Notes under the pieces: model-generated
Told to the model about the DNA's origin: nothing
The model's database searches: none
Seen by the model: only the letters and a program-made list of their open reading frames with translations
NCBI GenBank assembly: GCA_027488935.1
Contig: JAIYAP010000041.1
Coordinates: forward strand, 62,001-126,000
DNA length: 64,000 bases
From: Saprospiraceae bacterium
GTDB taxonomy: Bacteria > Bacteroidota > Bacteroidia > Chitinophagales > Saprospiraceae
Direction: 5' to 3'
Translations under genes and position numbers: made by a program
In this document: in pieces, positions 1 to 64,000 of the stretch
Numbering within the stretch: position 1 is the stretch's first letter
How the letters are laid out: each line of letters begins with the position of its first letter

Positions 1-2049
1 CGATGCACCCGTATATCCTTGAAAACTGATCGCTGCAAGCGGTTGGCTGATGACTTTGGCGGTCGGTGCGGCTTTTGTGCCATTCGCACTACCAAACCCA
101 ATAATACCACCACCGCCAGAACCGAAATAATTCACCTCCAAGTCATTTACGCCACCTGTGCTGCTTACGGTAAGGGGGGATTGGGGATTCGCAGTACCGA
201 TGCCCACATTACCTGCATCGGTAATCATCGCAGGGCCACTTTGAGAAGAAAAGAATCCGGCAGCACCGCTATTGGATTCAAAATAACCGCCATAGTTAGC
301 AGTTGAACCGCCATAAACCCCGATTCCTGTATTACAAATACCGGCAATCGCGGTAGCCGCCGAGGTATTTTGAATCCGGAAAACATCGCCCATGCCAGCC
401 CCGATATTCACCGTTTGGCTATAAGGCAAGGTGAGTCCACCGCCTGCTGTGCCCGGTGCCCAGTTGGTCCCATTCCACCGCATCACCTGACCAGTAGTTG
501 CGCCATCTTGTGCAATTTTTAGCCCTGTGACTGCACCATTCGCCAGTTCCGATGTTCCGACCGCATTCGCCGCAATTTGCAGATTGCTAAAAGTTCCGGT
601 AACATCGCCACCAGCAATGGATGCATTGGTTATATCATTAGACGGATCAGCATCGCCTGTATTGGTAATGACATTGCCCGCAATACTGATACCTGCACCA
701 GCAGTATAAGTAGGGCCGCCACCGCCGCCGCTTACGTCGTTCGCGGGCTCCCATTGGTTACTGGAAGCATTCCACTTGATGACCTGCTGGTCGGCAGGAG
801 CAGCAGCGGACACATTGCGCCCTTTTATTTTATTAACCGAAAGTGTTGAAAATGTGCCACTTACATCACCATTGGCGATACTGCTGTTGACAATATCATC
901 GGCTCCATCCGTATCACCGGTATTGGAAATAACACTGCCTCCAACAATGCTAATACCCGTACCTGCCGAATAAGTACCTGCCGGACCAACCGGGCCAGTA
1001 GCGCCTGTAGGGCCTGCGGGTCCAGTTAAGCCAATTGGGCCTTGCGCACCCGTTGCACCTGCGGCACCTGTTAAGCCGATCGGACCTTGCGCACCCGTTG
1101 CACCTGCAGGACCAGTCAAGCCAACTGGACCTTGTGCGCCTGCGGGACCTGTTAAGCCAACCGGGCCTTGTGCACCTGTTGCACCTGCGGCACCTGTTAA
1201 GCCGATCGGACCTTGCGCACCTGTTGCACCCGTTAAGCCAACCGGACCTTGTGGACCTGTTGCACCTGTTAAGCCAATCGGACCTTGTGCACCTGGTGCA
1301 CCTGCGGCACCCGTTAAGCCAACCGGACCTTGTGCACCTGTTGCACCTGCGGCACCCGTTAAGCCAACCGGACCTTGTGGACCTGTTGCACCTGTGGGAC
1401 CTGTTAAGCCAACCGGGCCTTGTGGACCTGTTGCACCCGGTAAGCCAACCGGGCCTTGTGGACCTGTTGCACCTGTTAAGCCAATCGGACCTTGCGCGCC
1501 CGTTGCACCTGCGGCACCCGTTAGGCCAATCGGACCTTGCGGACCCGTTGCACCTGCGGCACCCGTTAAGCCAACCGGGCCTTGCGGACCCGTTGCACCT
1601 GCGGGACCTGTTAAGCCAATCGGACCTTGTGGACCAACTGCGCCGCCGCCATTACCCGAGAACAAGGCATAAGGCACACTCATCAATTGCGTGGTGCCCA
1701 GTTCGGTGGCCACCGCGCCGTTGAGCACAAATACTTTCAGGTATTTGGAGCCACTGGCCCAGTTGATCGTATTAAATGTGCCGGTGCTGGGCGTACCCTG
1801 CCCCACCACCAGGTTAATCAGGCCAAAGTCGTTGGTATTGATTACATGGCTTTCTGCGTATTCCACGGGACCGGCTGGGTCGCCGTTGCGCAAAGAAAAA
1901 AGCAGGGAAACCGTTTGATTGGTCACAGGCGCATTCGCAGCGTCCCGCACAATGCATTGGTAATTAAATCCTTGCGGTGCCTGCCCGAAGAGTGGTTTCA
2001 AACAGAAAAGCAGCGCCAGCACCAGGATGGAAAAGCGTAAATTTTTCAT
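1..2049 (-). CDS. Collagen-like (Gly-X-Y) repeat secreted protein, partial: runs off the left window edge
   Basis: Not in the ORF track because it has no stop in the window. Minus frame from ATG at 2049 reads [56 protein letters not shown]..., then ([25 protein letters not shown])n, then a GISI.GN.ITNTGD / NVGIGT tail-fibre-like region. Frame stays open to base 1 (683 codons). Confidence 0.88.
980..1645 (-). repeat. Collagen-like coding tandem repeat (9-nt periodicity in higher-order units)
   Basis: Repeated aagccaaycggaccttgyggacctgttgcacctgyg units encoding G-P-x-G-P-[IV]-G-L-T-G-[PA]-[AT]-G-A-T. Confidence 0.9.
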
Positions 2050-2059
2050 AGCAGTTGAA

Positions 2060-2578
2060 TTATAAGGAGGTTTTTACAAATCGGATGATGGTTATTTGCC
2101 CCGTAACAGGGTCTTTGATTTCAAGAAGATAGAGCCCGGCAGTATAAGTACTGCAATCAATCGCCGAAAACGGAGGCACTGCCTGCCAATCGGCCACCAA
2201 TGACCCGGTGATACTCCACACCCGGGTATCCAGCGTGCCACCTCCCGGATGTTCGTACTGGATATGCAGCATCGATGAAGTAGGATTGGGATAAACCGCT
2301 AATTGCCAGTCGGCCATCACATCCTTTGTATTGACCATTGGAAGTGCACATTCGGGCTGGTGAAAGCCCTGGGTAACAACCATCAAGCCGTCGGTCGTGG
2401 CGAGTGTGGCGGTCATGACTTCGCCAAGCGTCGCATCGTACTTTCTGCCAAGTTTTTCGACACTGAGGCCGCTGCTGCCGATCACCTGCATACAGATATT
2501 GTCCACGATTTGTTGGGACCACATACGATTCAGGCACAGGAATGCCGCAACGGTTAGGAAGCATTTTTTTGTGTTCAT
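2060..2578 (-). CDS. T9SS type A sorting domain-containing protein
   Basis: N-terminal signal-like segment; C-terminus [20 protein letters not shown]...[28 protein letters not shown] is a typical type A CTD. Confidence 0.8.
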
Positions 2579-2597
2579 AATTTACAATTGAAAAGGG

Positions 2598-3776
2598 TTA
2601 CCAGCTATGTACATTTTCGCCCGAAATGCCGCTGAAGAGGTTGTTGCCCTGTGTCACAGAAGCAAGGGTATTGGTACGGATACAAATGCCGTGGTTGGAA
2701 CTGTTCCCCACGGTACAATGCTGAATGGTTACATTCACATTGCCCAGGGTTTTGGTGATATAGACATTGCCGGTATGGGGACTTGAACCGGTTTTGCCGC
2801 CGTCACTGATGTTACAATAGGTAAGATTAGCGAGTCCGGCATTTACTTTAATGCCTTTCCAATAACCGGCCGTCGTATTGGCTCCTTTGAAAAGGATTGG
2901 TTTCACGGGTGTTCCATTGGCAAAGAGTTTTCCCGTAGTGGCATTGTTTTGATATAGAATCAATTCGGCATCGGCACCAAAGAGCAAGGTTGCGCCCGCT
3001 TCTATCGTCACTTCATTTTCAATTTCCGTTTCTCCGCTGAACAGAAAAGCCACCGGCAAAGCAGGCCACAATCCGGATTTACGCACCTGATCGCCTTTTA
3101 CTTTTACCTGATCATGCGTATTACCGGTCAGCACGTTCGCGGTACCTGCCAATTGGCCCAGCGAATTGGCCGTAACGGACGCCACATAATCGCAATTGGT
3201 GATGGTGTTGCTGCTGAACGCACTCAGTGTACTTTCATCGTGTACATCGAGGCCCACCGAACTGCTGTTTAGTATGCGGCAGTTGGTCATAGACAATCCG
3301 GCATCGCCCAGCGTGTTACCGACCACCACAGCACCTACACCGGTGCCCGTACCGGCTCCGGCATCCTGTATGGTACAGTAATTCAATTGATTGTCCGTTT
3401 TTCCGTAAAGAACAATTCCTTTCCAAAATCCTTTGGAATTGTCTTTGCCCCTGAACACAATTGGGTCGGCGGCCGTACCATTGGCTTGCAGGGCGGTGGC
3501 GTTCATTTCCAGACTGCCATTGTTTTCAAATACGATTTCGGTACCCGGTTCGATGGTAAGCGTGGCGTTCAACTGAAACAGAATACGGCCCGTAATGATA
3601 TAATCGATACCGTTTTTGTTGTGGTTGGTCCACGTTTGTGGGTTTCCCGAATAGACTTTATTGCTAATGGCAATAGCATCATCGGCGGGCGCTTCGATGG
3701 GATCGGGTTTACAGGCCCACTGGGAGCCCAAAACAGCGAGGGTAAAAAGCAGGAGGATACTTTTTGTTAAATGCAT
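2598..3776 (-). CDS. Right-handed parallel beta-helix repeat lipoprotein
   Basis: Lipobox-like ...LGSQWACKPD; repeated G..YWKGI.../NYCTIQDAG/LTYCNISDGG beta-helix pattern. Confidence 0.7.
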   Translation of the reverse strand: MHLTKSILLLFTLAVLGSQWACKPDPIEAPADDAIAISNKVYSGNPQTWTNHNKNGIDYIITGRILFQLNATLTIEPGTEIVFENNGSLEMNATALQANGTAADPIVFRGKDNSKGFWKGIVLYGKTDNQLNYCTIQDAGAGTGTGVGAVVVGNTLGDAGLSMTNCRILNSSSVGLDVHDESTLSAFSSNTITNCDYVASVTANSLGQLAGTANVLTGNTHDQVKVKGDQVRKSGLWPALPVAFLFSGETEIENEVTIEAGATLLFGADAELILYQNNATTGKLFANGTPVKPILFKGANTTAGYWKGIKVNAGLANLTYCNISDGGKTGSSPHTGNVYITKTLGNVNVTIQHCTVGNSSNHGICIRTNTLASVTQGNNLFSGISGENVHSW

Positions 3777-3951
3777 GGCTAATCAATTTTTAGGTTCAAT
3801 CAAAAGGGATTAATGCCTTTCTATACCTAAGTGTAGCCATTCAAAAAAACATAAGTGGTCAGGAGGTTTTTTTATTTTTTTTCAGGACGACCCTCCCAAA
3901 ACGTTAGAAACTTTGGAAGGGAATCGCCCATAAAATCGATCGTAAATCGTA

Positions 3952-6900
3952 TTATCCATTGACCAGCACAAAACTTCCCCAGTAAAATGGTTGCGGATAT
4001 TTGGCTTTGAGCGTCTGTTGCGCTTTACGGAAGGCGGCTGTTTTCGACATGCCCGAAGTCCAGTTGTCGTAAAAATGCGTCATAAACAGTTCGGTCGCTT
4101 TATCTTCCACTTCCCACAGTGACATGATGAGCGATTTTGCTCCTGCAATACGAAAAGCGCGTTGCAGTCCGTAAACACCTTCGCCGTTTTGGATTTTACC
4201 CAGCCCGGTATTGCAGGCCGAAAGCACCACGAGTTCGGTTCCATCCAAGGGCAGGACGGCGGCTTCGAAAGCGGTCAGGATGCCGTCATTGCGATCGGCG
4301 GGGTGGCCATTCAGGGTGTTTTCTGCTCCGGTAAAAAACAACATCGAGCGCAAGGCAGGATTCTGCGCCGCTGCCGGACTGGCAAAACCAGGAGCATCCG
4401 TCCGTTTTTCTGCATTCAAAAAATAACCATGCGTGGCAATATGCAGCACCTTGGGGTTTTTACATTTTTTGAGGGTGTCTTCGGTCGCTTGTGCGCCCGT
4501 AAAAACAACCGGGTTCCATTTTTGGGCCGATAGTTTTTGGGCAATCTGCTCCACTTCACGCTTACTCCCCGGCAACGGCGTGAGTTTAAAATGACCACCC
4601 GCTTCTTCCAACACATCGCGGTAATTCTGATCAACCGCATCGCCAGGTCCGGATATCGCAGCATTGCCGAAAGCCGGATTGCCAAATAAGGCCGCAATAC
4701 CTGGCTCCATACCTGCATTTTCCGGACTGCGTTCGAGGATATGGCGCAGGTTGGTGACCTGGACAAGCGCCAGATTATCCACCAGATAAGATCCGTCGGG
4801 TTTGCGCAACGTACTCAGGTTCATTTTATGAAAAATACCGTCGGGTGAAAAATAAAGGGTGGAAACACCGTTGAGATGCGCGGCAATTGGTGCCCACACT
4901 TTTTCATAAACAGCCGCTGAAACATCTTTTTTACGGGAAATCTCACTTTGGTACTGACCGACCGCGAAGGATTCTATTTCATTTCCATTTTCCAGAAAAA
5001 CGAGTTCGGGACGGGTGGCGCCGGGTTTGATGATGGAAATGGCATAAATGGCTGTGTCATGAAAAGAGCCGTTTTGAAATAACTGAAAACGCATGATATC
5101 GAGGGCCGCTTCTCCTGGTTGCAGGGCATTTCGGATGGTGGTCCAATTTGCAGCCGTATCTTGCCGCACAATTGGCACCCCTTTCCGAACCAATTTTTCT
5201 TCCAGGGCTTCGGTAGTTGCCTCCATCTCCTTCAAATCCAGGCCTCTTCGGGTCGCTTCTTCGGGGGGAAACTGCAAAGCGTTGCTGAGCTCATCCCGTG
5301 ATTCCAGCCATTGATTGTATTCTTGAACGATCTGTGTATCACTGGAATTCTGCACAAAAGCCATCGTTTTACGGGTGGTATTTTCAAGAATATTCTTGAC
5401 AAACAGTTGAAGATTTATGATATCTTCTGATACATCCATATTCTTATTGCGCAGGGCAAAACTCCCCAGATGGGCGAATGCACGTAATTCAGTTTCAAAT
5501 GTTTGAAAACGTTCCCGGTCGGTAAGGGTTTGAAGGGCATCCAGGAATAGATCATGCTCCATTTTAAGGTACTCCCTGTAAGCAGCAATAGCCAGCTCAG
5601 GTTTACCCCAGTCATCGTAAAGTTGGAATTTATTCCCCAGGATATGTCCCAGCCAGCCCACCGTATTTTCCGTTTGGTAGGCGACTTCAATGGCCTGATC
5701 AAAGTACGCCGCCGCCGCTTGATAACGTTTTTCGTTGTACAAATAAAGACCTTTGCTATGTAGATAAATTACAGATTTATCACAAGAAAAATCTTTGGAG
5801 CTCAGGGCATTCTTTTCTATTTTTTCTAAAAGCGCGGCGGCGGCAGACTGCTGTTTTCTGTTGCATAGCGTTTGAGCCCACCATCCGGTAACGATGAGTG
5901 TTTGATCGGCGTCCGGTCCATAAATTTTTTCATTTATAGCGATCGATTGCTGAAAACAGGAATCTGCCTGCGCATCCATTTTCACCTCATTGTAAAGCAA
6001 TGCCAGTTCTCTGAAAATCAGTGCGTTAATAGGGTCATCCGGGTAATTGGCCTGGCAAATTCGGCGTGCTTCTTCCAGGTTCTTTATGCCTTCCCCAAAA
6101 ATTTTCAACTCCCGTTGTATGATGCCGAGCACCGAAAAAATTTCGGCTATTTCCATTTGGCTCATATCGCTTTTGCCGCTCCTTGCAATTTCCACTAATT
6201 GCTGCGAAATTGTCTCCGCCTCTTCCATCTTCCCCAAAAACTTATACAACTGGGCTAAAAGGTTCAGCGTCTCCAGATAGGAAGTACTGCCTTCCCCATA
6301 TTGCTCTTTTTTTAAAACCAGGCATTTTTTTAAGTAGGTCTCCGCTTTTTTGATCTGCAAATCCTGGAAATAGAACATCCCGGTCAAATGCAGGCACTTC
6401 AAATAATCAGGATTTAATGCATCCTTCTTTCGCTCATAGGCGCTTAAGCAATCCAAAAATGCCTGTTCTGCCAATTGCTTTTCTCCTACTTGTACCGCAA
6501 CGATGCCCAATTGCATCAGGGTTTCCAAATTATATGGATCATCCTTGCCTAAAAGTTTTTGGGTAATCGCATAAGCATTTTGCAACTGAACGAAAGCCGG
6601 TTGCAACTGGTTCGTAGCCCGGCTTACAGCACTCCATTGCCGCCATATTTTGGCAGTGGCAAGATTATCTTCAAAATGTTTTTTTTGAATAATTTCGGTC
6701 GACAGTTGCAGCAATGAATCTGCTTTTCTAAACTGCTTTTGGCGATAAGCACAAGTACCCATTTTACTCAAACCAAGCGCCCGCTCAAAACTCTCGTCGC
6801 CATTTTCAGCCTGGGCAGTCCGCTCCCACTGTTGAGCCAGTATAAAGGCCTGATCGTATTGCTTGGCAGCAATCAGCGTATCAAACTGGCCGGAATAACG

Positions 6901-6975
6901 ATCTGAAAGAGACTGTCCGGAAATGGTTTGGCCACAACAACAGCCGATAACCAGCAAAGAAATGAATATGCGCAT
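3952..6975 (-). CDS. TPR-repeat CHAT domain (caspase-like peptidase) secreted protein
   Basis: Start trimmed to MRIFISLLVIGCCCGQTISGQ (signal-like). TPR-rich N-terminus; C-terminus has KVLHIATHGYF (His) and LVVLSACNTGLG (Cys), then GAKSLIMSLWEVEDKATELFM, characteristic of CHAT. Confidence 0.85.
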   Translation of the reverse strand: MRIFISLLVIGCCCGQTISGQSLSDRYSGQFDTLIAAKQYDQAFILAQQWERTAQAENGDESFERALGLSKMGTCAYRQKQFRKADSLLQLSTEIIQKKHFEDNLATAKIWRQWSAVSRATNQLQPAFVQLQNAYAITQKLLGKDDPYNLETLMQLGIVAVQVGEKQLAEQAFLDCLSAYERKKDALNPDYLKCLHLTGMFYFQDLQIKKAETYLKKCLVLKKEQYGEGSTSYLETLNLLAQLYKFLGKMEEAETISQQLVEIARSGKSDMSQMEIAEIFSVLGIIQRELKIFGEGIKNLEEARRICQANYPDDPINALIFRELALLYNEVKMDAQADSCFQQSIAINEKIYGPDADQTLIVTGWWAQTLCNRKQQSAAAALLEKIEKNALSSKDFSCDKSVIYLHSKGLYLYNEKRYQAAAAYFDQAIEVAYQTENTVGWLGHILGNKFQLYDDWGKPELAIAAYREYLKMEHDLFLDALQTLTDRERFQTFETELRAFAHLGSFALRNKNMDVSEDIINLQLFVKNILENTTRKTMAFVQNSSDTQIVQEYNQWLESRDELSNALQFPPEEATRRGLDLKEMEATTEALEEKLVRKGVPIVRQDTAANWTTIRNALQPGEAALDIMRFQLFQNGSFHDTAIYAISIIKPGATRPELVFLENGNEIESFAVGQYQSEISRKKDVSAAVYEKVWAPIAAHLNGVSTLYFSPDGIFHKMNLSTLRKPDGSYLVDNLALVQVTNLRHILERSPENAGMEPGIAALFGNPAFGNAAISGPGDAVDQNYRDVLEEAGGHFKLTPLPGSKREVEQIAQKLSAQKWNPVVFTGAQATEDTLKKCKNPKVLHIATHGYFLNAEKRTDAPGFASPAAAQNPALRSMLFFTGAENTLNGHPADRNDGILTAFEAAVLPLDGTELVVLSACNTGLGKIQNGEGVYGLQRAFRIAGAKSLIMSLWEVEDKATELFMTHFYDNWTSGMSKTAAFRKAQQTLKAKYPQPFYWGSFVLVNG

Positions 6976-7104
6976 TTTGTTCGTTTTAAAAATGAGTGCT
7001 CCAAAAAAGCGGCGATCACTTTTCTGTCCCGGCAATCGCAAAGATCTTCCAGCTATTTGATAAGTGTAGATAACCTGAAAAACATTAATAGGAAACGTTG
7101 TTTT

Positions 7105-7136
7105 TTTGGATTTATAAGCAGTAAGTAGTATGTTTG
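7105..7136 (+). promoter_or_regulatory. Bacteroidota-type promoter TTTG-N20-TATGTTTG (repeat copy 1)
   Basis: tttttttggatttataagcagtaagtagTATGTTTG; matches TTTG...TAnnTTTG. Spacer shared with copies at 11245 and 16578. Confidence 0.6.
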
Positions 7137-7160
7137 CTTACGAACTACCGCTTGAAAACG

Positions 7161-8474
7161 ATGAAACATGCGCTTTATACTTGCTTTTTCCTGTTGCTCT
7201 GTCTAGCCCCTAAAGCACCACAGGCACAAAACGTCCTGTATTCCACTTTTTCCGACGATGACATCTATTCGATCAACTTAGCGACCTGCGAGACGACCCT
7301 CGTGGCCACCCCCAACATATCGGAGGTGACCATGGATATTTGGCAAATGCAAAATGGGCTCATCTATATTATGTCCTCCGGCTCAGGAACCAACTTGTGG
7401 GTACACGACCCATCCACTGGATCAACCACCCTGCTGATTTCGTCCATTTCCGGCTTTCCATTCTCGATGTATGGCCTGACCGATTCCACCTTGCTCATTC
7501 ATACGGCTAATGGTTTGTACAGTTATAACATCAATCAAAACACCAATACGTTCCTGGGACCGTTGCCGCCCTTGTTCAATGGGGAGATTTTTGAGTACAA
7601 TGGGCAACTGTATGCGCAAAACATTGGCTACATGTACGAACTGAACCTTAATCCGCCGCAAATCACGCAAGTTGGCCCGCTCATCCCGGCAAGTTATCCA
7701 ATCATTGAAGTTTGCGGAACCCTTTTTTCGTTTGGCGAAACCGGTGCAAGTGAATTCAATTTTTCAAATTATACGGACAACAACCTGTGTTTTGTGCCGA
7801 CAAGCGGTTTGGGCAATATCAATGTTGCCCCGGATCCATTCAACAACAGCGGTCCACGCTGCAATTGCACAACGGAGTCCGGTAATTTCACGGGCCCAAA
7901 CGGGATCTATAATTATTACTCCTATTTTTCCTGTATCAACAACCCCATTACCCTGAATTTCGACAATACGCAAGTGTTGGACGGCGACGACAACCTGGTT
8001 TTTGTGCTGGCTACGGTGAATAACGCGACCAATGTGGTGCAGTACGATATTATCCAAACCTACAACCAGGCTATCATCACGTTTGTGCCGGGCGTGACCC
8101 AGCCCAATACCGGGTACACGGTGTTTGCCATGGCGGGCAATGCCGACGGCAGCTCGGTCGACCTGAACGACCCATGCCTGGATGTGTCGCTAGAAGCATC
8201 TGTATATTGGTATGCTGGCCCCACGGTGGCGTTTGCTGGCAGTTCAAGCTTCTGCGGGGGTGGTTGCCAGGATATCACGGCCACTTTCACGGGCATCCAG
8301 CCTTTTAACCTTACCTATACCGTGTCCTTTGGCGGCGGCCCACCCCAGACGTTTAATCAAGTATTCAATAGTAGCTCGGCTGCGATCCAGATTTGCCCGC
8401 CCGCGGGATTTTCTGGCTCGATTCAGGTGCAGGCAACCAACCTGAGCGATTCTAAGTGTCCTTGTGGGCCTTAG
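7161..8474 (+). CDS. Secreted hypothetical protein, apparently lacking a C-terminal sorting domain
   Basis: Start trimmed to MKHALYTCFFLLLCLAPKAPQAQ because a promoter -7 box overlaps the track start. Ends ...QVQATNLSDSKCPCGP*, duplicated at 9600-9698. Confidence 0.65.
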   Translation: MKHALYTCFFLLLCLAPKAPQAQNVLYSTFSDDDIYSINLATCETTLVATPNISEVTMDIWQMQNGLIYIMSSGSGTNLWVHDPSTGSTTLLISSISGFPFSMYGLTDSTLLIHTANGLYSYNINQNTNTFLGPLPPLFNGEIFEYNGQLYAQNIGYMYELNLNPPQITQVGPLIPASYPIIEVCGTLFSFGETGASEFNFSNYTDNNLCFVPTSGLGNINVAPDPFNNSGPRCNCTTESGNFTGPNGIYNYYSYFSCINNPITLNFDNTQVLDGDDNLVFVLATVNNATNVVQYDIIQTYNQAIITFVPGVTQPNTGYTVFAMAGNADGSSVDLNDPCLDVSLEASVYWYAGPTVAFAGSSSFCGGGCQDITATFTGIQPFNLTYTVSFGGGPPQTFNQVFNSSSAAIQICPPAGFSGSIQVQATNLSDSKCPCGP

Positions 8475-8490
8475 GGGTGTTTGGGCAGGC
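8376..8490 (+). repeat. Direct repeat copy 1 (3' end of upstream gene) flanking the fic gene
   Basis: tcggctgcgatccagatttgcccgcccgcgggatt... recurs at 9600-9714 with about 6 substitutions and small indels. Confidence 0.9.
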
Positions 8491-8543
8491 GGTATTAGGG
8501 CTCAATCAGAATAATCAAAAAATGATTTATATTTGACTTGATA

Positions 8544-8574
8544 TTTGGTGCCTTTTTTAAATATTGTACCTTTG
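8544..8574 (+). promoter_or_regulatory. Bacteroidota promoter TTTG-N19-TACCTTTG for fic
   Basis: TTTG at 8544-8547, 19-nt spacer, TACCTTTG at 8567-8574. Confidence 0.65.
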
Positions 8575-8595
8575 ATGCGATCAAATGATAGCATC

Positions 8596-9555
8596 ATGAT
8601 TCATAAATACTACGAAGGAACTCCCCAAATAATCAATTTATCAACCGAGATTGGCAGGTTGTTAGGTGTTGTAGATGCTACACATCTTAGGAAGCCGAGG
8701 ACGGAACTTAGGAAAAGAAACAAAGTCAAAACCATTCGTGCCTCCTTGGCAATTGAAGGGAATACTTTGAGCGAAGACCAAATTACCGCCATCATTGACA
8801 ATAAGCGGGTAATCGGCCCTACGAAGGATATCAAAGAGGTGGAGAATGCAATTCGAGTTTATGATCAGCTTTCAACCTTTGACCCTTTCTCGAAAAAATC
8901 ATATTTAGAAGCGCACGGGCAGTTAATGTCTGGTTTGGTGGAAAGGCCGGGTCAGTTTAGGACTGGTTCTTTCGGAGTGATTCAAGGGGACAGGATTGCG
9001 CACTTAGCTCCGCCAGGATGGAATGTAGATAATTTGATGACAAATTTGTTTGAATACCTTAAAAATGGAGAAGATAATCTGATCATCAAGAGTTGTGTAT
9101 TCCACTATGAAATGGAATTTATTCATCCATTCTTGGATGGAAATGGACGGATGGGACGGTTGTGGCAGACTGTAATATTGATGCGCGTAAATCCAGTGTT
9201 CGAGTACCTGCCAATAGAACAAGAGATAAAAAAAAGTCAGGATGCGTATTATCATGTGTTGAGTCAATGCGACAAAGAAGGTTTGTCTACAAAATTTGTC
9301 GAATATTTATTGGACAAGATAAATTTGAGTTTAGCAGAATTAGTCGACACTCAGCGGGATAACTTTACGGATACGGAGCGATTGAACTACTTTTTGGACC
9401 AAAGGGATACCGGCGTGTTTACAAGGAAAGACTACCTTAAAATGTTTCCCCAAATATCAACGGCAACCGCTACGAGAGATTTAAGAAAAGGTGTTGAAGG
9501 GGGGATACTAATCAGGAAAGGTACCGACCGACTAGCGTACTATCAAAGGAAATAA
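8596..9555 (+). CDS. Fic/DOC family protein (putative AMP-transferase) with N-terminal inhibitory motif (class II-like)
   Basis: Fic motif HPFLDGNGRMGR; upstream SLAIEGN fits the [S/T]xxxE[G/N] inhibitory motif; C-terminal wHTH-like region (FTRKDYLKMFPQISTATATRDLRKGVEGGIL). Start chosen downstream of the promoter. Confidence 0.88.
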   Translation: MIHKYYEGTPQIINLSTEIGRLLGVVDATHLRKPRTELRKRNKVKTIRASLAIEGNTLSEDQITAIIDNKRVIGPTKDIKEVENAIRVYDQLSTFDPFSKKSYLEAHGQLMSGLVERPGQFRTGSFGVIQGDRIAHLAPPGWNVDNLMTNLFEYLKNGEDNLIIKSCVFHYEMEFIHPFLDGNGRMGRLWQTVILMRVNPVFEYLPIEQEIKKSQDAYYHVLSQCDKEGLSTKFVEYLLDKINLSLAELVDTQRDNFTDTERLNYFLDQRDTGVFTRKDYLKMFPQISTATATRDLRKGVEGGILIRKGTDRLAYYQRK

Positions 9556-9599
9556 ATAACTGAGCCCAATGCTGCACTGCTTTTTATAGCCGATTAAGA

Positions 9600-9698
9600 T
9601 CGGCTGCGATCCAGATTTGTCCGCCCGCGGGATTCTCAGGCTCGATTCAGGTGCAGGCAACCAACTTGAGCGATGCTAAGTGTCTTTGTGGGCCTTAG
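9600..9698 (+). pseudogene. 3' remnant of a paralog of the 7161-8474 gene
   Basis: Frame reads SAAIQICPPAGFSGSIQVQATNLSDAKCLCGP*, aligned to the end of the upstream gene with the same stop; 4 of 6 differences are synonymous. Confidence 0.75.
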
Positions 9699-9878
9699 GG
9701 TGTTTGGGGCAGGCTGAATAATCGGCTCAAAAATCAAAAAAATCGGCTCAAATCGGCTCAAATTTAGTTGACAGGTGCGCATATTTCGCGGTTTGAGTGC
9801 GGCGACCTGGTTTTATTGATTCCAATATTCCGCACCTCAATTTTGACGGAGGACAAACATGCGCTATTTAAAGGAGAA

Positions 9879-9947
9879 ATGAAAATTATTGTTGATACCA
9901 ATGTTGTTTTTGCCGTGCTCGCTGAATATCTTGATACACAATTATGA
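9879..9947 (+). pseudogene. Truncated PIN-domain (VapC-like) toxin N-terminus
   Basis: MKIIVDTNVVFAVLAEYLDTQL*: the IIVDTNVVF start is typical of PIN domains, but a stop follows after 22 codons. Confidence 0.55.
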
Positions 9948-9983
9948 ACACCCAGCAAAGCGGAAACATTTGGGTAAGATATT

Positions 9984-10189
9984 CGACCTCTAGCGAGGTC
10001 GTGCGGAAAAAATAACATTTGGCGTTGCTACAAATATTTGACCTCCAAGCCTTCGAGATTCCAGGTATCTTTTTTTAAAGCGATGCTTTTAAATCATTGC
10101 ATCATTGGGCAACGCGACGACTTCGGAGAAGTCGAACATTTGTAGAAAAGATACAATGTCCGAACCCGCTAACGACTTCGGAGAAGTCG
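9984..10189. repeat. Three short perfect palindromes in a non-coding tract
   Basis: cgacctctagcgaggtcg (9984-10001) and cgacttcggagaagtcg (10118-10134, 10173-10189), each followed by a (a/g)(a/t)(a/g)catttg-like tail. Confidence 0.6.
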
Positions 10190-10299
10190 TGCATTTGTAG
10201 GTCAAGCATTTGCAGGTTGGTACGATGGAAAAAAAGAACACAACCAGGAACAAAATAATTGAAAATTTTGTATTTTTAGCTAAGTTTTAAAATACGACT

Positions 10300-10464
10300 A
10301 TGACTAAGGTCCAGGCATTAATATTGGAAATCAATAAGTTAGATCAGATTGAGTTAGAACTGATCTTGAGAGAAGTTCTGGACAGGATAAATCTCAAAAA
10401 TCGCGCAGAGAAAGCATTGGATAAACTGGTAGGTATTGGGAAAGGAACATGGGAGAATAGTTAA
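10300..10464 (+). CDS. Small antitoxin-like protein (54 aa)
   Basis: Below the ORF-track cutoff: MTKVQALILEINKLDQIELELILREVLDRINLKNRAEKALDKLVGIGKGTWENS*. The helical acidic layout and GIGKG.W end resemble small VapB-like antitoxins. Confidence 0.4.
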   Translation: MTKVQALILEINKLDQIELELILREVLDRINLKNRAEKALDKLVGIGKGTWENS

Positions 10465-10514
10465 AGACCATTGCAAACCAACTTACTACAAACAACCCAT
10501 CACTTAGTCGACAA

Positions 10515-11168
10515 ATGCAAAGTTTAACAATTACGCAAATGGTTAAGAAACATTCGGTTTTGATATGCTTGGTCATTTCCGTGATTTTCATCGTATTAGC
10601 ATCCTTATTTTATCCCGGCGGCTCCTTGGTGGACAAAAATGCTGTCGGGTTTGACTGGTCAAAAAATTTCCTAAGCAATTTGTTTGCACCAAAAGCGATC
10701 AATGGTTTAGACAACCCTGGCAGGATTTGGGCACTGATTGGAATGGCATTCCTTGCGGTGGGTTATGGAATCTTTTTTATCAACATGTCAAAAAAGATCG
10801 CATCCAAACAATGGGCTACTATTTTAAAAGGTATAGGAGTTGCTAACATAATACTGATTTTCTTAATCGCAACACCCTTGCATGACCTGGGCGTCCTATC
10901 GATCATTTTAACATTGATTGGTTTATTTGTTATTACGGTTTTTGTCCTAAAGTCAAAACTGCATGTACTTAAATGGTGCTGTATCATTTGCTTATTGACG
11001 TATTACGTTTTCTTTACCTTTTATGGTTTTAATTACTTGGGTTTGGCGATGATCATGCAGAAAGTATATAATATAAGCTCGATGTTATTAGTTTTAGGAC
11101 TGGAGTATTTTACCAAACCCGAAGACTTTATACCAATTAAACCGGGAGAACAAAAACCAGACAGATAA
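10515..11168 (+). CDS. Multi-pass membrane protein (DUF998-like)
   Basis: About 6 hydrophobic helices; conserved-looking FDWSKNFLSNLF segment near the N-terminus. Confidence 0.5.
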   Translation: MQSLTITQMVKKHSVLICLVISVIFIVLASLFYPGGSLVDKNAVGFDWSKNFLSNLFAPKAINGLDNPGRIWALIGMAFLAVGYGIFFINMSKKIASKQWATILKGIGVANIILIFLIATPLHDLGVLSIILTLIGLFVITVFVLKSKLHVLKWCCIICLLTYYVFFTFYGFNYLGLAMIMQKVYNISSMLLVLGLEYFTKPEDFIPIKPGEQKPDR

Positions 11169-11244
11169 ATATACCAAGATTTAAGTGGATTTGAAGGATG
11201 GATGGATCAAAAAAGGAATAGACACGATGAATAACCGATCGGTT

Positions 11245-11277
11245 TTTGGGATTTATTAGAAGTAGGTAGTATGTTTG
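11245..11277 (+). promoter_or_regulatory. Bacteroidota-type promoter TTTG-N21-TATGTTTG (repeat copy 2)
   Basis: tttttgggatttattagaagtaggtagTATGTTTGctttcagattacc upstream of the STAS gene. Confidence 0.6.
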
Positions 11278-11297
11278 CTTTCAGATTACCTTAACAC

Positions 11298-11684
11298 ATG
11301 AAATATTCAGTTTATAAACAAGACCATTATACGGTTTTTCAGTTGGAGGAGGAGCTCCTGAATTCAGTTGTTGCTCCAGATCTGAAGTCGGAAATTGTTA
11401 TCCTGGCAAATGAAGGTGTTAATAATTTAATTTTTGACCTCTCGGAAGTCAAATATATCGATTCTGCAGGTTTAAGTGCCATTCTTACGGTCGACCGGTT
11501 AATGAAAATCGACGGTAGCTTCGTTTTGACAGGTATTGAACAACCTGCGGTAAAAAAATTATTCGAAATTAGTCGCCTTGATAGTGTTTTGGCCATGGCT
11601 CCTTCTGTACAAGAAGCAATAGAATTCGTCTTTAAGAAAGCGCAGCAGCGAAAATTGGAAGATAAAGGTGATGAGGCCGACTGA
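11298..11684 (+). CDS. STAS domain anti-sigma factor antagonist-like protein
   Basis: NLIFDLSEVKYIDSAGLSAILTVDRL phosphorylatable-Ser motif (DSAGLS) of SpoIIAA/RsbV-type STAS domains. Confidence 0.85.
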   Translation: MKYSVYKQDHYTVFQLEEELLNSVVAPDLKSEIVILANEGVNNLIFDLSEVKYIDSAGLSAILTVDRLMKIDGSFVLTGIEQPAVKKLFEISRLDSVLAMAPSVQEAIEFVFKKAQQRKLEDKGDEAD

Positions 11685-11886
11685 AAAATTGTTTTAAAGA
11701 TATAACCTTTTATCAAAGTTTCCGAAAAATCGGGATAAAACACTAGCGGGAAAAAAGAACCTTTGTTCAACGCTTGTTTTCTGAATATTCCCTTCTATGC
11801 GGGGAACATCGGAAAACTTATTATGCTCGGAAACAGAAAAAATATTATATAAAACGCTAATTTTTAAAACCTCCGAGTTCAAAAAC

Positions 11887-14800
11887 ATGCCGATCCCAAA
11901 TAGTCAAAAAAACATAGTCTACGGCACCATAATAGCTGGCGGAGATGTCCGAATCGGAGATGACATCAATTACATCACCTACAACATCGAGCGCGATTTC
12001 AAATCGGGCAGCATCCTCTTTTTGCGCCTGGATAAAAAGGACGAGACGCATTATAACGCCCAGCTATCTGTCAAAAGCAAGCACAGCACACAAGGCACCT
12101 TAGCGACTTCGGGCGAAAAGTGGTGTGAAAATATCGAAGTAGATATTCCCCCGCAGTTGCTTGAGGCTTTGAACGATTTTCAAGCAATTAGACGCAGCAT
12201 CGATACCCAAATGCGTTTAACCGGCACGCGGGATGTGAACCCATCGAGCATCATTGCCCTTGAAAATCAGTTAGCGCAATTGATTTTCGACACCTTTTTC
12301 GCTGGCGAAATCGGCAAAGCCTGCTCCGATTTCATCCAATTGCTCGAAGAACAGCGCATCGAAGAATTGCTGTTAGCCGTTTCTGCCGATGACGAACGAA
12401 TTGTCAATTTGCCGTTTGAAATGGTACTGCCTTTGTTGTTTCCACCCAAATTGGGCGAAGCCAAAAAGAGCCTCGCCATCAACAATTTTGGTTTGGTGCG
12501 GACTAAAATGACCGCGCTCGACACCTTTAAGATGCAAGGTGACCACGCCACAGCGGCCCCATTGAAAATGCTGTTTATCACCGCTTTGCCCGAAAACCTG
12601 GACGAACGGGGTAAAATGCTGCAAATTGAAGAGGAACAAACCCGCCTCATTCAGTCGATCGGCGCATTGGAAGCAACAGGCGATAAAAAGCCTAAAATCG
12701 TGATTGAGTTTTTAGAAAATGCATCCCTCGATGAACTCGATAAAGCCCTCAAAGCACGCCAACACGATATTGTGCATATCAGCGGACATGGCGCCTATCA
12801 TGCAACCGAAAACAGAGGCGTTTTGTATTTTGAAAATGAAGACGGCGATGAAGTGCAAGTGGCTGGTGCAGCTTTAGGCGAAACGCTGCGGCAACATGCT
12901 TGCGTCAAACTTTTGATTTTGAGTGCTTGTGAAACCGCAATTGCGGGCAGTGAAGGTGGTGTGACAGAACAAGCGGCTGAATTTGGCCTGCCGAGCATTG
13001 TGGCCATGCGTTTTGCTATTACAGATGAAGGCGCAAAAGTATTTACCACCGAATTTTACACCCAATTGGCCAAAGGTTTGTCGCTCACGCGGGCGCTGGC
13101 GTATGCGCGCGAGGCATTGTTGAAAGAAATTGAGCAAAAACGAGCAAAAACGCCTCACATCCTGCACATTGCCGAATGGTTTACGCCGGTGGTGTATCAA
13201 AATCAGTCAGTGGGTGCATTGATCGATAAAACGCAGCCGTATCACTTGCCCGATCATTTTTACCCCCTCAGTAGTTTTCTCAAAACCAGGCAATCTCGCC
13301 TGATTGGCGAGGGGTTTATTGGGCGCAAACGGTATTTGATCCAGCTGCGCCAGGCGTTTCGGGCGGGGCGGCACATCTGTTTGCATGGGTTGGGCGGTTT
13401 GGGTAAAACGACTTTGGCAGAGGCATTTGCCCATAATTACGACAACCACAGCCATACCATCGTTATTTTTAGAAATGGCAATCAAATCAATGAAGCGCAT
13501 ATTCTCCAAACACTCAACAAGCGTTTTGCCAAAATCAACCCCGATTTGGCAGAACAAATACAGCAAGCGATAGACGACCCACAAACGGAAGTCTTAGAAA
13601 AACTCCAATTGCTGATCGACAACTACCTCCACGGCCGCAAAACCATTTTGATATTTGATAATGTCGAAGATGTGCAAACGGATAAAGAAGGGGCGTTTCA
13701 ACGCAGCATTGGCAGCGAAAGTTTGAGCGCATTTTTAAAGCATTTATGCGAAAACACACCCATAAATTGCCATATTCTTTGCACCACCCGCTATAAAATA
13801 GCCAATTTGGCAGAGGTGGTCGAACACCTCGCCTTAGATAAAATGGGCTATGCCGAGCAATACCGCTTGCTCAATTACTCCCAAATACTGCGGGATATCC
13901 CCCTGCAAGACAGAGACGATGTGTATAAACGCTTGGACGGACACCCACGCGGCTATGAATATTTGGAGGCTTTGTTGAACAAAGACAAAACCTTCCGTTG
14001 GCAACAAGTCCGCGCAGCCGAAGCGGATGTTTTTGAAAACCTGTTATTGGCAAAAGTATATGAACGCTTAACCGAGCGTGAAAAAGCGATGTTCCAAATG
14101 GTGGCTGTTTTTATTGCGCGGACACCTTTGGCAGCTTTAGCCGCTGTGAGCGGTGAAAAGGAAGCGGATTTATGGCCTGTTTTAAAGGCCTTGCAAGATT
14201 GGTCTCTGTGTTTTTTGGAAAAAGACGGGCGGTTTGAGGTGCATCGATTGACGCGGGAATGGATGCGGGAAAATGTTATTTCCGCTGTGAAAATTAAGGA
14301 ATGGGCGTACAAGGCAGGGGAATATTTTGAAGAACAACCTACGTGGGACGATGATGAATTAGCGCGAGAATACTATGAAATAGCAGAATCTTGGGATGAT
14401 TTCGCAAGGATTTCATTTCATTTAGAAAGACAATATGAAAGAATTGGCTTAAATCAGCGCGTTTTAGAAATAAATCAAGATGTTTTAGAAAAAAATATTG
14501 ATGATGAAAAAAATAGTGTTGCTTATTACAATATTTCCTTTTTGTTGTGGAAAACAGGTGATTATGAAAATGCACTTAGTTTTCTAAAAAAAACTTTAGA
14601 CATAGCCGAAAAAATAGGAGATACCCAAAAACAAGGGATGGTATTAAATGGTATCAGCCAAATCTATGATGCCAAAGGCGACTACGATACCGCCTTGCGC
14701 TATTTGGAACAAAGTCTTTTCATAAACCAGAAAATCGGCGACCGTCAAGGCGAGGGCACGACTTTGAATAATATCAGCCTAACCTATTCAGCCAAAGGCG

Positions 14801-15435
14801 ACTACGATACCGCCTTTCACTATTTGGAACAAAGTCTTGCCATAACGCAGCAAATCGGTGACCGTCAAGGCGAGGGTACGACTTTGAATAATATCAGCCT
14901 AATCTATTCAGCCAAAGGCGACTACGATACCGCCTTGCACTATTTGGAACAAAGTCTTGCCATAAGGCAGCAAATCGGCGACCGTCAAGGCGAGGGCGCG
15001 ACTTTGAATAATATCAGCCTAATCTATTCTTTCAAAGGCGACTACGATACCGCCTTGGGCTATTTAGAACAAAGTCTTGCCATAACGCAGCAAATCGGCG
15101 ACCGTAAAGTCGAGGGCACGACTTTGAATAATATCAGCCAAATCTATGATGCCAAAGGCGACTACGATACTGCCTTGCGCTATTTGGAACAAAGTCTTGC
15201 CATAAGGCAGCAAATCGGCGATATTGCAGGAATGGCAACAAACTTAAACAACATGGGTGCGATGCTTTTTGAACAAGAACGCTATGAAGAAGCGATACCA
15301 CTTTTGATGCAAGCCTATCAAATTTATCAAAGAATAGGTTCCCCGACTATTAAAAAAACTGAGGGGTATCTGGGTGACATTATCGAGCGCATCGGCGAAG
15401 CAAAATTCCAAGAAATCATCTCTAAAATGGAGTAA
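11887..15435 (+). CDS. CHAT protease - STAND/NB-ARC-like NTPase - TPR protein
   Basis: Start trimmed to MPIPNSQKNIVYGTIIAGGDVRIGDD. CHAT His/Cys in DIVHISGHGAYH and LLILSACETAIAG; Walker A HGLGGLGKTTLA; Walker B TILIFDNVEDV; C-terminal TPRs. Confidence 0.9.
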   Translation: MPIPNSQKNIVYGTIIAGGDVRIGDDINYITYNIERDFKSGSILFLRLDKKDETHYNAQLSVKSKHSTQGTLATSGEKWCENIEVDIPPQLLEALNDFQAIRRSIDTQMRLTGTRDVNPSSIIALENQLAQLIFDTFFAGEIGKACSDFIQLLEEQRIEELLLAVSADDERIVNLPFEMVLPLLFPPKLGEAKKSLAINNFGLVRTKMTALDTFKMQGDHATAAPLKMLFITALPENLDERGKMLQIEEEQTRLIQSIGALEATGDKKPKIVIEFLENASLDELDKALKARQHDIVHISGHGAYHATENRGVLYFENEDGDEVQVAGAALGETLRQHACVKLLILSACETAIAGSEGGVTEQAAEFGLPSIVAMRFAITDEGAKVFTTEFYTQLAKGLSLTRALAYAREALLKEIEQKRAKTPHILHIAEWFTPVVYQNQSVGALIDKTQPYHLPDHFYPLSSFLKTRQSRLIGEGFIGRKRYLIQLRQAFRAGRHICLHGLGGLGKTTLAEAFAHNYDNHSHTIVIFRNGNQINEAHILQTLNKRFAKINPDLAEQIQQAIDDPQTEVLEKLQLLIDNYLHGRKTILIFDNVEDVQTDKEGAFQRSIGSESLSAFLKHLCENTPINCHILCTTRYKIANLAEVVEHLALDKMGYAEQYRLLNYSQILRDIPLQDRDDVYKRLDGHPRGYEYLEALLNKDKTFRWQQVRAAEADVFENLLLAKVYERLTEREKAMFQMVAVFIARTPLAALAAVSGEKEADLWPVLKALQDWSLCFLEKDGRFEVHRLTREWMRENVISAVKIKEWAYKAGEYFEEQPTWDDDELAREYYEIAESWDDFARISFHLERQYERIGLNQRVLEINQDVLEKNIDDEKNSVAYYNISFLLWKTGDYENALSFLKKTLDIAEKIGDTQKQGMVLNGISQIYDAKGDYDTALRYLEQSLFINQKIGDRQGEGTTLNNISLTYSAKGDYDTAFHYLEQSLAITQQIGDRQGEGTTLNNISLIYSAKGDYDTALHYLEQSLAIRQQIGDRQGEGATLNNISLIYSFKGDYDTALGYLEQSLAITQQIGDRKVEGTTLNNISQIYDAKGDYDTALRYLEQSLAIRQQIGDIAGMATNLNNMGAMLFEQERYEEAIPLLMQAYQIYQRIGSPTIKKTEGYLGDIIERIGEAKFQEIISKME
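14641..15240 (+). repeat. Five 120-bp tandem units encoding 40-aa TPRs
   Basis: Units of ggcgactacgataccgcc...tatttggaacaaagtcttgccataa.gcagcaaatcggcgaccgtcaaggcgagggcacgactttgaataatatcagcc in register every 120 bp. Confidence 0.92.
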
Positions 15436-15463
15436 ATAGAGCGGGGGATATAGGAAGCGGCAG

Positions 15464-15540
15464 TTATTCGCTCAAAACATCTGCGACAGACAGGAGCGTT
15501 AAACCTTGAATGCCAGTGTAGTCTTTGATATTATGGTTAT
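15464..15540 (-). pseudogene. C-terminal remnant of a PIN-domain (VapC-like) toxin
   Basis: Minus frame ending at 15464 reads ...SDNHNIKDYTGIQGLTLLSVADVLSE*, resembling a PIN C-terminus (T/DN..DY.GI.GL.LL). Confidence 0.45.
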
Positions 15541-15800
15541 CGGAAAGGTAGTTTCCTGTCTTCCCGTATGTTGCGTTGCCATTCAACAGGGTCTTCTATG
15601 CTACTGACACCGCCTATTGCTGCCAATTGTTCTAACCAATCAATGGGTGATTTACTATCAATGGTGGGCATCTTTTCAGTTTGGGAGGCTGTATTATTTC
15701 CGATCAAAACAGATAAAAAGGCATCTAATTGAGATAGATTATTGGGATTCAATTGTCCCAACTTCTGTAACACAGACTGATATAACAAGGTATCTGTCAT
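15537..15800 (-). CDS. VapB/DUF2281-like antitoxin
   Basis: LLYQSVLQKLGQLNPNNLSQLDAFLSVL ... SIEDPVEWQRNIREDRKLPFR; the W.R.IREDR.LP ending resembles small antitoxins paired with PIN toxins. Confidence 0.5.
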   Translation of the reverse strand: MTDTLLYQSVLQKLGQLNPNNLSQLDAFLSVLIGNNTASQTEKMPTIDSKSPIDWLEQLAAIGGVSSIEDPVEWQRNIREDRKLPFR

Positions 15801-16008
15801 GAAAAATGCTAATTTTTTTACTAGTTTTCATACAAATCTACACCAAAAATCGAAAAAAACTACCTTTGAACTCAAAAACGAACCCTATTTTTCAATCATA
15901 AAAGCACAAACATAGCAAACGCTTGCAACCGCCACCCAATACATCCTCGACTTACTCACGGACAACGAGGAACTCAAAAAATTCCCCAAGGAATTCATAG
16001 ATGCGTCT

Positions 16009-16368
16009 GTGACATGGGTAAAATCCTGTTTTTTAATCCCCGAAGATCCAAAAACCAATGCCAAATTGGAAGACCCCAATAAGCCTATGGAGGTTAAAAA
16101 AGATATTATTCAAGACAAATTGGAGGATTTGAAGGACAACGCTCAATTTCAAAAGGAATTGAAGGAACAACTCGCCGCTTTTGAACAACAGCGCACGCGC
16201 CTTAAAAATGTGGTACACGATGCGGATATCGACGTAAAAGGCAGTGTTCATATCGGCGACAAAGGCCGTGTTTCGGGTGATCATTATGATGAAAAAAACG
16301 TCATCAAAGGCGGTACTATCAATGCGGGTGGGGATTTTCGGCTTGGGGATGATGAAAATGTGGAGTGA
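16009..16368 (+). CDS. Small protein ending in an AGGD motif shared with the upstream CHAT-STAND protein; possible adaptor
   Basis: GTG start. Ends NVIKGGTINAGGDFRLGDDENVE*. Protein-like frame (QTLATATQYILDLLTDNEELKKFPKEFIDAS) continues upstream to an in-frame TAG at 15913, so the 5' end may be decayed. Confidence 0.5.
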   Translation: MTWVKSCFLIPEDPKTNAKLEDPNKPMEVKKDIIQDKLEDLKDNAQFQKELKEQLAAFEQQRTRLKNVVHDADIDVKGSVHIGDKGRVSGDHYDEKNVIKGGTINAGGDFRLGDDENVE

Positions 16369-16577
16369 GGATGTTGCTCTTCAAAAATTATAGCATTAAT
16401 GAAGCGGCTTACGTTGTAGATGCGATGGAAGAAACGCATAGAAGTATGATTGGTGAATTAAAAAAGAAGGGAAACAAGACCTAGTATGCCCAAGTTCAAG
16501 ACTCAAAGCCAACGCAGGGCAGTGTTTATTCAGTGCTGGGTCAAAAAGGAATTGGTGGCTGAATAATTGGTTGGTTT

Positions 16578-16609
16578 TTTGAATTTATTAGAAGTGTGTT
16601 GTATGTTTG
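16578..16609 (+). promoter_or_regulatory. Bacteroidota-type promoter TTTG-N20-TATGTTTG (repeat copy 3), upstream of the cassette-like array
   Basis: ttttttgaatttattagaagtgtgttgTATGTTTGctttcggattgcc. Confidence 0.55.
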
Positions 16610-16617
16610 CTTTCGGA

Positions 16618-16731
16618 TTGCCGCAACTGACTTGTATTAGGCTTTTGAATTAAGTGATTGATTTAAAAAGGGGTATTACTGCGTAGGTATTTGGGATATA
16701 CGTAGTAGAAGTTGCGGTAGTTCGCTATAAC
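16618..16731 (+). repeat. attC-like site 0 (5' edge of the cassette-like array)
   Basis: TTGCCGCAACT (16618) vs AGTTGCGGTAG (16710) inverted 9/11; internal hairpin TACTGCGTA...TACGTAGTA; ends GTTCGCTATAAC. Confidence 0.45.
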
Positions 16732-16751
16732 AAAAACAAAATATAATAAAA

Positions 16752-17339
16752 ATGAACTATAAAATTAATAGATTAGAAGAGGCAAAGATTTTAAACCAAG
16801 AAGGAAAACTTCGGGAAGCCGTAGAAATATTGTTGGATATTTCACCGCAAAACTTTCAAATCGAGGTTGGCATAATCTCGGCTAATGTCAATAATTTATA
16901 TTTTGAAAAAAATTTAGGAACTATTTCTAACAGCGACTTCAATTTAACATTTAATCAACGTTCATTAGCGGTAGCAGAGTTACTAGAAAAATTAAAAAAG
17001 CATTTTATTGGAGATAATTTTGCATACATATTTAATCAGGCAGTGGAACTTAATAAAGAAAAGAAATATGATATTGCACTTGAACTTCTTGATAAAGCAA
17101 ATAAACTAGACCCAGCAAATTCACTAGTTTTAATTGAAAGAGGACTTGCAAAAATGAATATTTTCCTTTTTAGTGAGGCAATAGTTGATTTCTGTGAAGC
17201 AATTGAGAAAAAGCCCATAAACCCGTATGTTTATTTTTTGAGAGCACAAGCTTATGATGCAATGGGTTTGAAAGAAAAAAGCGAACAAGACATTCAGAAA
17301 TTTAATGAATTTGGAATTGACTTTAACCAACTAAAATAG
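16752..17339 (+). CDS. TPR-like repeat protein (module 1)
   Basis: ATG start; FNQAVELNKEKKYDIALELLDKANKLDPANSLVLIERGLAKM..., TPR consensus. Confidence 0.65.
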   Translation: MNYKINRLEEAKILNQEGKLREAVEILLDISPQNFQIEVGIISANVNNLYFEKNLGTISNSDFNLTFNQRSLAVAELLEKLKKHFIGDNFAYIFNQAVELNKEKKYDIALELLDKANKLDPANSLVLIERGLAKMNIFLFSEAIVDFCEAIEKKPINPYVYFLRAQAYDAMGLKEKSEQDIQKFNEFGIDFNQLK

Positions 17340-17344
17340 ATAAA

Positions 17345-17995
17345 ATGAAAAATTCAATATTTTTTTTCTTGCTCTTTTCCATTTTTGCTTGCACCCAAGA
17401 GAAGAAGACACCTGAATTTGTTTGGCAACCAATACCTAATCCTTCACCGGTGCCTATTGAGCCAGCCCCAAAACCTGCTTTACAATCAACGGAAGACTTT
17501 ACAAGGTTTTTGAAAGCCTACAACAAAGTACATTCAATCAGTACAACGCCTGTAAATCCATTGAAGGGGGTTTCTATCCGATTTGACAATCCCACAAGTG
17601 GGACTGTTCAAAACACTGAACGAAATTTTGAAGGTACTTTTAGAAACTACCAAGGCATAAATATTAGTCAGGTGAAATTTCCTGTAACCCGAATTGCTTC
17701 TGCATCGAGCGCATATTCGTCTGAACTAGCGACGATCTTACATGAAAACCAAGCGTCGAAAAATTTATTGAATGCCTACTCTAAATTCATTCCTGAAAAC
17801 ACTAAACTGCTTGCTGTACACAATTTAACAGATAAGACTGTTTTTGAATTTGTTGAAAATGGAGTCACAAAATTGAAAACGGTAAAATTGCGAGGCGGAG
17901 GCCAAGTTGCTGTTTTAGCTGGCGCATTATGGGCAACTTATGAGTTGCTCGGAGGTGAAAATGAATTAAAGAAATATCATAAGTCTCAAAATTAA
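17345..17995 (+). CDS. Hypothetical lipoprotein (module 1, 5 bp after the TPR gene)
   Basis: Lipobox MKNSIFFFLLFSIFACTQEKK. Confidence 0.6.
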   Translation: MKNSIFFFLLFSIFACTQEKKTPEFVWQPIPNPSPVPIEPAPKPALQSTEDFTRFLKAYNKVHSISTTPVNPLKGVSIRFDNPTSGTVQNTERNFEGTFRNYQGINISQVKFPVTRIASASSAYSSELATILHENQASKNLLNAYSKFIPENTKLLAVHNLTDKTVFEFVENGVTKLKTVKLRGGGQVAVLAGALWATYELLGGENELKKYHKSQN

Positions 17996-18001
17996 TAAAT
18001 A

Positions 18002-18074
18002 CAGCGAACTCTACGTGGCTGCCAACCGTCCGCTAAGCGCGGCGGCATGGCAGTCACGCTCACGATGGCAATAA
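18002..18074 (+). repeat. attC-like site A
   Basis: CAGCGAACT-CTACGTG-[GCTGCCAACCGTCCGC-TAAGC-GCGGCGGCATGGCAGT]-CACG-CTCAC-GATGGCAATAA. 5' element complementary to the module 1 start. Confidence 0.55.
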
Positions 18075-18090
18075 AATAAAAAGGATTTTT

Positions 18091-18864
18091 ATGGACTACT
18101 TCAAAGATGCAAAGGACTGGATTACCCGAAGTTGGTATGGAATAATTATTGGATACTTAATTATTTTGGTTTCGATTTACGGAGGTATCTGGTATTTTAT
18201 TGAGCCAATGGATTTATCAAATGACAGTGGTTTTTTAATTAATATTCAGCCTAACAGGTTGGCTAGTCATATTTTATTAAGCCTTTTAGTTGCCCCTTAT
18301 GTTACTTTGTTTTTCATTATAATAAACAAATTATATTCAGAAAATAAATTTGACAAACTTAATATTATTTATGATAGCATCTCTTCAACTCCATTTGACT
18401 TTGAACCAATAAGAGAGCGAATGTGGGATAGGCAGCAACGTAAAAGAATAGGAGAAAAAGCAGAAGGTGAATTTGAACTAATCAATAATGTAATAAGTTT
18501 AAGGAGAGTAAATTCAGAAGGAGAATTTCATCTAAAGATTCGAAGTTATGAAGATGGAAAAAACAAATCAAATATAATAAAAAAAGATTTAACCCAGGGC
18601 GGAAACCGTAATGTCCAAATAAATTGTCAAATAAAAATTTCAGGCACTGGCAGTCAAACTATTATTTTTGTTATAAAAGATGCAGATAATGGTGATTGGA
18701 TTGCAAACAAGAGAATAATTGTGAATAATAAAAACTGGGAGAATTTAAGCGCATATTTTAGAGTTCCATATGACAAAAACGCATATTTTAGAATTGATAG
18801 CGTAGACGTTATTAGTCCGCCGAACAGCATTGAAATAAGAAATTTGAGATTAATAGAATATTAA
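18091..18864 (+). CDS. Two-TM protein with C-terminal jelly-roll/CBM-like domain (module 2)
   Basis: Two hydrophobic helices near the N-terminus; beta-rich C-terminus (NVQINCQIKISGTGSQTIIFVIKDA...). Confidence 0.5.
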   Translation: MDYFKDAKDWITRSWYGIIIGYLIILVSIYGGIWYFIEPMDLSNDSGFLINIQPNRLASHILLSLLVAPYVTLFFIIINKLYSENKFDKLNIIYDSISSTPFDFEPIRERMWDRQQRKRIGEKAEGEFELINNVISLRRVNSEGEFHLKIRSYEDGKNKSNIIKKDLTQGGNRNVQINCQIKISGTGSQTIIFVIKDADNGDWIANKRIIVNNKNWENLSAYFRVPYDKNAYFRIDSVDVISPPNSIEIRNLRLIEY

Positions 18865-18879
18865 ATAAACAAAAAACAA

Positions 18880-18953
18880 TTATTGCCATCTAAATCTCCC
18901 CTGCCAATAGCCCACTAAATGCGGCAGTCTGCTGTGACCAACCATTGTACACA
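18880..18953 (+). repeat. attC-like site B
   Basis: TTATTGCCATC (18880-18890) is an exact 11/11 reverse complement of the module 2 start GATGGCAATAA (18064-18074); hairpin CTGCC..GGCAG; ends ATTGTACACA. Confidence 0.55.
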
Positions 18954-18966
18954 AAAAAAATAAAAA

Positions 18967-20250
18967 ATGAGCAAAGAGGTTAAAGAGTTAATAGAAAAAG
19001 CCGAGGACCTTTCTTCATTGGGGAAGACAGATGACGCATTGTCATTTTTCATCCTTGCTCTAAATACTCTTGAAAAATCAAACGACTTAAATTCAGACCA
19101 ACTTTCCCAAAAGATACTATCGCTAAATAATATAAGTCATCTTTATAGGAATGCCGGAGATTATGACACTGCTTTGCAATATTTAGAACAAAGCCTTGCA
19201 ATTGGGCTACAGATTGGGGATAGACAAAATGAGGCAACAACCTTAAACAATATTAGCCAAATTTATTCTGCCAAAGGCAACTATGATACCGCATTGCGAT
19301 ATTTGGAGCAAAGCCTTGCAATCGGGCAACAAATTGGGGATAGACAAGCAGAATTTTCAACTTTAAATAATATAGCATCGGTTGTATATGCCAAAGGGGA
19401 TTATGACAGTGCCTTGCGATATTTAGAACAAAGCCTTGCAATCGGGCAACAAATTGGGGATAGACAAAATGAGGCAACGACCTTAAATAATATAAGCCAA
19501 ATTTATTCTGCCAAAGGCGATTATAATGCCGCGTTGCAATATTTGGAGCGAAGCCTTGCAATCGGGCAACAAATTGGAGATAGGCAAAATGAGGCAACAA
19601 CATTAAACAACATAGCAACAATTTATTCAATAAAAGGCGATTATGATACTGCCCTGCGACACTTAGAACAAAGCCTTGCAATCGGGCGGCAAATTGGAGA
19701 TTATCAAAAAGAAAGCAAAACCCTAAATAACATTGCAACTATTTATTATGAAAAGGGGGATACTGAAAGAGCATTGAAATTTTTTGAGCATAGCCTTGCA
19801 ATTCAGCAAAAAATTGGAAATAGAACGGGAGAAGGAGCAACACTAAATAATATTGGACAAGTCTATACTACATTGGGTAACTTTGAAAAAGCACTAAAAT
19901 ACTTTGAACAAAGTCATAGTATTAGATTAACAATTGGAGACTTACAAGGAGTTGCGAACTCATTAAATAACATGTCCTATCTATATTTGAATATGGGTGT
20001 GACCGAAAAGGCTTTGAGTTTGCTTGAAGAGGCTATACTAATTTATGAAAAAATTGGGTATAAATATGGGTTGTACCAAAGTTATAAATTATTTACAACT
20101 GCCTTATTCTCATTAAAAGAGTATTCAAAAGGGTTATCTCAATTTTCACGAGCAGAAGAACTTGCCCAAGAACTTGGGCTCCAAAATGAATTAGCAGAAC
20201 TAAAATCTGTACGAAATCAAATCGTTCACCAAATCGGTATTGAAAAATGA
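18967..20250 (+). CDS. Stand-alone TPR repeat protein (module 3)
   Basis: Repeats of GDYDTALRYLEQSLAIGQQIGDRQNEATTLNNISQIYSAK, nearly the same consensus as the TPRs of the CHAT-STAND protein. Confidence 0.85.
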   Translation: MSKEVKELIEKAEDLSSLGKTDDALSFFILALNTLEKSNDLNSDQLSQKILSLNNISHLYRNAGDYDTALQYLEQSLAIGLQIGDRQNEATTLNNISQIYSAKGNYDTALRYLEQSLAIGQQIGDRQAEFSTLNNIASVVYAKGDYDSALRYLEQSLAIGQQIGDRQNEATTLNNISQIYSAKGDYNAALQYLERSLAIGQQIGDRQNEATTLNNIATIYSIKGDYDTALRHLEQSLAIGRQIGDYQKESKTLNNIATIYYEKGDTERALKFFEHSLAIQQKIGNRTGEGATLNNIGQVYTTLGNFEKALKYFEQSHSIRLTIGDLQGVANSLNNMSYLYLNMGVTEKALSLLEEAILIYEKIGYKYGLYQSYKLFTTALFSLKEYSKGLSQFSRAEELAQELGLQNELAELKSVRNQIVHQIGIEK

Positions 20251-20741
20251 AAGAAATTACCGAACATGATTTGATATATAAAGTTTTAGAACTGATTGAG
20301 ATGAAAATCAAGTTCAATCCTAATCAAAACAATATTGAAGGAGGTAACACAACAATATTAATCGATAAAATTTTTTCAATTATGAATAACAATGGTGACA
20401 TTTACAATGTGAACCAAGCAGGTGCAGTCGGTCCAAATTCATCCGCTCAAAATAATACATTCACTCAAAACAATCTTAACCTTGGGGATGATTATAATTT
20501 TGAGGCACTACTTGAAGAACTTCAAAAACTTAAAAAGGCAATGAAGTCAAATGCCGAAAATCCAGAGGAATTTACATCTGTGACTGAAATTGCTTATGCT
20601 GAAGTTGCCGCAGAAAAGAAAGAAGGAAATAAAGTAATCCAGCATTTACTTAAAGCAGGAAAATTTGCCCTTCAAACTGCAAAAGATGTTGGTGTAGAGT
20701 TAGTTGCAAGTATTATTGCTAAACACACAGGCATGGGCTGA
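20247..20741 (+). CDS. TRADD-N-like effector-associated protein (module 3), overlapping the TPR gene by 4 bp
   Basis: NNNGDIYNVNQAGAVGPNSSAQNNTFTQNNLNLGDDYNFEALLEELQKLKKAMK...HLLKAGKFALQTAKDVGVELVASIIAKHTG. The NQAGAVGP...NTF layout resembles bacterial TRADD-N-type proteins of NTPase conflict systems. Confidence 0.5.
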   Translation: MKEITEHDLIYKVLELIEMKIKFNPNQNNIEGGNTTILIDKIFSIMNNNGDIYNVNQAGAVGPNSSAQNNTFTQNNLNLGDDYNFEALLEELQKLKKAMKSNAENPEEFTSVTEIAYAEVAAEKKEGNKVIQHLLKAGKFALQTAKDVGVELVASIIAKHTGMG

Positions 20742-20747
20742 AAAAAA

Positions 20748-20824
20748 TGTATATAACTCTCCTTGGCTGCCAACCGCCCACTAAGCGTAGCGGTGTGACA
20801 AGGAACCAACCGTTGGTGGCAATT
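20748..20824 (+). repeat. attC-like site C
   Basis: TGTATATAAC-TCT-CCTTG[gctgccaaCCGCccactaagcgtaGCGGtgtga]CAAGG-aaccaacc-GTTGGTGGCAATT; shares GGCTGCCAACCGYCCRCTAAGCGYRGCGG with site A. Confidence 0.55.
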
Positions 20825-20839
20825 AAAAATGAACAAAAT

Positions 20840-21835
20840 ATGAAAAATAAAATTTCCAATAATGATGACCCAATGGTTGTCAAGCCACTATTAAAAAACG
20901 AAGGAAAAACTTCTCCTTCAAGGGGCGCACTTAAAATTGAAATTTCTACTGCTACACCAATGGTTGTCGCTGGACAAGAGTTTTCCATATATGTTATAAT
21001 TAGAAACCCATTTCCTGTACCTGTAACAATACACAGTACTGAAACTCATATCCCTGTTGAATTATCAGATCAAATATGGAAAAGAAAATGGATTCTAAAT
21101 AGAGATATAAAATTATTCGAAAAAATAGAAAAATCCAGAAGCAAGTCGCTTAAGTTTTACAATTGGATACTTTACAAGTGGTCAAAAAGATTCAATCACC
21201 CATCAGAAAGCCCTAGGGTGGCTGTTGCTGTTGGGGTAGATAAACCTTTAAGGGATGTTTCTGGCGAAAGAGTAATTACGATTCAAGATGCTAATAATAT
21301 ATATATAGATAATTGGCAATTAAGTTTTGGTGATTTAACATCTGATGAAGTAAATGAACGGCTTTGGAAAATAAGTAAGTATCTGGATGGGGATAGGCCT
21401 GTTGTACTTAGACAAGGAGACTCTACTGTCAAGCATTTTATTCTAAAAACATCTGCTTGGTTATTTTTCAAACCAATAAGTCATACTTTTCAGATTCAAA
21501 TACAATATGAAGTAGATGAAATGGTACATATAGACACAATACCTTTCGCTTTTAATATAAAAGCAGCGACAATGTCTACAATGATCGGAGCATTTTTTGG
21601 AAGTATATTGGGAACTATAATAAATACTAAATTTGAAATCACTAACTGGATTGACATAAGTCAGTCTTTAGTCTATTCAATTATTAGTTCAGTAATATTA
21701 ATTGTTGCCTTTGCAAGAAAAAATGATGTGCAGCAAATAGTTTCAATTGAGGACTTTTGGGGAGGGTTGTTCATTGGTTTCTTAGCTGGATATTCTGGTG
21801 AAGATTTCTTCTCGAAAATAATTAATAAACAGTAA
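20840..21835 (+). CDS. Membrane protein with N-terminal beta-rich domain (module 4)
   Basis: Start trimmed to MKNKISNNDDPMVV, just after site C. C-terminal TMs; EDFWGGLFIGFLAGYSGEDFF end. Confidence 0.6.
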   Translation: MKNKISNNDDPMVVKPLLKNEGKTSPSRGALKIEISTATPMVVAGQEFSIYVIIRNPFPVPVTIHSTETHIPVELSDQIWKRKWILNRDIKLFEKIEKSRSKSLKFYNWILYKWSKRFNHPSESPRVAVAVGVDKPLRDVSGERVITIQDANNIYIDNWQLSFGDLTSDEVNERLWKISKYLDGDRPVVLRQGDSTVKHFILKTSAWLFFKPISHTFQIQIQYEVDEMVHIDTIPFAFNIKAATMSTMIGAFFGSILGTIINTKFEITNWIDISQSLVYSIISSVILIVAFARKNDVQQIVSIEDFWGGLFIGFLAGYSGEDFFSKIINKQ

Positions 21836-21859
21836 TGCTATCAAGTCCACTGCTATCCA

Positions 21860-21927
21860 TGTCACCGAACAACTTCCTCGGAAGGCCGTAGCAGTATACG
21901 GCAGCAAGTCAAAATTTGGTGGCAATT
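21860..21927 (+). repeat. attC-like site D
   Basis: TGTCACCGAAC-AACTT...CCGTA-gcagta-TACGG...AAGT...TTTGGTGGCAATT; outer, inner and terminal stems nest. Confidence 0.55.
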
Positions 21928-22007
21928 GTTATTAAAATTAGAGGCTTGAGAGATGCCAAACTTTGAATGCAGTCAAATCATTTTTAAACTAAAAAATTCT
22001 TGAAAGC

Positions 22008-22322
22008 ATGACATTCATCATTTTTTTAAAGAAAAGAGTATCTTATTATATTATATTCTTTTGCTTTTGCTTATTTTTGTATATATTAATACCGAATAGT
22101 ACTTTCATGGGGGTGCTTATTGGATTAGTAGTAAGCGAAATTCAAACCTATTTTGAGTACCTTGAATCTAAAAAAATCGAAACAAAAATCAATTCCGTTA
22201 ATGAAAAGGTGATTGAATATCCAAAACAAAAAATCAATTGGATTAAAATTTTAATCTACATTGCTATTTTATTGACTATTTGGGGCACTTCTAACCTATA
22301 TCTTTATTTAACAAACAACTAA
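22008..22322 (+). CDS. Small membrane protein (module 5)
   Basis: Two to three hydrophobic helices; the next CDS starts at 22322, sharing one base. Confidence 0.5.
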   Translation: MTFIIFLKKRVSYYIIFFCFCLFLYILIPNSTFMGVLIGLVVSEIQTYFEYLESKKIETKINSVNEKVIEYPKQKINWIKILIYIAILLTIWGTSNLYLYLTNN

Positions 22323-23428
22323 TGAAAACTCTGAAGCACATTTCAATCATTATTTTGTTTTTACATTTTCAGGCGTGTCACCATGACGACACTTGCCAGC
22401 AATTATTTTCTAAAATAGATAAACCTAACAGAACTGAAGAAATTTCGGTTGAAAAGATATATGATGGCCACAATATGCGAATAGAAAGTCGGTTTGAATT
22501 TAGTTGTGTTGTTCTTGATTCAACAGACATTTCAAGTGATGTTAATTTTGACAGAAAAAGTGATGACTTTGTTTCTATAAAATTATTATCTCCAGAAAAG
22601 TATAAATTAAAAAACAATGATATTATAAAAGTTTTTTTTACAGATAAACGCAAATTGGTGTGGGATATGTTTGCCGTATCCGTAAAATTAGTAATCTTAA
22701 AAATAAAAAAAGAGGCAACTCCTTGTGATTCAGTGTTCAATATTATTTATAAGGACATTTCGGGAAAAATAGAAGATATTGTTACAAACGAACGAGTAGA
22801 GGCTACACAACTTTATGATTACACATTAAAAAACAAAATTAAACAATACATATCTTCACTTTCAATATCGGACAGTATAAAATTTAATAAATGCCAAAAA
22901 GAGTTTTTTATTTTAGACTTAATTAACAATTCGGGTGAATTTGGGTTTATTGAGAATGAGTATTATTTAACCCCAAGATTGAAAGAATATTTAAACACTA
23001 TGGCAGAAAGCATTGCGTCTGAAACTAAGCAGCGTAATTGGAATAAATCTCAATTCATAATTAAATGCATAGGGTATGCCGATGAAAGAAGTTATACTGG
23101 TTCTTCATTAATAAATTATTCAAATTTAGGCACCTCTGACTCAACAGATGTTCATATTTCTTATACTAATTGCCAGGATGATAATTTTGAGGAGTTAGGC
23201 AAATTAAGTATAGGCTTCACTGAACTTAAAACTATATCAAACAATTGTGACCTAAGTATTCTTAGAGGTTATGTGGCAGCTACTTACCTTGAAAATAGAT
23301 TAAAGTTATTGACAAATTTAAAGTTTATTTTTAAATATAGAGGCGGTGGTGAAGTTCCAAATGAAACTTATGACATTAACAGAAAAATTGATTTATATTT
23401 GGAAATAAAAGGTGTCGCTGAAAAATAA
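22322..23428 (+). CDS. Hypothetical lipoprotein (module 5)
   Basis: Lipobox-like LFLHFQACHHDD; no recognised family. Confidence 0.55.
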   Translation: MKTLKHISIIILFLHFQACHHDDTCQQLFSKIDKPNRTEEISVEKIYDGHNMRIESRFEFSCVVLDSTDISSDVNFDRKSDDFVSIKLLSPEKYKLKNNDIIKVFFTDKRKLVWDMFAVSVKLVILKIKKEATPCDSVFNIIYKDISGKIEDIVTNERVEATQLYDYTLKNKIKQYISSLSISDSIKFNKCQKEFFILDLINNSGEFGFIENEYYLTPRLKEYLNTMAESIASETKQRNWNKSQFIIKCIGYADERSYTGSSLINYSNLGTSDSTDVHISYTNCQDDNFEELGKLSIGFTELKTISNNCDLSILRGYVAATYLENRLKLLTNLKFIFKYRGGGEVPNETYDINRKIDLYLEIKGVAEK

Positions 23429-23436
23429 GGTGCTCA

Positions 23437-23495
23437 GCCATCAACAATCGCTTGCTGAAAAGTACTCCTAAACGTCGTACCTAACAGCAAACGTA
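23437..23495 (+). repeat. attC-like site E, 5' part only recognisable
   Basis: GCCATCAAC (23437-23445) complementary to the module 5 start TTTGGTGGC (21915-21923) at 7/9; no clear GTT-type 3' element follows. Confidence 0.35.
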
Positions 23496-23614
23496 ACGTC
23501 AAACAAAACCAACAAAACACAATACAAAATCTCGCAATTCCCCCCAACACCAATTTCAAACACCTTACAAAATCTAGAATCTTAACCAAATCCCAAAAAG
23601 ACCAAGCAAAACCC

Positions 23615-24760
23615 CTACACCCCCCGCAACCGCAACCCCGCAGCCTTCAATAAATCTTCCGTCTTCGCAAAACAAAACCGGATCACTTTATCATCCCGGC
23701 CATCGGAGTAAAACGGCGAAACCGGAATCGCGGCCACCCCATGCTCGATGGTCAGGCGCTCGCAAAAGGCAAGGTCGGGCTCGTCACTGATGCCCGAATA
23801 GTCGTACAACTGAAAATAGGTGCCGCGGCAAGGCAGGGCTTTGAAGCGGGTTTCGGCCATGGCCGCTGCAAAAAAGTCGCGTTTTTGCTGATAAAAAGCA
23901 GGCAATCCCAAATATTCACGCGGATCAGCCATAAAATCGGCAAAAGCGGCCTGCATCGGATGGTTGGCGCAAAACACATTGAACTGATGCACTTTGCGAA
24001 ACTCGGCGCTTAAAGCAGGCGAGGCAATGCAATACCCCGTTTTCCAGCCGGTATTGTGGTAGGTTTTCCCAAAAGAATAAATGGCCAGCGTGCGCTCCCG
24101 CAATTCCGCATGGGCCAGCGCGGTATCGTGCGGCACGCCATCGTAGATTAGGTGCTCGTACACCTCATCGCTCATGACTAAAATGTTGGTTCCCCGCAAA
24201 ATCGCGGCCAATGCATCCCAATCGGCCTTGGTCAAAATCTGGCCGGTGGGGTTGCTGGGCGTGTTCACGCAGATCATGCGCGTGCGCGGGGTGATCAATT
24301 GGGCTACTTCCGACCAGTTTACCTGATAGGCCGGCGCCACCAAGTTGTACGGTACCGCTACCCCACCCATCGTTTCAATGGAGGGCCGATACGAATCGTA
24401 ACAAGGCTCCAGCAGGATTACCTCGTCGCCCGGACGCACAAAAGCCCCAAAAACACAAAAAATCGCCTGGGTACCGCCGGCTGTGATGGTTATTTCGGTA
24501 TCCGGATGAATCACCGTGCCGTACATGGCCTCCATTTTTTCGGCAATACGCTCGCGCAAGGGCAACAAACCGGGCATCGGGGCATATTGGTTGGCGCCCT
24601 TCGCCATGTGCTCGGTGACCAGCGCTTGCAGTTTTTCCGATGGATTGTAATTCGGAAAACCCTGGGCCAGGTTGATGGCCTTGTACTGGTTGGCCAGGGT
24701 CGACATGACCGTAAAAATGGTGGTGCCTACTTGCGGCAGTTTGGATTCGAGCTGGATCAT
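23615..24760 (-). CDS. PLP-dependent aminotransferase (methionine aminotransferase/YbdL-like)
   Basis: INLAQGFPNY, ITAGGTQAIF, NTPSNPTGQ, SFGKTYHNTGWKTGY motifs of class I/II aminotransferases. Confidence 0.88.
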   Translation of the reverse strand: MIQLESKLPQVGTTIFTVMSTLANQYKAINLAQGFPNYNPSEKLQALVTEHMAKGANQYAPMPGLLPLRERIAEKMEAMYGTVIHPDTEITITAGGTQAIFCVFGAFVRPGDEVILLEPCYDSYRPSIETMGGVAVPYNLVAPAYQVNWSEVAQLITPRTRMICVNTPSNPTGQILTKADWDALAAILRGTNILVMSDEVYEHLIYDGVPHDTALAHAELRERTLAIYSFGKTYHNTGWKTGYCIASPALSAEFRKVHQFNVFCANHPMQAAFADFMADPREYLGLPAFYQQKRDFFAAAMAETRFKALPCRGTYFQLYDYSGISDEPDLAFCERLTIEHGVAAIPVSPFYSDGRDDKVIRFCFAKTEDLLKAAGLRLRGV

Positions 24761-25485
24761 AAATCAAAATTGGGGGTGAGACCATCTTTGCTGCGCGCAT
24801 AAAAATCGCTGATGTAGCGCACGGCGTCATCGGCATCGTCGGTAATATAGAACAAATCGAGGTCGCCGGCATGGATATTTTGGTGTTTTTCCAGCATTAC
24901 TTCCACGATCCAGTTACGCAAACCTTCCCAGAACTCCTTGCCAATCAACACAATCGGTACCTGCGTGATGGTTTTTGTTTGCACCAGCGTGAGCACTTCA
25001 AACAATTCATCGAGGGTGCCAAAACCGCCGGGCATGACGATAAAGCCTTGCGCGTATTTGACAAACATCACCTTGCGCACAAAAAAGTAGCGGTGCTTGA
25101 GGTTGAGCGCCGGAGCGATATACGGGTTGTGGCTGGTTTCGAACGGCAATTCAATGTTCAAGCCCACGGAAGTGCCTTCTTTCATCCAGGCGCCTTTGTT
25201 GCCCGCTTCCATGATGCCCGGACCGCCGCCGGTAATCACGCCAAAGCCTTCCTCGGTGAGCCGGGATGCGACCTGGGTGGCCAATTCATAGTAAAAAGTG
25301 CCCGGTTTGGTACGCGCCGAGCCAAAAATGGACACACAAGGCCCGATATTATTCAAAACTTCAAATCCGTCGACAAATTCGGCCATGACTTTGAACATCG
25401 TCCAGGCGTTCTCGCCGCGTATTTTTGTCCACTTTTTCATGGTTTGGCTTTCATGCTCTTGCTCCTCTTGCACGTTGTCTTTCAT
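24757..25485 (-). CDS. TIGR00730/LOG family Rossmann-fold protein
   Basis: VITGGGPGIMEAGNKGA and MPGGFGTLDELFE motifs. Stop/start overlap of 4 bp with the aminotransferase. Confidence 0.88.
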   Translation of the reverse strand: MKDNVQEEQEHESQTMKKWTKIRGENAWTMFKVMAEFVDGFEVLNNIGPCVSIFGSARTKPGTFYYELATQVASRLTEEGFGVITGGGPGIMEAGNKGAWMKEGTSVGLNIELPFETSHNPYIAPALNLKHRYFFVRKVMFVKYAQGFIVMPGGFGTLDELFEVLTLVQTKTITQVPIVLIGKEFWEGLRNWIVEVMLEKHQNIHAGDLDLFYITDDADDAVRYISDFYARSKDGLTPNFDL

Positions 25486-25524
25486 AGTGTTGTGTATTTA
25501 CTTTGTTTAAATATAAATTTATCC

Positions 25525-27945
25525 TTACAGCCGCACCCGCAACAATTGTCCGAGGCGTTCGTAGGCAACTTTCCAATCGTCGTTGGCAAATACCCATTGG
25601 CCTTTCCGCAAGCCTTTGGTGAGCAAATAAAATTCGTTTTGACTGCGCCAAATCGCGGGTTTCAGGCCCATTTGGTCCACAATCGTGAGTACTTCATTCA
25701 GCCATTTCACCCGTTGCACCGAGGATTCATCGAGTTCAATTTTTTTGATTTCCCGCATAATCCGCTCGCCAATGGCATGTCGCACCGATTCAATATCGCC
25801 AAATTTTACGTTCCAACGGCTGATATCGGCCGAAATACGCCGCAAATTACGCGGATCATTGGTCGTTTCTCCGTCAAAAAAGTGCAATAAATCGGCATTC
25901 AGCACATACGCCGCAATGTTGCGCCAGGTATCCGGCAGGGTCAGTCCGGCTTCCTGTAATCCCGTCATCAACTGATAGTTATCGTTGAATACGTTGCGGA
26001 AATTGGCATCGGCCAGCGATAAACTGTGCTCGGTGATGGCCGAGATGATTTTGATTTTTTCATCGGCAAACAACGACGAGATGGTAAATTTCTCCGGACC
26101 AAAATATTCCTGCAAAATACCGATCACCTCGCCCAATTGCGCCTGCCGGAACGCTTTGTTGGTGCGTTCGTACATCGAATCGAAGGTGGTGCGGTTCATA
26201 TTGGCCGTCAAATTGCCAATAATATGCTGCTGCCCTAAGTAAATCACGGCAAAACAATAGGTTTTTTGCGCATGGCTCAGGCGCGAGCGGATGGCTAAGC
26301 GCGATACCGCAAATTGCACGGTGCCAGCCTCAATTTTTTCAAAAACCTCCACTTCAGCAGTATAATTGAACAAATCCAGGTCTTCCGGATTTTCCTCAAA
26401 CAAGGACGATACCGCAAAGTGCATCGCCACACGATCGAGGGTAACCCGCGTGGGCACCACATTTTGCAAAAAACTCGCCGCGCCGTTGTCCAACACATTA
26501 CTCGGGGCTTCGGCGAGTCGGCGGGTAAAGTCATTGTGCAAACTCCGGCCCGACACATCCTGCACATAATCCATGGCGCGCAGGGCATATTGCAGGATTT
26601 GGTTGGTTTCGAGGCCCGAAATTTCGTCAAAAAACCAGCCGCAGCTCGTGTACATGAGGATGGAGTGCCGTTGCATTTCGAGCAAACGCAATACCAACAC
26701 TTCTTCCAGGCTGCTCAGGGTGCGGCGGCAGTGTTTTTCTAAAAAGCGCTTCACCGACTCATCCGAGCGGTCGAGCATCAGTTCGATATAATCGTTGCGT
26801 GCCGCCCAGGGGTCGCGCAAAAACCGCTGACCTTCCCGTTCAAACAAAGGGCCGGTCTGGTCGCGCAGCCAGTCGAGGGTATCGCGCAGGGGTTTGCGCC
26901 AGCGCTGGTGCCAGCCCGAGTTGCCGCCCGTGTTGCATCCGCAGTTGCTGCGCCAGCGTTCGACGCCATGCACACAGCTCCAGGAGGAGTTTTCGTGAAT
27001 TTGCGCCTCCCATTGGGGTGGAAACAGTTCTAAAAACTGGCCATAATTGGTGATTTGGGCATCGCTGCCGCTGTCTATTTGGAGCAGGCAGTCGGCTAAG
27101 GCCATTTCGCCCAATCGGTGGTGGTGGCCATAACTTTCGCCATCGGTCGCGATGTGCGAAAGTTCGGGGGTGTCGTCGTTGGAAAAAACGCTCAACATGC
27201 GGTTGGCAAAGTTTTTACCACTGTTGAGCAGGCCATTAAAAGCCACTTCCTGCGCGATGCCGCCGTTGTAAAAAAACAGGGCAATGCGGCGGCCGCTGGG
27301 CAACTGACACCAATACGGATTGCGGGTGTCGATGGACTCCGCATTAACGTCTTTCCAGGCCGTGGCCATCGTACCGCCCATTTTCCGCACGGCTTTTGCC
27401 TGGCGCGGGGCCAATACGGTATATAAAATGCCATGTGCGGCGAGTACTTCGAGGGTTTCGGTATCTACGGCAGTTTCAGCGAGCCAGATGCCTTCCGGGG
27501 CGCGTTTGAACCGAAATTCAAAATCTCGGATGCCCCATACCACCTGCGTTACCTTGTCGCGGTAATTGCAAAGCGGCAAAATCAAATGGCTGTGTACCTG
27601 CGCCATGGCCGAACCGTGGCCGCCAAACAATTCCTGGCTGCGTTGGTCGGCGCGCAAGATCAAATTATAGGCCTCGGGGTCCATTTCTTCGAGCCAGGTA
27701 AGCAAAGTAGGCCCGATATTGAAAGAAATGCGGCTATAATTGTTGCGAATTTTGTTGATCCAGCCCTGATCATCGAGGATACGGGCAGCAGCATTGGGCG
27801 CATAACATTCAAAGTTGATGCGCGAATTCCAATCGTGAAAAGGACGGGCACTTTCTTGTTGTTCCACGATTTCCAGCCAGGCGTTCTCGCGTGGAGGCTG
27901 GTAAAAGTGGCCGTGGATACAAACGTACTTATTTTTGCGTGGCAT
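25525..27945 (-). CDS. GH57-like / DUF3536 glycoside hydrolase
   Basis: Start trimmed to MPRKNKYVCIHGHFYQPPRENAWLE; HGHFYQPPREN and ATDGESYGHHH motifs. Confidence 0.85.
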   Translation of the reverse strand: MPRKNKYVCIHGHFYQPPRENAWLEIVEQQESARPFHDWNSRINFECYAPNAAARILDDQGWINKIRNNYSRISFNIGPTLLTWLEEMDPEAYNLILRADQRSQELFGGHGSAMAQVHSHLILPLCNYRDKVTQVVWGIRDFEFRFKRAPEGIWLAETAVDTETLEVLAAHGILYTVLAPRQAKAVRKMGGTMATAWKDVNAESIDTRNPYWCQLPSGRRIALFFYNGGIAQEVAFNGLLNSGKNFANRMLSVFSNDDTPELSHIATDGESYGHHHRLGEMALADCLLQIDSGSDAQITNYGQFLELFPPQWEAQIHENSSWSCVHGVERWRSNCGCNTGGNSGWHQRWRKPLRDTLDWLRDQTGPLFEREGQRFLRDPWAARNDYIELMLDRSDESVKRFLEKHCRRTLSSLEEVLVLRLLEMQRHSILMYTSCGWFFDEISGLETNQILQYALRAMDYVQDVSGRSLHNDFTRRLAEAPSNVLDNGAASFLQNVVPTRVTLDRVAMHFAVSSLFEENPEDLDLFNYTAEVEVFEKIEAGTVQFAVSRLAIRSRLSHAQKTYCFAVIYLGQQHIIGNLTANMNRTTFDSMYERTNKAFRQAQLGEVIGILQEYFGPEKFTISSLFADEKIKIISAITEHSLSLADANFRNVFNDNYQLMTGLQEAGLTLPDTWRNIAAYVLNADLLHFFDGETTNDPRNLRRISADISRWNVKFGDIESVRHAIGERIMREIKKIELDESSVQRVKWLNEVLTIVDQMGLKPAIWRSQNEFYLLTKGLRKGQWVFANDDWKVAYERLGQLLRVRL

Positions 27946-28124
27946 GCGGCGAAGGTAGGGAACTCGGTGAAATGATGCAATTGGATTGCAAAAGTGCTGC
28001 CAACTTAACATTTGAAAAAGTTCAGGGTTCGTATTTGCATCTATTTTATCGGCGCAAACCCTACCTTTGCGCTGCAAATTTCCACTTTTGTCTGTTTTAA
28101 GTAGTTCAATCATTTCATACCCGC

Positions 28125-30752
28125 ATGACATCTCGCGCAATACGCCAGCAATTTCTCGATTTTTTCGAATCAAAAGGCCATAAAATCATTCCTTCTGCGC
28201 CCATGGTGGCCAAAAGCGACCCCACGCTGATGTTTATCAACTCCGGCATGGCCCCTTTGAAAGATTTTTTTCTGGGCAACCAAACGCCCCCTGCCAAGCG
28301 GGTCGCCGATACCCAAAAATGTCTGCGGGTAAGCGGAAAACACAATGACCTGGAAGATGTAGGCTTCGATGGCTACCACCACACCATGTTTGAAATGCTG
28401 GGCAACTGGTCTTTTGGCGATTATTTTAAAAAAGATGCCTTAGCCTGGTCTTGGGAACTGCTCACGGAAGTGTATAAAATTCCGAAAGACCGCCTATATG
28501 TATCGGTGTTTCAAGGCGATGAAGCCCAGGGACTGCCTTTCGATCAGGAAGCGTTTGACACCTGGAAACAGTTTGTTGCGGAAGACCGAATTTTACCATT
28601 TGGCAAAAAAGAAAACTTCTGGGAAATGGGCGACCAGGGTCCTTGTGGTCCTTGCTCGGAAATACACGTCGACCTGCGCTCCGATGCCGATCGTGCCAAA
28701 GTAGACGGCCGCGATTTGGTCAATGCCGATGATCCGAACGTGATTGAGGTGTGGAACAACGTATTTATGCAGTTCAACCGCAAAGCCGATGGTTCCTTGG
28801 AGGAACTACCAGCCAAAAGTGTGGATACGGGCATGGGTTTCGAGCGTTTGTGCCGCGCGGTGCAAGGCGTTGCTTCCAATTATGATACCGATTTGTGGCG
28901 GCCATTGTTCGACTTTTTGGAAAACAGATCGGGCATCCGGTACACGGGCTCGTATGCGCGCGAGGCCAAAACCGATGTAGCCATGCGCGTCGTGGCCGAC
29001 CATTTGCGGGCAGTGAGTTTTGCCATTGCCGATGGTGAATTGCCTTCTTCGGGCGGTGCCGGGTATGTAATTCGCCGGATTTTGCGTCGTGCGGTGCGGT
29101 ATTACTACTCCTTTTTGAATTTAAAAGAGCCGGTTTTGTACCGGATGTGCCCGATTTTGGCCGAAGAGTTTGGGGATGTTTTCCCGGAATTGAAAGGGCA
29201 AATTGATTTTGTGGTAAAAGTTATTTTGGAAGAAGAAAAATCCTTCCTGCGCACCCTGGAGCAAGGCTTGAAACGCATTGACAACCTTGATTTGCAAGGA
29301 AATACTGTAAGTGGCGAGCAGGCATTTGAATTGTTGGACACCTTTGGTTTCCCCTACGATTTGACCAGTTTGCTGGCACGGGAAAAAGGCTGGGAAGTGG
29401 ATGAAGAAGGTTTCAAAGCCGCCTTGCAAGTACAAAAAGACCGCTCCCGCAAAGACGCCGCCAAGCAGGTAGGCGACTGGATGGTGCTCAGCGATGATCC
29501 TGATGTGGAATTTGTAGGCTACGATACCCTGGAAACCACCGGTTCGCATGTCGTAAAATACCGCACCGTGGCCGCAAAAGGTGCCAATCAGTACCAGATT
29601 GTGCTCAACCGCACCCCGTTTTACCCGGAAGGCGGCGGACAAGTGGGCGATACCGGCGTGATGTATTTTGGCTCCGAACACGTGCGTGTACTCGATACCA
29701 AAAAGGAAAATACCCTGGTGATGCACATCGTGGAAAACCTGCCCGAAAACATCGACCATGAAAATGTGCAATGTGTGGTGGATGCTGATAAACGCCACCT
29801 CACCGAGCGCAACCACTCGGCTACCCACTTGCTGCATGCCGCTTTGCGCCGCGTACTGGGCACCCACGTGCAACAAAAAGGTTCGTACCTGGATGACCAT
29901 ACTTTGCGTTTCGACTTTCAGCATTTCCAGAAAGTGACCGATGCAGAAATCCTTGAAATAGAACGGATTGTAAATGAAAAAATCCGCGAAAATATTGCTT
30001 TGGAAGAAGCGCGCAACCTGCCCATTGAGGAAGCCAAAAATTCGGGCGCAATGATGTTGTTTGGCGAAAAATACGGCGAAAGTGTGCGCATGATTACGTT
30101 CGATCCTGCCTACTCCCGCGAATTGTGCGGCGGATGCCATGTACAGCGCACCGGCCAAATCGGCTATTTTAAAATTACCGCAGAAGCCGCAGTGGCAGCA
30201 GGCGTTCGCCGCATTGAAGCGGCTACAGCGTTAGGTGCCGAACAGTACGTACAAGGCCTGGAAGACGAATTGGGCGCGATCAAAAACGTATTGAAAGCGC
30301 GCGATCTGCCCAAAGCGATCGGCGATTTGCAAGATGAAAACAAACGTTTGCAGAAAGAAATCGAACGCCTCGTGCAGGAACAGGCCAATGGCTTGCGGGA
30401 AGGCTTGCGGTCGCAATTTGAAACGGTGAATGGCATCGCATATTTAGCGGCCTTATTGCCGATTCAGGATGGAAACGCGATCAAAACCCTGGCCACCGAA
30501 CTGGAACGGGAAGTGGGCAACGCCGTGATTGCATTTGCTTCCGCCAGTGCCGATGGCAAATGCATGTTGACCGTAAAAATCAGCGATAACTTGGTAAAAT
30601 CCAACGGGTTGAATGCCGGAACCATCGTACGCGAACTGGCACAAAAATTCCTGAAAGGCGGCGGCGGCGGCCAACCGGGCTTTGCTACGGCGGGCGGGAC
30701 GGATGCCACACAATTGAAAGAGGCTTTGGATGCGGTGAAGGGGTATTTGTAG
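28125..30752 (+). CDS. alaS: Alanyl-tRNA synthetase
   Basis: MTSRAIRQQFLDFFESKGHKIIPSAPMV...; HHTMFEMLGNWSFGDYFK; NHSATHLLHAALRRVLG; CGGCHVQRTGQIG. Confidence 0.98.
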   Translation: MTSRAIRQQFLDFFESKGHKIIPSAPMVAKSDPTLMFINSGMAPLKDFFLGNQTPPAKRVADTQKCLRVSGKHNDLEDVGFDGYHHTMFEMLGNWSFGDYFKKDALAWSWELLTEVYKIPKDRLYVSVFQGDEAQGLPFDQEAFDTWKQFVAEDRILPFGKKENFWEMGDQGPCGPCSEIHVDLRSDADRAKVDGRDLVNADDPNVIEVWNNVFMQFNRKADGSLEELPAKSVDTGMGFERLCRAVQGVASNYDTDLWRPLFDFLENRSGIRYTGSYAREAKTDVAMRVVADHLRAVSFAIADGELPSSGGAGYVIRRILRRAVRYYYSFLNLKEPVLYRMCPILAEEFGDVFPELKGQIDFVVKVILEEEKSFLRTLEQGLKRIDNLDLQGNTVSGEQAFELLDTFGFPYDLTSLLAREKGWEVDEEGFKAALQVQKDRSRKDAAKQVGDWMVLSDDPDVEFVGYDTLETTGSHVVKYRTVAAKGANQYQIVLNRTPFYPEGGGQVGDTGVMYFGSEHVRVLDTKKENTLVMHIVENLPENIDHENVQCVVDADKRHLTERNHSATHLLHAALRRVLGTHVQQKGSYLDDHTLRFDFQHFQKVTDAEILEIERIVNEKIRENIALEEARNLPIEEAKNSGAMMLFGEKYGESVRMITFDPAYSRELCGGCHVQRTGQIGYFKITAEAAVAAGVRRIEAATALGAEQYVQGLEDELGAIKNVLKARDLPKAIGDLQDENKRLQKEIERLVQEQANGLREGLRSQFETVNGIAYLAALLPIQDGNAIKTLATELEREVGNAVIAFASASADGKCMLTVKISDNLVKSNGLNAGTIVRELAQKFLKGGGGGQPGFATAGGTDATQLKEALDAVKGYL

Positions 30753-30856
30753 CAGGCCGCCAATTGTGGAGAAAAAACGTTCCTGTTGTGGATGTAACTT
30801 TTCACCTGATTGGCAGTCCAATTACAAAGTTTTCACGCACACAAAACTATTTCAAC

Positions 30857-31354
30857 ATGCATAAGATCAAAATCATCTTCACGGCGCTGTTTTTAGCCCT
30901 TTTTAGCCTTTCTGGCACTGTATTACTTGCGCAAGATGGTCCTCCACCGAAAGGCGATAAAGGCCACCGTCCACCACCGCCCCCCGAATCACAGGCGCAA
31001 ATGGAAAAACGCGAGGCCGCCGAAACGGATGAAATGTCGAAGGAACTGAATCTTTCTCCCGAGCAAAAAGCCCAGATCAAAAAAATTGATCAGGATTTTA
31101 AAGCAAAAAGAAAGGTAGAAAAGAACGAACGCCGGGAAGCCCATGAGCAAGCGCGCGCAGAACGTGTCAAAGCCCATAAAGCCGTGATGACACCTGAACA
31201 ATCTGCCAAATACGACCAGGTGCTGGCAAAACGTGAGGCGAAACACAAGGAGAAAATGGACGCGCGCCAGAAGGAAAAATCGGCCAAAAAATCGGCCAAA
31301 AAGGCACAGAAAAAAGCGGCCAAAACCCCGGAACAGGACGGAAACAAGGATTAA
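30857..31354 (+). CDS. Periplasmic LTXXQ/Spy-like protein (Lys/Glu-rich)
   Basis: Signal peptide from MHKIKIIFTALFLALF; ELNLSPEQKAQIKKIDQDFK and MTPEQSAKYDQVLAKR. Confidence 0.65.
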   Translation: MHKIKIIFTALFLALFSLSGTVLLAQDGPPPKGDKGHRPPPPPESQAQMEKREAAETDEMSKELNLSPEQKAQIKKIDQDFKAKRKVEKNERREAHEQARAERVKAHKAVMTPEQSAKYDQVLAKREAKHKEKMDARQKEKSAKKSAKKAQKKAAKTPEQDGNKD

Positions 31355-31388
31355 TTGAATTTTTGGTTTGAATAAAAACATGCGTCTT

Positions 31389-31426
31389 CCCGAATTTTGG
31401 ATTATACCGAAATTCGGGATTTTTAT
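31389..31426 (+). terminator. Rho-independent terminator-like hairpin
   Basis: cccgaattt-tggattataccg-aaattcggg followed by atttttat. Confidence 0.6.
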
Positions 31427-31450
31427 TTATTATCACGAGTATCCAGCAAG

Positions 31451-31650
31451 CCCCCCGCCGCGCTTTGGTCTTTTGACCAAGCGCATGCAACGTTCGATGC
31501 TAATCAACTTATAATCAATTTGTTATAACGCTTAAGTTCTCTCGGGAGTTGCGCGTGGTCAAAAGACCAACGCGCGGCGGCGGGGCTTTAGTGGTATAAA
31601 ACAAAGATTGAGCGCTGCGAGATACTAAGCGTTGTGGAAGAGCGGACTAC
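31451..31650. repeat. Nested-palindrome element, copy 1
   Basis: ccccgccgcgctTTGGTCttttGACCAAgcgca...gcgcgTGGTCaaaaGACCAacgcgcggcggcgggg plus tail gtggtataaaacaaagattgagcgctgcgagatac...agcggactac. Confidence 0.85.
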
Positions 31651-31683
31651 ACGCGGCAACCTCGTTTAATTCCAACAAATGCA

Positions 31684-31734
31684 TAAATTGTATTGACGGG
31701 GCGACTTTTTCAGTCACCCCGCCAATACAATTTA
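31684..31734. repeat. 22-bp-arm inverted repeat
   Basis: taaattgtattgacggggcgac-tttttca-gtcaccccgccaatacaattta, 2 non-Watson-Crick positions. Confidence 0.7.
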
Positions 31735-31842
31735 CACGTTACCACAAATCCTTTCTCGTTGTAGTGTTTACCGCTGGTAACGATCTTCACGCGCTCGATG
31801 CTCAAACGCTGAGCGTGATCTTCGTTCTTCCCACGCTCAATT

Positions 31843-32040
31843 CCCCGCCGCGCTTTGGTCTTTTGACCAAGCGCATACAACGTACGACGCTAATCAATTT
31901 ATAATCAACTTTTTATAACGTTTAGCAGCGCACGGGAGTTGCGCGTGGTCAAAAGACCAACGCGCGGCGGCTGGGTTTTAGTGGTATAAAACAAAGATTG
32001 AGCGCTGCGAGATACCAAGCGTTGTGGAAGAGCGGACTAC
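31843..32040. repeat. Nested-palindrome element, copy 2
   Basis: Same core and same ~65-bp right tail as copy 1. Confidence 0.85.
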
Positions 32041-32057
32041 TCGCCACAGAAAACCCC

Positions 32058-32783
32058 TTAATCCAACTTTTTCAAGCGACCGGAGCCGGAAATGCTCTTC
32101 GTAATTTGTGGATTCCCTTTGTAAGAAACGTCGCCGCTACCACTGATGGTGGCTTGCAGGCTTTCACTCGCCCACAGTTGCACATTGCCACTACCACTTA
32201 CGGTTACTATAGCCGTCTTCGCTGGGCAATTGAGCGCAAAAACATCGCCGCTGCCGCTTACCACCGCATTCAATTGGTCGGCCGTACCGCTGAGCGTGAT
32301 GTCGCCTGAGCCACTTACGGTTGTCCTAATTTTGGTAAAATCGGCTTTGTACACCTTTAAATCACCACTACCAGCCACATCCAGGTCCAATTGAAGGCCC
32401 TTGATGGCATCCGGTACACTTACCTTGGCGCTGCCATTTACCGCAATATTATCCCAATTGGGCGCAGAAACCAAAATTTTCAGATTGTCGACATCATACA
32501 CATTGCGGTTGAAGAAGATTTTCAGCACGCCATTGTCTTCAATGGTTTCCAGGTAGGCGATGATGTTTTCTTCGCAAGTGACTTGTACCTTATACACCGA
32601 ATCGGTGCGTACTTCCACGGTGCCTGGTACATTCACTTCAAGGGCATGAAAGTTCTTTTCATCGCGGTTTTCAGTACTCAAATCGCCCGAACCCCGGGTG
32701 CCAAGCGGGTCACAAGCGGCAAAAAGCAAACAAAAGGAAGCGGCAGCCAATAGGCAGCGGGGGACAAATTGTTTCGTTGTCAT
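32058..32783 (-). CDS. Head GIN domain (DUF2807) lipoprotein
   Basis: Lipobox-like LLFAACDP; repeated VSGSGDI/GSGDL beta-solenoid pattern. Confidence 0.85.
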   Translation of the reverse strand: MTTKQFVPRCLLAAASFCLLFAACDPLGTRGSGDLSTENRDEKNFHALEVNVPGTVEVRTDSVYKVQVTCEENIIAYLETIEDNGVLKIFFNRNVYDVDNLKILVSAPNWDNIAVNGSAKVSVPDAIKGLQLDLDVAGSGDLKVYKADFTKIRTTVSGSGDITLSGTADQLNAVVSGSGDVFALNCPAKTAIVTVSGSGNVQLWASESLQATISGSGDVSYKGNPQITKSISGSGRLKKLD

Positions 32784-32853
32784 AGCTTAATCAGTCGTTG
32801 TTGTAAAAAATAGTGTTTTTGTTTTCAGAGGAACTTTCCAATCCACGCTCAAT

Positions 32854-32988
32854 CCCCCGCCGCGCTTTGGTCTTTTGACCAAGCGCATACAACGTGCGAC
32901 GCTAATCAATTTACAATCAATTTGTTATAACGCTTAGCAGTGCACGGGAGTTGCGCGTGGTCAAAAGACCAACGCGCGGCGGCGGGGC
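32854..32988. repeat. Nested-palindrome element, copy 3 (core only)
   Basis: cccccgccgcgctttggtcttttgaccaagcgca...gcgcgtggtcaaaagaccaacgcgcggcggcgggg; left flank ccacgctcaat shared with copy 2. Confidence 0.85.
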
Positions 32989-33047
32989 TTTGACTATCCT
33001 TACGACACGCACTTCCTGGTTTTACCCTGATTCGTTTTTACCTTTTT

Positions 33048-34946
33048 TTAAAACTGATACCGCAAGGCCACATTTCCACCCACCCAGCTGCTCAAACGCG
33101 GCGCATCCGGGATTTTGATGGAAGGGAAATTAGCAGGTACCACCAAGGATTTATAGTCAAATCCATCTGGCTGGGTTTTTTCTGCAATATACACGTTGGC
33201 GCTCAGGCCCAGGGCCACGTGCAAACCGCCCGCAATGCGCACATCCAAGGCTGGCACAAATTGCGCCCAACCATGAAACGTTTGGTTGTTTCGTCCCTCT
33301 ACCTCAATTTGCCGGTGAATCAGATCGAAACTCATGCCGCAGCGGTCGTTGAAACGCGCCAAGGCGCCAATGCCCGCCCCATACGACCACAGGAGTTTTC
33401 GGTCCTCGTACGCGGGCGTGTACCCGGCCGTGAAGATGGTGTACAAATGCCGGGTGCCCGATTTGAAGGCCAAATTGCTCCAGGTTACTTCATTTCCGCT
33501 CAACTCGAGGGCGATATACCCGCCTTTTTTGGAAAAATTGAGCAAACCGATTTGTACCCCGTCGATTTCTCGCGCGCGGTTGATCAAGCCAATCTGCACG
33601 CCTTTTACTTTTCGGGCACTGTTGAACAAACCTGCCATTTGCACGCCCTGAATGGTATCAGCCTGGTTGAACAGTCCTGCTGCCTGTACGTGCAAGGTTC
33701 CGGATTTATGGGTATTGAACAAACCTGCGGCTTGAATCCCCCCTTTGGCTTGGCGTGCCACATTGAACAAACCCGCTGCCTGCACCCCTTGTACGTAGGC
33801 CGCACCTATATTGTACAAACCTGCGGCCTGCAACGCCATAATACTGTCTGCATGGTTGGCGATGCCGGCGGCCTGGATGGAAAATTTTCCGCGCGGAACG
33901 AGGTTAAATGCACCCGAAAATTGTGCAGAAGCGCCTTTGGCATCTTTGGCCATGTTGACAAAACCGGCAGCCTGTACACCCCGCAAGGTGCCGCCAATGC
34001 GGTTGTAAAAACCCGACAACTGCACCCCGGTAACATTGCCACGCACCTCATTGTAAAAACCGGCCGCCTGCACCCCTCGGATATTTTCGCGGGTATGGTT
34101 GCCCAGTCCTGCCAGTTCCACCCCGTCGTTGCCGCGTGAATATCCTGAAATCAGGTTGATGGAAAAGTTGTTAATCACATTGCCGCTCATCAAATGATTG
34201 GTACCGATCATGGGCAACAGCGACAATTGGAAGCGCCGGTGTAGGGAGTCCTTGACGTTGATGGCGGAAAAATTTTGCGCCGACGACACAAAAAAGCGCT
34301 CCATTTTGTAAGACGTTTTTTGAAGTTCAAGTTGCACGGCTGCCCAGGTATCCTTTTGCTCCGGAACAGTATCCAGGTGAATATTAATTTGTACAAAACG
34401 CGGTGTTTGGGAGTTCACTTGCAGGATGGTATCCCGATAAGCGAGTTTTGCAACCACAATCTGGGAGTTTTCGGTAACGGGCAGTTCATAAAAACCGTTG
34501 GCATCAGTGGTGGTAGAGCGCAGGGTTTGGCGGTCGTACACCGTTACATTGGAAAGTTTTTGCCCGGTTTTGGGGTCAGAAATGTATCCGATCATACGCT
34601 CTTGTGGTTTTTTCACCTTTTTTAAGATCAGGTAATTGCCACTTTGTTTGAAAGTATATTCGGTGCCAAACAAGGCGTGGAGGGTTTCGCCAATGGTTTT
34701 ATTTTTGGAAATAAGGGTCACTTTTTTATTTGCATCGAGGATATTGGCGTTGTACGACCATTCAAATCCGCCTTTTTGGGCAATTTGGGTCATGGCCTCT
34801 TTGATGGGCGTTTGGTAAAAGGATACATTGATGGGGCGTGTAAGCACGTCACCCGCCTGCAAAGAAGGCAAAAAGTAAAAATGCAGGAGTAGGGCAAGGA
34901 TCCCCGATTGGATGGATCGCGTTGCAAAGGGTGTTAAAACTTGCAT
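33048..34946 (-). CDS. STN + carboxypeptidase-like regulatory domain protein with LA_2272-type surface repeats
   Basis: N-terminal STN-like NVSFYQTPIKEAMTQIAQKGGFEWSYN; MIGYISDPKTGQKLSNVTVYD regulatory domain; tandem GVQAAGLFNxA/GVQIGLINRA repeats. Confidence 0.75.
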   Translation of the reverse strand: MQVLTPFATRSIQSGILALLLHFYFLPSLQAGDVLTRPINVSFYQTPIKEAMTQIAQKGGFEWSYNANILDANKKVTLISKNKTIGETLHALFGTEYTFKQSGNYLILKKVKKPQERMIGYISDPKTGQKLSNVTVYDRQTLRSTTTDANGFYELPVTENSQIVVAKLAYRDTILQVNSQTPRFVQINIHLDTVPEQKDTWAAVQLELQKTSYKMERFFVSSAQNFSAINVKDSLHRRFQLSLLPMIGTNHLMSGNVINNFSINLISGYSRGNDGVELAGLGNHTRENIRGVQAAGFYNEVRGNVTGVQLSGFYNRIGGTLRGVQAAGFVNMAKDAKGASAQFSGAFNLVPRGKFSIQAAGIANHADSIMALQAAGLYNIGAAYVQGVQAAGLFNVARQAKGGIQAAGLFNTHKSGTLHVQAAGLFNQADTIQGVQMAGLFNSARKVKGVQIGLINRAREIDGVQIGLLNFSKKGGYIALELSGNEVTWSNLAFKSGTRHLYTIFTAGYTPAYEDRKLLWSYGAGIGALARFNDRCGMSFDLIHRQIEVEGRNNQTFHGWAQFVPALDVRIAGGLHVALGLSANVYIAEKTQPDGFDYKSLVVPANFPSIKIPDAPRLSSWVGGNVALRYQF

Positions 34947-34976
34947 GATGATTTTGTTTTTGTTTTCAGCCGGGGC

Positions 34977-35984
34977 TTATTCTCCGCAGCCGGCACCGTC
35001 GAACATCCATTGTCCGTTCGGTTGTTTTGTTACCTGGAGGTTGAAGGTTTCTGCAATGAGTTCAAAAAGGCGTTCCAGCGACAAGTTGTTGTAATTTCCG
35101 GAAAGGGGACATTGCGCTAAGTTTTTATTTTTCAACACAATAGACACGTTGTAGGCGTTTTGTATTTCCTCCATTACCTTGCTCATGGGTGTTGCTTCAA
35201 ATTTTAAAATGCGGTTTTTATACGCCAGCGCATTCGGGTATTGTTGGGTAAGCAATTTGGTAATTCTACCCGTTTGTTCATCGTACATGGCCTGGTCGCC
35301 TGCCACCAACAGCACGCTATTTTCGAGGTGTTTTACCAAAACCTTCCCTTCCGAAACAGTCACAATAACTTGTCCGGGCATGCTTCGGTTGTCCACATTA
35401 AAAGCGGTACCCACCACTTTGATTTCCAGGGCCTGCACTTCCACGAAAAAAGGCACCGCCTGGTTGTGGGCCACTTCAAAATAAGCCTCTCCGCGCAGTT
35501 TGATGCGCCGTTCTTTTTGGTTGAAACGGGATGCTACGGTCAGTCCGGAATTGCGGTTGAGCGTCACCACCGATCCATCCGACAAGGTATCGACCATGAT
35601 GGTGGCATTGTTGGACGCAATTTCCTGCTCGGGCGCTGTTTTGTCCGGGCGCAGCATAAAAACCGCCACCGCCAGCAACACTACCGCCGCTGCAGCCTGC
35701 ATCCAGAACCGCATGGATACTTTTCGAGCCGTAATTGGCTGATAACCATGCGTTTCCAATTGTTTTTTTACCCGTTGCAAGGCCGCTTCGGTATTGATGG
35801 GGCGTGAAGCCGACGGTCGAGCCGCAGCGCTGAGTTCCCAAAGTCGCTGTAAATCCTCAAAATAGCGTTGGTTTTCAGTCTTCGAAGTCCGCCAGGCCTC
35901 CAGCGCGGCGGTTTCTTCGGGCGATGCCTCCTCGGCCAGCACCTTGGCAATCAGAATTTCAATATCTTCGTAAGCGTTGTGCAT
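34977..35984 (-). CDS. FecR family anti-sigma protein
   Basis: Single TM; LSDGSVVTLNRNSGLTV.../GEAYFEVAHN...F.VEVQALEIKVVGTAFNV, typical FecR. Confidence 0.92.
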   Translation of the reverse strand: MHNAYEDIEILIAKVLAEEASPEETAALEAWRTSKTENQRYFEDLQRLWELSAAARPSASRPINTEAALQRVKKQLETHGYQPITARKVSMRFWMQAAAAVVLLAVAVFMLRPDKTAPEQEIASNNATIMVDTLSDGSVVTLNRNSGLTVASRFNQKERRIKLRGEAYFEVAHNQAVPFFVEVQALEIKVVGTAFNVDNRSMPGQVIVTVSEGKVLVKHLENSVLLVAGDQAMYDEQTGRITKLLTQQYPNALAYKNRILKFEATPMSKVMEEIQNAYNVSIVLKNKNLAQCPLSGNYNNLSLERLFELIAETFNLQVTKQPNGQWMFDGAGCGE

Positions 35985-35993
35985 GATCGAACA

Positions 35994-36575
35994 TTAAAGG
36001 TGGAACAAGGTAAAACAGATGCCCGCAATGGTTACGAGGTAATCGGCCAGTTGAACCCGCAGAATGCGCAGTGCTTTCCCCATTTGGGTTTCTACCGTTT
36101 TGATCGAAATGTCGAGTTGTTCGGCAATTTCGCGGTACTTGAGTGCTTCAAAGCGGCTTAGTTCGAAGATATGCCGGCATTGGGGCGGCAAATCCTCCAT
36201 GGCCCTTTGAATTTTAGCGCCCAGTTCCTGACTGGTTTCATCCTGGTAAGCGTGCTGGTTTTCCAATTGACCGGCGTTGAATTGTTGATACCTGTTTTTG
36301 GTTTGCAAATGCCGGATACGGTTCAAACAGGCGTTGTGCACCGTTTTGTACAAATACGCTTTGATCGAATGGGTGATTTCGAGTGCGCTGCGGCGTTCCC
36401 AAAGTTTTACAAAAGTTTGCTGTACAATGTCTTCCGCTTCATCCAGATCCCCTTCCGTGAATTTGGCGGCGTAATGGCACAGCACTTCGTAATACCTTCG
36501 AAAAACCACATCGTACGCTGATGATTCGCCCTGGCGAATAGCCTCCAGCAGTGTGTTTTCGTTAAGATGTTCCAA
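35994..36575 (-). CDS. ECF RNA polymerase sigma factor
   Basis: DVVFRRYYEVLCHYAAKF...DIVQQTFVKLWERR; ALKYREIAEQLDISIKTVETQMGKALRILR region 4. Confidence 0.92.
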   Translation of the reverse strand: MEHLNENTLLEAIRQGESSAYDVVFRRYYEVLCHYAAKFTEGDLDEAEDIVQQTFVKLWERRSALEITHSIKAYLYKTVHNACLNRIRHLQTKNRYQQFNAGQLENQHAYQDETSQELGAKIQRAMEDLPPQCRHIFELSRFEALKYREIAEQLDISIKTVETQMGKALRILRVQLADYLVTIAGICFTLFHL

Positions 36576-36817
36576 GACTTACGGGTTTTGTCTGTATGGA
36601 GACACGCTCGGGAAAGGATACCCTTACGTAGGTTTAAAATTTTTTTGGAAAGATACGGGGGGGCTTGACTTAAATTAAATGTTAGGCAGAATCTCTTAAA
36701 TTGAGCTTTAAAATTTAAACGAACTGCACCTAATTTGCAGAATAAATGCAAAATAAGCCATGTTGATCGAATTTAAAGTCTCTAACTACAGGCCAATTGG
36801 AAAACGACCGCTCTTTT

Positions 36818-38365
36818 TTACCCCAATTCCTCGGCAACCCAGTCCTCAATATTCTTGGTTTCACTCGAAAAATTCACCCCAACGCCGATCACTTTTTTAC
36901 CTTTTTCCCAATACGCCTGGTGGTATTTTTTAAGTTTGATCTGCTCAAGTGCTGCTTGGGCGCTTTTATCCAGTTTGAACTCCAGAATGTAGACGTGTAC
37001 ATCCGTTTCCACCACACAATCGGCGCGGGCGTCGCTCATCATTACTTCACTTTGTACCCGAAGCCCCATGTAGTTGAACAGGAGATGGATGGCGGCATGG
37101 AAAAATTTCTCCGGGTATTTTTCGTGCAACAAGTGCGGCAAACCTTTAAACATGGCTTGCAAAATGCGGATGACTTGCTCCAGATCATTGGCATAAAAAG
37201 CCCGTTCTAATTGCACGGCTACTACGAGACCCTGGCCTTTGCGTACCCCGCCAAAAGCTTCGAGCAAATAAGCGTACATGGAATTTTTGACCTCATGGTT
37301 GGGATAATCCAGGATATACAAGCCGAATTCATTTCTGGATTTGATGGTCAAGTACCCCGTTTGGTATAGTAGCCCATAAGCCTTTAAATCTTCGAGGTCA
37401 AAACTATCAAAGTCGAGTTGGGCGTGTTCCTGGTGCTCGACATCGTACAAGCCCTCTTGTTTCAAGAGGTTGATCAAAAAAGTGGGAGTTCCGGTAGCAA
37501 ACCAGAAGTTTTCAAACTCTTTTTGGTTGAAAAACAGGTTGGTAGAAACCGGATTGTAAACCGTTTCCGATTTAGGATGGAAGCGATAGCCATTGTACCA
37601 CAACCGAATTTTATCCAACAAAGCCTGCTTACTTATTTTTAAAAAGCTGGAGGTATCTTCCAATTCTTCGGCAAAATTGCTTTCCAATTCTGCCTGCGTA
37701 TAGCCCAGCATCGTAGCAAAATCCAACTGCATGGTCAAATCCGTCAAGTTATTCAGCCCGGAGAAAATACCCACTTTGGAAAATTTGCTTACACCGGTTA
37801 TAAACACGAACTCAAGCGCGGGATCATTGTTTTTCAAAACACTGTAAAACTCCCTCAGGATTTCCCGATTTTCATAGGCTTTGGCCACATCCTGACCCAA
37901 AAAGTGGATAATGGGGGCATCGTATTCATCAATGAGTACAACTACTTTATTGACCTTGCTCAGTTCCTGGATTAGGTATTCAAATTTAGCACTGAGGTTT
38001 ACTTCATGGACGGGCGGTAGACCGTGTTCACGAATGAGTTTATCCAATTGGTAGTGCAAGGCTTTGGGCAAACCACTTTCAGCAAAACCAATTCCCGTAA
38101 ACGAAAGCCGAATCACCGGATGTTTCCGGCTCCAATCCCACTTGTCTTCAATCCATAAGCCTTTGAACAATTCCTTACTGCCACTGTACAATTCCTGGAG
38201 CACGGCCAGTGTGATGGACTTACCAAAGCGACGGGGACGGGAGAGAAAATAAGCACCTGGCTTGCTCACCATCCGGTAGATATACTCAGTTTTATCGATG
38301 TACTTGAAATCAAGCTCGATGATTTTTCGAAAATCTTGTAAACCTAGAGGAAGTCTTTTGCTCAT
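36818..38365 (-). CDS. AAA-ATPase-like / PD-(D/E)XK (DUF1703) protein, paralog 1
   Basis: LPLGLQDFRKIIE..YIDKTEYI...FLSRPRRFGKS; ADCVVETDVHVYILEFKLD C-terminal nuclease motif. Confidence 0.85.
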   Translation of the reverse strand: MSKRLPLGLQDFRKIIELDFKYIDKTEYIYRMVSKPGAYFLSRPRRFGKSITLAVLQELYSGSKELFKGLWIEDKWDWSRKHPVIRLSFTGIGFAESGLPKALHYQLDKLIREHGLPPVHEVNLSAKFEYLIQELSKVNKVVVLIDEYDAPIIHFLGQDVAKAYENREILREFYSVLKNNDPALEFVFITGVSKFSKVGIFSGLNNLTDLTMQLDFATMLGYTQAELESNFAEELEDTSSFLKISKQALLDKIRLWYNGYRFHPKSETVYNPVSTNLFFNQKEFENFWFATGTPTFLINLLKQEGLYDVEHQEHAQLDFDSFDLEDLKAYGLLYQTGYLTIKSRNEFGLYILDYPNHEVKNSMYAYLLEAFGGVRKGQGLVVAVQLERAFYANDLEQVIRILQAMFKGLPHLLHEKYPEKFFHAAIHLLFNYMGLRVQSEVMMSDARADCVVETDVHVYILEFKLDKSAQAALEQIKLKKYHQAYWEKGKKVIGVGVNFSSETKNIEDWVAEELG

Positions 38366-38450
38366 CGGTATTGTAATTCTGCTTTTGGTACAAAGATACA
38401 GAACTATTGCTTTAATGGAAGTTTGGGAACATGGGCAGCTTCGCTGCTTT

Positions 38451-39998
38451 TTACCCCAATTCCTCTACAACCCACTCCTCAATATTCCTGGTTTCACTCG
38501 AAAAATTCACCCCAAGGCCGATCACTTTTTTACCTTTTTCCCAATACGCCTGGTAGTACTTTTTGTGCTTGATCTGTTCTAAAGCGACTTTGGCGCTTTC
38601 GTCTAATTTGTACTCCAGGATGTATACTCGGGTATCTGTTTCCACCAAGCTATCGATCCGCCCGTCGCTGATGCAGACCTCACTTTGAATGCGGATACCG
38701 AGGTAGGAAAACAACAAATGGATGGCGGCATGGAAGAATTTTTCCGGGTATTTTTCATGCAAAAAATAGGGTAGCCCTTTGAACACACCTTGCAAGATGC
38801 GAATCACTAGTTCCAGGTCATTGGCCCTGAAGGCATTGCGCATCCGAATGATCAATGAGGTTGAGAGCTCTGCATCCACCCCGACGAAAGCTTCAATGAG
38901 AATTTCGAGCATAGAGTCTCGGACTTCCTTGTTGGGGTAATCCAACTGAATCAGCCCGTCCTCATCTTTTTCTTGGATGGTCAGGTAGCCCGTTTGAAAA
39001 AGGATGGCGATGGGTTTGAGTCGATCCAGGTCAAAACTTTCAAATCCAGAAGGATTGATGGGCGGAAAATGCAGGTCGAAAATGCCTTCTTGTTTGAGCA
39101 AATTGACCAGAAAGGTAGGCGTTCCGGTAGCAAACCAGAAGTTTTTAAACTCCTTTTCGTAGAAAAACAAGTTACAAGACACAGGATTGTACACCCTTCC
39201 GGCGTTGGCTTGAAAACAGTAGCCATTGTACCAAAGCCGCATTTGTTCCAGCAATTCGCTGGTTGACAACTTCAAGTGCGTCGCAGCGGCCTGAATTTCT
39301 TCCACAAAATTTTCCTCCAACTCGCGTTGCGTGTAGCCCAACATGGTCGCATAGTCCGACTGCATGGTCAAGTCTGTCAGGTTATTCAGCCCGGAGAAAA
39401 TGCCCACTTTGGAAAACTTGCTGACGCCTGTAATGAAAACAAATTCAAGCGCAGGATCATTATTCTTTAAAACAGTATAAAACTCCCTCAGGATTTCCCG
39501 ATTTTCATAGGCTTTGGCCACATCTTTACCCAGAAAGTGGATAATGGGGGCATCGTATTCATCAATGAGTACAACTACTTTATTGGCCTTGCTCAGTTCC
39601 TGGATTAGGTATTCAAATTTAGCACTGAGGTTTGCTTCATTGGCGGGCGGTAGACCGTGTTCGCGAATGAGTTTGTCCAGTTGATAGTGCAAGGCTTTTG
39701 GCAAACCACTTTCAGCAAAACCAATTCCCGTAAACGAAAGCCGAATCACCGGATGTTTACGGCTCCAATCCCACTTGTCTTCAATCCATAAGCCTTTGAA
39801 CAACTCCTTACTGCCACTGTACAACTCCAGCAATGTAGAAATGGTGATGGACTTGCCAAAACGCCGGGGACGGGAGAGAAAATGGTATTTACCTCCAGCG
39901 GTAATGCGGTGGATGTACTCTGTTTTGTCGATGTATTTGTAGCCGCCTTCAATGATGCCTCGGAAATCCTGTAGCCCGAGCGGAAGTTTCTTGCCCAT
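38451..39998 (-). CDS. AAA-ATPase-like / PD-(D/E)XK (DUF1703) protein, paralog 2
   Basis: Start trimmed to MGKKLPLGLQDFRGIIEGG; highly similar to paralog 1, identical over long blocks. Confidence 0.85.
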   Translation of the reverse strand: MGKKLPLGLQDFRGIIEGGYKYIDKTEYIHRITAGGKYHFLSRPRRFGKSITISTLLELYSGSKELFKGLWIEDKWDWSRKHPVIRLSFTGIGFAESGLPKALHYQLDKLIREHGLPPANEANLSAKFEYLIQELSKANKVVVLIDEYDAPIIHFLGKDVAKAYENREILREFYTVLKNNDPALEFVFITGVSKFSKVGIFSGLNNLTDLTMQSDYATMLGYTQRELEENFVEEIQAAATHLKLSTSELLEQMRLWYNGYCFQANAGRVYNPVSCNLFFYEKEFKNFWFATGTPTFLVNLLKQEGIFDLHFPPINPSGFESFDLDRLKPIAILFQTGYLTIQEKDEDGLIQLDYPNKEVRDSMLEILIEAFVGVDAELSTSLIIRMRNAFRANDLELVIRILQGVFKGLPYFLHEKYPEKFFHAAIHLLFSYLGIRIQSEVCISDGRIDSLVETDTRVYILEYKLDESAKVALEQIKHKKYYQAYWEKGKKVIGLGVNFSSETRNIEEWVVEELG

Positions 39999-40139
39999 GT
40001 AAAAATTGTTTGCGCTTTGAACACAAAGATACAGAACTATTGCTGTAATGGAAGTTTGGGAACATGGGCAGGTAGACAAACTCCTTTTTATCTGCATGTT
40101 TGGCTTACAACCATTTCCCTCCAATGTTGTTACCCGCGC

Positions 40140-40847
40140 ATGCAAAACCTAAAGGATAAAAACTACCTGATTATTGGCGCATCGTCCGGAATTGGACTCG
40201 AAATTGCCCGCCAACTTGCACACGCTGGCGCACAGGTGTACGCCTACAGCCGCACCGCCTTGCCCGAAAGCCTGCCTGGCGTACAATGGTCGCCCCTCGA
40301 TGTAACAGCATCCGATTTTACCCTCGATGGCTTGCCGGAAATTTTGCATGGTTTCGTGTATTGTCCGGGCAGCATCAACCTGAAGCCATTTGCCCGTATT
40401 TCCGACGACGATTTTCGGAAAGAACTGGAAATCAACGTAGTCGGTGCATTTAAAAGCATCAAAGCGGCTGCCCCAGCGCTTAAAAAAGCGGGTCAGGCTT
40501 CCATTGTATTGTTTAGCACCGTTGCAGTGCAAACCGGCATGACGTTCCACGCAGGCATTGCCGCTGCCAAAGGAGCCGTGGAAGGACTCACCCGTGCATT
40601 GGCCGCCGAACTTGCGCCGCTGGTTCGGGTAAATTGTATCGCACCCTCACTCACCGATACGCCCTTGGCAGCCAACTTACTCAATACCGAAGAAAAACGC
40701 AACAACTCCGCCAACCGCCACCCACTCCGCCGCATTGGTACTCCGGAAGATATGGCCGCCATGGCCCTGTTTTTATTGGATGAAAACAGCGGATTTATGA
40801 CCGGCCAGGTGCTGCATGTAGACGGCGGATTGGGCAATTTGCGCTAA
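40140..40847 (+). CDS. SDR family oxidoreductase
   Basis: Start trimmed to [26 protein letters not shown]. The S-x12-Y-x3-K Tyr position is replaced by H ([13 protein letters not shown]); C-terminal [11 protein letters not shown]. Confidence 0.85.
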
Positions 40848-41093
40848 GATCTATGCTGAAGAAAAATGGACTTCCCGAAAAAATATGCCCGGTATGTGGA
40901 CGGCCCTTTTCGTGGCGCAAAAAATGGGAAAAAGTTTGGGAGGAGGTGCTGTATTGCAGCGATCGATGCCGGAATGCAAAACATAAAACGCCCCCCATTA
41001 AACCCTAAAAATTCCATTCTAAAAATAATAAAAAACCCGATATTGCACCGAGCTGCACACCAAACTAATCACAAACCCAGCTCGTCACTGTTT

Positions 41094-42251
41094 ATGCGAT
41101 TACCACTCCTCATTGTCGCTTTCTTCGCCTTGCATTGCAAACCCGACAACACAACACCCATTCCGGGTGATCCGGTTCAGCCCGACACGTTTTACGTGGG
41201 CGCCGACCTTAGTTACACCAATGAAATGGAAGATTGCGGGGTGGTATTCAAAGAAAATGGTGTTGCAAAAGAGCCCTACCAAATGTTTGCCGATAATGGC
41301 TGCAACATGGTGCGCCTTCGCCTTTGGCATACGCCCTCCTGGTTTGACACCCTCAATGCAGGCAAACGCTATTCCGATTTCCAGGACGTACGCCGCAGCA
41401 TGATCCGGGCAAAAGCCGCCGGTATGCCCGTATTGTTGAACATCCATTTTTCTGATATTTGGGCAGATCCGCAACGGCAGATCGCACCCAAAGCCTGGCA
41501 ACCGGTAGTAGCCAATCTTTCGGTACTCAAAGACTCGGTGTTCAATTACGTTCAATCGACCCTCCTGCGCCTTCAAGCCGATGGCCTGTCACCTGAAATG
41601 GTCCAAATTGGCAACGAAACCAACCGCGGGATCATCCTGTCTCCAGCCGACGATGCGGCCAACGCGCCCATCAATTGGCCCCGCAATGCAGCGCTTTTCA
41701 ACGCAGGCATCAGTGCCGTGCGCGCCGTGGAAGCCTCCAGTGGTAAAAAAATTAAAATTGCCCTGCACCTCGCCGGACCGGCTGCAACGCCCGATTTAAT
41801 GGAAAAATTCTGGGCCAATGGCGTGCGCGATTTCGATGTGATCGGTATGTCGTACTACTGGGCCTGGCACAAACCAACTACCATCGCCGAGGCGGGCGCG
41901 ACCACGGCTTATTTGCGCCAACGTTATGCCGGAAAAGAAGTGATTATTTTTGAAACAGGGTATATCTGGACGAACGCCAGCAACGACCAATCGAACAATA
42001 TTATCAGCGAAACACACCCTGATTATGCGCCCGCCAGCCCCGAAAATCAGCTTAAATGGCTGGTTGATCTGAGCAAGGAAATAAAAAAACGCGGTGGTAT
42101 TGGCGTTTTATACTGGGAACCATCCTGGGTTTCGTCGCCTTGCTACAATCCCTGGGGACAAGGCTCGGCGCAAGAACACGCCACGTTCTTCGATTTTAAC
42201 AACAATGTGCTGCCCAATGGCGGTATGCGTTGGTTCAAATCAAAATTTTAA
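41094..42251 (+). CDS. GH53 arabinogalactan endo-beta-1,4-galactanase-like lipoprotein
   Basis: Start trimmed to MRLPLLIVAFFALHCKPD (lipobox); YVGADLSYTNEMEDCG, CNMVRLRLWHTP, MVQIGNETNRGI, GVLYWEPSWV. Confidence 0.88.
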   Translation: MRLPLLIVAFFALHCKPDNTTPIPGDPVQPDTFYVGADLSYTNEMEDCGVVFKENGVAKEPYQMFADNGCNMVRLRLWHTPSWFDTLNAGKRYSDFQDVRRSMIRAKAAGMPVLLNIHFSDIWADPQRQIAPKAWQPVVANLSVLKDSVFNYVQSTLLRLQADGLSPEMVQIGNETNRGIILSPADDAANAPINWPRNAALFNAGISAVRAVEASSGKKIKIALHLAGPAATPDLMEKFWANGVRDFDVIGMSYYWAWHKPTTIAEAGATTAYLRQRYAGKEVIIFETGYIWTNASNDQSNNIISETHPDYAPASPENQLKWLVDLSKEIKKRGGIGVLYWEPSWVSSPCYNPWGQGSAQEHATFFDFNNNVLPNGGMRWFKSKF

Positions 42252-42267
42252 GCTCCTACGTCTGGCA

Positions 42268-42302
42268 TTTCCCTGCACACGCATCCCGCCTGTGCAGGGA
42301 AA
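42268..42302 (+). terminator. Rho-independent terminator-like hairpin
   Basis: tttccctgcaca-cgcatcccgcc-tgtgcagggaaa, perfect 12-bp arms, then ttatttta. Confidence 0.7.
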
Positions 42303-42338
42303 TTATTTTATCTTTGAAATAATTTAGACCTTTGTAGT

Positions 42339-42608
42339 ATGAAAAATCGCGTTTTAGCCTGGTCAATTATAGCGTTTTCCACCATTTTGCTGTTTTGCCC
42401 TGCCTGCGATCCGGTAGCGGCTCCTTTGGATGCGGATACCCGGTTACGCATTGATACTACCGTACAGGCGATCAACCGCAAAGCCCAACTTGAAATAGAC
42501 AGCCAGTGCAGACAAGCACAATTAACGATATTGCCCAAGCTAATTGACTCGATCAAGCAAGTGCGCAAAAGCGAAATTGAAGCCCAATTGCGCAGCATTC
42601 CAAAATAA
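42339..42608 (+). CDS. Small putative lipoprotein
   Basis: Lipobox-like TILLFCPACDP. Confidence 0.45.
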   Translation: MKNRVLAWSIIAFSTILLFCPACDPVAAPLDADTRLRIDTTVQAINRKAQLEIDSQCRQAQLTILPKLIDSIKQVRKSEIEAQLRSIPK

Positions 42609-42692
42609 ATTAAAGTTGCCTTAACGCAGGAATCTTCATCTTTACCGCGTCCAATCCGGAAATCACCTACCACCGCCGGAACCCTACCTGTC

Positions 42693-44282
42693 ATGCGCAA
42701 GTTATTTGTTATTCTTTCCATCGTTTTCCCTGTATTGTGTCTAATACTGGGTCTTTTAGTACACCCTTTTTGGTTTTGGTGCCTTGCTGTGGTCATCCCC
42801 ATCAGTATTTGGGGTTTTTACGACATGAGCCAAACCCGCCATGCCATCGCCCGCAATTTCCCGATTGTGGGTCGCACCCGCTATGTCGCTGAGTTTTTGC
42901 GGCCCAAATTGTACCAGTATTTTATTGAGTCGGATACCGACGGCCGGCCGTTTCACCGCATCGACCGAAGCATGATTTACCAGCGGGCTAAAAACCAGGT
43001 AGATACGATGCCTTTTGGCACCCAATTGGACTTATACGCCGAAGGGTACGAGTGGATGAACCACAGCATTGCCGCCCTCGATAAAAAAGACATGAACACC
43101 GATATCCGGGTCATGGTGGGCGGTCCGCAATGCAAACAACCTTATTCCCTGAGTGTGCTCAATGTGAGTGCCATGTCTTTCGGTTCTTTGAGCAAAAATG
43201 CCATTTTAGCCTTGAACGGAGGCGCTAAAATGGGCAATTTCGCCCACAATACCGGCGAAGGCAGCATCAGCCCTTATCATTTGGAACCTGGCGGCGATAT
43301 CATTTATCAGGTTGGTACAGGCTATTTTGGCTGCCGTTCCGAAGATGGCGGTTTCGACCCGGAAGCCTTTCGCGCAACGGTCGCGCCCCCGCAAGTACGC
43401 ATGATCGAACTAAAATTATCGCAAGGTGCCAAACCTGGTCACGGCGGTATCTTGCCTGCTCAAAAAAACACCCCGGAAATCGCCGCCATCCGCAAAATAC
43501 AACCCGGTGTGGATGTCGATTCTCCACCCTACCACCGCGCCTTCAATGACCCGGAAGGACTTCTGCGCCTGTTGCAACAAATGCGGGAACTGTCGGATGG
43601 TCGCCCGGTAGGCTTCAAATTATGTGTGGGCAACCCGCACGAATTCTTGTGTATTTGCAAAGCCATGCTGAAAACGGGCATTTATCCCGATTTTATCACC
43701 GTGGATGGCGGAGAAGGCGGAACAGGAGCCGCACCTGTCGAATTTTCCAATTTTGTGGGCATGCCTTTCCGCGAGGCGGTCGCTTTTGTACACAATGCGT
43801 TGTTGGGTTTCGGCCTGCGCAAACACATCCGCGTCATTGCTTCCGGCCATATTGTATCGGGTTTTGATATTTACCGGGCACACGCTTTAGGCGCCGATGC
43901 CTGCAATGCTGCCCGCGCGATGATGATTGCACTCGGCTGCATTCAGGCACTAGAGTGCAATAAAAATACCTGCCCGACCGGCGTGGCTACCCAGGATGCA
44001 TTTCTTATGAAAGGCCTGGTGGTAGAAAACAAAACCGTGCGGGTGTACAATTACCACAAAAAAACGGTGGGCAGCTTTGTAGAATTGATGGCCGGTGCCG
44101 GCATGGACAATCCTTCCAAAATCAGCCGCCGCAGCATCAGCCGCCGGGTATTGATGAATCAGGTAAAACGGTACGACGAAATTTATCCCTACCTGCCGGA
44201 CGGTTGCCTCCTCCAGCCCGAAACCACTCCCAACGACTGGAAAGACATGATGGAAATGGCTTCGGCCGAGGCCTGGAATTAG
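42693..44282 (+). CDS. FMN-binding glutamate synthase family protein
   Basis: SVLNVSAMSFGSLSKNAILALN; GGEGGTGAAPVEFSN; CNKNTCPTGVATQD. Confidence 0.92.
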   Translation: MRKLFVILSIVFPVLCLILGLLVHPFWFWCLAVVIPISIWGFYDMSQTRHAIARNFPIVGRTRYVAEFLRPKLYQYFIESDTDGRPFHRIDRSMIYQRAKNQVDTMPFGTQLDLYAEGYEWMNHSIAALDKKDMNTDIRVMVGGPQCKQPYSLSVLNVSAMSFGSLSKNAILALNGGAKMGNFAHNTGEGSISPYHLEPGGDIIYQVGTGYFGCRSEDGGFDPEAFRATVAPPQVRMIELKLSQGAKPGHGGILPAQKNTPEIAAIRKIQPGVDVDSPPYHRAFNDPEGLLRLLQQMRELSDGRPVGFKLCVGNPHEFLCICKAMLKTGIYPDFITVDGGEGGTGAAPVEFSNFVGMPFREAVAFVHNALLGFGLRKHIRVIASGHIVSGFDIYRAHALGADACNAARAMMIALGCIQALECNKNTCPTGVATQDAFLMKGLVVENKTVRVYNYHKKTVGSFVELMAGAGMDNPSKISRRSISRRVLMNQVKRYDEIYPYLPDGCLLQPETTPNDWKDMMEMASAEAWN

Positions 44283-44283
44283 G

Positions 44284-46668
44284 TTAAAACTCTATTTTGT
44301 ACGCCAAAATTGGAATTAAGGGCGCCTGGGAAAACGACTTTACCGATTTGGTTTTGTCGTCGTAGTACCGGCCACCAAAATTGCTGCGGTTCGATGTGTT
44401 TTGAATATCCAATGAAAAAGTCGTTGCAAGGTGCCGGTAATTGCGCTTGATCCGTACCCCCGTATCCATGCGGAAATATGCGGGCAGTTTTTCCTCAAAA
44501 GCGCGGTTCAAATCGCGTACCGTTTCACCCTGGGCAATGGAAGTAGCCAAATCAATGGGGGTTTCACGCAAACCGCCCATGTAGGTTATTTTAATATTTA
44601 CCCCAAAAGTCCGGTTTTTGCGGCCACGGGTCCAGTCCCATTCTTTACCGGCCACCAAACTGTTTACAAATTTTGTATTAAAACGGCCATCCCGCCAAAC
44701 TTTGTCGCTGCCCTGGTATTTTGCCTCAAACAAGGCAGCAGACGCCATGATATAAAAGCCTCGGGTTAAAAACTTTTCTACCGTGAGCTCCACGCCGTAA
44801 TTTTTACCACGCCCCTGGTTGACTAATTTTTCGTTTACAAAGCCGTCTTGTACGTTCAGGATTGAAAACGCGTCTTTTTCCGCAGCATTCACGGGTGCCT
44901 GCCGAAGCGCCTGGTAATATAATTCGGGCTTGATGTGCCAGTTGCCCGGTAAAGATTGGTCGAACGAAAGCACAAAATGCCGCGCTTTGGTGAAACCCAA
45001 GTCTTTGTTCGGACTAATTATTGCGCCGTTTTCCTCCATTTGGGTAAAATACACCCCCAAAGCCTGCAATTGCGCATGTTCGCCATAGCCGAAACTCAGC
45101 GATTGCCGGTCCGAAAACGCATATTTCACCGAAGCCCTCGGCTCCACAGAATAGGTGTTGTTGAGCAAAAAGTACATCGCATGCGCGCCGCCGCTCAGGG
45201 TGAGGCGTTCACTCGGGCGGTATTGCCATTGTGCAAAAGTGTTGATGCTCGTTGCATTGCCTGCATTGCGCAATTGTTCCACCAGGCGGGCTTGCTCACC
45301 GTCCCATTCACTTTGTTTGAGATTAAAACGCAGGAAGTTCGCGTATGCACCCGCGCGCAGGAGGTGTCGGGCGTTGATTTTATGGTTCAGCGTGCTCGAA
45401 ATGGTCCATTTATTTTGCAAATGCCGGGCGTCATCTAAGCGGCGTACGCTGTAATTATCCAGGAATTTATCAGATAAAATGGCGTTTTCGGTGCCAGAAA
45501 AAGCAACAATGGTTTTTAAACCTGTGCGTTCGCCCAGCACCACGCTGTGGGTGAGTCCGAGTACACCCGTATTGGCCAAGTAGTTTTCGGTGTAACGCTT
45601 ATCACCGTTTTCGAGCCACAACAAGGAGTCGGCTTCCCCTTTCAGTTTTTGATCACTCAGGCCGCCCATGCCAAACAGGGTGAAACTCCCGGCTTTTCCG
45701 GCGGGCATCCAGATATTAAAAGACAAATCCTGAAAATTGGTGGTTGCATCGCCAATTTGCACGCCCATTTTTGAAATCACCGACAAGGTTGAATACCGGT
45801 AATTGACCAGAAACGAGCCATTGCGTTTGCCCAATCTGAATGGACCTTCAGCGGCGGCATCAAAGCCCAAAACACCTGCCTGGAACGTATATTCGCGTTT
45901 TTCAGAATTGCCTTTGCGCAATTTCAGGTCAAATACCCCCGATAAAGCATTGCCATATTCGGCTGGAAACGCCCCCGTTAGAAAATCAGAATTGCTCAAC
46001 AATTGCGCGCTCAGGATCGAAATGCCCCCGCCGGAAGTACCCACGGCCGAAAAATGGTTCGGATTGGGAATATCCACCCCTTCCATACGCCAGAGCAGGC
46101 CATTGGGTGCATTGCCGCGAATTACAATGGTGTTGTTGCCATCATCGTTCATGGCAACACCCGCAAAAGAAGAAGCCATCCGCGCCGGATCGTTCACGGC
46201 AGCCGCAAAACGCTGGGTTTCTTCCACCGAAAAGGTGCGCGCACTCACCACGGAAAGTTCATTGAGCGCTTTTTGCTTTTGCACCTTGGCTTTGATCACC
46301 ACTTCTTTGCTTTCAAATACACTTTCCTCCATTTCGATGCTCACATCGGTTTCTTTGCCCGAATTGAGGGTTATATTGGGCACCGTAAAATCTTTATAGC
46401 CCAGGTAAGTAATGCGCAGGATGTGTTTGCCCACCGGCACATTGGGAATGCGGAAACGGCCATCCGCATCGGTAGCAATGCCCCGGATCGGATCAACACT
46501 GATGAGCGCCACCGTGGCACCGATCAATGGACTTTTCAGCGCTTTGTCGAGCACCACGCCTTTGAGGGTTTGGGTGTAAATTTGAGCTTGTAGTCGGCCA
46601 GAAAACACCAGCAGGCCTGTAAAAAAGACAAAAAGCAGGGTCGTTTTAAAAAGTTGTTTTTGCATCAC
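44284..46668 (-). CDS. TonB-dependent receptor with carboxypeptidase-like regulatory domain
   Basis: N-terminal LKGVVLDKALKSPLIGATV; plug IVIRGNAPNGLLWRMEGVDIPNPNHF; beta-barrel C-terminus. Confidence 0.92.
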   Translation of the reverse strand: MMQKQLFKTTLLFVFFTGLLVFSGRLQAQIYTQTLKGVVLDKALKSPLIGATVALISVDPIRGIATDADGRFRIPNVPVGKHILRITYLGYKDFTVPNITLNSGKETDVSIEMEESVFESKEVVIKAKVQKQKALNELSVVSARTFSVEETQRFAAAVNDPARMASSFAGVAMNDDGNNTIVIRGNAPNGLLWRMEGVDIPNPNHFSAVGTSGGGISILSAQLLSNSDFLTGAFPAEYGNALSGVFDLKLRKGNSEKREYTFQAGVLGFDAAAEGPFRLGKRNGSFLVNYRYSTLSVISKMGVQIGDATTNFQDLSFNIWMPAGKAGSFTLFGMGGLSDQKLKGEADSLLWLENGDKRYTENYLANTGVLGLTHSVVLGERTGLKTIVAFSGTENAILSDKFLDNYSVRRLDDARHLQNKWTISSTLNHKINARHLLRAGAYANFLRFNLKQSEWDGEQARLVEQLRNAGNATSINTFAQWQYRPSERLTLSGGAHAMYFLLNNTYSVEPRASVKYAFSDRQSLSFGYGEHAQLQALGVYFTQMEENGAIISPNKDLGFTKARHFVLSFDQSLPGNWHIKPELYYQALRQAPVNAAEKDAFSILNVQDGFVNEKLVNQGRGKNYGVELTVEKFLTRGFYIMASAALFEAKYQGSDKVWRDGRFNTKFVNSLVAGKEWDWTRGRKNRTFGVNIKITYMGGLRETPIDLATSIAQGETVRDLNRAFEEKLPAYFRMDTGVRIKRNYRHLATTFSLDIQNTSNRSNFGGRYYDDKTKSVKSFSQAPLIPILAYKIEF

Positions 46669-46896
46669 GCTTAGTTTTAATCGAAGTCAATCGGTGTAGC
46701 GCCACTTCCGGGTGATGGAAAGGAAGGGCCTCGTACGCAGCCCTCCCCATCTTGAATTTTCAAACTTCACCCGTAATGAACTCAGAAATCGAATGGAGAC
46801 CCGCAAGGGCCTGCTTGACCCTTATCTCGACTTAAAACTATTTTATGATTGGCGTGCTGCTGGTGTATTCGAGCCCGTAGGCCGGGCAATCCACAA

Positions 46897-48015
46897 CTAT
46901 TTTTTCAAAATCAAAAACTCCACGCGCCGATTCTGTGCCCGACCTTCATCGGTTTCATTACTTGCAATGGGCTTTCCTTCTCCAAATCCTTTAAATTTTA
47001 AGCGCATCGCGGCAATTTTATTTTGCACCAAAAACGCAACCACGGCTTTGGCACGGCGGCTGGACAGGTCCAGATTATAGACATCTTCCCCAAAATTATC
47101 CGTGTGGCCGCCAATTTCAACCACCATTTTGGGATGATCCTTCAGGATTTTGAGCAGTTTATTCAACTCCACAAAAGAACGCGGCATCAATTCGTCGCGG
47201 TCAAATTCGAAGTAAATATTTTTAAGCTGAATGGTTTTACCTGGCTCCAGGGTTTGGCGCGTCAAATCATCTGGTTTTACAGGCACAGGCAAATAAGGGG
47301 GCGATTTTTTAACCAAAACATCCTCAATATAATAATAGGCGTAGTTGAAACAATCCTCGCGGTAAGCAGTCGTGAGCGTATTCGCATCATCGCTAAAATT
47401 GCCAATTACAATAAATTCGGCCTCATACTTAGCCTGAAAATACCCGCTGACTTTAACCCATTTGCCTTCTGGTGCCTCAATAATATTGGTCGCCAGCATT
47501 TGGGCTTCCCGCACCAGCACCTCATCTGTGGTGCGCTTGATTTCGCCCACCGAAAAATAAGCCCCTAAATTGTTCATTTGAAGCGACTTTTGAAGGTGCG
47601 TGGTCCAAAACTCCACATAATAGGTCTGACCAATGACCAGCGGCTCCATCAATTGAATTTCGATGTATTCGCGGCAATGTGGTTTTCCATTGGTGCATCC
47701 ATAAAGGGTCAGGCCCGCCATGCTTTTTCCAGTGCGCGGCGTTTGTTCCCCAAACCCCTTTTCACGCCAGTCTACCGGCACCCGCACACCCGGACCATAT
47801 ACATCCGGGCTGGCCGTGGTGGCGCTGAACCAATATTTGACCACTTCACCAAATACCGAACCTTTATACGACCAGCCAATCGGGGCATTGGCAAAACGCT
47901 CAAAGCTGGGGTTGGGCACAATATTAGACTGTGCGTTCAAGCCTGCTAAAGACCAAAATAATGTTTGTACTAGCAGGAATGACCAAATTATATACTGCAC
48001 AAAAGTTTGTTTCAT
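46897..48015 (-). CDS. OmpA family protein
   Basis: Start trimmed to MKQTFVQYII; IYFEFDRDELMPRSFVELNKL...EIGGHTDNFG...LSSRRAKAVVAFLV...NRRVEF. Confidence 0.9.
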   Translation of the reverse strand: MKQTFVQYIIWSFLLVQTLFWSLAGLNAQSNIVPNPSFERFANAPIGWSYKGSVFGEVVKYWFSATTASPDVYGPGVRVPVDWREKGFGEQTPRTGKSMAGLTLYGCTNGKPHCREYIEIQLMEPLVIGQTYYVEFWTTHLQKSLQMNNLGAYFSVGEIKRTTDEVLVREAQMLATNIIEAPEGKWVKVSGYFQAKYEAEFIVIGNFSDDANTLTTAYREDCFNYAYYYIEDVLVKKSPPYLPVPVKPDDLTRQTLEPGKTIQLKNIYFEFDRDELMPRSFVELNKLLKILKDHPKMVVEIGGHTDNFGEDVYNLDLSSRRAKAVVAFLVQNKIAAMRLKFKGFGEGKPIASNETDEGRAQNRRVEFLILKK

Positions 48016-48333
48016 AGGATAAATGAAAAACAGGAAGAGAGTAACGCCCAAATATCGGGGAATCGGCACAATAAAATTCTAAATTCTGCCGCATGTTAAA
48101 TGTTAAATAAAATTTATATTAGGTCTACGCTGTTTGACAGATCCCAGTAAATTTGCCATATTTTATAAAAAAATGGCCTTCAGGAACAGTTTCGGAATGG
48201 TTTTTGGATTATTGGCAAATGTCGATGCTTTGCAATACGACAAGTAATAATTCAAACGCGCTATTTTGACGGTCCTCAAAAGGCTGTTCAACTCCAATTT
48301 TTCATCTATTAACAAATTGTCAAGCATTTCATC

Positions 48334-49665
48334 ATGAACATCGCTGTAGTTGGTACCGGATACGTTGGTTTGGTAACCGGAACCTGTTTTGCCGAAACTG
48401 GCAACCAAGTAATCTGTGTTGATATTAACGAAGAGAAAATCAAAAGCCTCAAAAATGGCAAAGTGCCCATTTTTGAACCAGGCCTCGAATTGCTTTTCGA
48501 ACGCAATACCAAAGAAGGTCGTTTGCATTTTACCACCAATTTGAAAGAAGCGGTGGATACAGCGCAAATTATCTTTTTAGCCCTGCCAACTCCGCCGGGT
48601 GCCGATGGCCACGCCGATTTGTCGTACATCATGGGCGTAGCACGCGATTTGAGCGAAATCATTACCGATTATAAGGTAATTGTGGATAAAAGCACGGTGC
48701 CTGTTACCACTGCAGAGAAAGTAACGGCCGTTTTGGCAGAAAAACTGCCTAAAAAAATGTTCGATGTGGTTTCGAACCCCGAGTTTTTGCGCGAAGGCGT
48801 AGCGGTGGATGACTTTATGAAACCGGACCGTGTAGTAATCGGTACCAAAAGCGAAAAAGCGCGTAAAGTGATGAAGTTGCTGTACGAACCATTCGTACGC
48901 CAAGGCAATCCAATCTATTTTATGGATGAGCGCTCTGCGGAAATGACCAAGTACGCCGCCAATGCATACCTGGCTGCCCGGATTTCTTTCATGAACGAAA
49001 TTGCCAATTTGTGCGAAAAAGTAGGCGCTAATGTGGACAGTGTGCGCATCGGTATGGGCAGCGATAACCGTATCGGCAAACGCTTCCTGTTCCCCGGCAT
49101 TGGTTACGGTGGCTCTTGCTTCCCGAAAGACGTACAAGCGCTTGCGAAAACGGCCAGCGACTACTCCTACGATTTCAAAATCCTGAAATCGGTAATGAAA
49201 GTAAACGCCATTCAGAAAACCACCCTCGGTAAAAAGATCCGCAAGCATTACAAAAACGAACTCGCGGGCAAAACCTTTGCTGTTTGGGGCCTTGCCTTCA
49301 AACCCAATACCGATGATATCCGCGAAGCACCCGCCCTCGTTATTATTGATGAACTGCTCGAAGCAGGTGCTAAAGTAAATGCCTTCGACCCGGAAGCAAT
49401 GAAAAACGTGAAAGCAATCTATGGCGACCGCGTCAATTTTTGCTCAAATATTTATGCAACCCTCGAAAATGCCGATTGTTTGCTGGTACTTACCGAATGG
49501 AGCGAGTTCCGTACACCCGACTTCGCAAAAGTACTGGCTGCCTTGAAGGACAACTTGATTTTTGACGGCCGTAACGTGTACGATCTGGATCGCATGAAAG
49601 AACTGGGTTTCCAATACGTCAGCGTGGGACGCCCACGGGTGAAGGTGAAATCAAAATTGCAATAA
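48334..49665 (+). CDS. ugd: UDP-glucose 6-dehydrogenase
   Basis: MNIAVVGTGYVGLVTGTCFAE; GIGYGGSCFPKD catalytic Cys; AVWGLAFKPNTDDIREAP. Confidence 0.95.
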   Translation: MNIAVVGTGYVGLVTGTCFAETGNQVICVDINEEKIKSLKNGKVPIFEPGLELLFERNTKEGRLHFTTNLKEAVDTAQIIFLALPTPPGADGHADLSYIMGVARDLSEIITDYKVIVDKSTVPVTTAEKVTAVLAEKLPKKMFDVVSNPEFLREGVAVDDFMKPDRVVIGTKSEKARKVMKLLYEPFVRQGNPIYFMDERSAEMTKYAANAYLAARISFMNEIANLCEKVGANVDSVRIGMGSDNRIGKRFLFPGIGYGGSCFPKDVQALAKTASDYSYDFKILKSVMKVNAIQKTTLGKKIRKHYKNELAGKTFAVWGLAFKPNTDDIREAPALVIIDELLEAGAKVNAFDPEAMKNVKAIYGDRVNFCSNIYATLENADCLLVLTEWSEFRTPDFAKVLAALKDNLIFDGRNVYDLDRMKELGFQYVSVGRPRVKVKSKLQ

Positions 49666-49708
49666 AAAAACCTGCCAAGGAAAATTGCATCCTGTAAATA
49701 AGAAAACC

Positions 49709-49741
49709 AAACGGCAGCGCGTTGTACATGCGCTGCCGTTT
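49709..49741 (+). terminator. Terminator-like hairpin
   Basis: aaacggcagcgc-gttgtacat-gcgctgccgttt, perfect 12-bp arms downstream of ugd. Confidence 0.65.
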
Positions 49742-49776
49742 GTATATTCCGGCTTTCAATCAAAAACGTACCTTGC

Positions 49777-50709
49777 ATGGCACAAGTCGGATGGGTTTTC
49801 TTAAGCGAACAAGGCGGTCAGCACCGCGTTGGACTTTACCACGGCGATAGATCGGGCCACCTGGCCATTCATTGCGACCGACGGGTGGTGCAAATTGATT
49901 TTAGCGTCAAAGAATCAAGAAAATACTCCTTTTTTATTGAAGATGACCTTTGCGAAATTAGCCTGATTAAAGAACATGGCCGATTTTCCTACGAATTTGC
50001 GGTCAATAAAACCGTCGATACCCCCCTCAACCAGGCTCGCAAACTCCGCAGCAAACGCAACCGCCGCGCGATGGCTTTGCTTATCGGAGGCCTCGTATTG
50101 GCGCTGGCAATCATTTTTGCCACCGTTTCTTATTATCGCGAACAGGAAACGGCCCAACGCCTCAGCGCGTACAGTATGTTTAGCCAGCCCGCTGCCAAAG
50201 CCGAGCAACAACTCAACGAAAAAGGGAAAACGGCCGAAACAGAACTTTTAATTGTAAAAGAAGGCAAATACAGGACGATATTTTACGGCTTTACCACGGC
50301 CGACAGCCTGCGCATTTCGGGCCGATTTGCAGTTACTTATCCTGGCACCATCATTTTGCCCAACGGGTTTCCGCTCAGCGACCGCGACGCTTTTACGGTT
50401 TTATACTTGCCAACCGATCCAGCCGTACACTTGGTCGATTTTTCCCGACCAGCCAAATCAACGCTTGAAAACTACGCCCGACAGGCGGTTGAAGCCGAGC
50501 AAAAAGCGCATCCGGAAAAATCGGATCATGCCTGTAACTGTCTGGTAGCCATGGTGTTGCAAGAAAATGGCTGGCGCGCACTTGGGAACATTATTTTCCA
50601 ATCCAGCGCCCCGGAAGACGCGCCGCAATTCAACCAAAACACCTACGCACGTATGCTGCGCGATGAACGATTTGCCCCCAAACTTCAGGAACGTTGCTGG
50701 GATCAGTAG
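49777..50709 (+). CDS. Hypothetical single-TM protein
   Basis: Beta-rich N-terminus, one central TM (ALLIGGLVLALAIIFATVSYY). Confidence 0.6.
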   Translation: MAQVGWVFLSEQGGQHRVGLYHGDRSGHLAIHCDRRVVQIDFSVKESRKYSFFIEDDLCEISLIKEHGRFSYEFAVNKTVDTPLNQARKLRSKRNRRAMALLIGGLVLALAIIFATVSYYREQETAQRLSAYSMFSQPAAKAEQQLNEKGKTAETELLIVKEGKYRTIFYGFTTADSLRISGRFAVTYPGTIILPNGFPLSDRDAFTVLYLPTDPAVHLVDFSRPAKSTLENYARQAVEAEQKAHPEKSDHACNCLVAMVLQENGWRALGNIIFQSSAPEDAPQFNQNTYARMLRDERFAPKLQERCWDQ

Positions 50710-50720
50710 CGCTAGTCGTT

Positions 50721-52586
50721 TTATCGGCCCAAATGCACCAACAATACGCTCACATCGGCCGGATTAACACCGGAAATGCGGCTCGCCTGCCCAATCGTGA
50801 GCGGGCGTGTGCGGGAGAGTTTGTCGCGGGCTTCAATACTCAAGGCGGAAAGGGTGTGATAGTCAAAGGTTTCACTTAAACGCACATCCTCCAGGCGGCT
50901 CATTTTGGCCACCATTTCCTCTTCTTTTTTGATGTAACCCTCGTATTTCAAGGCGATTTCTGCCAATTCTACACTTTCACGGTCGTAGGGTGTCAAAAAC
51001 TGCTGTAGTTCGGGCAAGGCTTGTGCCAATCCAAAAATGTCTACCTGTGGGCGCAGTAATATGCTGTGCAGTTTTACTTTTTGCACAGTGGGGGCCGACT
51101 CGACAGATTGCAAATACGGGTTCACAGCGTCGGGACTAACCGAACTATTGCGGAAAAAACGTTCAATTTCGGCAGAGGATTGCACTTTGGCCCGCACCCG
51201 ATCCATGCGCAGGTCGGAACCGATCATACCCAGGCGGTGTGCAATTGGCGTCAAACGCAAATCGGCATTGTCCTGGCGCAGCAAAATGCGGTATTCGGCC
51301 CGGCTGGTAAACATCCGATAAGGTTCCTGGGTGCCTTTGTTCACCAAATCATCGATGAGTACACCGATGTATGCGTCAGAGCGTTTCAGTATCAACGGGG
51401 CTTCTTCTTTTGCAGCCAAGGCCGCATTCAAGCCTGCCATCAAACCCTGACAACCGGCTTCCTCATAACCTGTGGTGCCATTAATCTGGCCAGCAAAAAA
51501 CAGGTTTTTCACCAAATGGGTTTCCAGCGCCAAACTCAATTGGGTAGGCGGAAAATAATCGTATTCGATGGCATAACCCGGGCGGAACATTTTCACATCC
51601 TCCAGGCCTTCAACTTTACGCAGGGCTTTAAACTGCACATCTTCCGGCAAGGAAGAGGAAAATCCGTTGATGTATATTTCGCAGGTATCGCGTCCTTCCG
51701 GCTCAATAAAGAGCTGGTGGGCGTTTTTTTCGCTAAATCGTTCAATTTTATCTTCAATGCTCGGACAATAACGCGGACCAAGGCCCTGAATCCGGCCATT
51801 AAACATGGGCGATTGGTCAAAACCGGTGCGCAACAGGTCGTGTACTTCCTGGTTGGTGTGCGTGATGTAGCAAGGCAATTGATCTTTCAACACCGGTGTA
51901 TCGGTGTAGGAAAAACGCCCAACCGGATCATCGCCGGGTTGCGCTTCCATGCGGTCGTAATGAATCGTGCGCCCGTCTACCCGCGGGGGCGTACCCGTTT
52001 TCATGCGGCCTGCTTCAAAACCAAGTTCTACCAATTGTTCGGTGATGCCTTTTGCGGCACTTTCGCCGGCGCGGCCACCGCCAAACTGTTTTTCGCCAAT
52101 GTGGATGATTCCGTTCAGGAAGGTGCCGTTGGTGAGTACCACGGCGGTACTTTCAATTTCGAGGCCCATGCTGGTGATCACGCCGCCTACCCGTCCGTCT
52201 TTTACAATCAAACCACGCACCATTTCCTGCCAAAAATCGATGTTCGGATGGGCCTCCAGCATCATGCGCCATTTTTTGGCAAATTCCATGCGGTCACTTT
52301 GTGCGCGGGGCGACCACATGGCAGGGCCTTTAGAGCGGTTGAGCATGCGGAATTGCACCATGGTATGGTCGGTTACAATGCCCGAATATCCGCACAGTGC
52401 ATCAATTTCGCGCACAATTTGCCCTTTGGCCACGCCGCCCATGGCAGGGTTGCAGCTCATTTGGGCAATCGTTTGCATGTTCATGGTGGCGAGCAGCACC
52501 TTACTGCCCAAGTTGGCTGCAGCAACAGCTGCTTCACAACCGGCATGGCCGGCGCCTACCACAATGACATCGTATTTTGGAAACAT
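50721..52586 (-). CDS. mnmG: tRNA uridine-5-carboxymethylaminomethyl modification enzyme MnmG
   Basis: DVIVVGAGHAGCEAAVAAANLG; GTFLNGIIHIG; MFTSRAEYRILLRQDNADLRLT. Confidence 0.97.
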   Translation of the reverse strand: MFPKYDVIVVGAGHAGCEAAVAAANLGSKVLLATMNMQTIAQMSCNPAMGGVAKGQIVREIDALCGYSGIVTDHTMVQFRMLNRSKGPAMWSPRAQSDRMEFAKKWRMMLEAHPNIDFWQEMVRGLIVKDGRVGGVITSMGLEIESTAVVLTNGTFLNGIIHIGEKQFGGGRAGESAAKGITEQLVELGFEAGRMKTGTPPRVDGRTIHYDRMEAQPGDDPVGRFSYTDTPVLKDQLPCYITHTNQEVHDLLRTGFDQSPMFNGRIQGLGPRYCPSIEDKIERFSEKNAHQLFIEPEGRDTCEIYINGFSSSLPEDVQFKALRKVEGLEDVKMFRPGYAIEYDYFPPTQLSLALETHLVKNLFFAGQINGTTGYEEAGCQGLMAGLNAALAAKEEAPLILKRSDAYIGVLIDDLVNKGTQEPYRMFTSRAEYRILLRQDNADLRLTPIAHRLGMIGSDLRMDRVRAKVQSSAEIERFFRNSSVSPDAVNPYLQSVESAPTVQKVKLHSILLRPQVDIFGLAQALPELQQFLTPYDRESVELAEIALKYEGYIKKEEEMVAKMSRLEDVRLSETFDYHTLSALSIEARDKLSRTRPLTIGQASRISGVNPADVSVLLVHLGR

Positions 52587-52897
52587 GGTTGTTTACGGAT
52601 TGAGTGCCGAAACTGCTCGACGCAATTTGAAACAGTATTTTTTGTAAAAAAGTTGGCAAAGGTACAAATTTGAGTGCTTTTAATGGAGGCCTTCCCGCAC
52701 ACCAAAAAGGTTAAAAACACTTTTTAGATCCCATATATATGCCAAAATTGTCAAGCGCCCGTCTTTTTTGCATTAATTCGTGCTGCTGCGTCGATCATCC
52801 GCACAAATTGGGTCTATATTTGCGGTATCATGTGGGAGCGTATGCTCTAAAAACGCACTTCATCTTTTTTTCTTCAATCCCACATCAAAGTTTCATC

Positions 52898-53614
52898 ATG
52901 TTAGCTCGTATCTTTTCTATTACAGCCGTGTTGCTGTTTTCCGCGTTCATTGCCCGCGGACAGGAATTCCGTGTTCAAATTACGGCACGGGCAGAACCCG
53001 TTCCCGCCGATTATTTCAAACAAAAGGGTGTTGAAAAATACATTACCAGCACCGACCAGTTGGGCCTATACCGCTATTTTGCCGGGGCTTACAAAACCCG
53101 TGATGAGGCCGAAAAGGTAAAAAAAGCCATGATCGAAAAGGGCTTTCCATATGCTTATGTGATTGACCTGGAGGAGCAGCGCATCCTTTGCGGCGCAGGT
53201 TGCCCTTATTTCCGCAATGGCATGGTGTATGTACAGGATACTTCGCAAATGCGCCGCACCATTTATTTCGATTTTGGTCGCTATAGCCTTACACCCGATT
53301 CAAAAGCAAAACTGCTGGAAGTACTGGATATCATGCGCTCTAACCCGAAGTACCGTTTGAAATTACTCGGCCACACGGATGCAGTAGGCAGCGCGAAGGC
53401 CAATGCCGTATTGGCAGCCAACCGCGCACGTTCTGCCCGCAACTATTTGATTTCCAGAAACTTACGCGCCGACCGTATGTACATCCAGGTAGTGGGCGAA
53501 GCAGAGCCAATTGGCGATAACCAAACCATAGACGGAGAAGATTTGCCGGAAAACCGTCGATTTAACCGCCGCGTGGTGCTTACGGTGTTTGATGAATCGG
53601 GGGAAATTAAGTAG
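52898..53614 (+). CDS. SPOR-like + OmpA family secreted protein
   Basis: Start trimmed to MLARIFSITAVLLFSAFIARGQ; YRYFAGAYKTRDEAEKVKKAMIEKGFPYAYV; LKLLGHTDAVGSAKAN...NRRVVLTV. Confidence 0.85.
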   Translation: MLARIFSITAVLLFSAFIARGQEFRVQITARAEPVPADYFKQKGVEKYITSTDQLGLYRYFAGAYKTRDEAEKVKKAMIEKGFPYAYVIDLEEQRILCGAGCPYFRNGMVYVQDTSQMRRTIYFDFGRYSLTPDSKAKLLEVLDIMRSNPKYRLKLLGHTDAVGSAKANAVLAANRARSARNYLISRNLRADRMYIQVVGEAEPIGDNQTIDGEDLPENRRFNRRVVLTVFDESGEIK

Positions 53615-53617
53615 GAT

Positions 53618-54349
53618 TTACCACTTTCTCCGCCCCAACGACAGCACCGTAGCGGCCAAAAATACCGCAATCAAGGAAACAAAATATACCACGTCCCGGG
53701 TGTCCAACACACCACGGCTGACGGAGGTATAATGGTATGCGATGCCAAACGATTGGATCAAATCATCTGATTTTCCTACAAAAACAGGCAATCGGCTCAG
53801 CAAATCAAAGGCTAAATACACGAAATAGCACAAAAAAGTGGCCAACACAAAGGCTACAATCTGGTTATTGGTGAGCGAAGATGCAAATACCCCAATCGCT
53901 ACAAACGCCCCGGCCAGGAAAATCAGGCCAACGTACGAACCCATAATACCGCCCGAATCAAGGTTGCCCACCGGATCACCCAATTGATACACGGTGAAAT
54001 AGTACACGGCTGTCGGAATCAGCGCAAGAATGACCAATACCAGGCTTGCCAAAAACTTACCACCCACAATTTGCCAGTCGGTAATGGGCCGCGTAACCAG
54101 CAATTCAATCGTACCGGCCTGTTTTTCTTCGGCAAAGGTGCGCATGGTGACGGCTGGAATAAGGAACATAAATACCACCGGTGCCACGCCGAACAAGGTG
54201 TCTAAGTTGGCATACCCACCATCCAGGATGCTATAATCTGGAAAAACCCAGAGTAAAAGCCCCATCAACAGTAAAAATACGCCCACCACCATGTAGCCGA
54301 TGAGCGAAGAAAAAAACGAATTGATTTCTTTGAAAAAAATCGCGCGCAT
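53618..54349 (-). CDS. gldF: Gliding motility-associated ABC transporter permease GldF-like
   Basis: MRAIFFKEINSFFSSLIGYMVVGVFLLLMGLLLWVFPDYSIL; AVTMRTFAEEKQAGTIELLVTRPITDWQIV. Confidence 0.85.
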   Translation of the reverse strand: MRAIFFKEINSFFSSLIGYMVVGVFLLLMGLLLWVFPDYSILDGGYANLDTLFGVAPVVFMFLIPAVTMRTFAEEKQAGTIELLVTRPITDWQIVGGKFLASLVLVILALIPTAVYYFTVYQLGDPVGNLDSGGIMGSYVGLIFLAGAFVAIGVFASSLTNNQIVAFVLATFLCYFVYLAFDLLSRLPVFVGKSDDLIQSFGIAYHYTSVSRGVLDTRDVVYFVSLIAVFLAATVLSLGRRKW

Positions 54350-54354
54350 GGATC

Positions 54355-55263
54355 TTACTTGGTTAATTGCTGGAAAATGTCTTCTACACTAAAGGTTTCT
54401 TTATGCAGTTCGATCAGGGTGTATTGATGCTGCACAGCGAAGGCAAACAAAGCGGCCCGGATATCGCAGTCGGCAGCAGCTGCAAGTTGCCAGCGGTTTT
54501 TGCCCAGGTCTTTCACCTGTTGCACATCGGGAATCTGCGCTAGTTTCGCTGCATCAACGGCCGCTGTAAAGCCAACCGTTACCAACGATTGCCCCGAAAA
54601 CTGCTGTTTTAACTCCTGAATACCCGCATTGGCCACCAATTTTCCTTTGTTGATAATAATAGCACGGTCGCATACGGCTTCAACCTCACCTAGGATGTGG
54701 GTAGATAAAATCACCGTTTTTTCCCGCCCAAGGTCCTTAATCAATTGCCGAATCTCAACGATTTGATTCGGATCAAGCCCCGATGTAGGCTCATCGAGAA
54801 TCAATACCTGTGGGTCGTGCAACATGGCCTGGGCCAAACCTACCCGCTGGCGGTAACCTTTGGAAAGTTCCCCGATTTGTTTTTGTCGGTGGCTTTGAAG
54901 CCCCGTGCGCTCAATCATATCCTCTACCCGTTTGCGGGGCTTGGATATACCATGCAGGCCCGCCGTGAAGAAGAGATATTCCCGCACATACATGTCTTTA
55001 TACAAGGGATTGTGTTCGGGCAAATAGCCTACACAGGCGCGCGCTTCCATGGACTTTTCGGCAATATCATACCCGCACACTTCTACGGTTCCGCCGTTTT
55101 GGGGCAAATAACCGGTTATAATTTTCATCGTGGTTGTTTTGCCCGCGCCGTTCGGGCCCAGGAAACCAAGTACTTCGCCCTTGTGTGCCTCAAAACTGAC
55201 ATCATCGACGGCACGTTGTACATCGTAATTTTTAACTAAATGCTGAACCTTTACCGACATCAA
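54355..55263 (-). CDS. gldA: Gliding motility-associated ABC transporter ATP-binding protein GldA-like
   Basis: FLGPNGAGKTTTMKIITGYL, LSKGYRQRVGLAQAMLHDPQVLILDEPTSGLDP. Confidence 0.88.
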   Translation of the reverse strand: MMSVKVQHLVKNYDVQRAVDDVSFEAHKGEVLGFLGPNGAGKTTTMKIITGYLPQNGGTVEVCGYDIAEKSMEARACVGYLPEHNPLYKDMYVREYLFFTAGLHGISKPRKRVEDMIERTGLQSHRQKQIGELSKGYRQRVGLAQAMLHDPQVLILDEPTSGLDPNQIVEIRQLIKDLGREKTVILSTHILGEVEAVCDRAIIINKGKLVANAGIQELKQQFSGQSLVTVGFTAAVDAAKLAQIPDVQQVKDLGKNRWQLAAAADCDIRAALFAFAVQHQYTLIELHKETFSVEDIFQQLTK

Positions 55264-55438
55264 ACTGTGATTTAGGTGAATTTTTATGATTTATGGGATG
55301 CGCAAAAGTAAATAAAACCCTGTAGTATTGTCGGTTTGCGTACATCAAGTTGCAATTTATAGGCGCACTTAAACCAAAAATGCTTTAAAAACGTTATAAA
55401 ATCAACTATTTGAGAAAACAATTAAATCAAATCAAAAC

Positions 55439-56179
55439 ATGTTTACCACCTCTTTTTCTGTGCTAAAATACACGTTTTTACTCGTTTTAAGCTTGCTCTT
55501 ATGCAAGGCACAGGCGCACAATCCTGCGAGCGCTGGCCCCGTCACCCACCTCGGACTGGATTCCCTGCTTCGAAAATATGTCAGCACAACAGGTAAGGTA
55601 GATTACAAAGGCCTGAAAGCCCAGAAAAAAGCCCTTGATGCTTATTGTAAATACTTGGGCGAACACGTTCCGGACGATTCCTGGACCCGGCAGGAACAAA
55701 TAGCCTACTGGATCAATGCGTACAACGCGTTTACCTTGCAATTGATTGTGAATAACTATCCAATTACGAGCATTAATAAGTTGGATAAAGGGAAAACATG
55801 GGATGTGAAACGCATCATCCTGGGTGGTAAAAAATACAGCCTGAACATGATTGAAAACGACATTTTACGTCCAAATTATAAAGATGCCCGCATCCATTTT
55901 GCGATTAATTGCGCCGCAAAATCTTGTCCGCCGCTGTACAACCGCGCCTATACCGCCGAAAACCTCGAAACAACCCTTGAAGCCCGGACCAAGGCGTTTG
56001 TAAACAATGCACAATTTAATGCGCTGCGCAACAACACGGCACAGATTAGCAAGGTTTTTGAATGGTATGCCGCTGATTTTGGCGATGTCAAAACCTTTTT
56101 GAACAAATACAGTGTTTCCCAGATCGGGCGCAATGCCACGATCGAATACCAGGAGTACAACTGGGATTTGAATCAGTAA
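55439..56179 (+). CDS. DUF547 domain-containing protein
   Basis: WTRQEQIAYWINAYNAFTLQLIV...FAINCAAKSCPPLYNRAYTAENL. Confidence 0.9.
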   Translation: MFTTSFSVLKYTFLLVLSLLLCKAQAHNPASAGPVTHLGLDSLLRKYVSTTGKVDYKGLKAQKKALDAYCKYLGEHVPDDSWTRQEQIAYWINAYNAFTLQLIVNNYPITSINKLDKGKTWDVKRIILGGKKYSLNMIENDILRPNYKDARIHFAINCAAKSCPPLYNRAYTAENLETTLEARTKAFVNNAQFNALRNNTAQISKVFEWYAADFGDVKTFLNKYSVSQIGRNATIEYQEYNWDLNQ

Positions 56180-57145
56180 TTAGGCTTTTTTACGATCCAG
56201 CACATCCTTTACGCCCCAAATCACATCTTTTTTACCCAAGCCGTATTTTTCCAGCAGGTCCAAAGGCTTTCCGCTTTCGCCAAAGCTGTCTTTTACCCCT
56301 ACATATTCCATCGGAACAGGCAGGTTGTGTGCCAGCAGGTTGGCGATTGCATCGCCTAGTCCACCGTTGCGCTGGTGCTCTTCGGCCACCACAACCGCGC
56401 GGGTTTTGCTTACGGAATCAAGAATGGCCTCCTCATCGAGGGGTTTGATGGTGTGGATGTTGATCACTTCACAGGAAATGCCTTCCGCGGCAAGTTCTTT
56501 GGCGGCTTCAATGGCGGTCCACACAAGATGCCCGGTTGCGAAAATGCTCACATCGGTACCGGATGCCAGGTGCAGGGCCTTTCCGATTTTAAAATCCTGT
56601 ACTTCCGGTGTGAATACAGGCCAAGCCGGGCGGCCGAAGCGCAAATACACCGGGCCGTAATATTCGGCAATGGCCATGGTAGCGGCTTTGGTTTGGTTGG
56701 CATCGCAAGGATTGATAACCACCATGCCAGGCAGCATGCGCATCATGCCAATGTCTTCCAGAATCTGGTGGGTAGCGCCGTCTTCACCCAGGGTTAAGCC
56801 CGCGTGGGATGCACAAATTTTCACATTTTTATGCGAATAAGCGATGCTTTGGCGAATTTGGTCGTACACGCGGCCGGTGCTAAAGTTGGCAAACGTGCCG
56901 GTGTAGGGTATTTTTCCATTGATCGACAAACCGGCAGCGATGCCCATCATATTGGCTTCCGCGATGCCTACCTGGAAAAAACGATCCGGGAAAGCCGCTT
57001 TAAAGTGTTGCATTTGCAGCGACTCCAGCAAATCGGCGGTAAGGGCCACTACTTGCGGATTTTGTTTGCCCACTTCCAGTAAGCCTGCACCAAAGCCGTC
57101 GCGGGTAGCGCGGGTGCCTGTGGATACGATATCTTCTATTTTCAT
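56180..57145 (-). CDS. Transketolase, C-terminal subunit
   Basis: VALTADLLESLQM, TGTFANFSTGRVYDQIRQSIAYS, THQILEDIGMMRMLPGMVVINPCD. Confidence 0.92.
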   Translation of the reverse strand: MKIEDIVSTGTRATRDGFGAGLLEVGKQNPQVVALTADLLESLQMQHFKAAFPDRFFQVGIAEANMMGIAAGLSINGKIPYTGTFANFSTGRVYDQIRQSIAYSHKNVKICASHAGLTLGEDGATHQILEDIGMMRMLPGMVVINPCDANQTKAATMAIAEYYGPVYLRFGRPAWPVFTPEVQDFKIGKALHLASGTDVSIFATGHLVWTAIEAAKELAAEGISCEVINIHTIKPLDEEAILDSVSKTRAVVVAEEHQRNGGLGDAIANLLAHNLPVPMEYVGVKDSFGESGKPLDLLEKYGLGKKDVIWGVKDVLDRKKA

Positions 57146-57202
57146 AGGGAAAGCGCCATTGCCGACGCGTTATTTTTTTGAACGAATGGGTTATTGGGCG
57201 GT

Positions 57203-58054
57203 TTAGAAGTCGCCCAAAGTAGTTTTAGGCAATTGCGCCATAGCCTGATCAAATTGTTCCTGGTTCGGTGATTTTCCGTGCCATTTGTGGGTTCCTTGCA
57301 TAAAATCTACGCCGTAGCCCATTTCAGTTTTCATCAAAATCACCACGGGTTTGCCTTTGCCGCAGCGGCGTTTTGCTTTGCGCAACATGGCGATGACGGC
57401 TTCCAGGTTATTGCCTTGTTCGAGGACGAGTACATCCCAGCCAAAGGCCTTCCATTTGGCGGGTAAATTACCGAGGCTCAGCACCTGATCGTTGGGGCCG
57501 TCAATTTGTTGGCCGTTCCAATCGACTGTTACAATCAGGTTGTCCACTTTATTAAACGCGGCAAACATGATGGCTTCCCAGTTTTGGCCTTCCTGCAATT
57601 CGCCATCGCCAGTGAGGCAATACACAAACCGCGGATCGCCGTCCAGTCGTTTGCCCAACGCAGCGCCAATTGCTACCGACATACCTTGTCCAAGCGAGCC
57701 CGAAGCCACACGGATGCCCGGCAACCCTTCGTGGGTGGTAGGGTGTCCTTGCAGGCGGGTGTTGAGTTTGCGGAAAGTATTGAGTTCCGCCACGGGGAAA
57801 TAGCCGGTACGCGCCAAAACACTGTACCAAACCGGCGAAATATGTCCATTGGAGAGGAAAAACAAGTCCTGGTTTTTACCTTCCATTTTGAAAGGTTTTG
57901 GACTGTGTTTCAGCACATTGCCATACAGTGCAACGAAAAATTCTGTACATCCCAGCGAGCCGCCCGGGTGACCGCTTTGCACATTGAACACCATGCGCAA
58001 AATGTCACGGCGTACTTGTTGTGACAATTCGGTGAGTTTTGAAAAATCTGCCAT
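57203..58054 (-). CDS. Transketolase, N-terminal subunit
   Basis: SGHPGGSLGCTEFFVALYG; VYCLTGDGELQEGQNWEA; ThDP-binding motif. Confidence 0.92.
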   Translation of the reverse strand: MADFSKLTELSQQVRRDILRMVFNVQSGHPGGSLGCTEFFVALYGNVLKHSPKPFKMEGKNQDLFFLSNGHISPVWYSVLARTGYFPVAELNTFRKLNTRLQGHPTTHEGLPGIRVASGSLGQGMSVAIGAALGKRLDGDPRFVYCLTGDGELQEGQNWEAIMFAAFNKVDNLIVTVDWNGQQIDGPNDQVLSLGNLPAKWKAFGWDVLVLEQGNNLEAVIAMLRKAKRRCGKGKPVVILMKTEMGYGVDFMQGTHKWHGKSPNQEQFDQAMAQLPKTTLGDF

Positions 58055-58128
58055 ACTAAACCAGTAATCGCTGGATTGGGTGTATAAATTGAATTGAACT
58101 GCGACAAAGGTACAATTTCGGGTGGGTT

Positions 58129-58161
58129 AAAAAAATGGCCGCCCCGAAAATCGGAGCGACC
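58129..58161 (-). terminator. Rho-independent terminator for the LysM gene
   Basis: Minus strand: GGTCGCTCCG-attt-tCGGGGCGGCC followed by ATTTTTTT. Confidence 0.7.
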
Positions 58162-58223
58162 AGCTTATTTTTCCAGAATACCAGATTGCACGCGGGTGCA
58201 GCGGGTAAATGGGTTGGAGTTGC

Positions 58224-58607
58224 TTAGGCAGGATTTGGAATGGTCAATACCTGGCCAACTTTGATTTCATCTGGATCGTCGAGGATATCGCGGTTTGCTT
58301 CGAAGATCTGCTTGTACTTCATCATATCATCGTAGTAGTGTTTCGCGATTTTGCTCAAGCTTTCGCCTTTTTCCACCGTGTGTTTGGTGTAAAAATCCGA
58401 GTTTTCAACTTGAATATCCGCTACGAGGTCTGTTGGATTGGCGCCAGCTACTGCTTTGATGGCATCCCACAACTGGTCTTTTTCGTAAGGAGTGTTTACG
58501 AGGCCCCACATGTGGAGGACGCCGTCTGTTTCTTCTACCTTACCGTTGCGAACGTTCAATTTTTCGCCCAGTGAAAGCACGCTTTGATATTTTTGTTGAA
58601 CTGACAT
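58224..58607 (-). CDS. BON-like + LysM domain protein
   Basis: C-terminal YTKHTVEKGESLSKIAKHYYDDMMKYKQIFEANRDILDDPDEIKVGQVLTIP LysM. Confidence 0.88.
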   Translation of the reverse strand: MSVQQKYQSVLSLGEKLNVRNGKVEETDGVLHMWGLVNTPYEKDQLWDAIKAVAGANPTDLVADIQVENSDFYTKHTVEKGESLSKIAKHYYDDMMKYKQIFEANRDILDDPDEIKVGQVLTIPNPA

Positions 58608-58764
58608 GATTGTGTTGGTATTTAATGAATGAAAAAATTTGACCCTTGATACGGCGTGGCGTCAAAAAGTAACGCTTCCAAGAGCGAAGGTAACATGTGC
58701 CGTTCCTTTTTACAAGGCGTGGCATGCCACTTCACACAAAAATCACATAATGGGCGGTTTTATC

Positions 58765-59337
58765 TTATTTTTTTACCCGGTCGGGGTTGTTTTTTAAAAA
58801 AGCTTCCCATTTATTGCCTGATTTGGCGTTGCTGATGCCCGCCACAGGGCTGTTCGACTGGTACCAGTGGCATACTGCGGCGGCCAAAGCATCGGTTGCA
58901 TCGAGGTATTTTTCGTTGAGTTTTGTTTTGAGTATATTTTCGAGCATACCGGCAACTTGTTCTTTCGAAGCATTCCCATTGCCGGTCACTGCACTTTTTA
59001 TTTTTTTCGGCAAATATTCGGTGGTCGCGAGGTTATTGACCATACCAGCGGCGATGGCGACCCCTTGTGCGCGGCCCAATTTGAGCATAGATTGCACATT
59101 TTTACCAAAAAAAGGTGCTTCAATGGCCATTTGGGTAGGCTCGTACTGCCGAATCAGGTCTTGCACCTGCTCAAAGATATAACGCAACTTTACCGTGTGA
59201 TCGTCGCTGATGTGGGCAAAAGTGACCACCCCAATATCCACAACGGTTATACTGTTTTTGTGCGCATCAATAATCGCAAATCCGAGCACATTGGTGCCTG
59301 GATCGATTCCTAAAATGCGGGTAACCTGAATTTCCAT
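58765..59337 (-). CDS. ruvC: Crossover junction endodeoxyribonuclease RuvC
   Basis: RILGIDPGTNVLGFAII; AIEAPFFGKNVQSMLKLGRAQGVA; DATDALAAAVCHW. Confidence 0.95.
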   Translation of the reverse strand: MEIQVTRILGIDPGTNVLGFAIIDAHKNSITVVDIGVVTFAHISDDHTVKLRYIFEQVQDLIRQYEPTQMAIEAPFFGKNVQSMLKLGRAQGVAIAAGMVNNLATTEYLPKKIKSAVTGNGNASKEQVAGMLENILKTKLNEKYLDATDALAAAVCHWYQSNSPVAGISNAKSGNKWEAFLKNNPDRVKK

Positions 59338-59490
59338 TTTTAAACCGTATAATTTTGGTCAAAAGTCGAAATAATATACACCAAATCCGCGCATAAACAA
59401 GCCATTGCCTACTTTTGCCGCCACAAATTATGCTGTTATCGCCCCGCTTGTGTTGTAAGCTGGAAAAAAGCAGGATTTAGACTTAAAACA

Positions 59491-60654
59491 ATGGACACAA
59501 TAGGCATTCTTGGGGCCGGCGCCATGGGCAGCGGTATCGCACAGGTAGCAGCAGCGGCTGGCCACAATGTAGTGATTTGCGACAATCTGACACTTGCGCT
59601 GACCAAAGCGGGGAAAGGCGTACAAGCTACCCTCAAAATGTTGGTGGAAAAAGAAAAGATGACGGATGCAGAAGCGTACGCGCTTTACAGCAAAATCAAA
59701 TTTTCGGATCACATGAGCGATTTTCGCGATTGTACGGTCATTATCGAAGCAATTCGGGAAGATATTGAGCAGAAGCAGATTGCTTTCAAAAGCATGGAAG
59801 CGATTGTAGAGGAAGGAACCATTTTGGCCAGCAACACTTCTTCGCTTTCCATTTCGGCCATGGGCGCACAATTGCGGCACCCGGAGCGCATTTTGGGCAT
59901 CCATTTTTTCAATCCGGCGCCTTTGATGCGGCTGGTGGAAATTATTCCCGCCCTGCAAACCGATCTTGATGTGGTAGACAAAGCGCGTGGCCTGATCACC
60001 AGCTGGGGTAAAACCACGGTTTTAGCCAAAGACACACCCGGTTTTATCGTAAACCGTGTTGCAAGACCTTATTATGGCGAATCGCTGCGCATTTTGGATG
60101 AAGGTATTGCCGATGAAGCCACCATCGACTGGGCGATGCGCACCATTGGCGGGTTCCGGATGGGGCCTTTTGAACTGATGGATTTTATCGGCAACGATAT
60201 TAATTATGCCGTTACGGAAATTGTTTTCCAAAACTTCTATTTTGATCCGCGCTACAAACCGTCTTTTACGCAAAAACGCTTGGTAGATGCACATTATTTT
60301 GGGCGCAAATCAGGCAGGGGTTTTTATGATTACCGAAACGATGCGGCCATGCCCGAACCCCTTAAAGATGAAGCATTGGGCCGTGAAATATTTTTCCGGG
60401 TACTTGTGATGCTGATTAATGAAGCGGCCGAAGCCCTTTATCTTCAAATTGCGAGCCGTGACGATATTGATTTGGCCATGACGCAGGGCGTGAATTACCC
60501 CAAAGGGTTGCTCTCCTGGGCAGATGAGATTGGTATTGAAAAAGTGGTAGAAAAATTAGACGGCTTGTATGTGGAATACCTGGAGGACCGCTATCGTTGC
60601 AGCCGTCTGCTGCGCAAAATGATGCGCGAAAACCGCAAGTTTTTTAATACTTAA
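59491..60654 (+). CDS. 3-hydroxyacyl-CoA dehydrogenase
   Basis: IGILGAGAMGSGIAQVAAAAGHNVV; NTSSLSISAMG; GIHFFNPAPLMRLVEII; KDTPGFIVNRVARPYYGESLRI. Confidence 0.95.
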   Translation: MDTIGILGAGAMGSGIAQVAAAAGHNVVICDNLTLALTKAGKGVQATLKMLVEKEKMTDAEAYALYSKIKFSDHMSDFRDCTVIIEAIREDIEQKQIAFKSMEAIVEEGTILASNTSSLSISAMGAQLRHPERILGIHFFNPAPLMRLVEIIPALQTDLDVVDKARGLITSWGKTTVLAKDTPGFIVNRVARPYYGESLRILDEGIADEATIDWAMRTIGGFRMGPFELMDFIGNDINYAVTEIVFQNFYFDPRYKPSFTQKRLVDAHYFGRKSGRGFYDYRNDAAMPEPLKDEALGREIFFRVLVMLINEAAEALYLQIASRDDIDLAMTQGVNYPKGLLSWADEIGIEKVVEKLDGLYVEYLEDRYRCSRLLRKMMRENRKFFNT

Positions 60655-60679
60655 GCACTCCGCTCAAAACGCCTGAAAC

Positions 60680-61090
60680 ATGCTGGATCCAACGACTATT
60701 TTTCATCGTATGTTTGACAACGATCCATTTAGCCGTTGGATGGGCATGGAGCTGGTTTCGATTGAAAAAGGCAGCTGCACGTTGCGCATGTGCGTGCGCG
60801 CCGAGATGTTGAATGGTTTTGGCGTGGCACATGGCGGCATTACCTTTACGTTGGCCGACAGCGCTTTCGCCTTTGCGTGTAATACGTATGGCCAGCATAC
60901 CGTTTCGATCCATTGTACGATAGAGCATGTAGCGCCGGTTTATGCGGGTGACATACTCACCGCAATTGCAACGGAAGCGCACGCAGGGCAAACCATTTCC
61001 AATTATACCATAGAAATCCAGCAGCAGGATGGTCGTTCCGTTGCGTTTTTTAGGGGCATTGCTTATCACAAGAAGCAGTCCTGGGCATAA
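60680..61090 (+). CDS. PaaI-type hotdog thioesterase
   Basis: NGFGVAHGGITFTLADSAFAFACNTYG; CTIEHVAPVYAGDILTAIA. Confidence 0.88.
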   Translation: MLDPTTIFHRMFDNDPFSRWMGMELVSIEKGSCTLRMCVRAEMLNGFGVAHGGITFTLADSAFAFACNTYGQHTVSIHCTIEHVAPVYAGDILTAIATEAHAGQTISNYTIEIQQQDGRSVAFFRGIAYHKKQSWA

Positions 61091-61179
61091 AAATGTAGTA
61101 TCGATCGTTAAAGGGGATGCCAAAACGGCATAAATTTTGAAAATCATTCCTAATTTTACCGTGCATCCAAACGCCTCCT

Positions 61180-62517
61180 ATGAGATATACGATTACTTTC
61201 CTGTTTATATGGGCATTGCTGCCTTTATCAGCGCAGCCAAATCCTCTGCTTGCTGTAGAATTACTGGGGGTTGACATCACTTGTTCTGGACGAACCGATG
61301 GCGCTGTTCGCGTGGCGCTTACAACCGGCCTCGGTCCAGTCAATTACCAATGGAGTGGGAATGGTTTATCGGGCACAGGGCAGGTAAGTTCGTTAGACCC
61401 AATCGATATTATCAAAGATTTGCCCGCTGGCACTTATATTTTCAATTTTACCGATGCCAATGGTGCGGTCTCTACCCTGTCGGCTGTTGTTGCCAATCCG
61501 CCAGCATTGCAAGGCCCTATTCAGGTACAGACCGATTACAATGGCTTTGGGGTGTCATGTCCCGGCAACCTCGATGGGCGTCTTGCTTCCGGCGTAGCAG
61601 GTGGCGTTCCTCCATATTATTACCAATGGTCAACCGGCCGAACCAGCCTGGTGATCGACAGCCTGGGCGTGGGTACCTATCAACTCACGGTCACCGATGT
61701 TAATAATTGTTCGTACACCACCAGCACCACGCTTACGGCCCCTAGCCCGATCAAGAGCACGATTAAAACCGGCGGCGACCGCTGTTTTGGGCAAAATCAA
61801 GGTTTTATCGAAATCAGCGGATTATCGGGCGGTATTGGTCCTTATCAAGTTGTATTTGAAGACGAACCGCCCGTCAGTCAGTTTAAATTTGAAAACTTAC
61901 AGCCGGGTACGTACTTTTTTTCGATAGTAGATGAAAATGGTTGCGCCAAAAACGAGGCGGCTATTTTGCCCACCGGAGTTATTTTTACCATAAATATTGG
62001 CGAGGATTCCCTGATTTATACGGGCGACACGCTTTTATATGCCATCAATGCTAATCGCCCGTTGGCCAGTGTCAATTGGGAACCGGCCGCATTTGCCGAT
62101 GCGCAAGGGCTCGATTTTGCGCTGTTGTACCCTGCTTACACCACCCTGTTCAAATTGACTGCTACCGATACCAGCGGTTGCGCGGTAGAAGACGAGGTAC
62201 TGATTTCGGTACGGCGCAAACGCAATGTGTATGTGCCGAATGTATTATCGTTGTTTGCCAGTTTGCCTGAAAACCAGGCATTTACGGTGTATGGCAGCGG
62301 CGGTATTATAGAAGTTGTTTCCCTGCGGGTGCTGGATCGTTTTGGCCGTTTGTGGTTCGAAAAATACAATTTCCCGATCAACCAGCCGAGTGAGGGTTGG
62401 GATGGCACCTGGAATGGCAATACTGCACTCCCGGGCGTGTACATATGGGAAACCCAAGTGCGCTTCAGTGACGGTCGCCTGGAAAAGGTTCGGGGCGATG
62501 TTACCCTGCTGCGGTAA
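61180..62517 (+). CDS. SprB-repeat protein with gliding/T9SS type B-like C-terminus
   Basis: Repeats GGVPPYYYQWSTGRTS...GTYQLTVTDVNNCSYTTS; C-terminus VYVPNVLS...LRVLDRFGRLWFEKYNFPINQPSEGWDGTWNGNTALPGVYIWETQVRFSDG. Confidence 0.88.
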   Translation: MRYTITFLFIWALLPLSAQPNPLLAVELLGVDITCSGRTDGAVRVALTTGLGPVNYQWSGNGLSGTGQVSSLDPIDIIKDLPAGTYIFNFTDANGAVSTLSAVVANPPALQGPIQVQTDYNGFGVSCPGNLDGRLASGVAGGVPPYYYQWSTGRTSLVIDSLGVGTYQLTVTDVNNCSYTTSTTLTAPSPIKSTIKTGGDRCFGQNQGFIEISGLSGGIGPYQVVFEDEPPVSQFKFENLQPGTYFFSIVDENGCAKNEAAILPTGVIFTINIGEDSLIYTGDTLLYAINANRPLASVNWEPAAFADAQGLDFALLYPAYTTLFKLTATDTSGCAVEDEVLISVRRKRNVYVPNVLSLFASLPENQAFTVYGSGGIIEVVSLRVLDRFGRLWFEKYNFPINQPSEGWDGTWNGNTALPGVYIWETQVRFSDGRLEKVRGDVTLLR

Positions 62518-62523
62518 ATTTTT

Positions 62524-63816
62524 CTAATTTTTATGACACTGATCTCCTTGCACAATGCCCAAAACGCGGCCTTTGAGCGGCTGGTTCAATAAGGGCGAGT
62601 TTTTCGATTTGGAGCGCATATTTTGTAACGTGTAGGTCCAATCGGCCGTTGGATCAAAAAGGGTCAGTTCGGCGCGCGCTCCTACTTCAATAGGATGGAC
62701 GGGAATGCCCAATAACTGCCGTGGTTGCACGCTGAGCTTTTGCACCAGGGCGGGTAAACTGAGTTGACTGGCCAAAAAGCGGCCATACAGCGGGAACAGC
62801 GTTTCCAATCCGGTCATTCCAAACGCGGCATAAGGAAACTCCAGGTTTTTCATTTCTTCGTCCCAGGGCAGGTGGTTGCTACACAGCACATCAATGGTGC
62901 CATCCAACAGACCTTCGAGCAAAGCAGTTTGGTCGTCGGCGCTGCGCAACGGGGGCATTACTTTCCAATGGGCATCAAACGCTTCGATGGGCTGCAGGTG
63001 TTCCGGTGCATCGCCCAGGAGTACCTGATCGGTAAAACAAAGGTTGGCAATCGCCACCGAGGCGGTCACATTTGCGCCGGTTTTTTTTGCAGCCCGGATT
63101 AATTCCACGCCTTTTCGGGTAGAAACCAGGTGGATATGCAGACGGCTTTCCGCGTATTCGAGCAGGCTGAGGTCGCGTTGAATCATCACGGTTTCCGACA
63201 AAGCGGGTATGCCTTTCAAGCCCAACATGGTGCTGATGAGGCCTTCATGCATTTGTCCGCCCCCTGCAATGGTTTTATGATGCGGTTCGTTCAAAATAAG
63301 TCCATGAAAGGCACTGGCGTATTGTAAAGCGCGGAGCAAGAGTCCCGCGTCCTGCACGGCATTTGCACCGTCCGAAAAAGCCACCGCACCTGCATGGTGC
63401 ATGTCTATCAATTCTGCGAGGTCTTTCCCTGCTGCGTCCACCGAAATTGCCCCAATTGGGAAAAACCGCACCGGATACGCTGCGGTATTGTTTTTTATGT
63501 AAAACACTTCCGATTTCGAATGCACGGCCGGTTGGGTGTTGGGGAAACAGGCAATCGCCGTGAATCCACCTGCTGCTGCTGCCATGGCTGCCGAATGCAA
63601 GTCTTCCCGATGCTCAAAACCCGGATCGGCAATATGGGTGCCCAGATCGAGCCAGCCGGTTGAAACGCAGGCACCTTGTGTATCCCATAATTCAGCATCC
63701 GGGGCAGTGATTCCAGTACCAATTTGCACGATTTCGCCCGCCCGAATCAGGATGTCCAGGGGTGCAGAAACCGATTTTTCATCAACAATTTTTACATTTT
63801 TAAGCAGGCGTTGCAT
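62524..63816 (-). CDS. pyrC: Dihydroorotase
   Basis: GWLDLGTHIADPGFEHREDLHSAAMAAAAGGFTAIACFPNT; LCSNHLPWDEEMKNLEFPYAAFGMTGLET. Canonical H-x-H replaced by T-H-I-A. Confidence 0.82.
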   Translation of the reverse strand: MQRLLKNVKIVDEKSVSAPLDILIRAGEIVQIGTGITAPDAELWDTQGACVSTGWLDLGTHIADPGFEHREDLHSAAMAAAAGGFTAIACFPNTQPAVHSKSEVFYIKNNTAAYPVRFFPIGAISVDAAGKDLAELIDMHHAGAVAFSDGANAVQDAGLLLRALQYASAFHGLILNEPHHKTIAGGGQMHEGLISTMLGLKGIPALSETVMIQRDLSLLEYAESRLHIHLVSTRKGVELIRAAKKTGANVTASVAIANLCFTDQVLLGDAPEHLQPIEAFDAHWKVMPPLRSADDQTALLEGLLDGTIDVLCSNHLPWDEEMKNLEFPYAAFGMTGLETLFPLYGRFLASQLSLPALVQKLSVQPRQLLGIPVHPIEVGARAELTLFDPTADWTYTLQNMRSKSKNSPLLNQPLKGRVLGIVQGDQCHKN

Positions 63817-63873
63817 GGCGCGGTATTTTTTATGCTGGTGGATTTGGCCGGTTTTAGGGTTTATTTTAAAAAA

Positions 63874-64000
63874 TCACTCGCGTTTGTACCAATAGTTATT
63901 GCGCACCACCCATTTGGGTTCATCGCGGTACAAATAGTAATCACTACTTTTTATCAGTACTTCATCCATGTAAAAATTGCCTTTCACGGAACGCGGCTCT
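63874..64000 (-). CDS. C-terminal fragment of an unidentified protein (runs off right edge)
   Basis: Minus frame: ...EPRSVKGNFYMDEVLIKSSDYYLYRDEPKWVVRNNYWYKRE*; open to window edge. Confidence 0.5.
   Translation of the reverse strand, partial: EPRSVKGNFYMDEVLIKSSDYYLYRDEPKWVVRNNYWYKRE

Follow-up and report, generated by a model that had tools for sequence, protein, structure and literature searches.

Three REPIN-type elements with an atypical CGCC/GGCG foot beside a DUF2807 gene in a Saprospiraceae genome

The window analysed here is a stretch of 64,000 nucleotides from a Saprospiraceae bacterium (contig JAIYAP010000041.1 of assembly GCA_027488935.1), in which three copies of a palindromic element lie around a gene for a DUF2807 protein (nt 32058–32783, minus strand; PF10988, E 5.2e-46). 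This gene sits between the second and third copies and is a neighbour of the element, lying outside it. The copies, c1 (nt 31451–31587), c2 (nt 31841–31977) and c3 (nt 32853–32989), all on the plus strand, were found with their arms and nested hairpins at the places given by a preliminary description of the sequence. Each is about 137 bp in length, with 35-nt arms separated by a spacer of about 64 nt; the order is a left arm, CCCCGCCGCGC-hairpin-GCGCA, an AT-rich spacer, and a right arm, TGCGC-hairpin-GCGCGGCGGCGGGG. A covariance model built from one arm (R1) placed the left (minus strand) and right (plus strand) arms at nt 31450–31490 (52.6 bits) and 31545–31585 (54.7 bits) for c1, at nt 31840–31880 (56.4 bits) and 31935–31975 (51.9 bits) for c2, and at nt 32852–32892 (56.3 bits) and 32947–32987 (54.7 bits) for c3. 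The 21-mer TTGGTCTTTTGACCAAGCGCA, with up to 3 mismatches allowed, has six matches in the window, all of them inside the arms, against 0.01 expected. The inverted arms are 31–35 bp long with 91–94% complementarity, and each contains the hairpin first described, although its stem is longer than had been noted and includes one bulged nucleotide (GCGC(T)TTGGTC-TTTT-GACCAAGCGC). The computed fold of c1 as single-stranded DNA has an energy of -44.8 kcal/mol (z = -8.7 relative to shuffles).

Outside the core, the copies share sequence to different extents, much as initially described. Copies c1 and c2 match at 92% over a stretch of 202 nt that includes a right tail (TTTAGTGGTATAAAACAAAGATTGAGCGCTGCG...GAGCGGACTACACGCGGC; nt 31588–31654 in c1 and 31978–32044 in c2, plus strand) that is also present in a copy on contig C9 of the same genome. 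The left tail of c2 (ATCTTCACGCGCTCGATGCT...CGTGATCTTCGTTCTTCCCACGCTCAAT; nt 31778–31840, plus strand) is common to the C9 copy and to copies in sister species, while c2 and c3 have only the short left flank CCACGCTCAAT in common (nt 32842–32852 at c3, plus strand), which the sister genome G023 keeps as CCACGCGCAAT. The suggestion that these shared words belong to longer terminal inverted repeats was borne out in part: GATTGAGCG and CGCTCAAT do occur on the two sides, but their distance outward from the core is about 30 bp on the right and about 2 bp on the left, and because of this difference they are not a simple extension of the terminal repeats. Two other repeats lie close by. Between c1 and c2 (nt 31684–31734) is a member of a separate palindrome family, TAAATTGTATTGACGGGGCGACT / AGTCACCCCGCCAATACAATTTA, which has at least 20 copies in this genome, occurs also in G023, and is adjoined by copies of the present element at two loci. 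A terminator-like inverted repeat, TCCCGAATTTTGGATTATACCGAAATTCGGGATTTTT (nt 31388–31419), is found downstream of a gene ending at nt 31354, and similar repeats are frequent in the genus.

The preliminary description proposed a MITE/BIME-like family, to be doubted if the genome held these three copies only. The exact 14-mer TGGTCTTTTGACCA comes close to that situation, being confined within the genome to c1–c3, but diverged copies are present at about seven other sites: BLAST and R1 together picked up diverged sequence, either arms or tails, on contigs C9, C29, C36, C51, C52 and C58, and the R1 matches amount to at least 13 arms in the genome. R1 searches scored no more than 150 candidates in each genome, and their counts are therefore minimum values. 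The C9 copy has both tails and a core interrupted by another palindromic insertion (L026, 1530–1760, minus strand), the ends of which are CAATGCCGTTGA and TCAACGGCATTG, together with TTTAAGATTTAAGATTACATG repeats. The copy on C52, a clean doublet, measures about 100 bp and has another stem, GTGCTTGGTG-AAAA-CACCAAGCAC. Across the genus, R1 found matches in 23 of 42 species, reaching at least about 50 in one genome (G022), and the spacer ranges from 2 to 164 nt, varying by species. The family is thus genuine and genus-wide. Beyond the genus, an even draw of 298 genomes from the taxonomic family gave one weak match in one genome, with few candidates scored in each, such that rare copies may escape. 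The initial search of relatives relied on DNA similarity and missed diverged arms, and a scan of contigs with the exact 21-mer returned one true relative, CAIVGO010000760.1 (apparently contig C760 of G023), and one isolated match in Winogradskyella. A dispersed family of inverted hairpin pairs with a short spacer is what defines REPINs, although the copy numbers given above stay below the usual abundance of canonical REPs (more than 100 copies per genome). The spacing of some elements at about 2 kb raised the idea of gene-cassette capture, which was rejected, as the intervening genes are ordinary and unrelated, and one pair merely encloses a RAYT gene.

Genome G023 is 89–91% identical in nucleotide sequence over the flanking genes, and was compared with the window's genome at these sites. 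In place of the c1–c2 stretch (nt 31451–32036) it has about 220 bp that include unrelated repeats, which suggests that this intergenic spot is a hot spot of repeat turnover; the repeats there (contig C773, L214) are of the GCAGATGTTACGCAGATG type and partly palindromic. At the c3 site only the left foot of the element remains, in the form CACGCGCAATCCCCTGCCGCGC-TTTGACTATCC, where the left flank and foot run into the right flank through a GCTTTG common to both. Judged from this junction, it looks like the core was lost from an ancestral copy, either by slippage or by an excision with an asymmetric footprint, as has been reported for Pseudomonas REPINs (PMC3116915). The reverse case was also seen, with an element on contig C46 of G023 and only 28 bp at the orthologous position on contig C19 of the window's genome. 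Neither c1–c3 nor the C46/C19 comparison gave a clean insertion whose ends could be placed unambiguously, and the differences between the sisters could be losses. A second pair of genomes, G007 and G008, was compared for clean empty sites, and the 16-kb region concerned proved not to be collinear.

These comparisons bear on the alternative that the copies are a structured element, regulatory or RNA, that serves the DUF2807 locus, multiplied by local tandem duplication and never part of a mobile family. The confinement of the exact hairpin to three copies genome-wide and the similarity of c1 to c2 would both fit such an origin. We nevertheless consider it improbable, given that diverged copies occur at other sites of the genome and across the genus, and that in G023 the DUF2807 locus is kept while c1 and c2 are missing and just a remnant of c3 is left. 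Furthermore, only one promoter-like site was found, terminator-like sites were no commoner than in shuffles, and the sole Rfam match was to a plant miRNA family (MIR162_2) at 36.8 bits, far under the cut-off of 103, a chance effect of the long hairpin. Local duplication, or conversion, may still be the source of the near-identity of the three copies at this locus.

The hairpins themselves are well conserved. Among 107 distinct aligned arms, 94.4% of stem cells are paired, and the covariation score is 0.254, compared to 0.092 for shuffled alignments; none of 500 shuffles reached the observed value, and all slid versions were lower as well. With an alignment fitted to the model, and shuffles that ignore relatedness, this supports a conserved stem, short of proof. 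Directly 3' of the stem is a foot, GGCG (CGCC on the other strand), whose four positions (columns 66–69) are conserved in 119, 118, 119 and 113 of 119 arms, respectively; this foot differs from the canonical GTAG (or GTGG) tetranucleotide. Stems fall into two discrete types, GGTC/GACC with a bulge (n = 60) and GGTG/CACC without one (n = 56), with a single exception, so that the loop-closing pair, G-C or C-G at about equal frequency, goes with the presence or absence of the single bulged base. Where two arms on opposite strands are adjacent, the feet point outward in 21 of 23 pairs and inward in two. An outer box resembling GAAGACCAAGCGAGGCGGAAA occurs 1–69 bp outward of 41 of 115 arms, never on the opposite strand, and is a repeat of the 3' half-stem of the hairpin plus its foot, although in tandem arrays (e.g. 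L132, L136) some outer boxes are just the next hairpin. The loops of several copies (L025, 1500–1530; L045, 1661–1725; L024, 3050–3070; L027, 2340–2360 and 4215–4235) carry short inserts (e.g. CCTGTCCCG...ATCGGG and CTGCGGGACAGG), which look like the outcome of repeated entry or growth of a second small palindrome.

A candidate for the enzyme responsible came from a weak Y1_Tnp match adjoining the element in genomes G041 and G033, which led to a 209-aa protein, P0001, with the motifs NHFHxxWQ and YIHRNP. Its sole NCBIfam match is to the REP-associated tyrosine transposases (NF047646; 71.8 bits, under the cut-off of 80), and it scores 20.9 against PF01797 (cut-off 23). The only sequence match in the PDB is 4er8, the structure of a TnpA_REP in complex with a REP hairpin, and the same entry is the best match to the predicted fold (mean pLDDT 86; E 5.6e-8). 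With an HUH motif, one catalytic tyrosine within YIxxNP and a Y1 fold, P0001 is, as predicted from sequence and modelled structure, a Y1 HUH tyrosine transposase of the RAYT/TnpA_REP kind. Homologs with 58–87% identity are encoded in G009, G021, G016, G022, G006, G031, G034 and G033.

R1 hairpins flank all eight assessable loci of this NHFH clade, and at the loci displayed the upstream arms are antisense and the downstream arms sense, which puts the feet outward. At the G009 locus (L129), for example, the gene spans 3485–4048 and the hairpins 3407–3450 and 4157–4200. The flanking hairpins score weakly at three of the eight loci (23–25 bits at G022:C215, and about 26–32 bits at G021:C12 and C13). 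No R1 hairpins were detected at 44 other Y1 loci (131 kb, one gene counted twice), even at E 0.5, nor at seven further homologs, and the difference between the NHFH clade and the other Y1 loci is significant (Fisher p = 4.5e-10). The R1-flanked genes cluster in a tree, the exact branching of which is poorly supported; the genes of G031 and G034 are accompanied by another hairpin, whose GCGGCG foot is of the same kind, and RAYT fragments adjoin elements at G022:C235, G030:C384, G015:C605 and G012:C57. A RAYT of the NHFH clade is most likely the transposase that moves these repeats. The matching TnpA-REP gene that had been sought for the element exists, with the same hairpins on its flanks, in sister species and not in this genome, which is 99.96% complete and has only a 29% homolog, situated beside other repeats. 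The four Y1_Tnp genes of the window's genome were considered as the mover and rejected, since R1 finds no such hairpins flanking any of them; three (L060, L062 and L063) have nearby repeats of their own, GACTTCGGAGAAGTC, CGTCCCGCTGGGACG and GCTTGCGCGGGGTTCCACCCCGTG.

The association with a Y1 gene weighs heavily against the next alternative, a MITE of a DDE transposon. Its terminal inverted repeats would be the outer CCCCGCCGCGC arms, which would be cut in double-stranded form, with target-site duplications as the result. Inverted arms of the length and complementarity seen here would suit such an element, but they are covarying hairpins with a conserved foot, features that DDE ends do not need, and the same ends are found on the Y1 gene. 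The target-site duplications envisaged in the preliminary description did not materialise at the c3 or C46/C19 junctions when compared with the sister genome, junctions that are not clean; such duplications are not expected from single-strand Y1 transposition. Taken together, we regard a DDE origin as very unlikely. It is hardly credible that the repeats are instead PATEs, i.e. non-autonomous IS200/IS605 ends moved by a class 1 TnpA and not a RAYT. The enzyme superfamily is the same, subterminal hairpins with a bulge are shared, and IS200-type Y1 genes are numerous in the genus; but the control set consists mostly of IS200-type DHxH loci, and R1 hairpins are missing from all of them. In addition, the motifs of the associated clade, NHFH-WQ and YIHxNP, are those of class 2 TnpA_REP and differ from the Y---Q found in class 1. 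The possibility that the repeats are integron attC sites was briefly considered and set aside.

We are therefore confident that the three copies are REPINs, each consisting of two inverted REP hairpins with feet outward around a short spacer, and that they are non-autonomous mobile elements, most likely moved by a RAYT/TnpA_REP-type Y1 HUH transposase. What was observed is the structure of the copies, the existence of a family, covariation in the stems, a cognate gene between the same hairpins, and the presence and absence of copies between sisters. That the elements are bound, cut and transposed, and that they move as single strands, we infer by analogy, the mechanism being drawn from the anatomy and from the known TnpA_IS200 and TnpA_REP systems (PMC6006769, PMC3116915). 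Each arm would fold in single-stranded DNA, such as the lagging-strand template, into a hairpin with its CGCC/GGCG foot; a RAYT/TnpA_REP dimer would recognise both folded hairpins and cut at or near the foot, and the segment would move as single-stranded DNA. A full RAYT unit has the same layout, with the transposase gene replacing the spacer. Since the cognate RAYT is absent from this genome, the copies in the window are orphans and are probably no longer mobilised, and they would now be changing by local duplication, decay and palindrome-prone deletion. A more tentative idea, for which we would not claim more than an outside chance, is that the RAYT clade has a non-GTAG recognition code made up of the CGCC foot and the outer box, where the box could displace the inner 3' half-stem from its pairing with the 5' half-stem, a strand exchange that would fix the cleavage site or element end.

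The element resembles the REPINs and RAYTs of Pseudomonas (Bertels and Rainey 2011, PMC3116915) in having an inverted pair of REP hairpins around a spacer, a doublet that folds as a palindrome, compensatory changes, and a Y1 gene flanked by the same hairpins. It differs in its foot (CGCC/GGCG rather than GTAG), in its tens rather than hundreds of copies per genome, in a spacer length that depends on the species, and in that the RAYT of the clade is missing from this genome. It is, then, a REPIN with an atypical, non-GTAG foot. Among RAYTs, the closest in kind are TnpA_REP subclass 2.6 / RAYT group 5, as described in the consulted part of Quentin et al. (2018, PMC6006769), which are from Bacteroidetes and have NHxH, WQ, YIHxNP and a conserved SS motif; these genes have atypical secondary structures on their flanks, copies of which occur elsewhere in the genome. 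Compared by motif, WQ occurs in most members of our clade and YIHxNP and SSA are present, whereas NHFH stands in place of NH[LIV]H, and the tyrosine motif is YIH[RNLKQ]NP rather than YIH[QN]NP. Since atypical hairpins flanking Bacteroidetes RAYTs of this subclass have already been published, the family belongs to a known kind; what is new is a better-defined foot and a genus-wide data set, and the consulted part of that paper mentions neither this foot nor the pair of stem types nor the outer box. Similarities exist also to the GTAG- and CGTC-tagged REPs (Di Nocera et al. 2013, PMC3733652), which are likewise short palindromes bearing a tetranucleotide tag on one side, and to the TIRtrons of the same study, some RAYT-like genes between long terminal repeats that also form genomic repeat families. 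The tag here is CGCC, and there is a dedicated transposase, while according to that paper the CGTC repeats have none. The ends of IS200/IS605 elements (IS608, ISDra2) share the HUH-Y1 fold and subterminal hairpins with an unpaired base, but the class of catalytic motif differs, and the present hairpins are spread as short doublets; no tnpB was seen beside a RAYT gene of the clade.

REP and REPIN biology has so far been mostly that of Proteobacteria with GTAG feet, and the hairpins of Bacteroidetes RAYTs, in those parts of the literature consulted, are only called atypical and were found by hand. Among the papers searched, none names both repetitive extragenic palindromes and Saprospira-type hosts. 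A searchable covariance model, a CGCC/GGCG foot motif, two stem types, a matching transposase clade and near-empty sites in sisters are now at hand, and with these, recognition by non-GTAG RAYTs becomes testable. The genome studied also gives an example of an orphan REPIN population that persists without its RAYT. A sister RAYT clade in the genus (L153, L154, L155, L171 and L172) is accompanied by another hairpin family, TTGTTGGCGTCCCCGCCAACAA, in which CGGC follows the hairpin.
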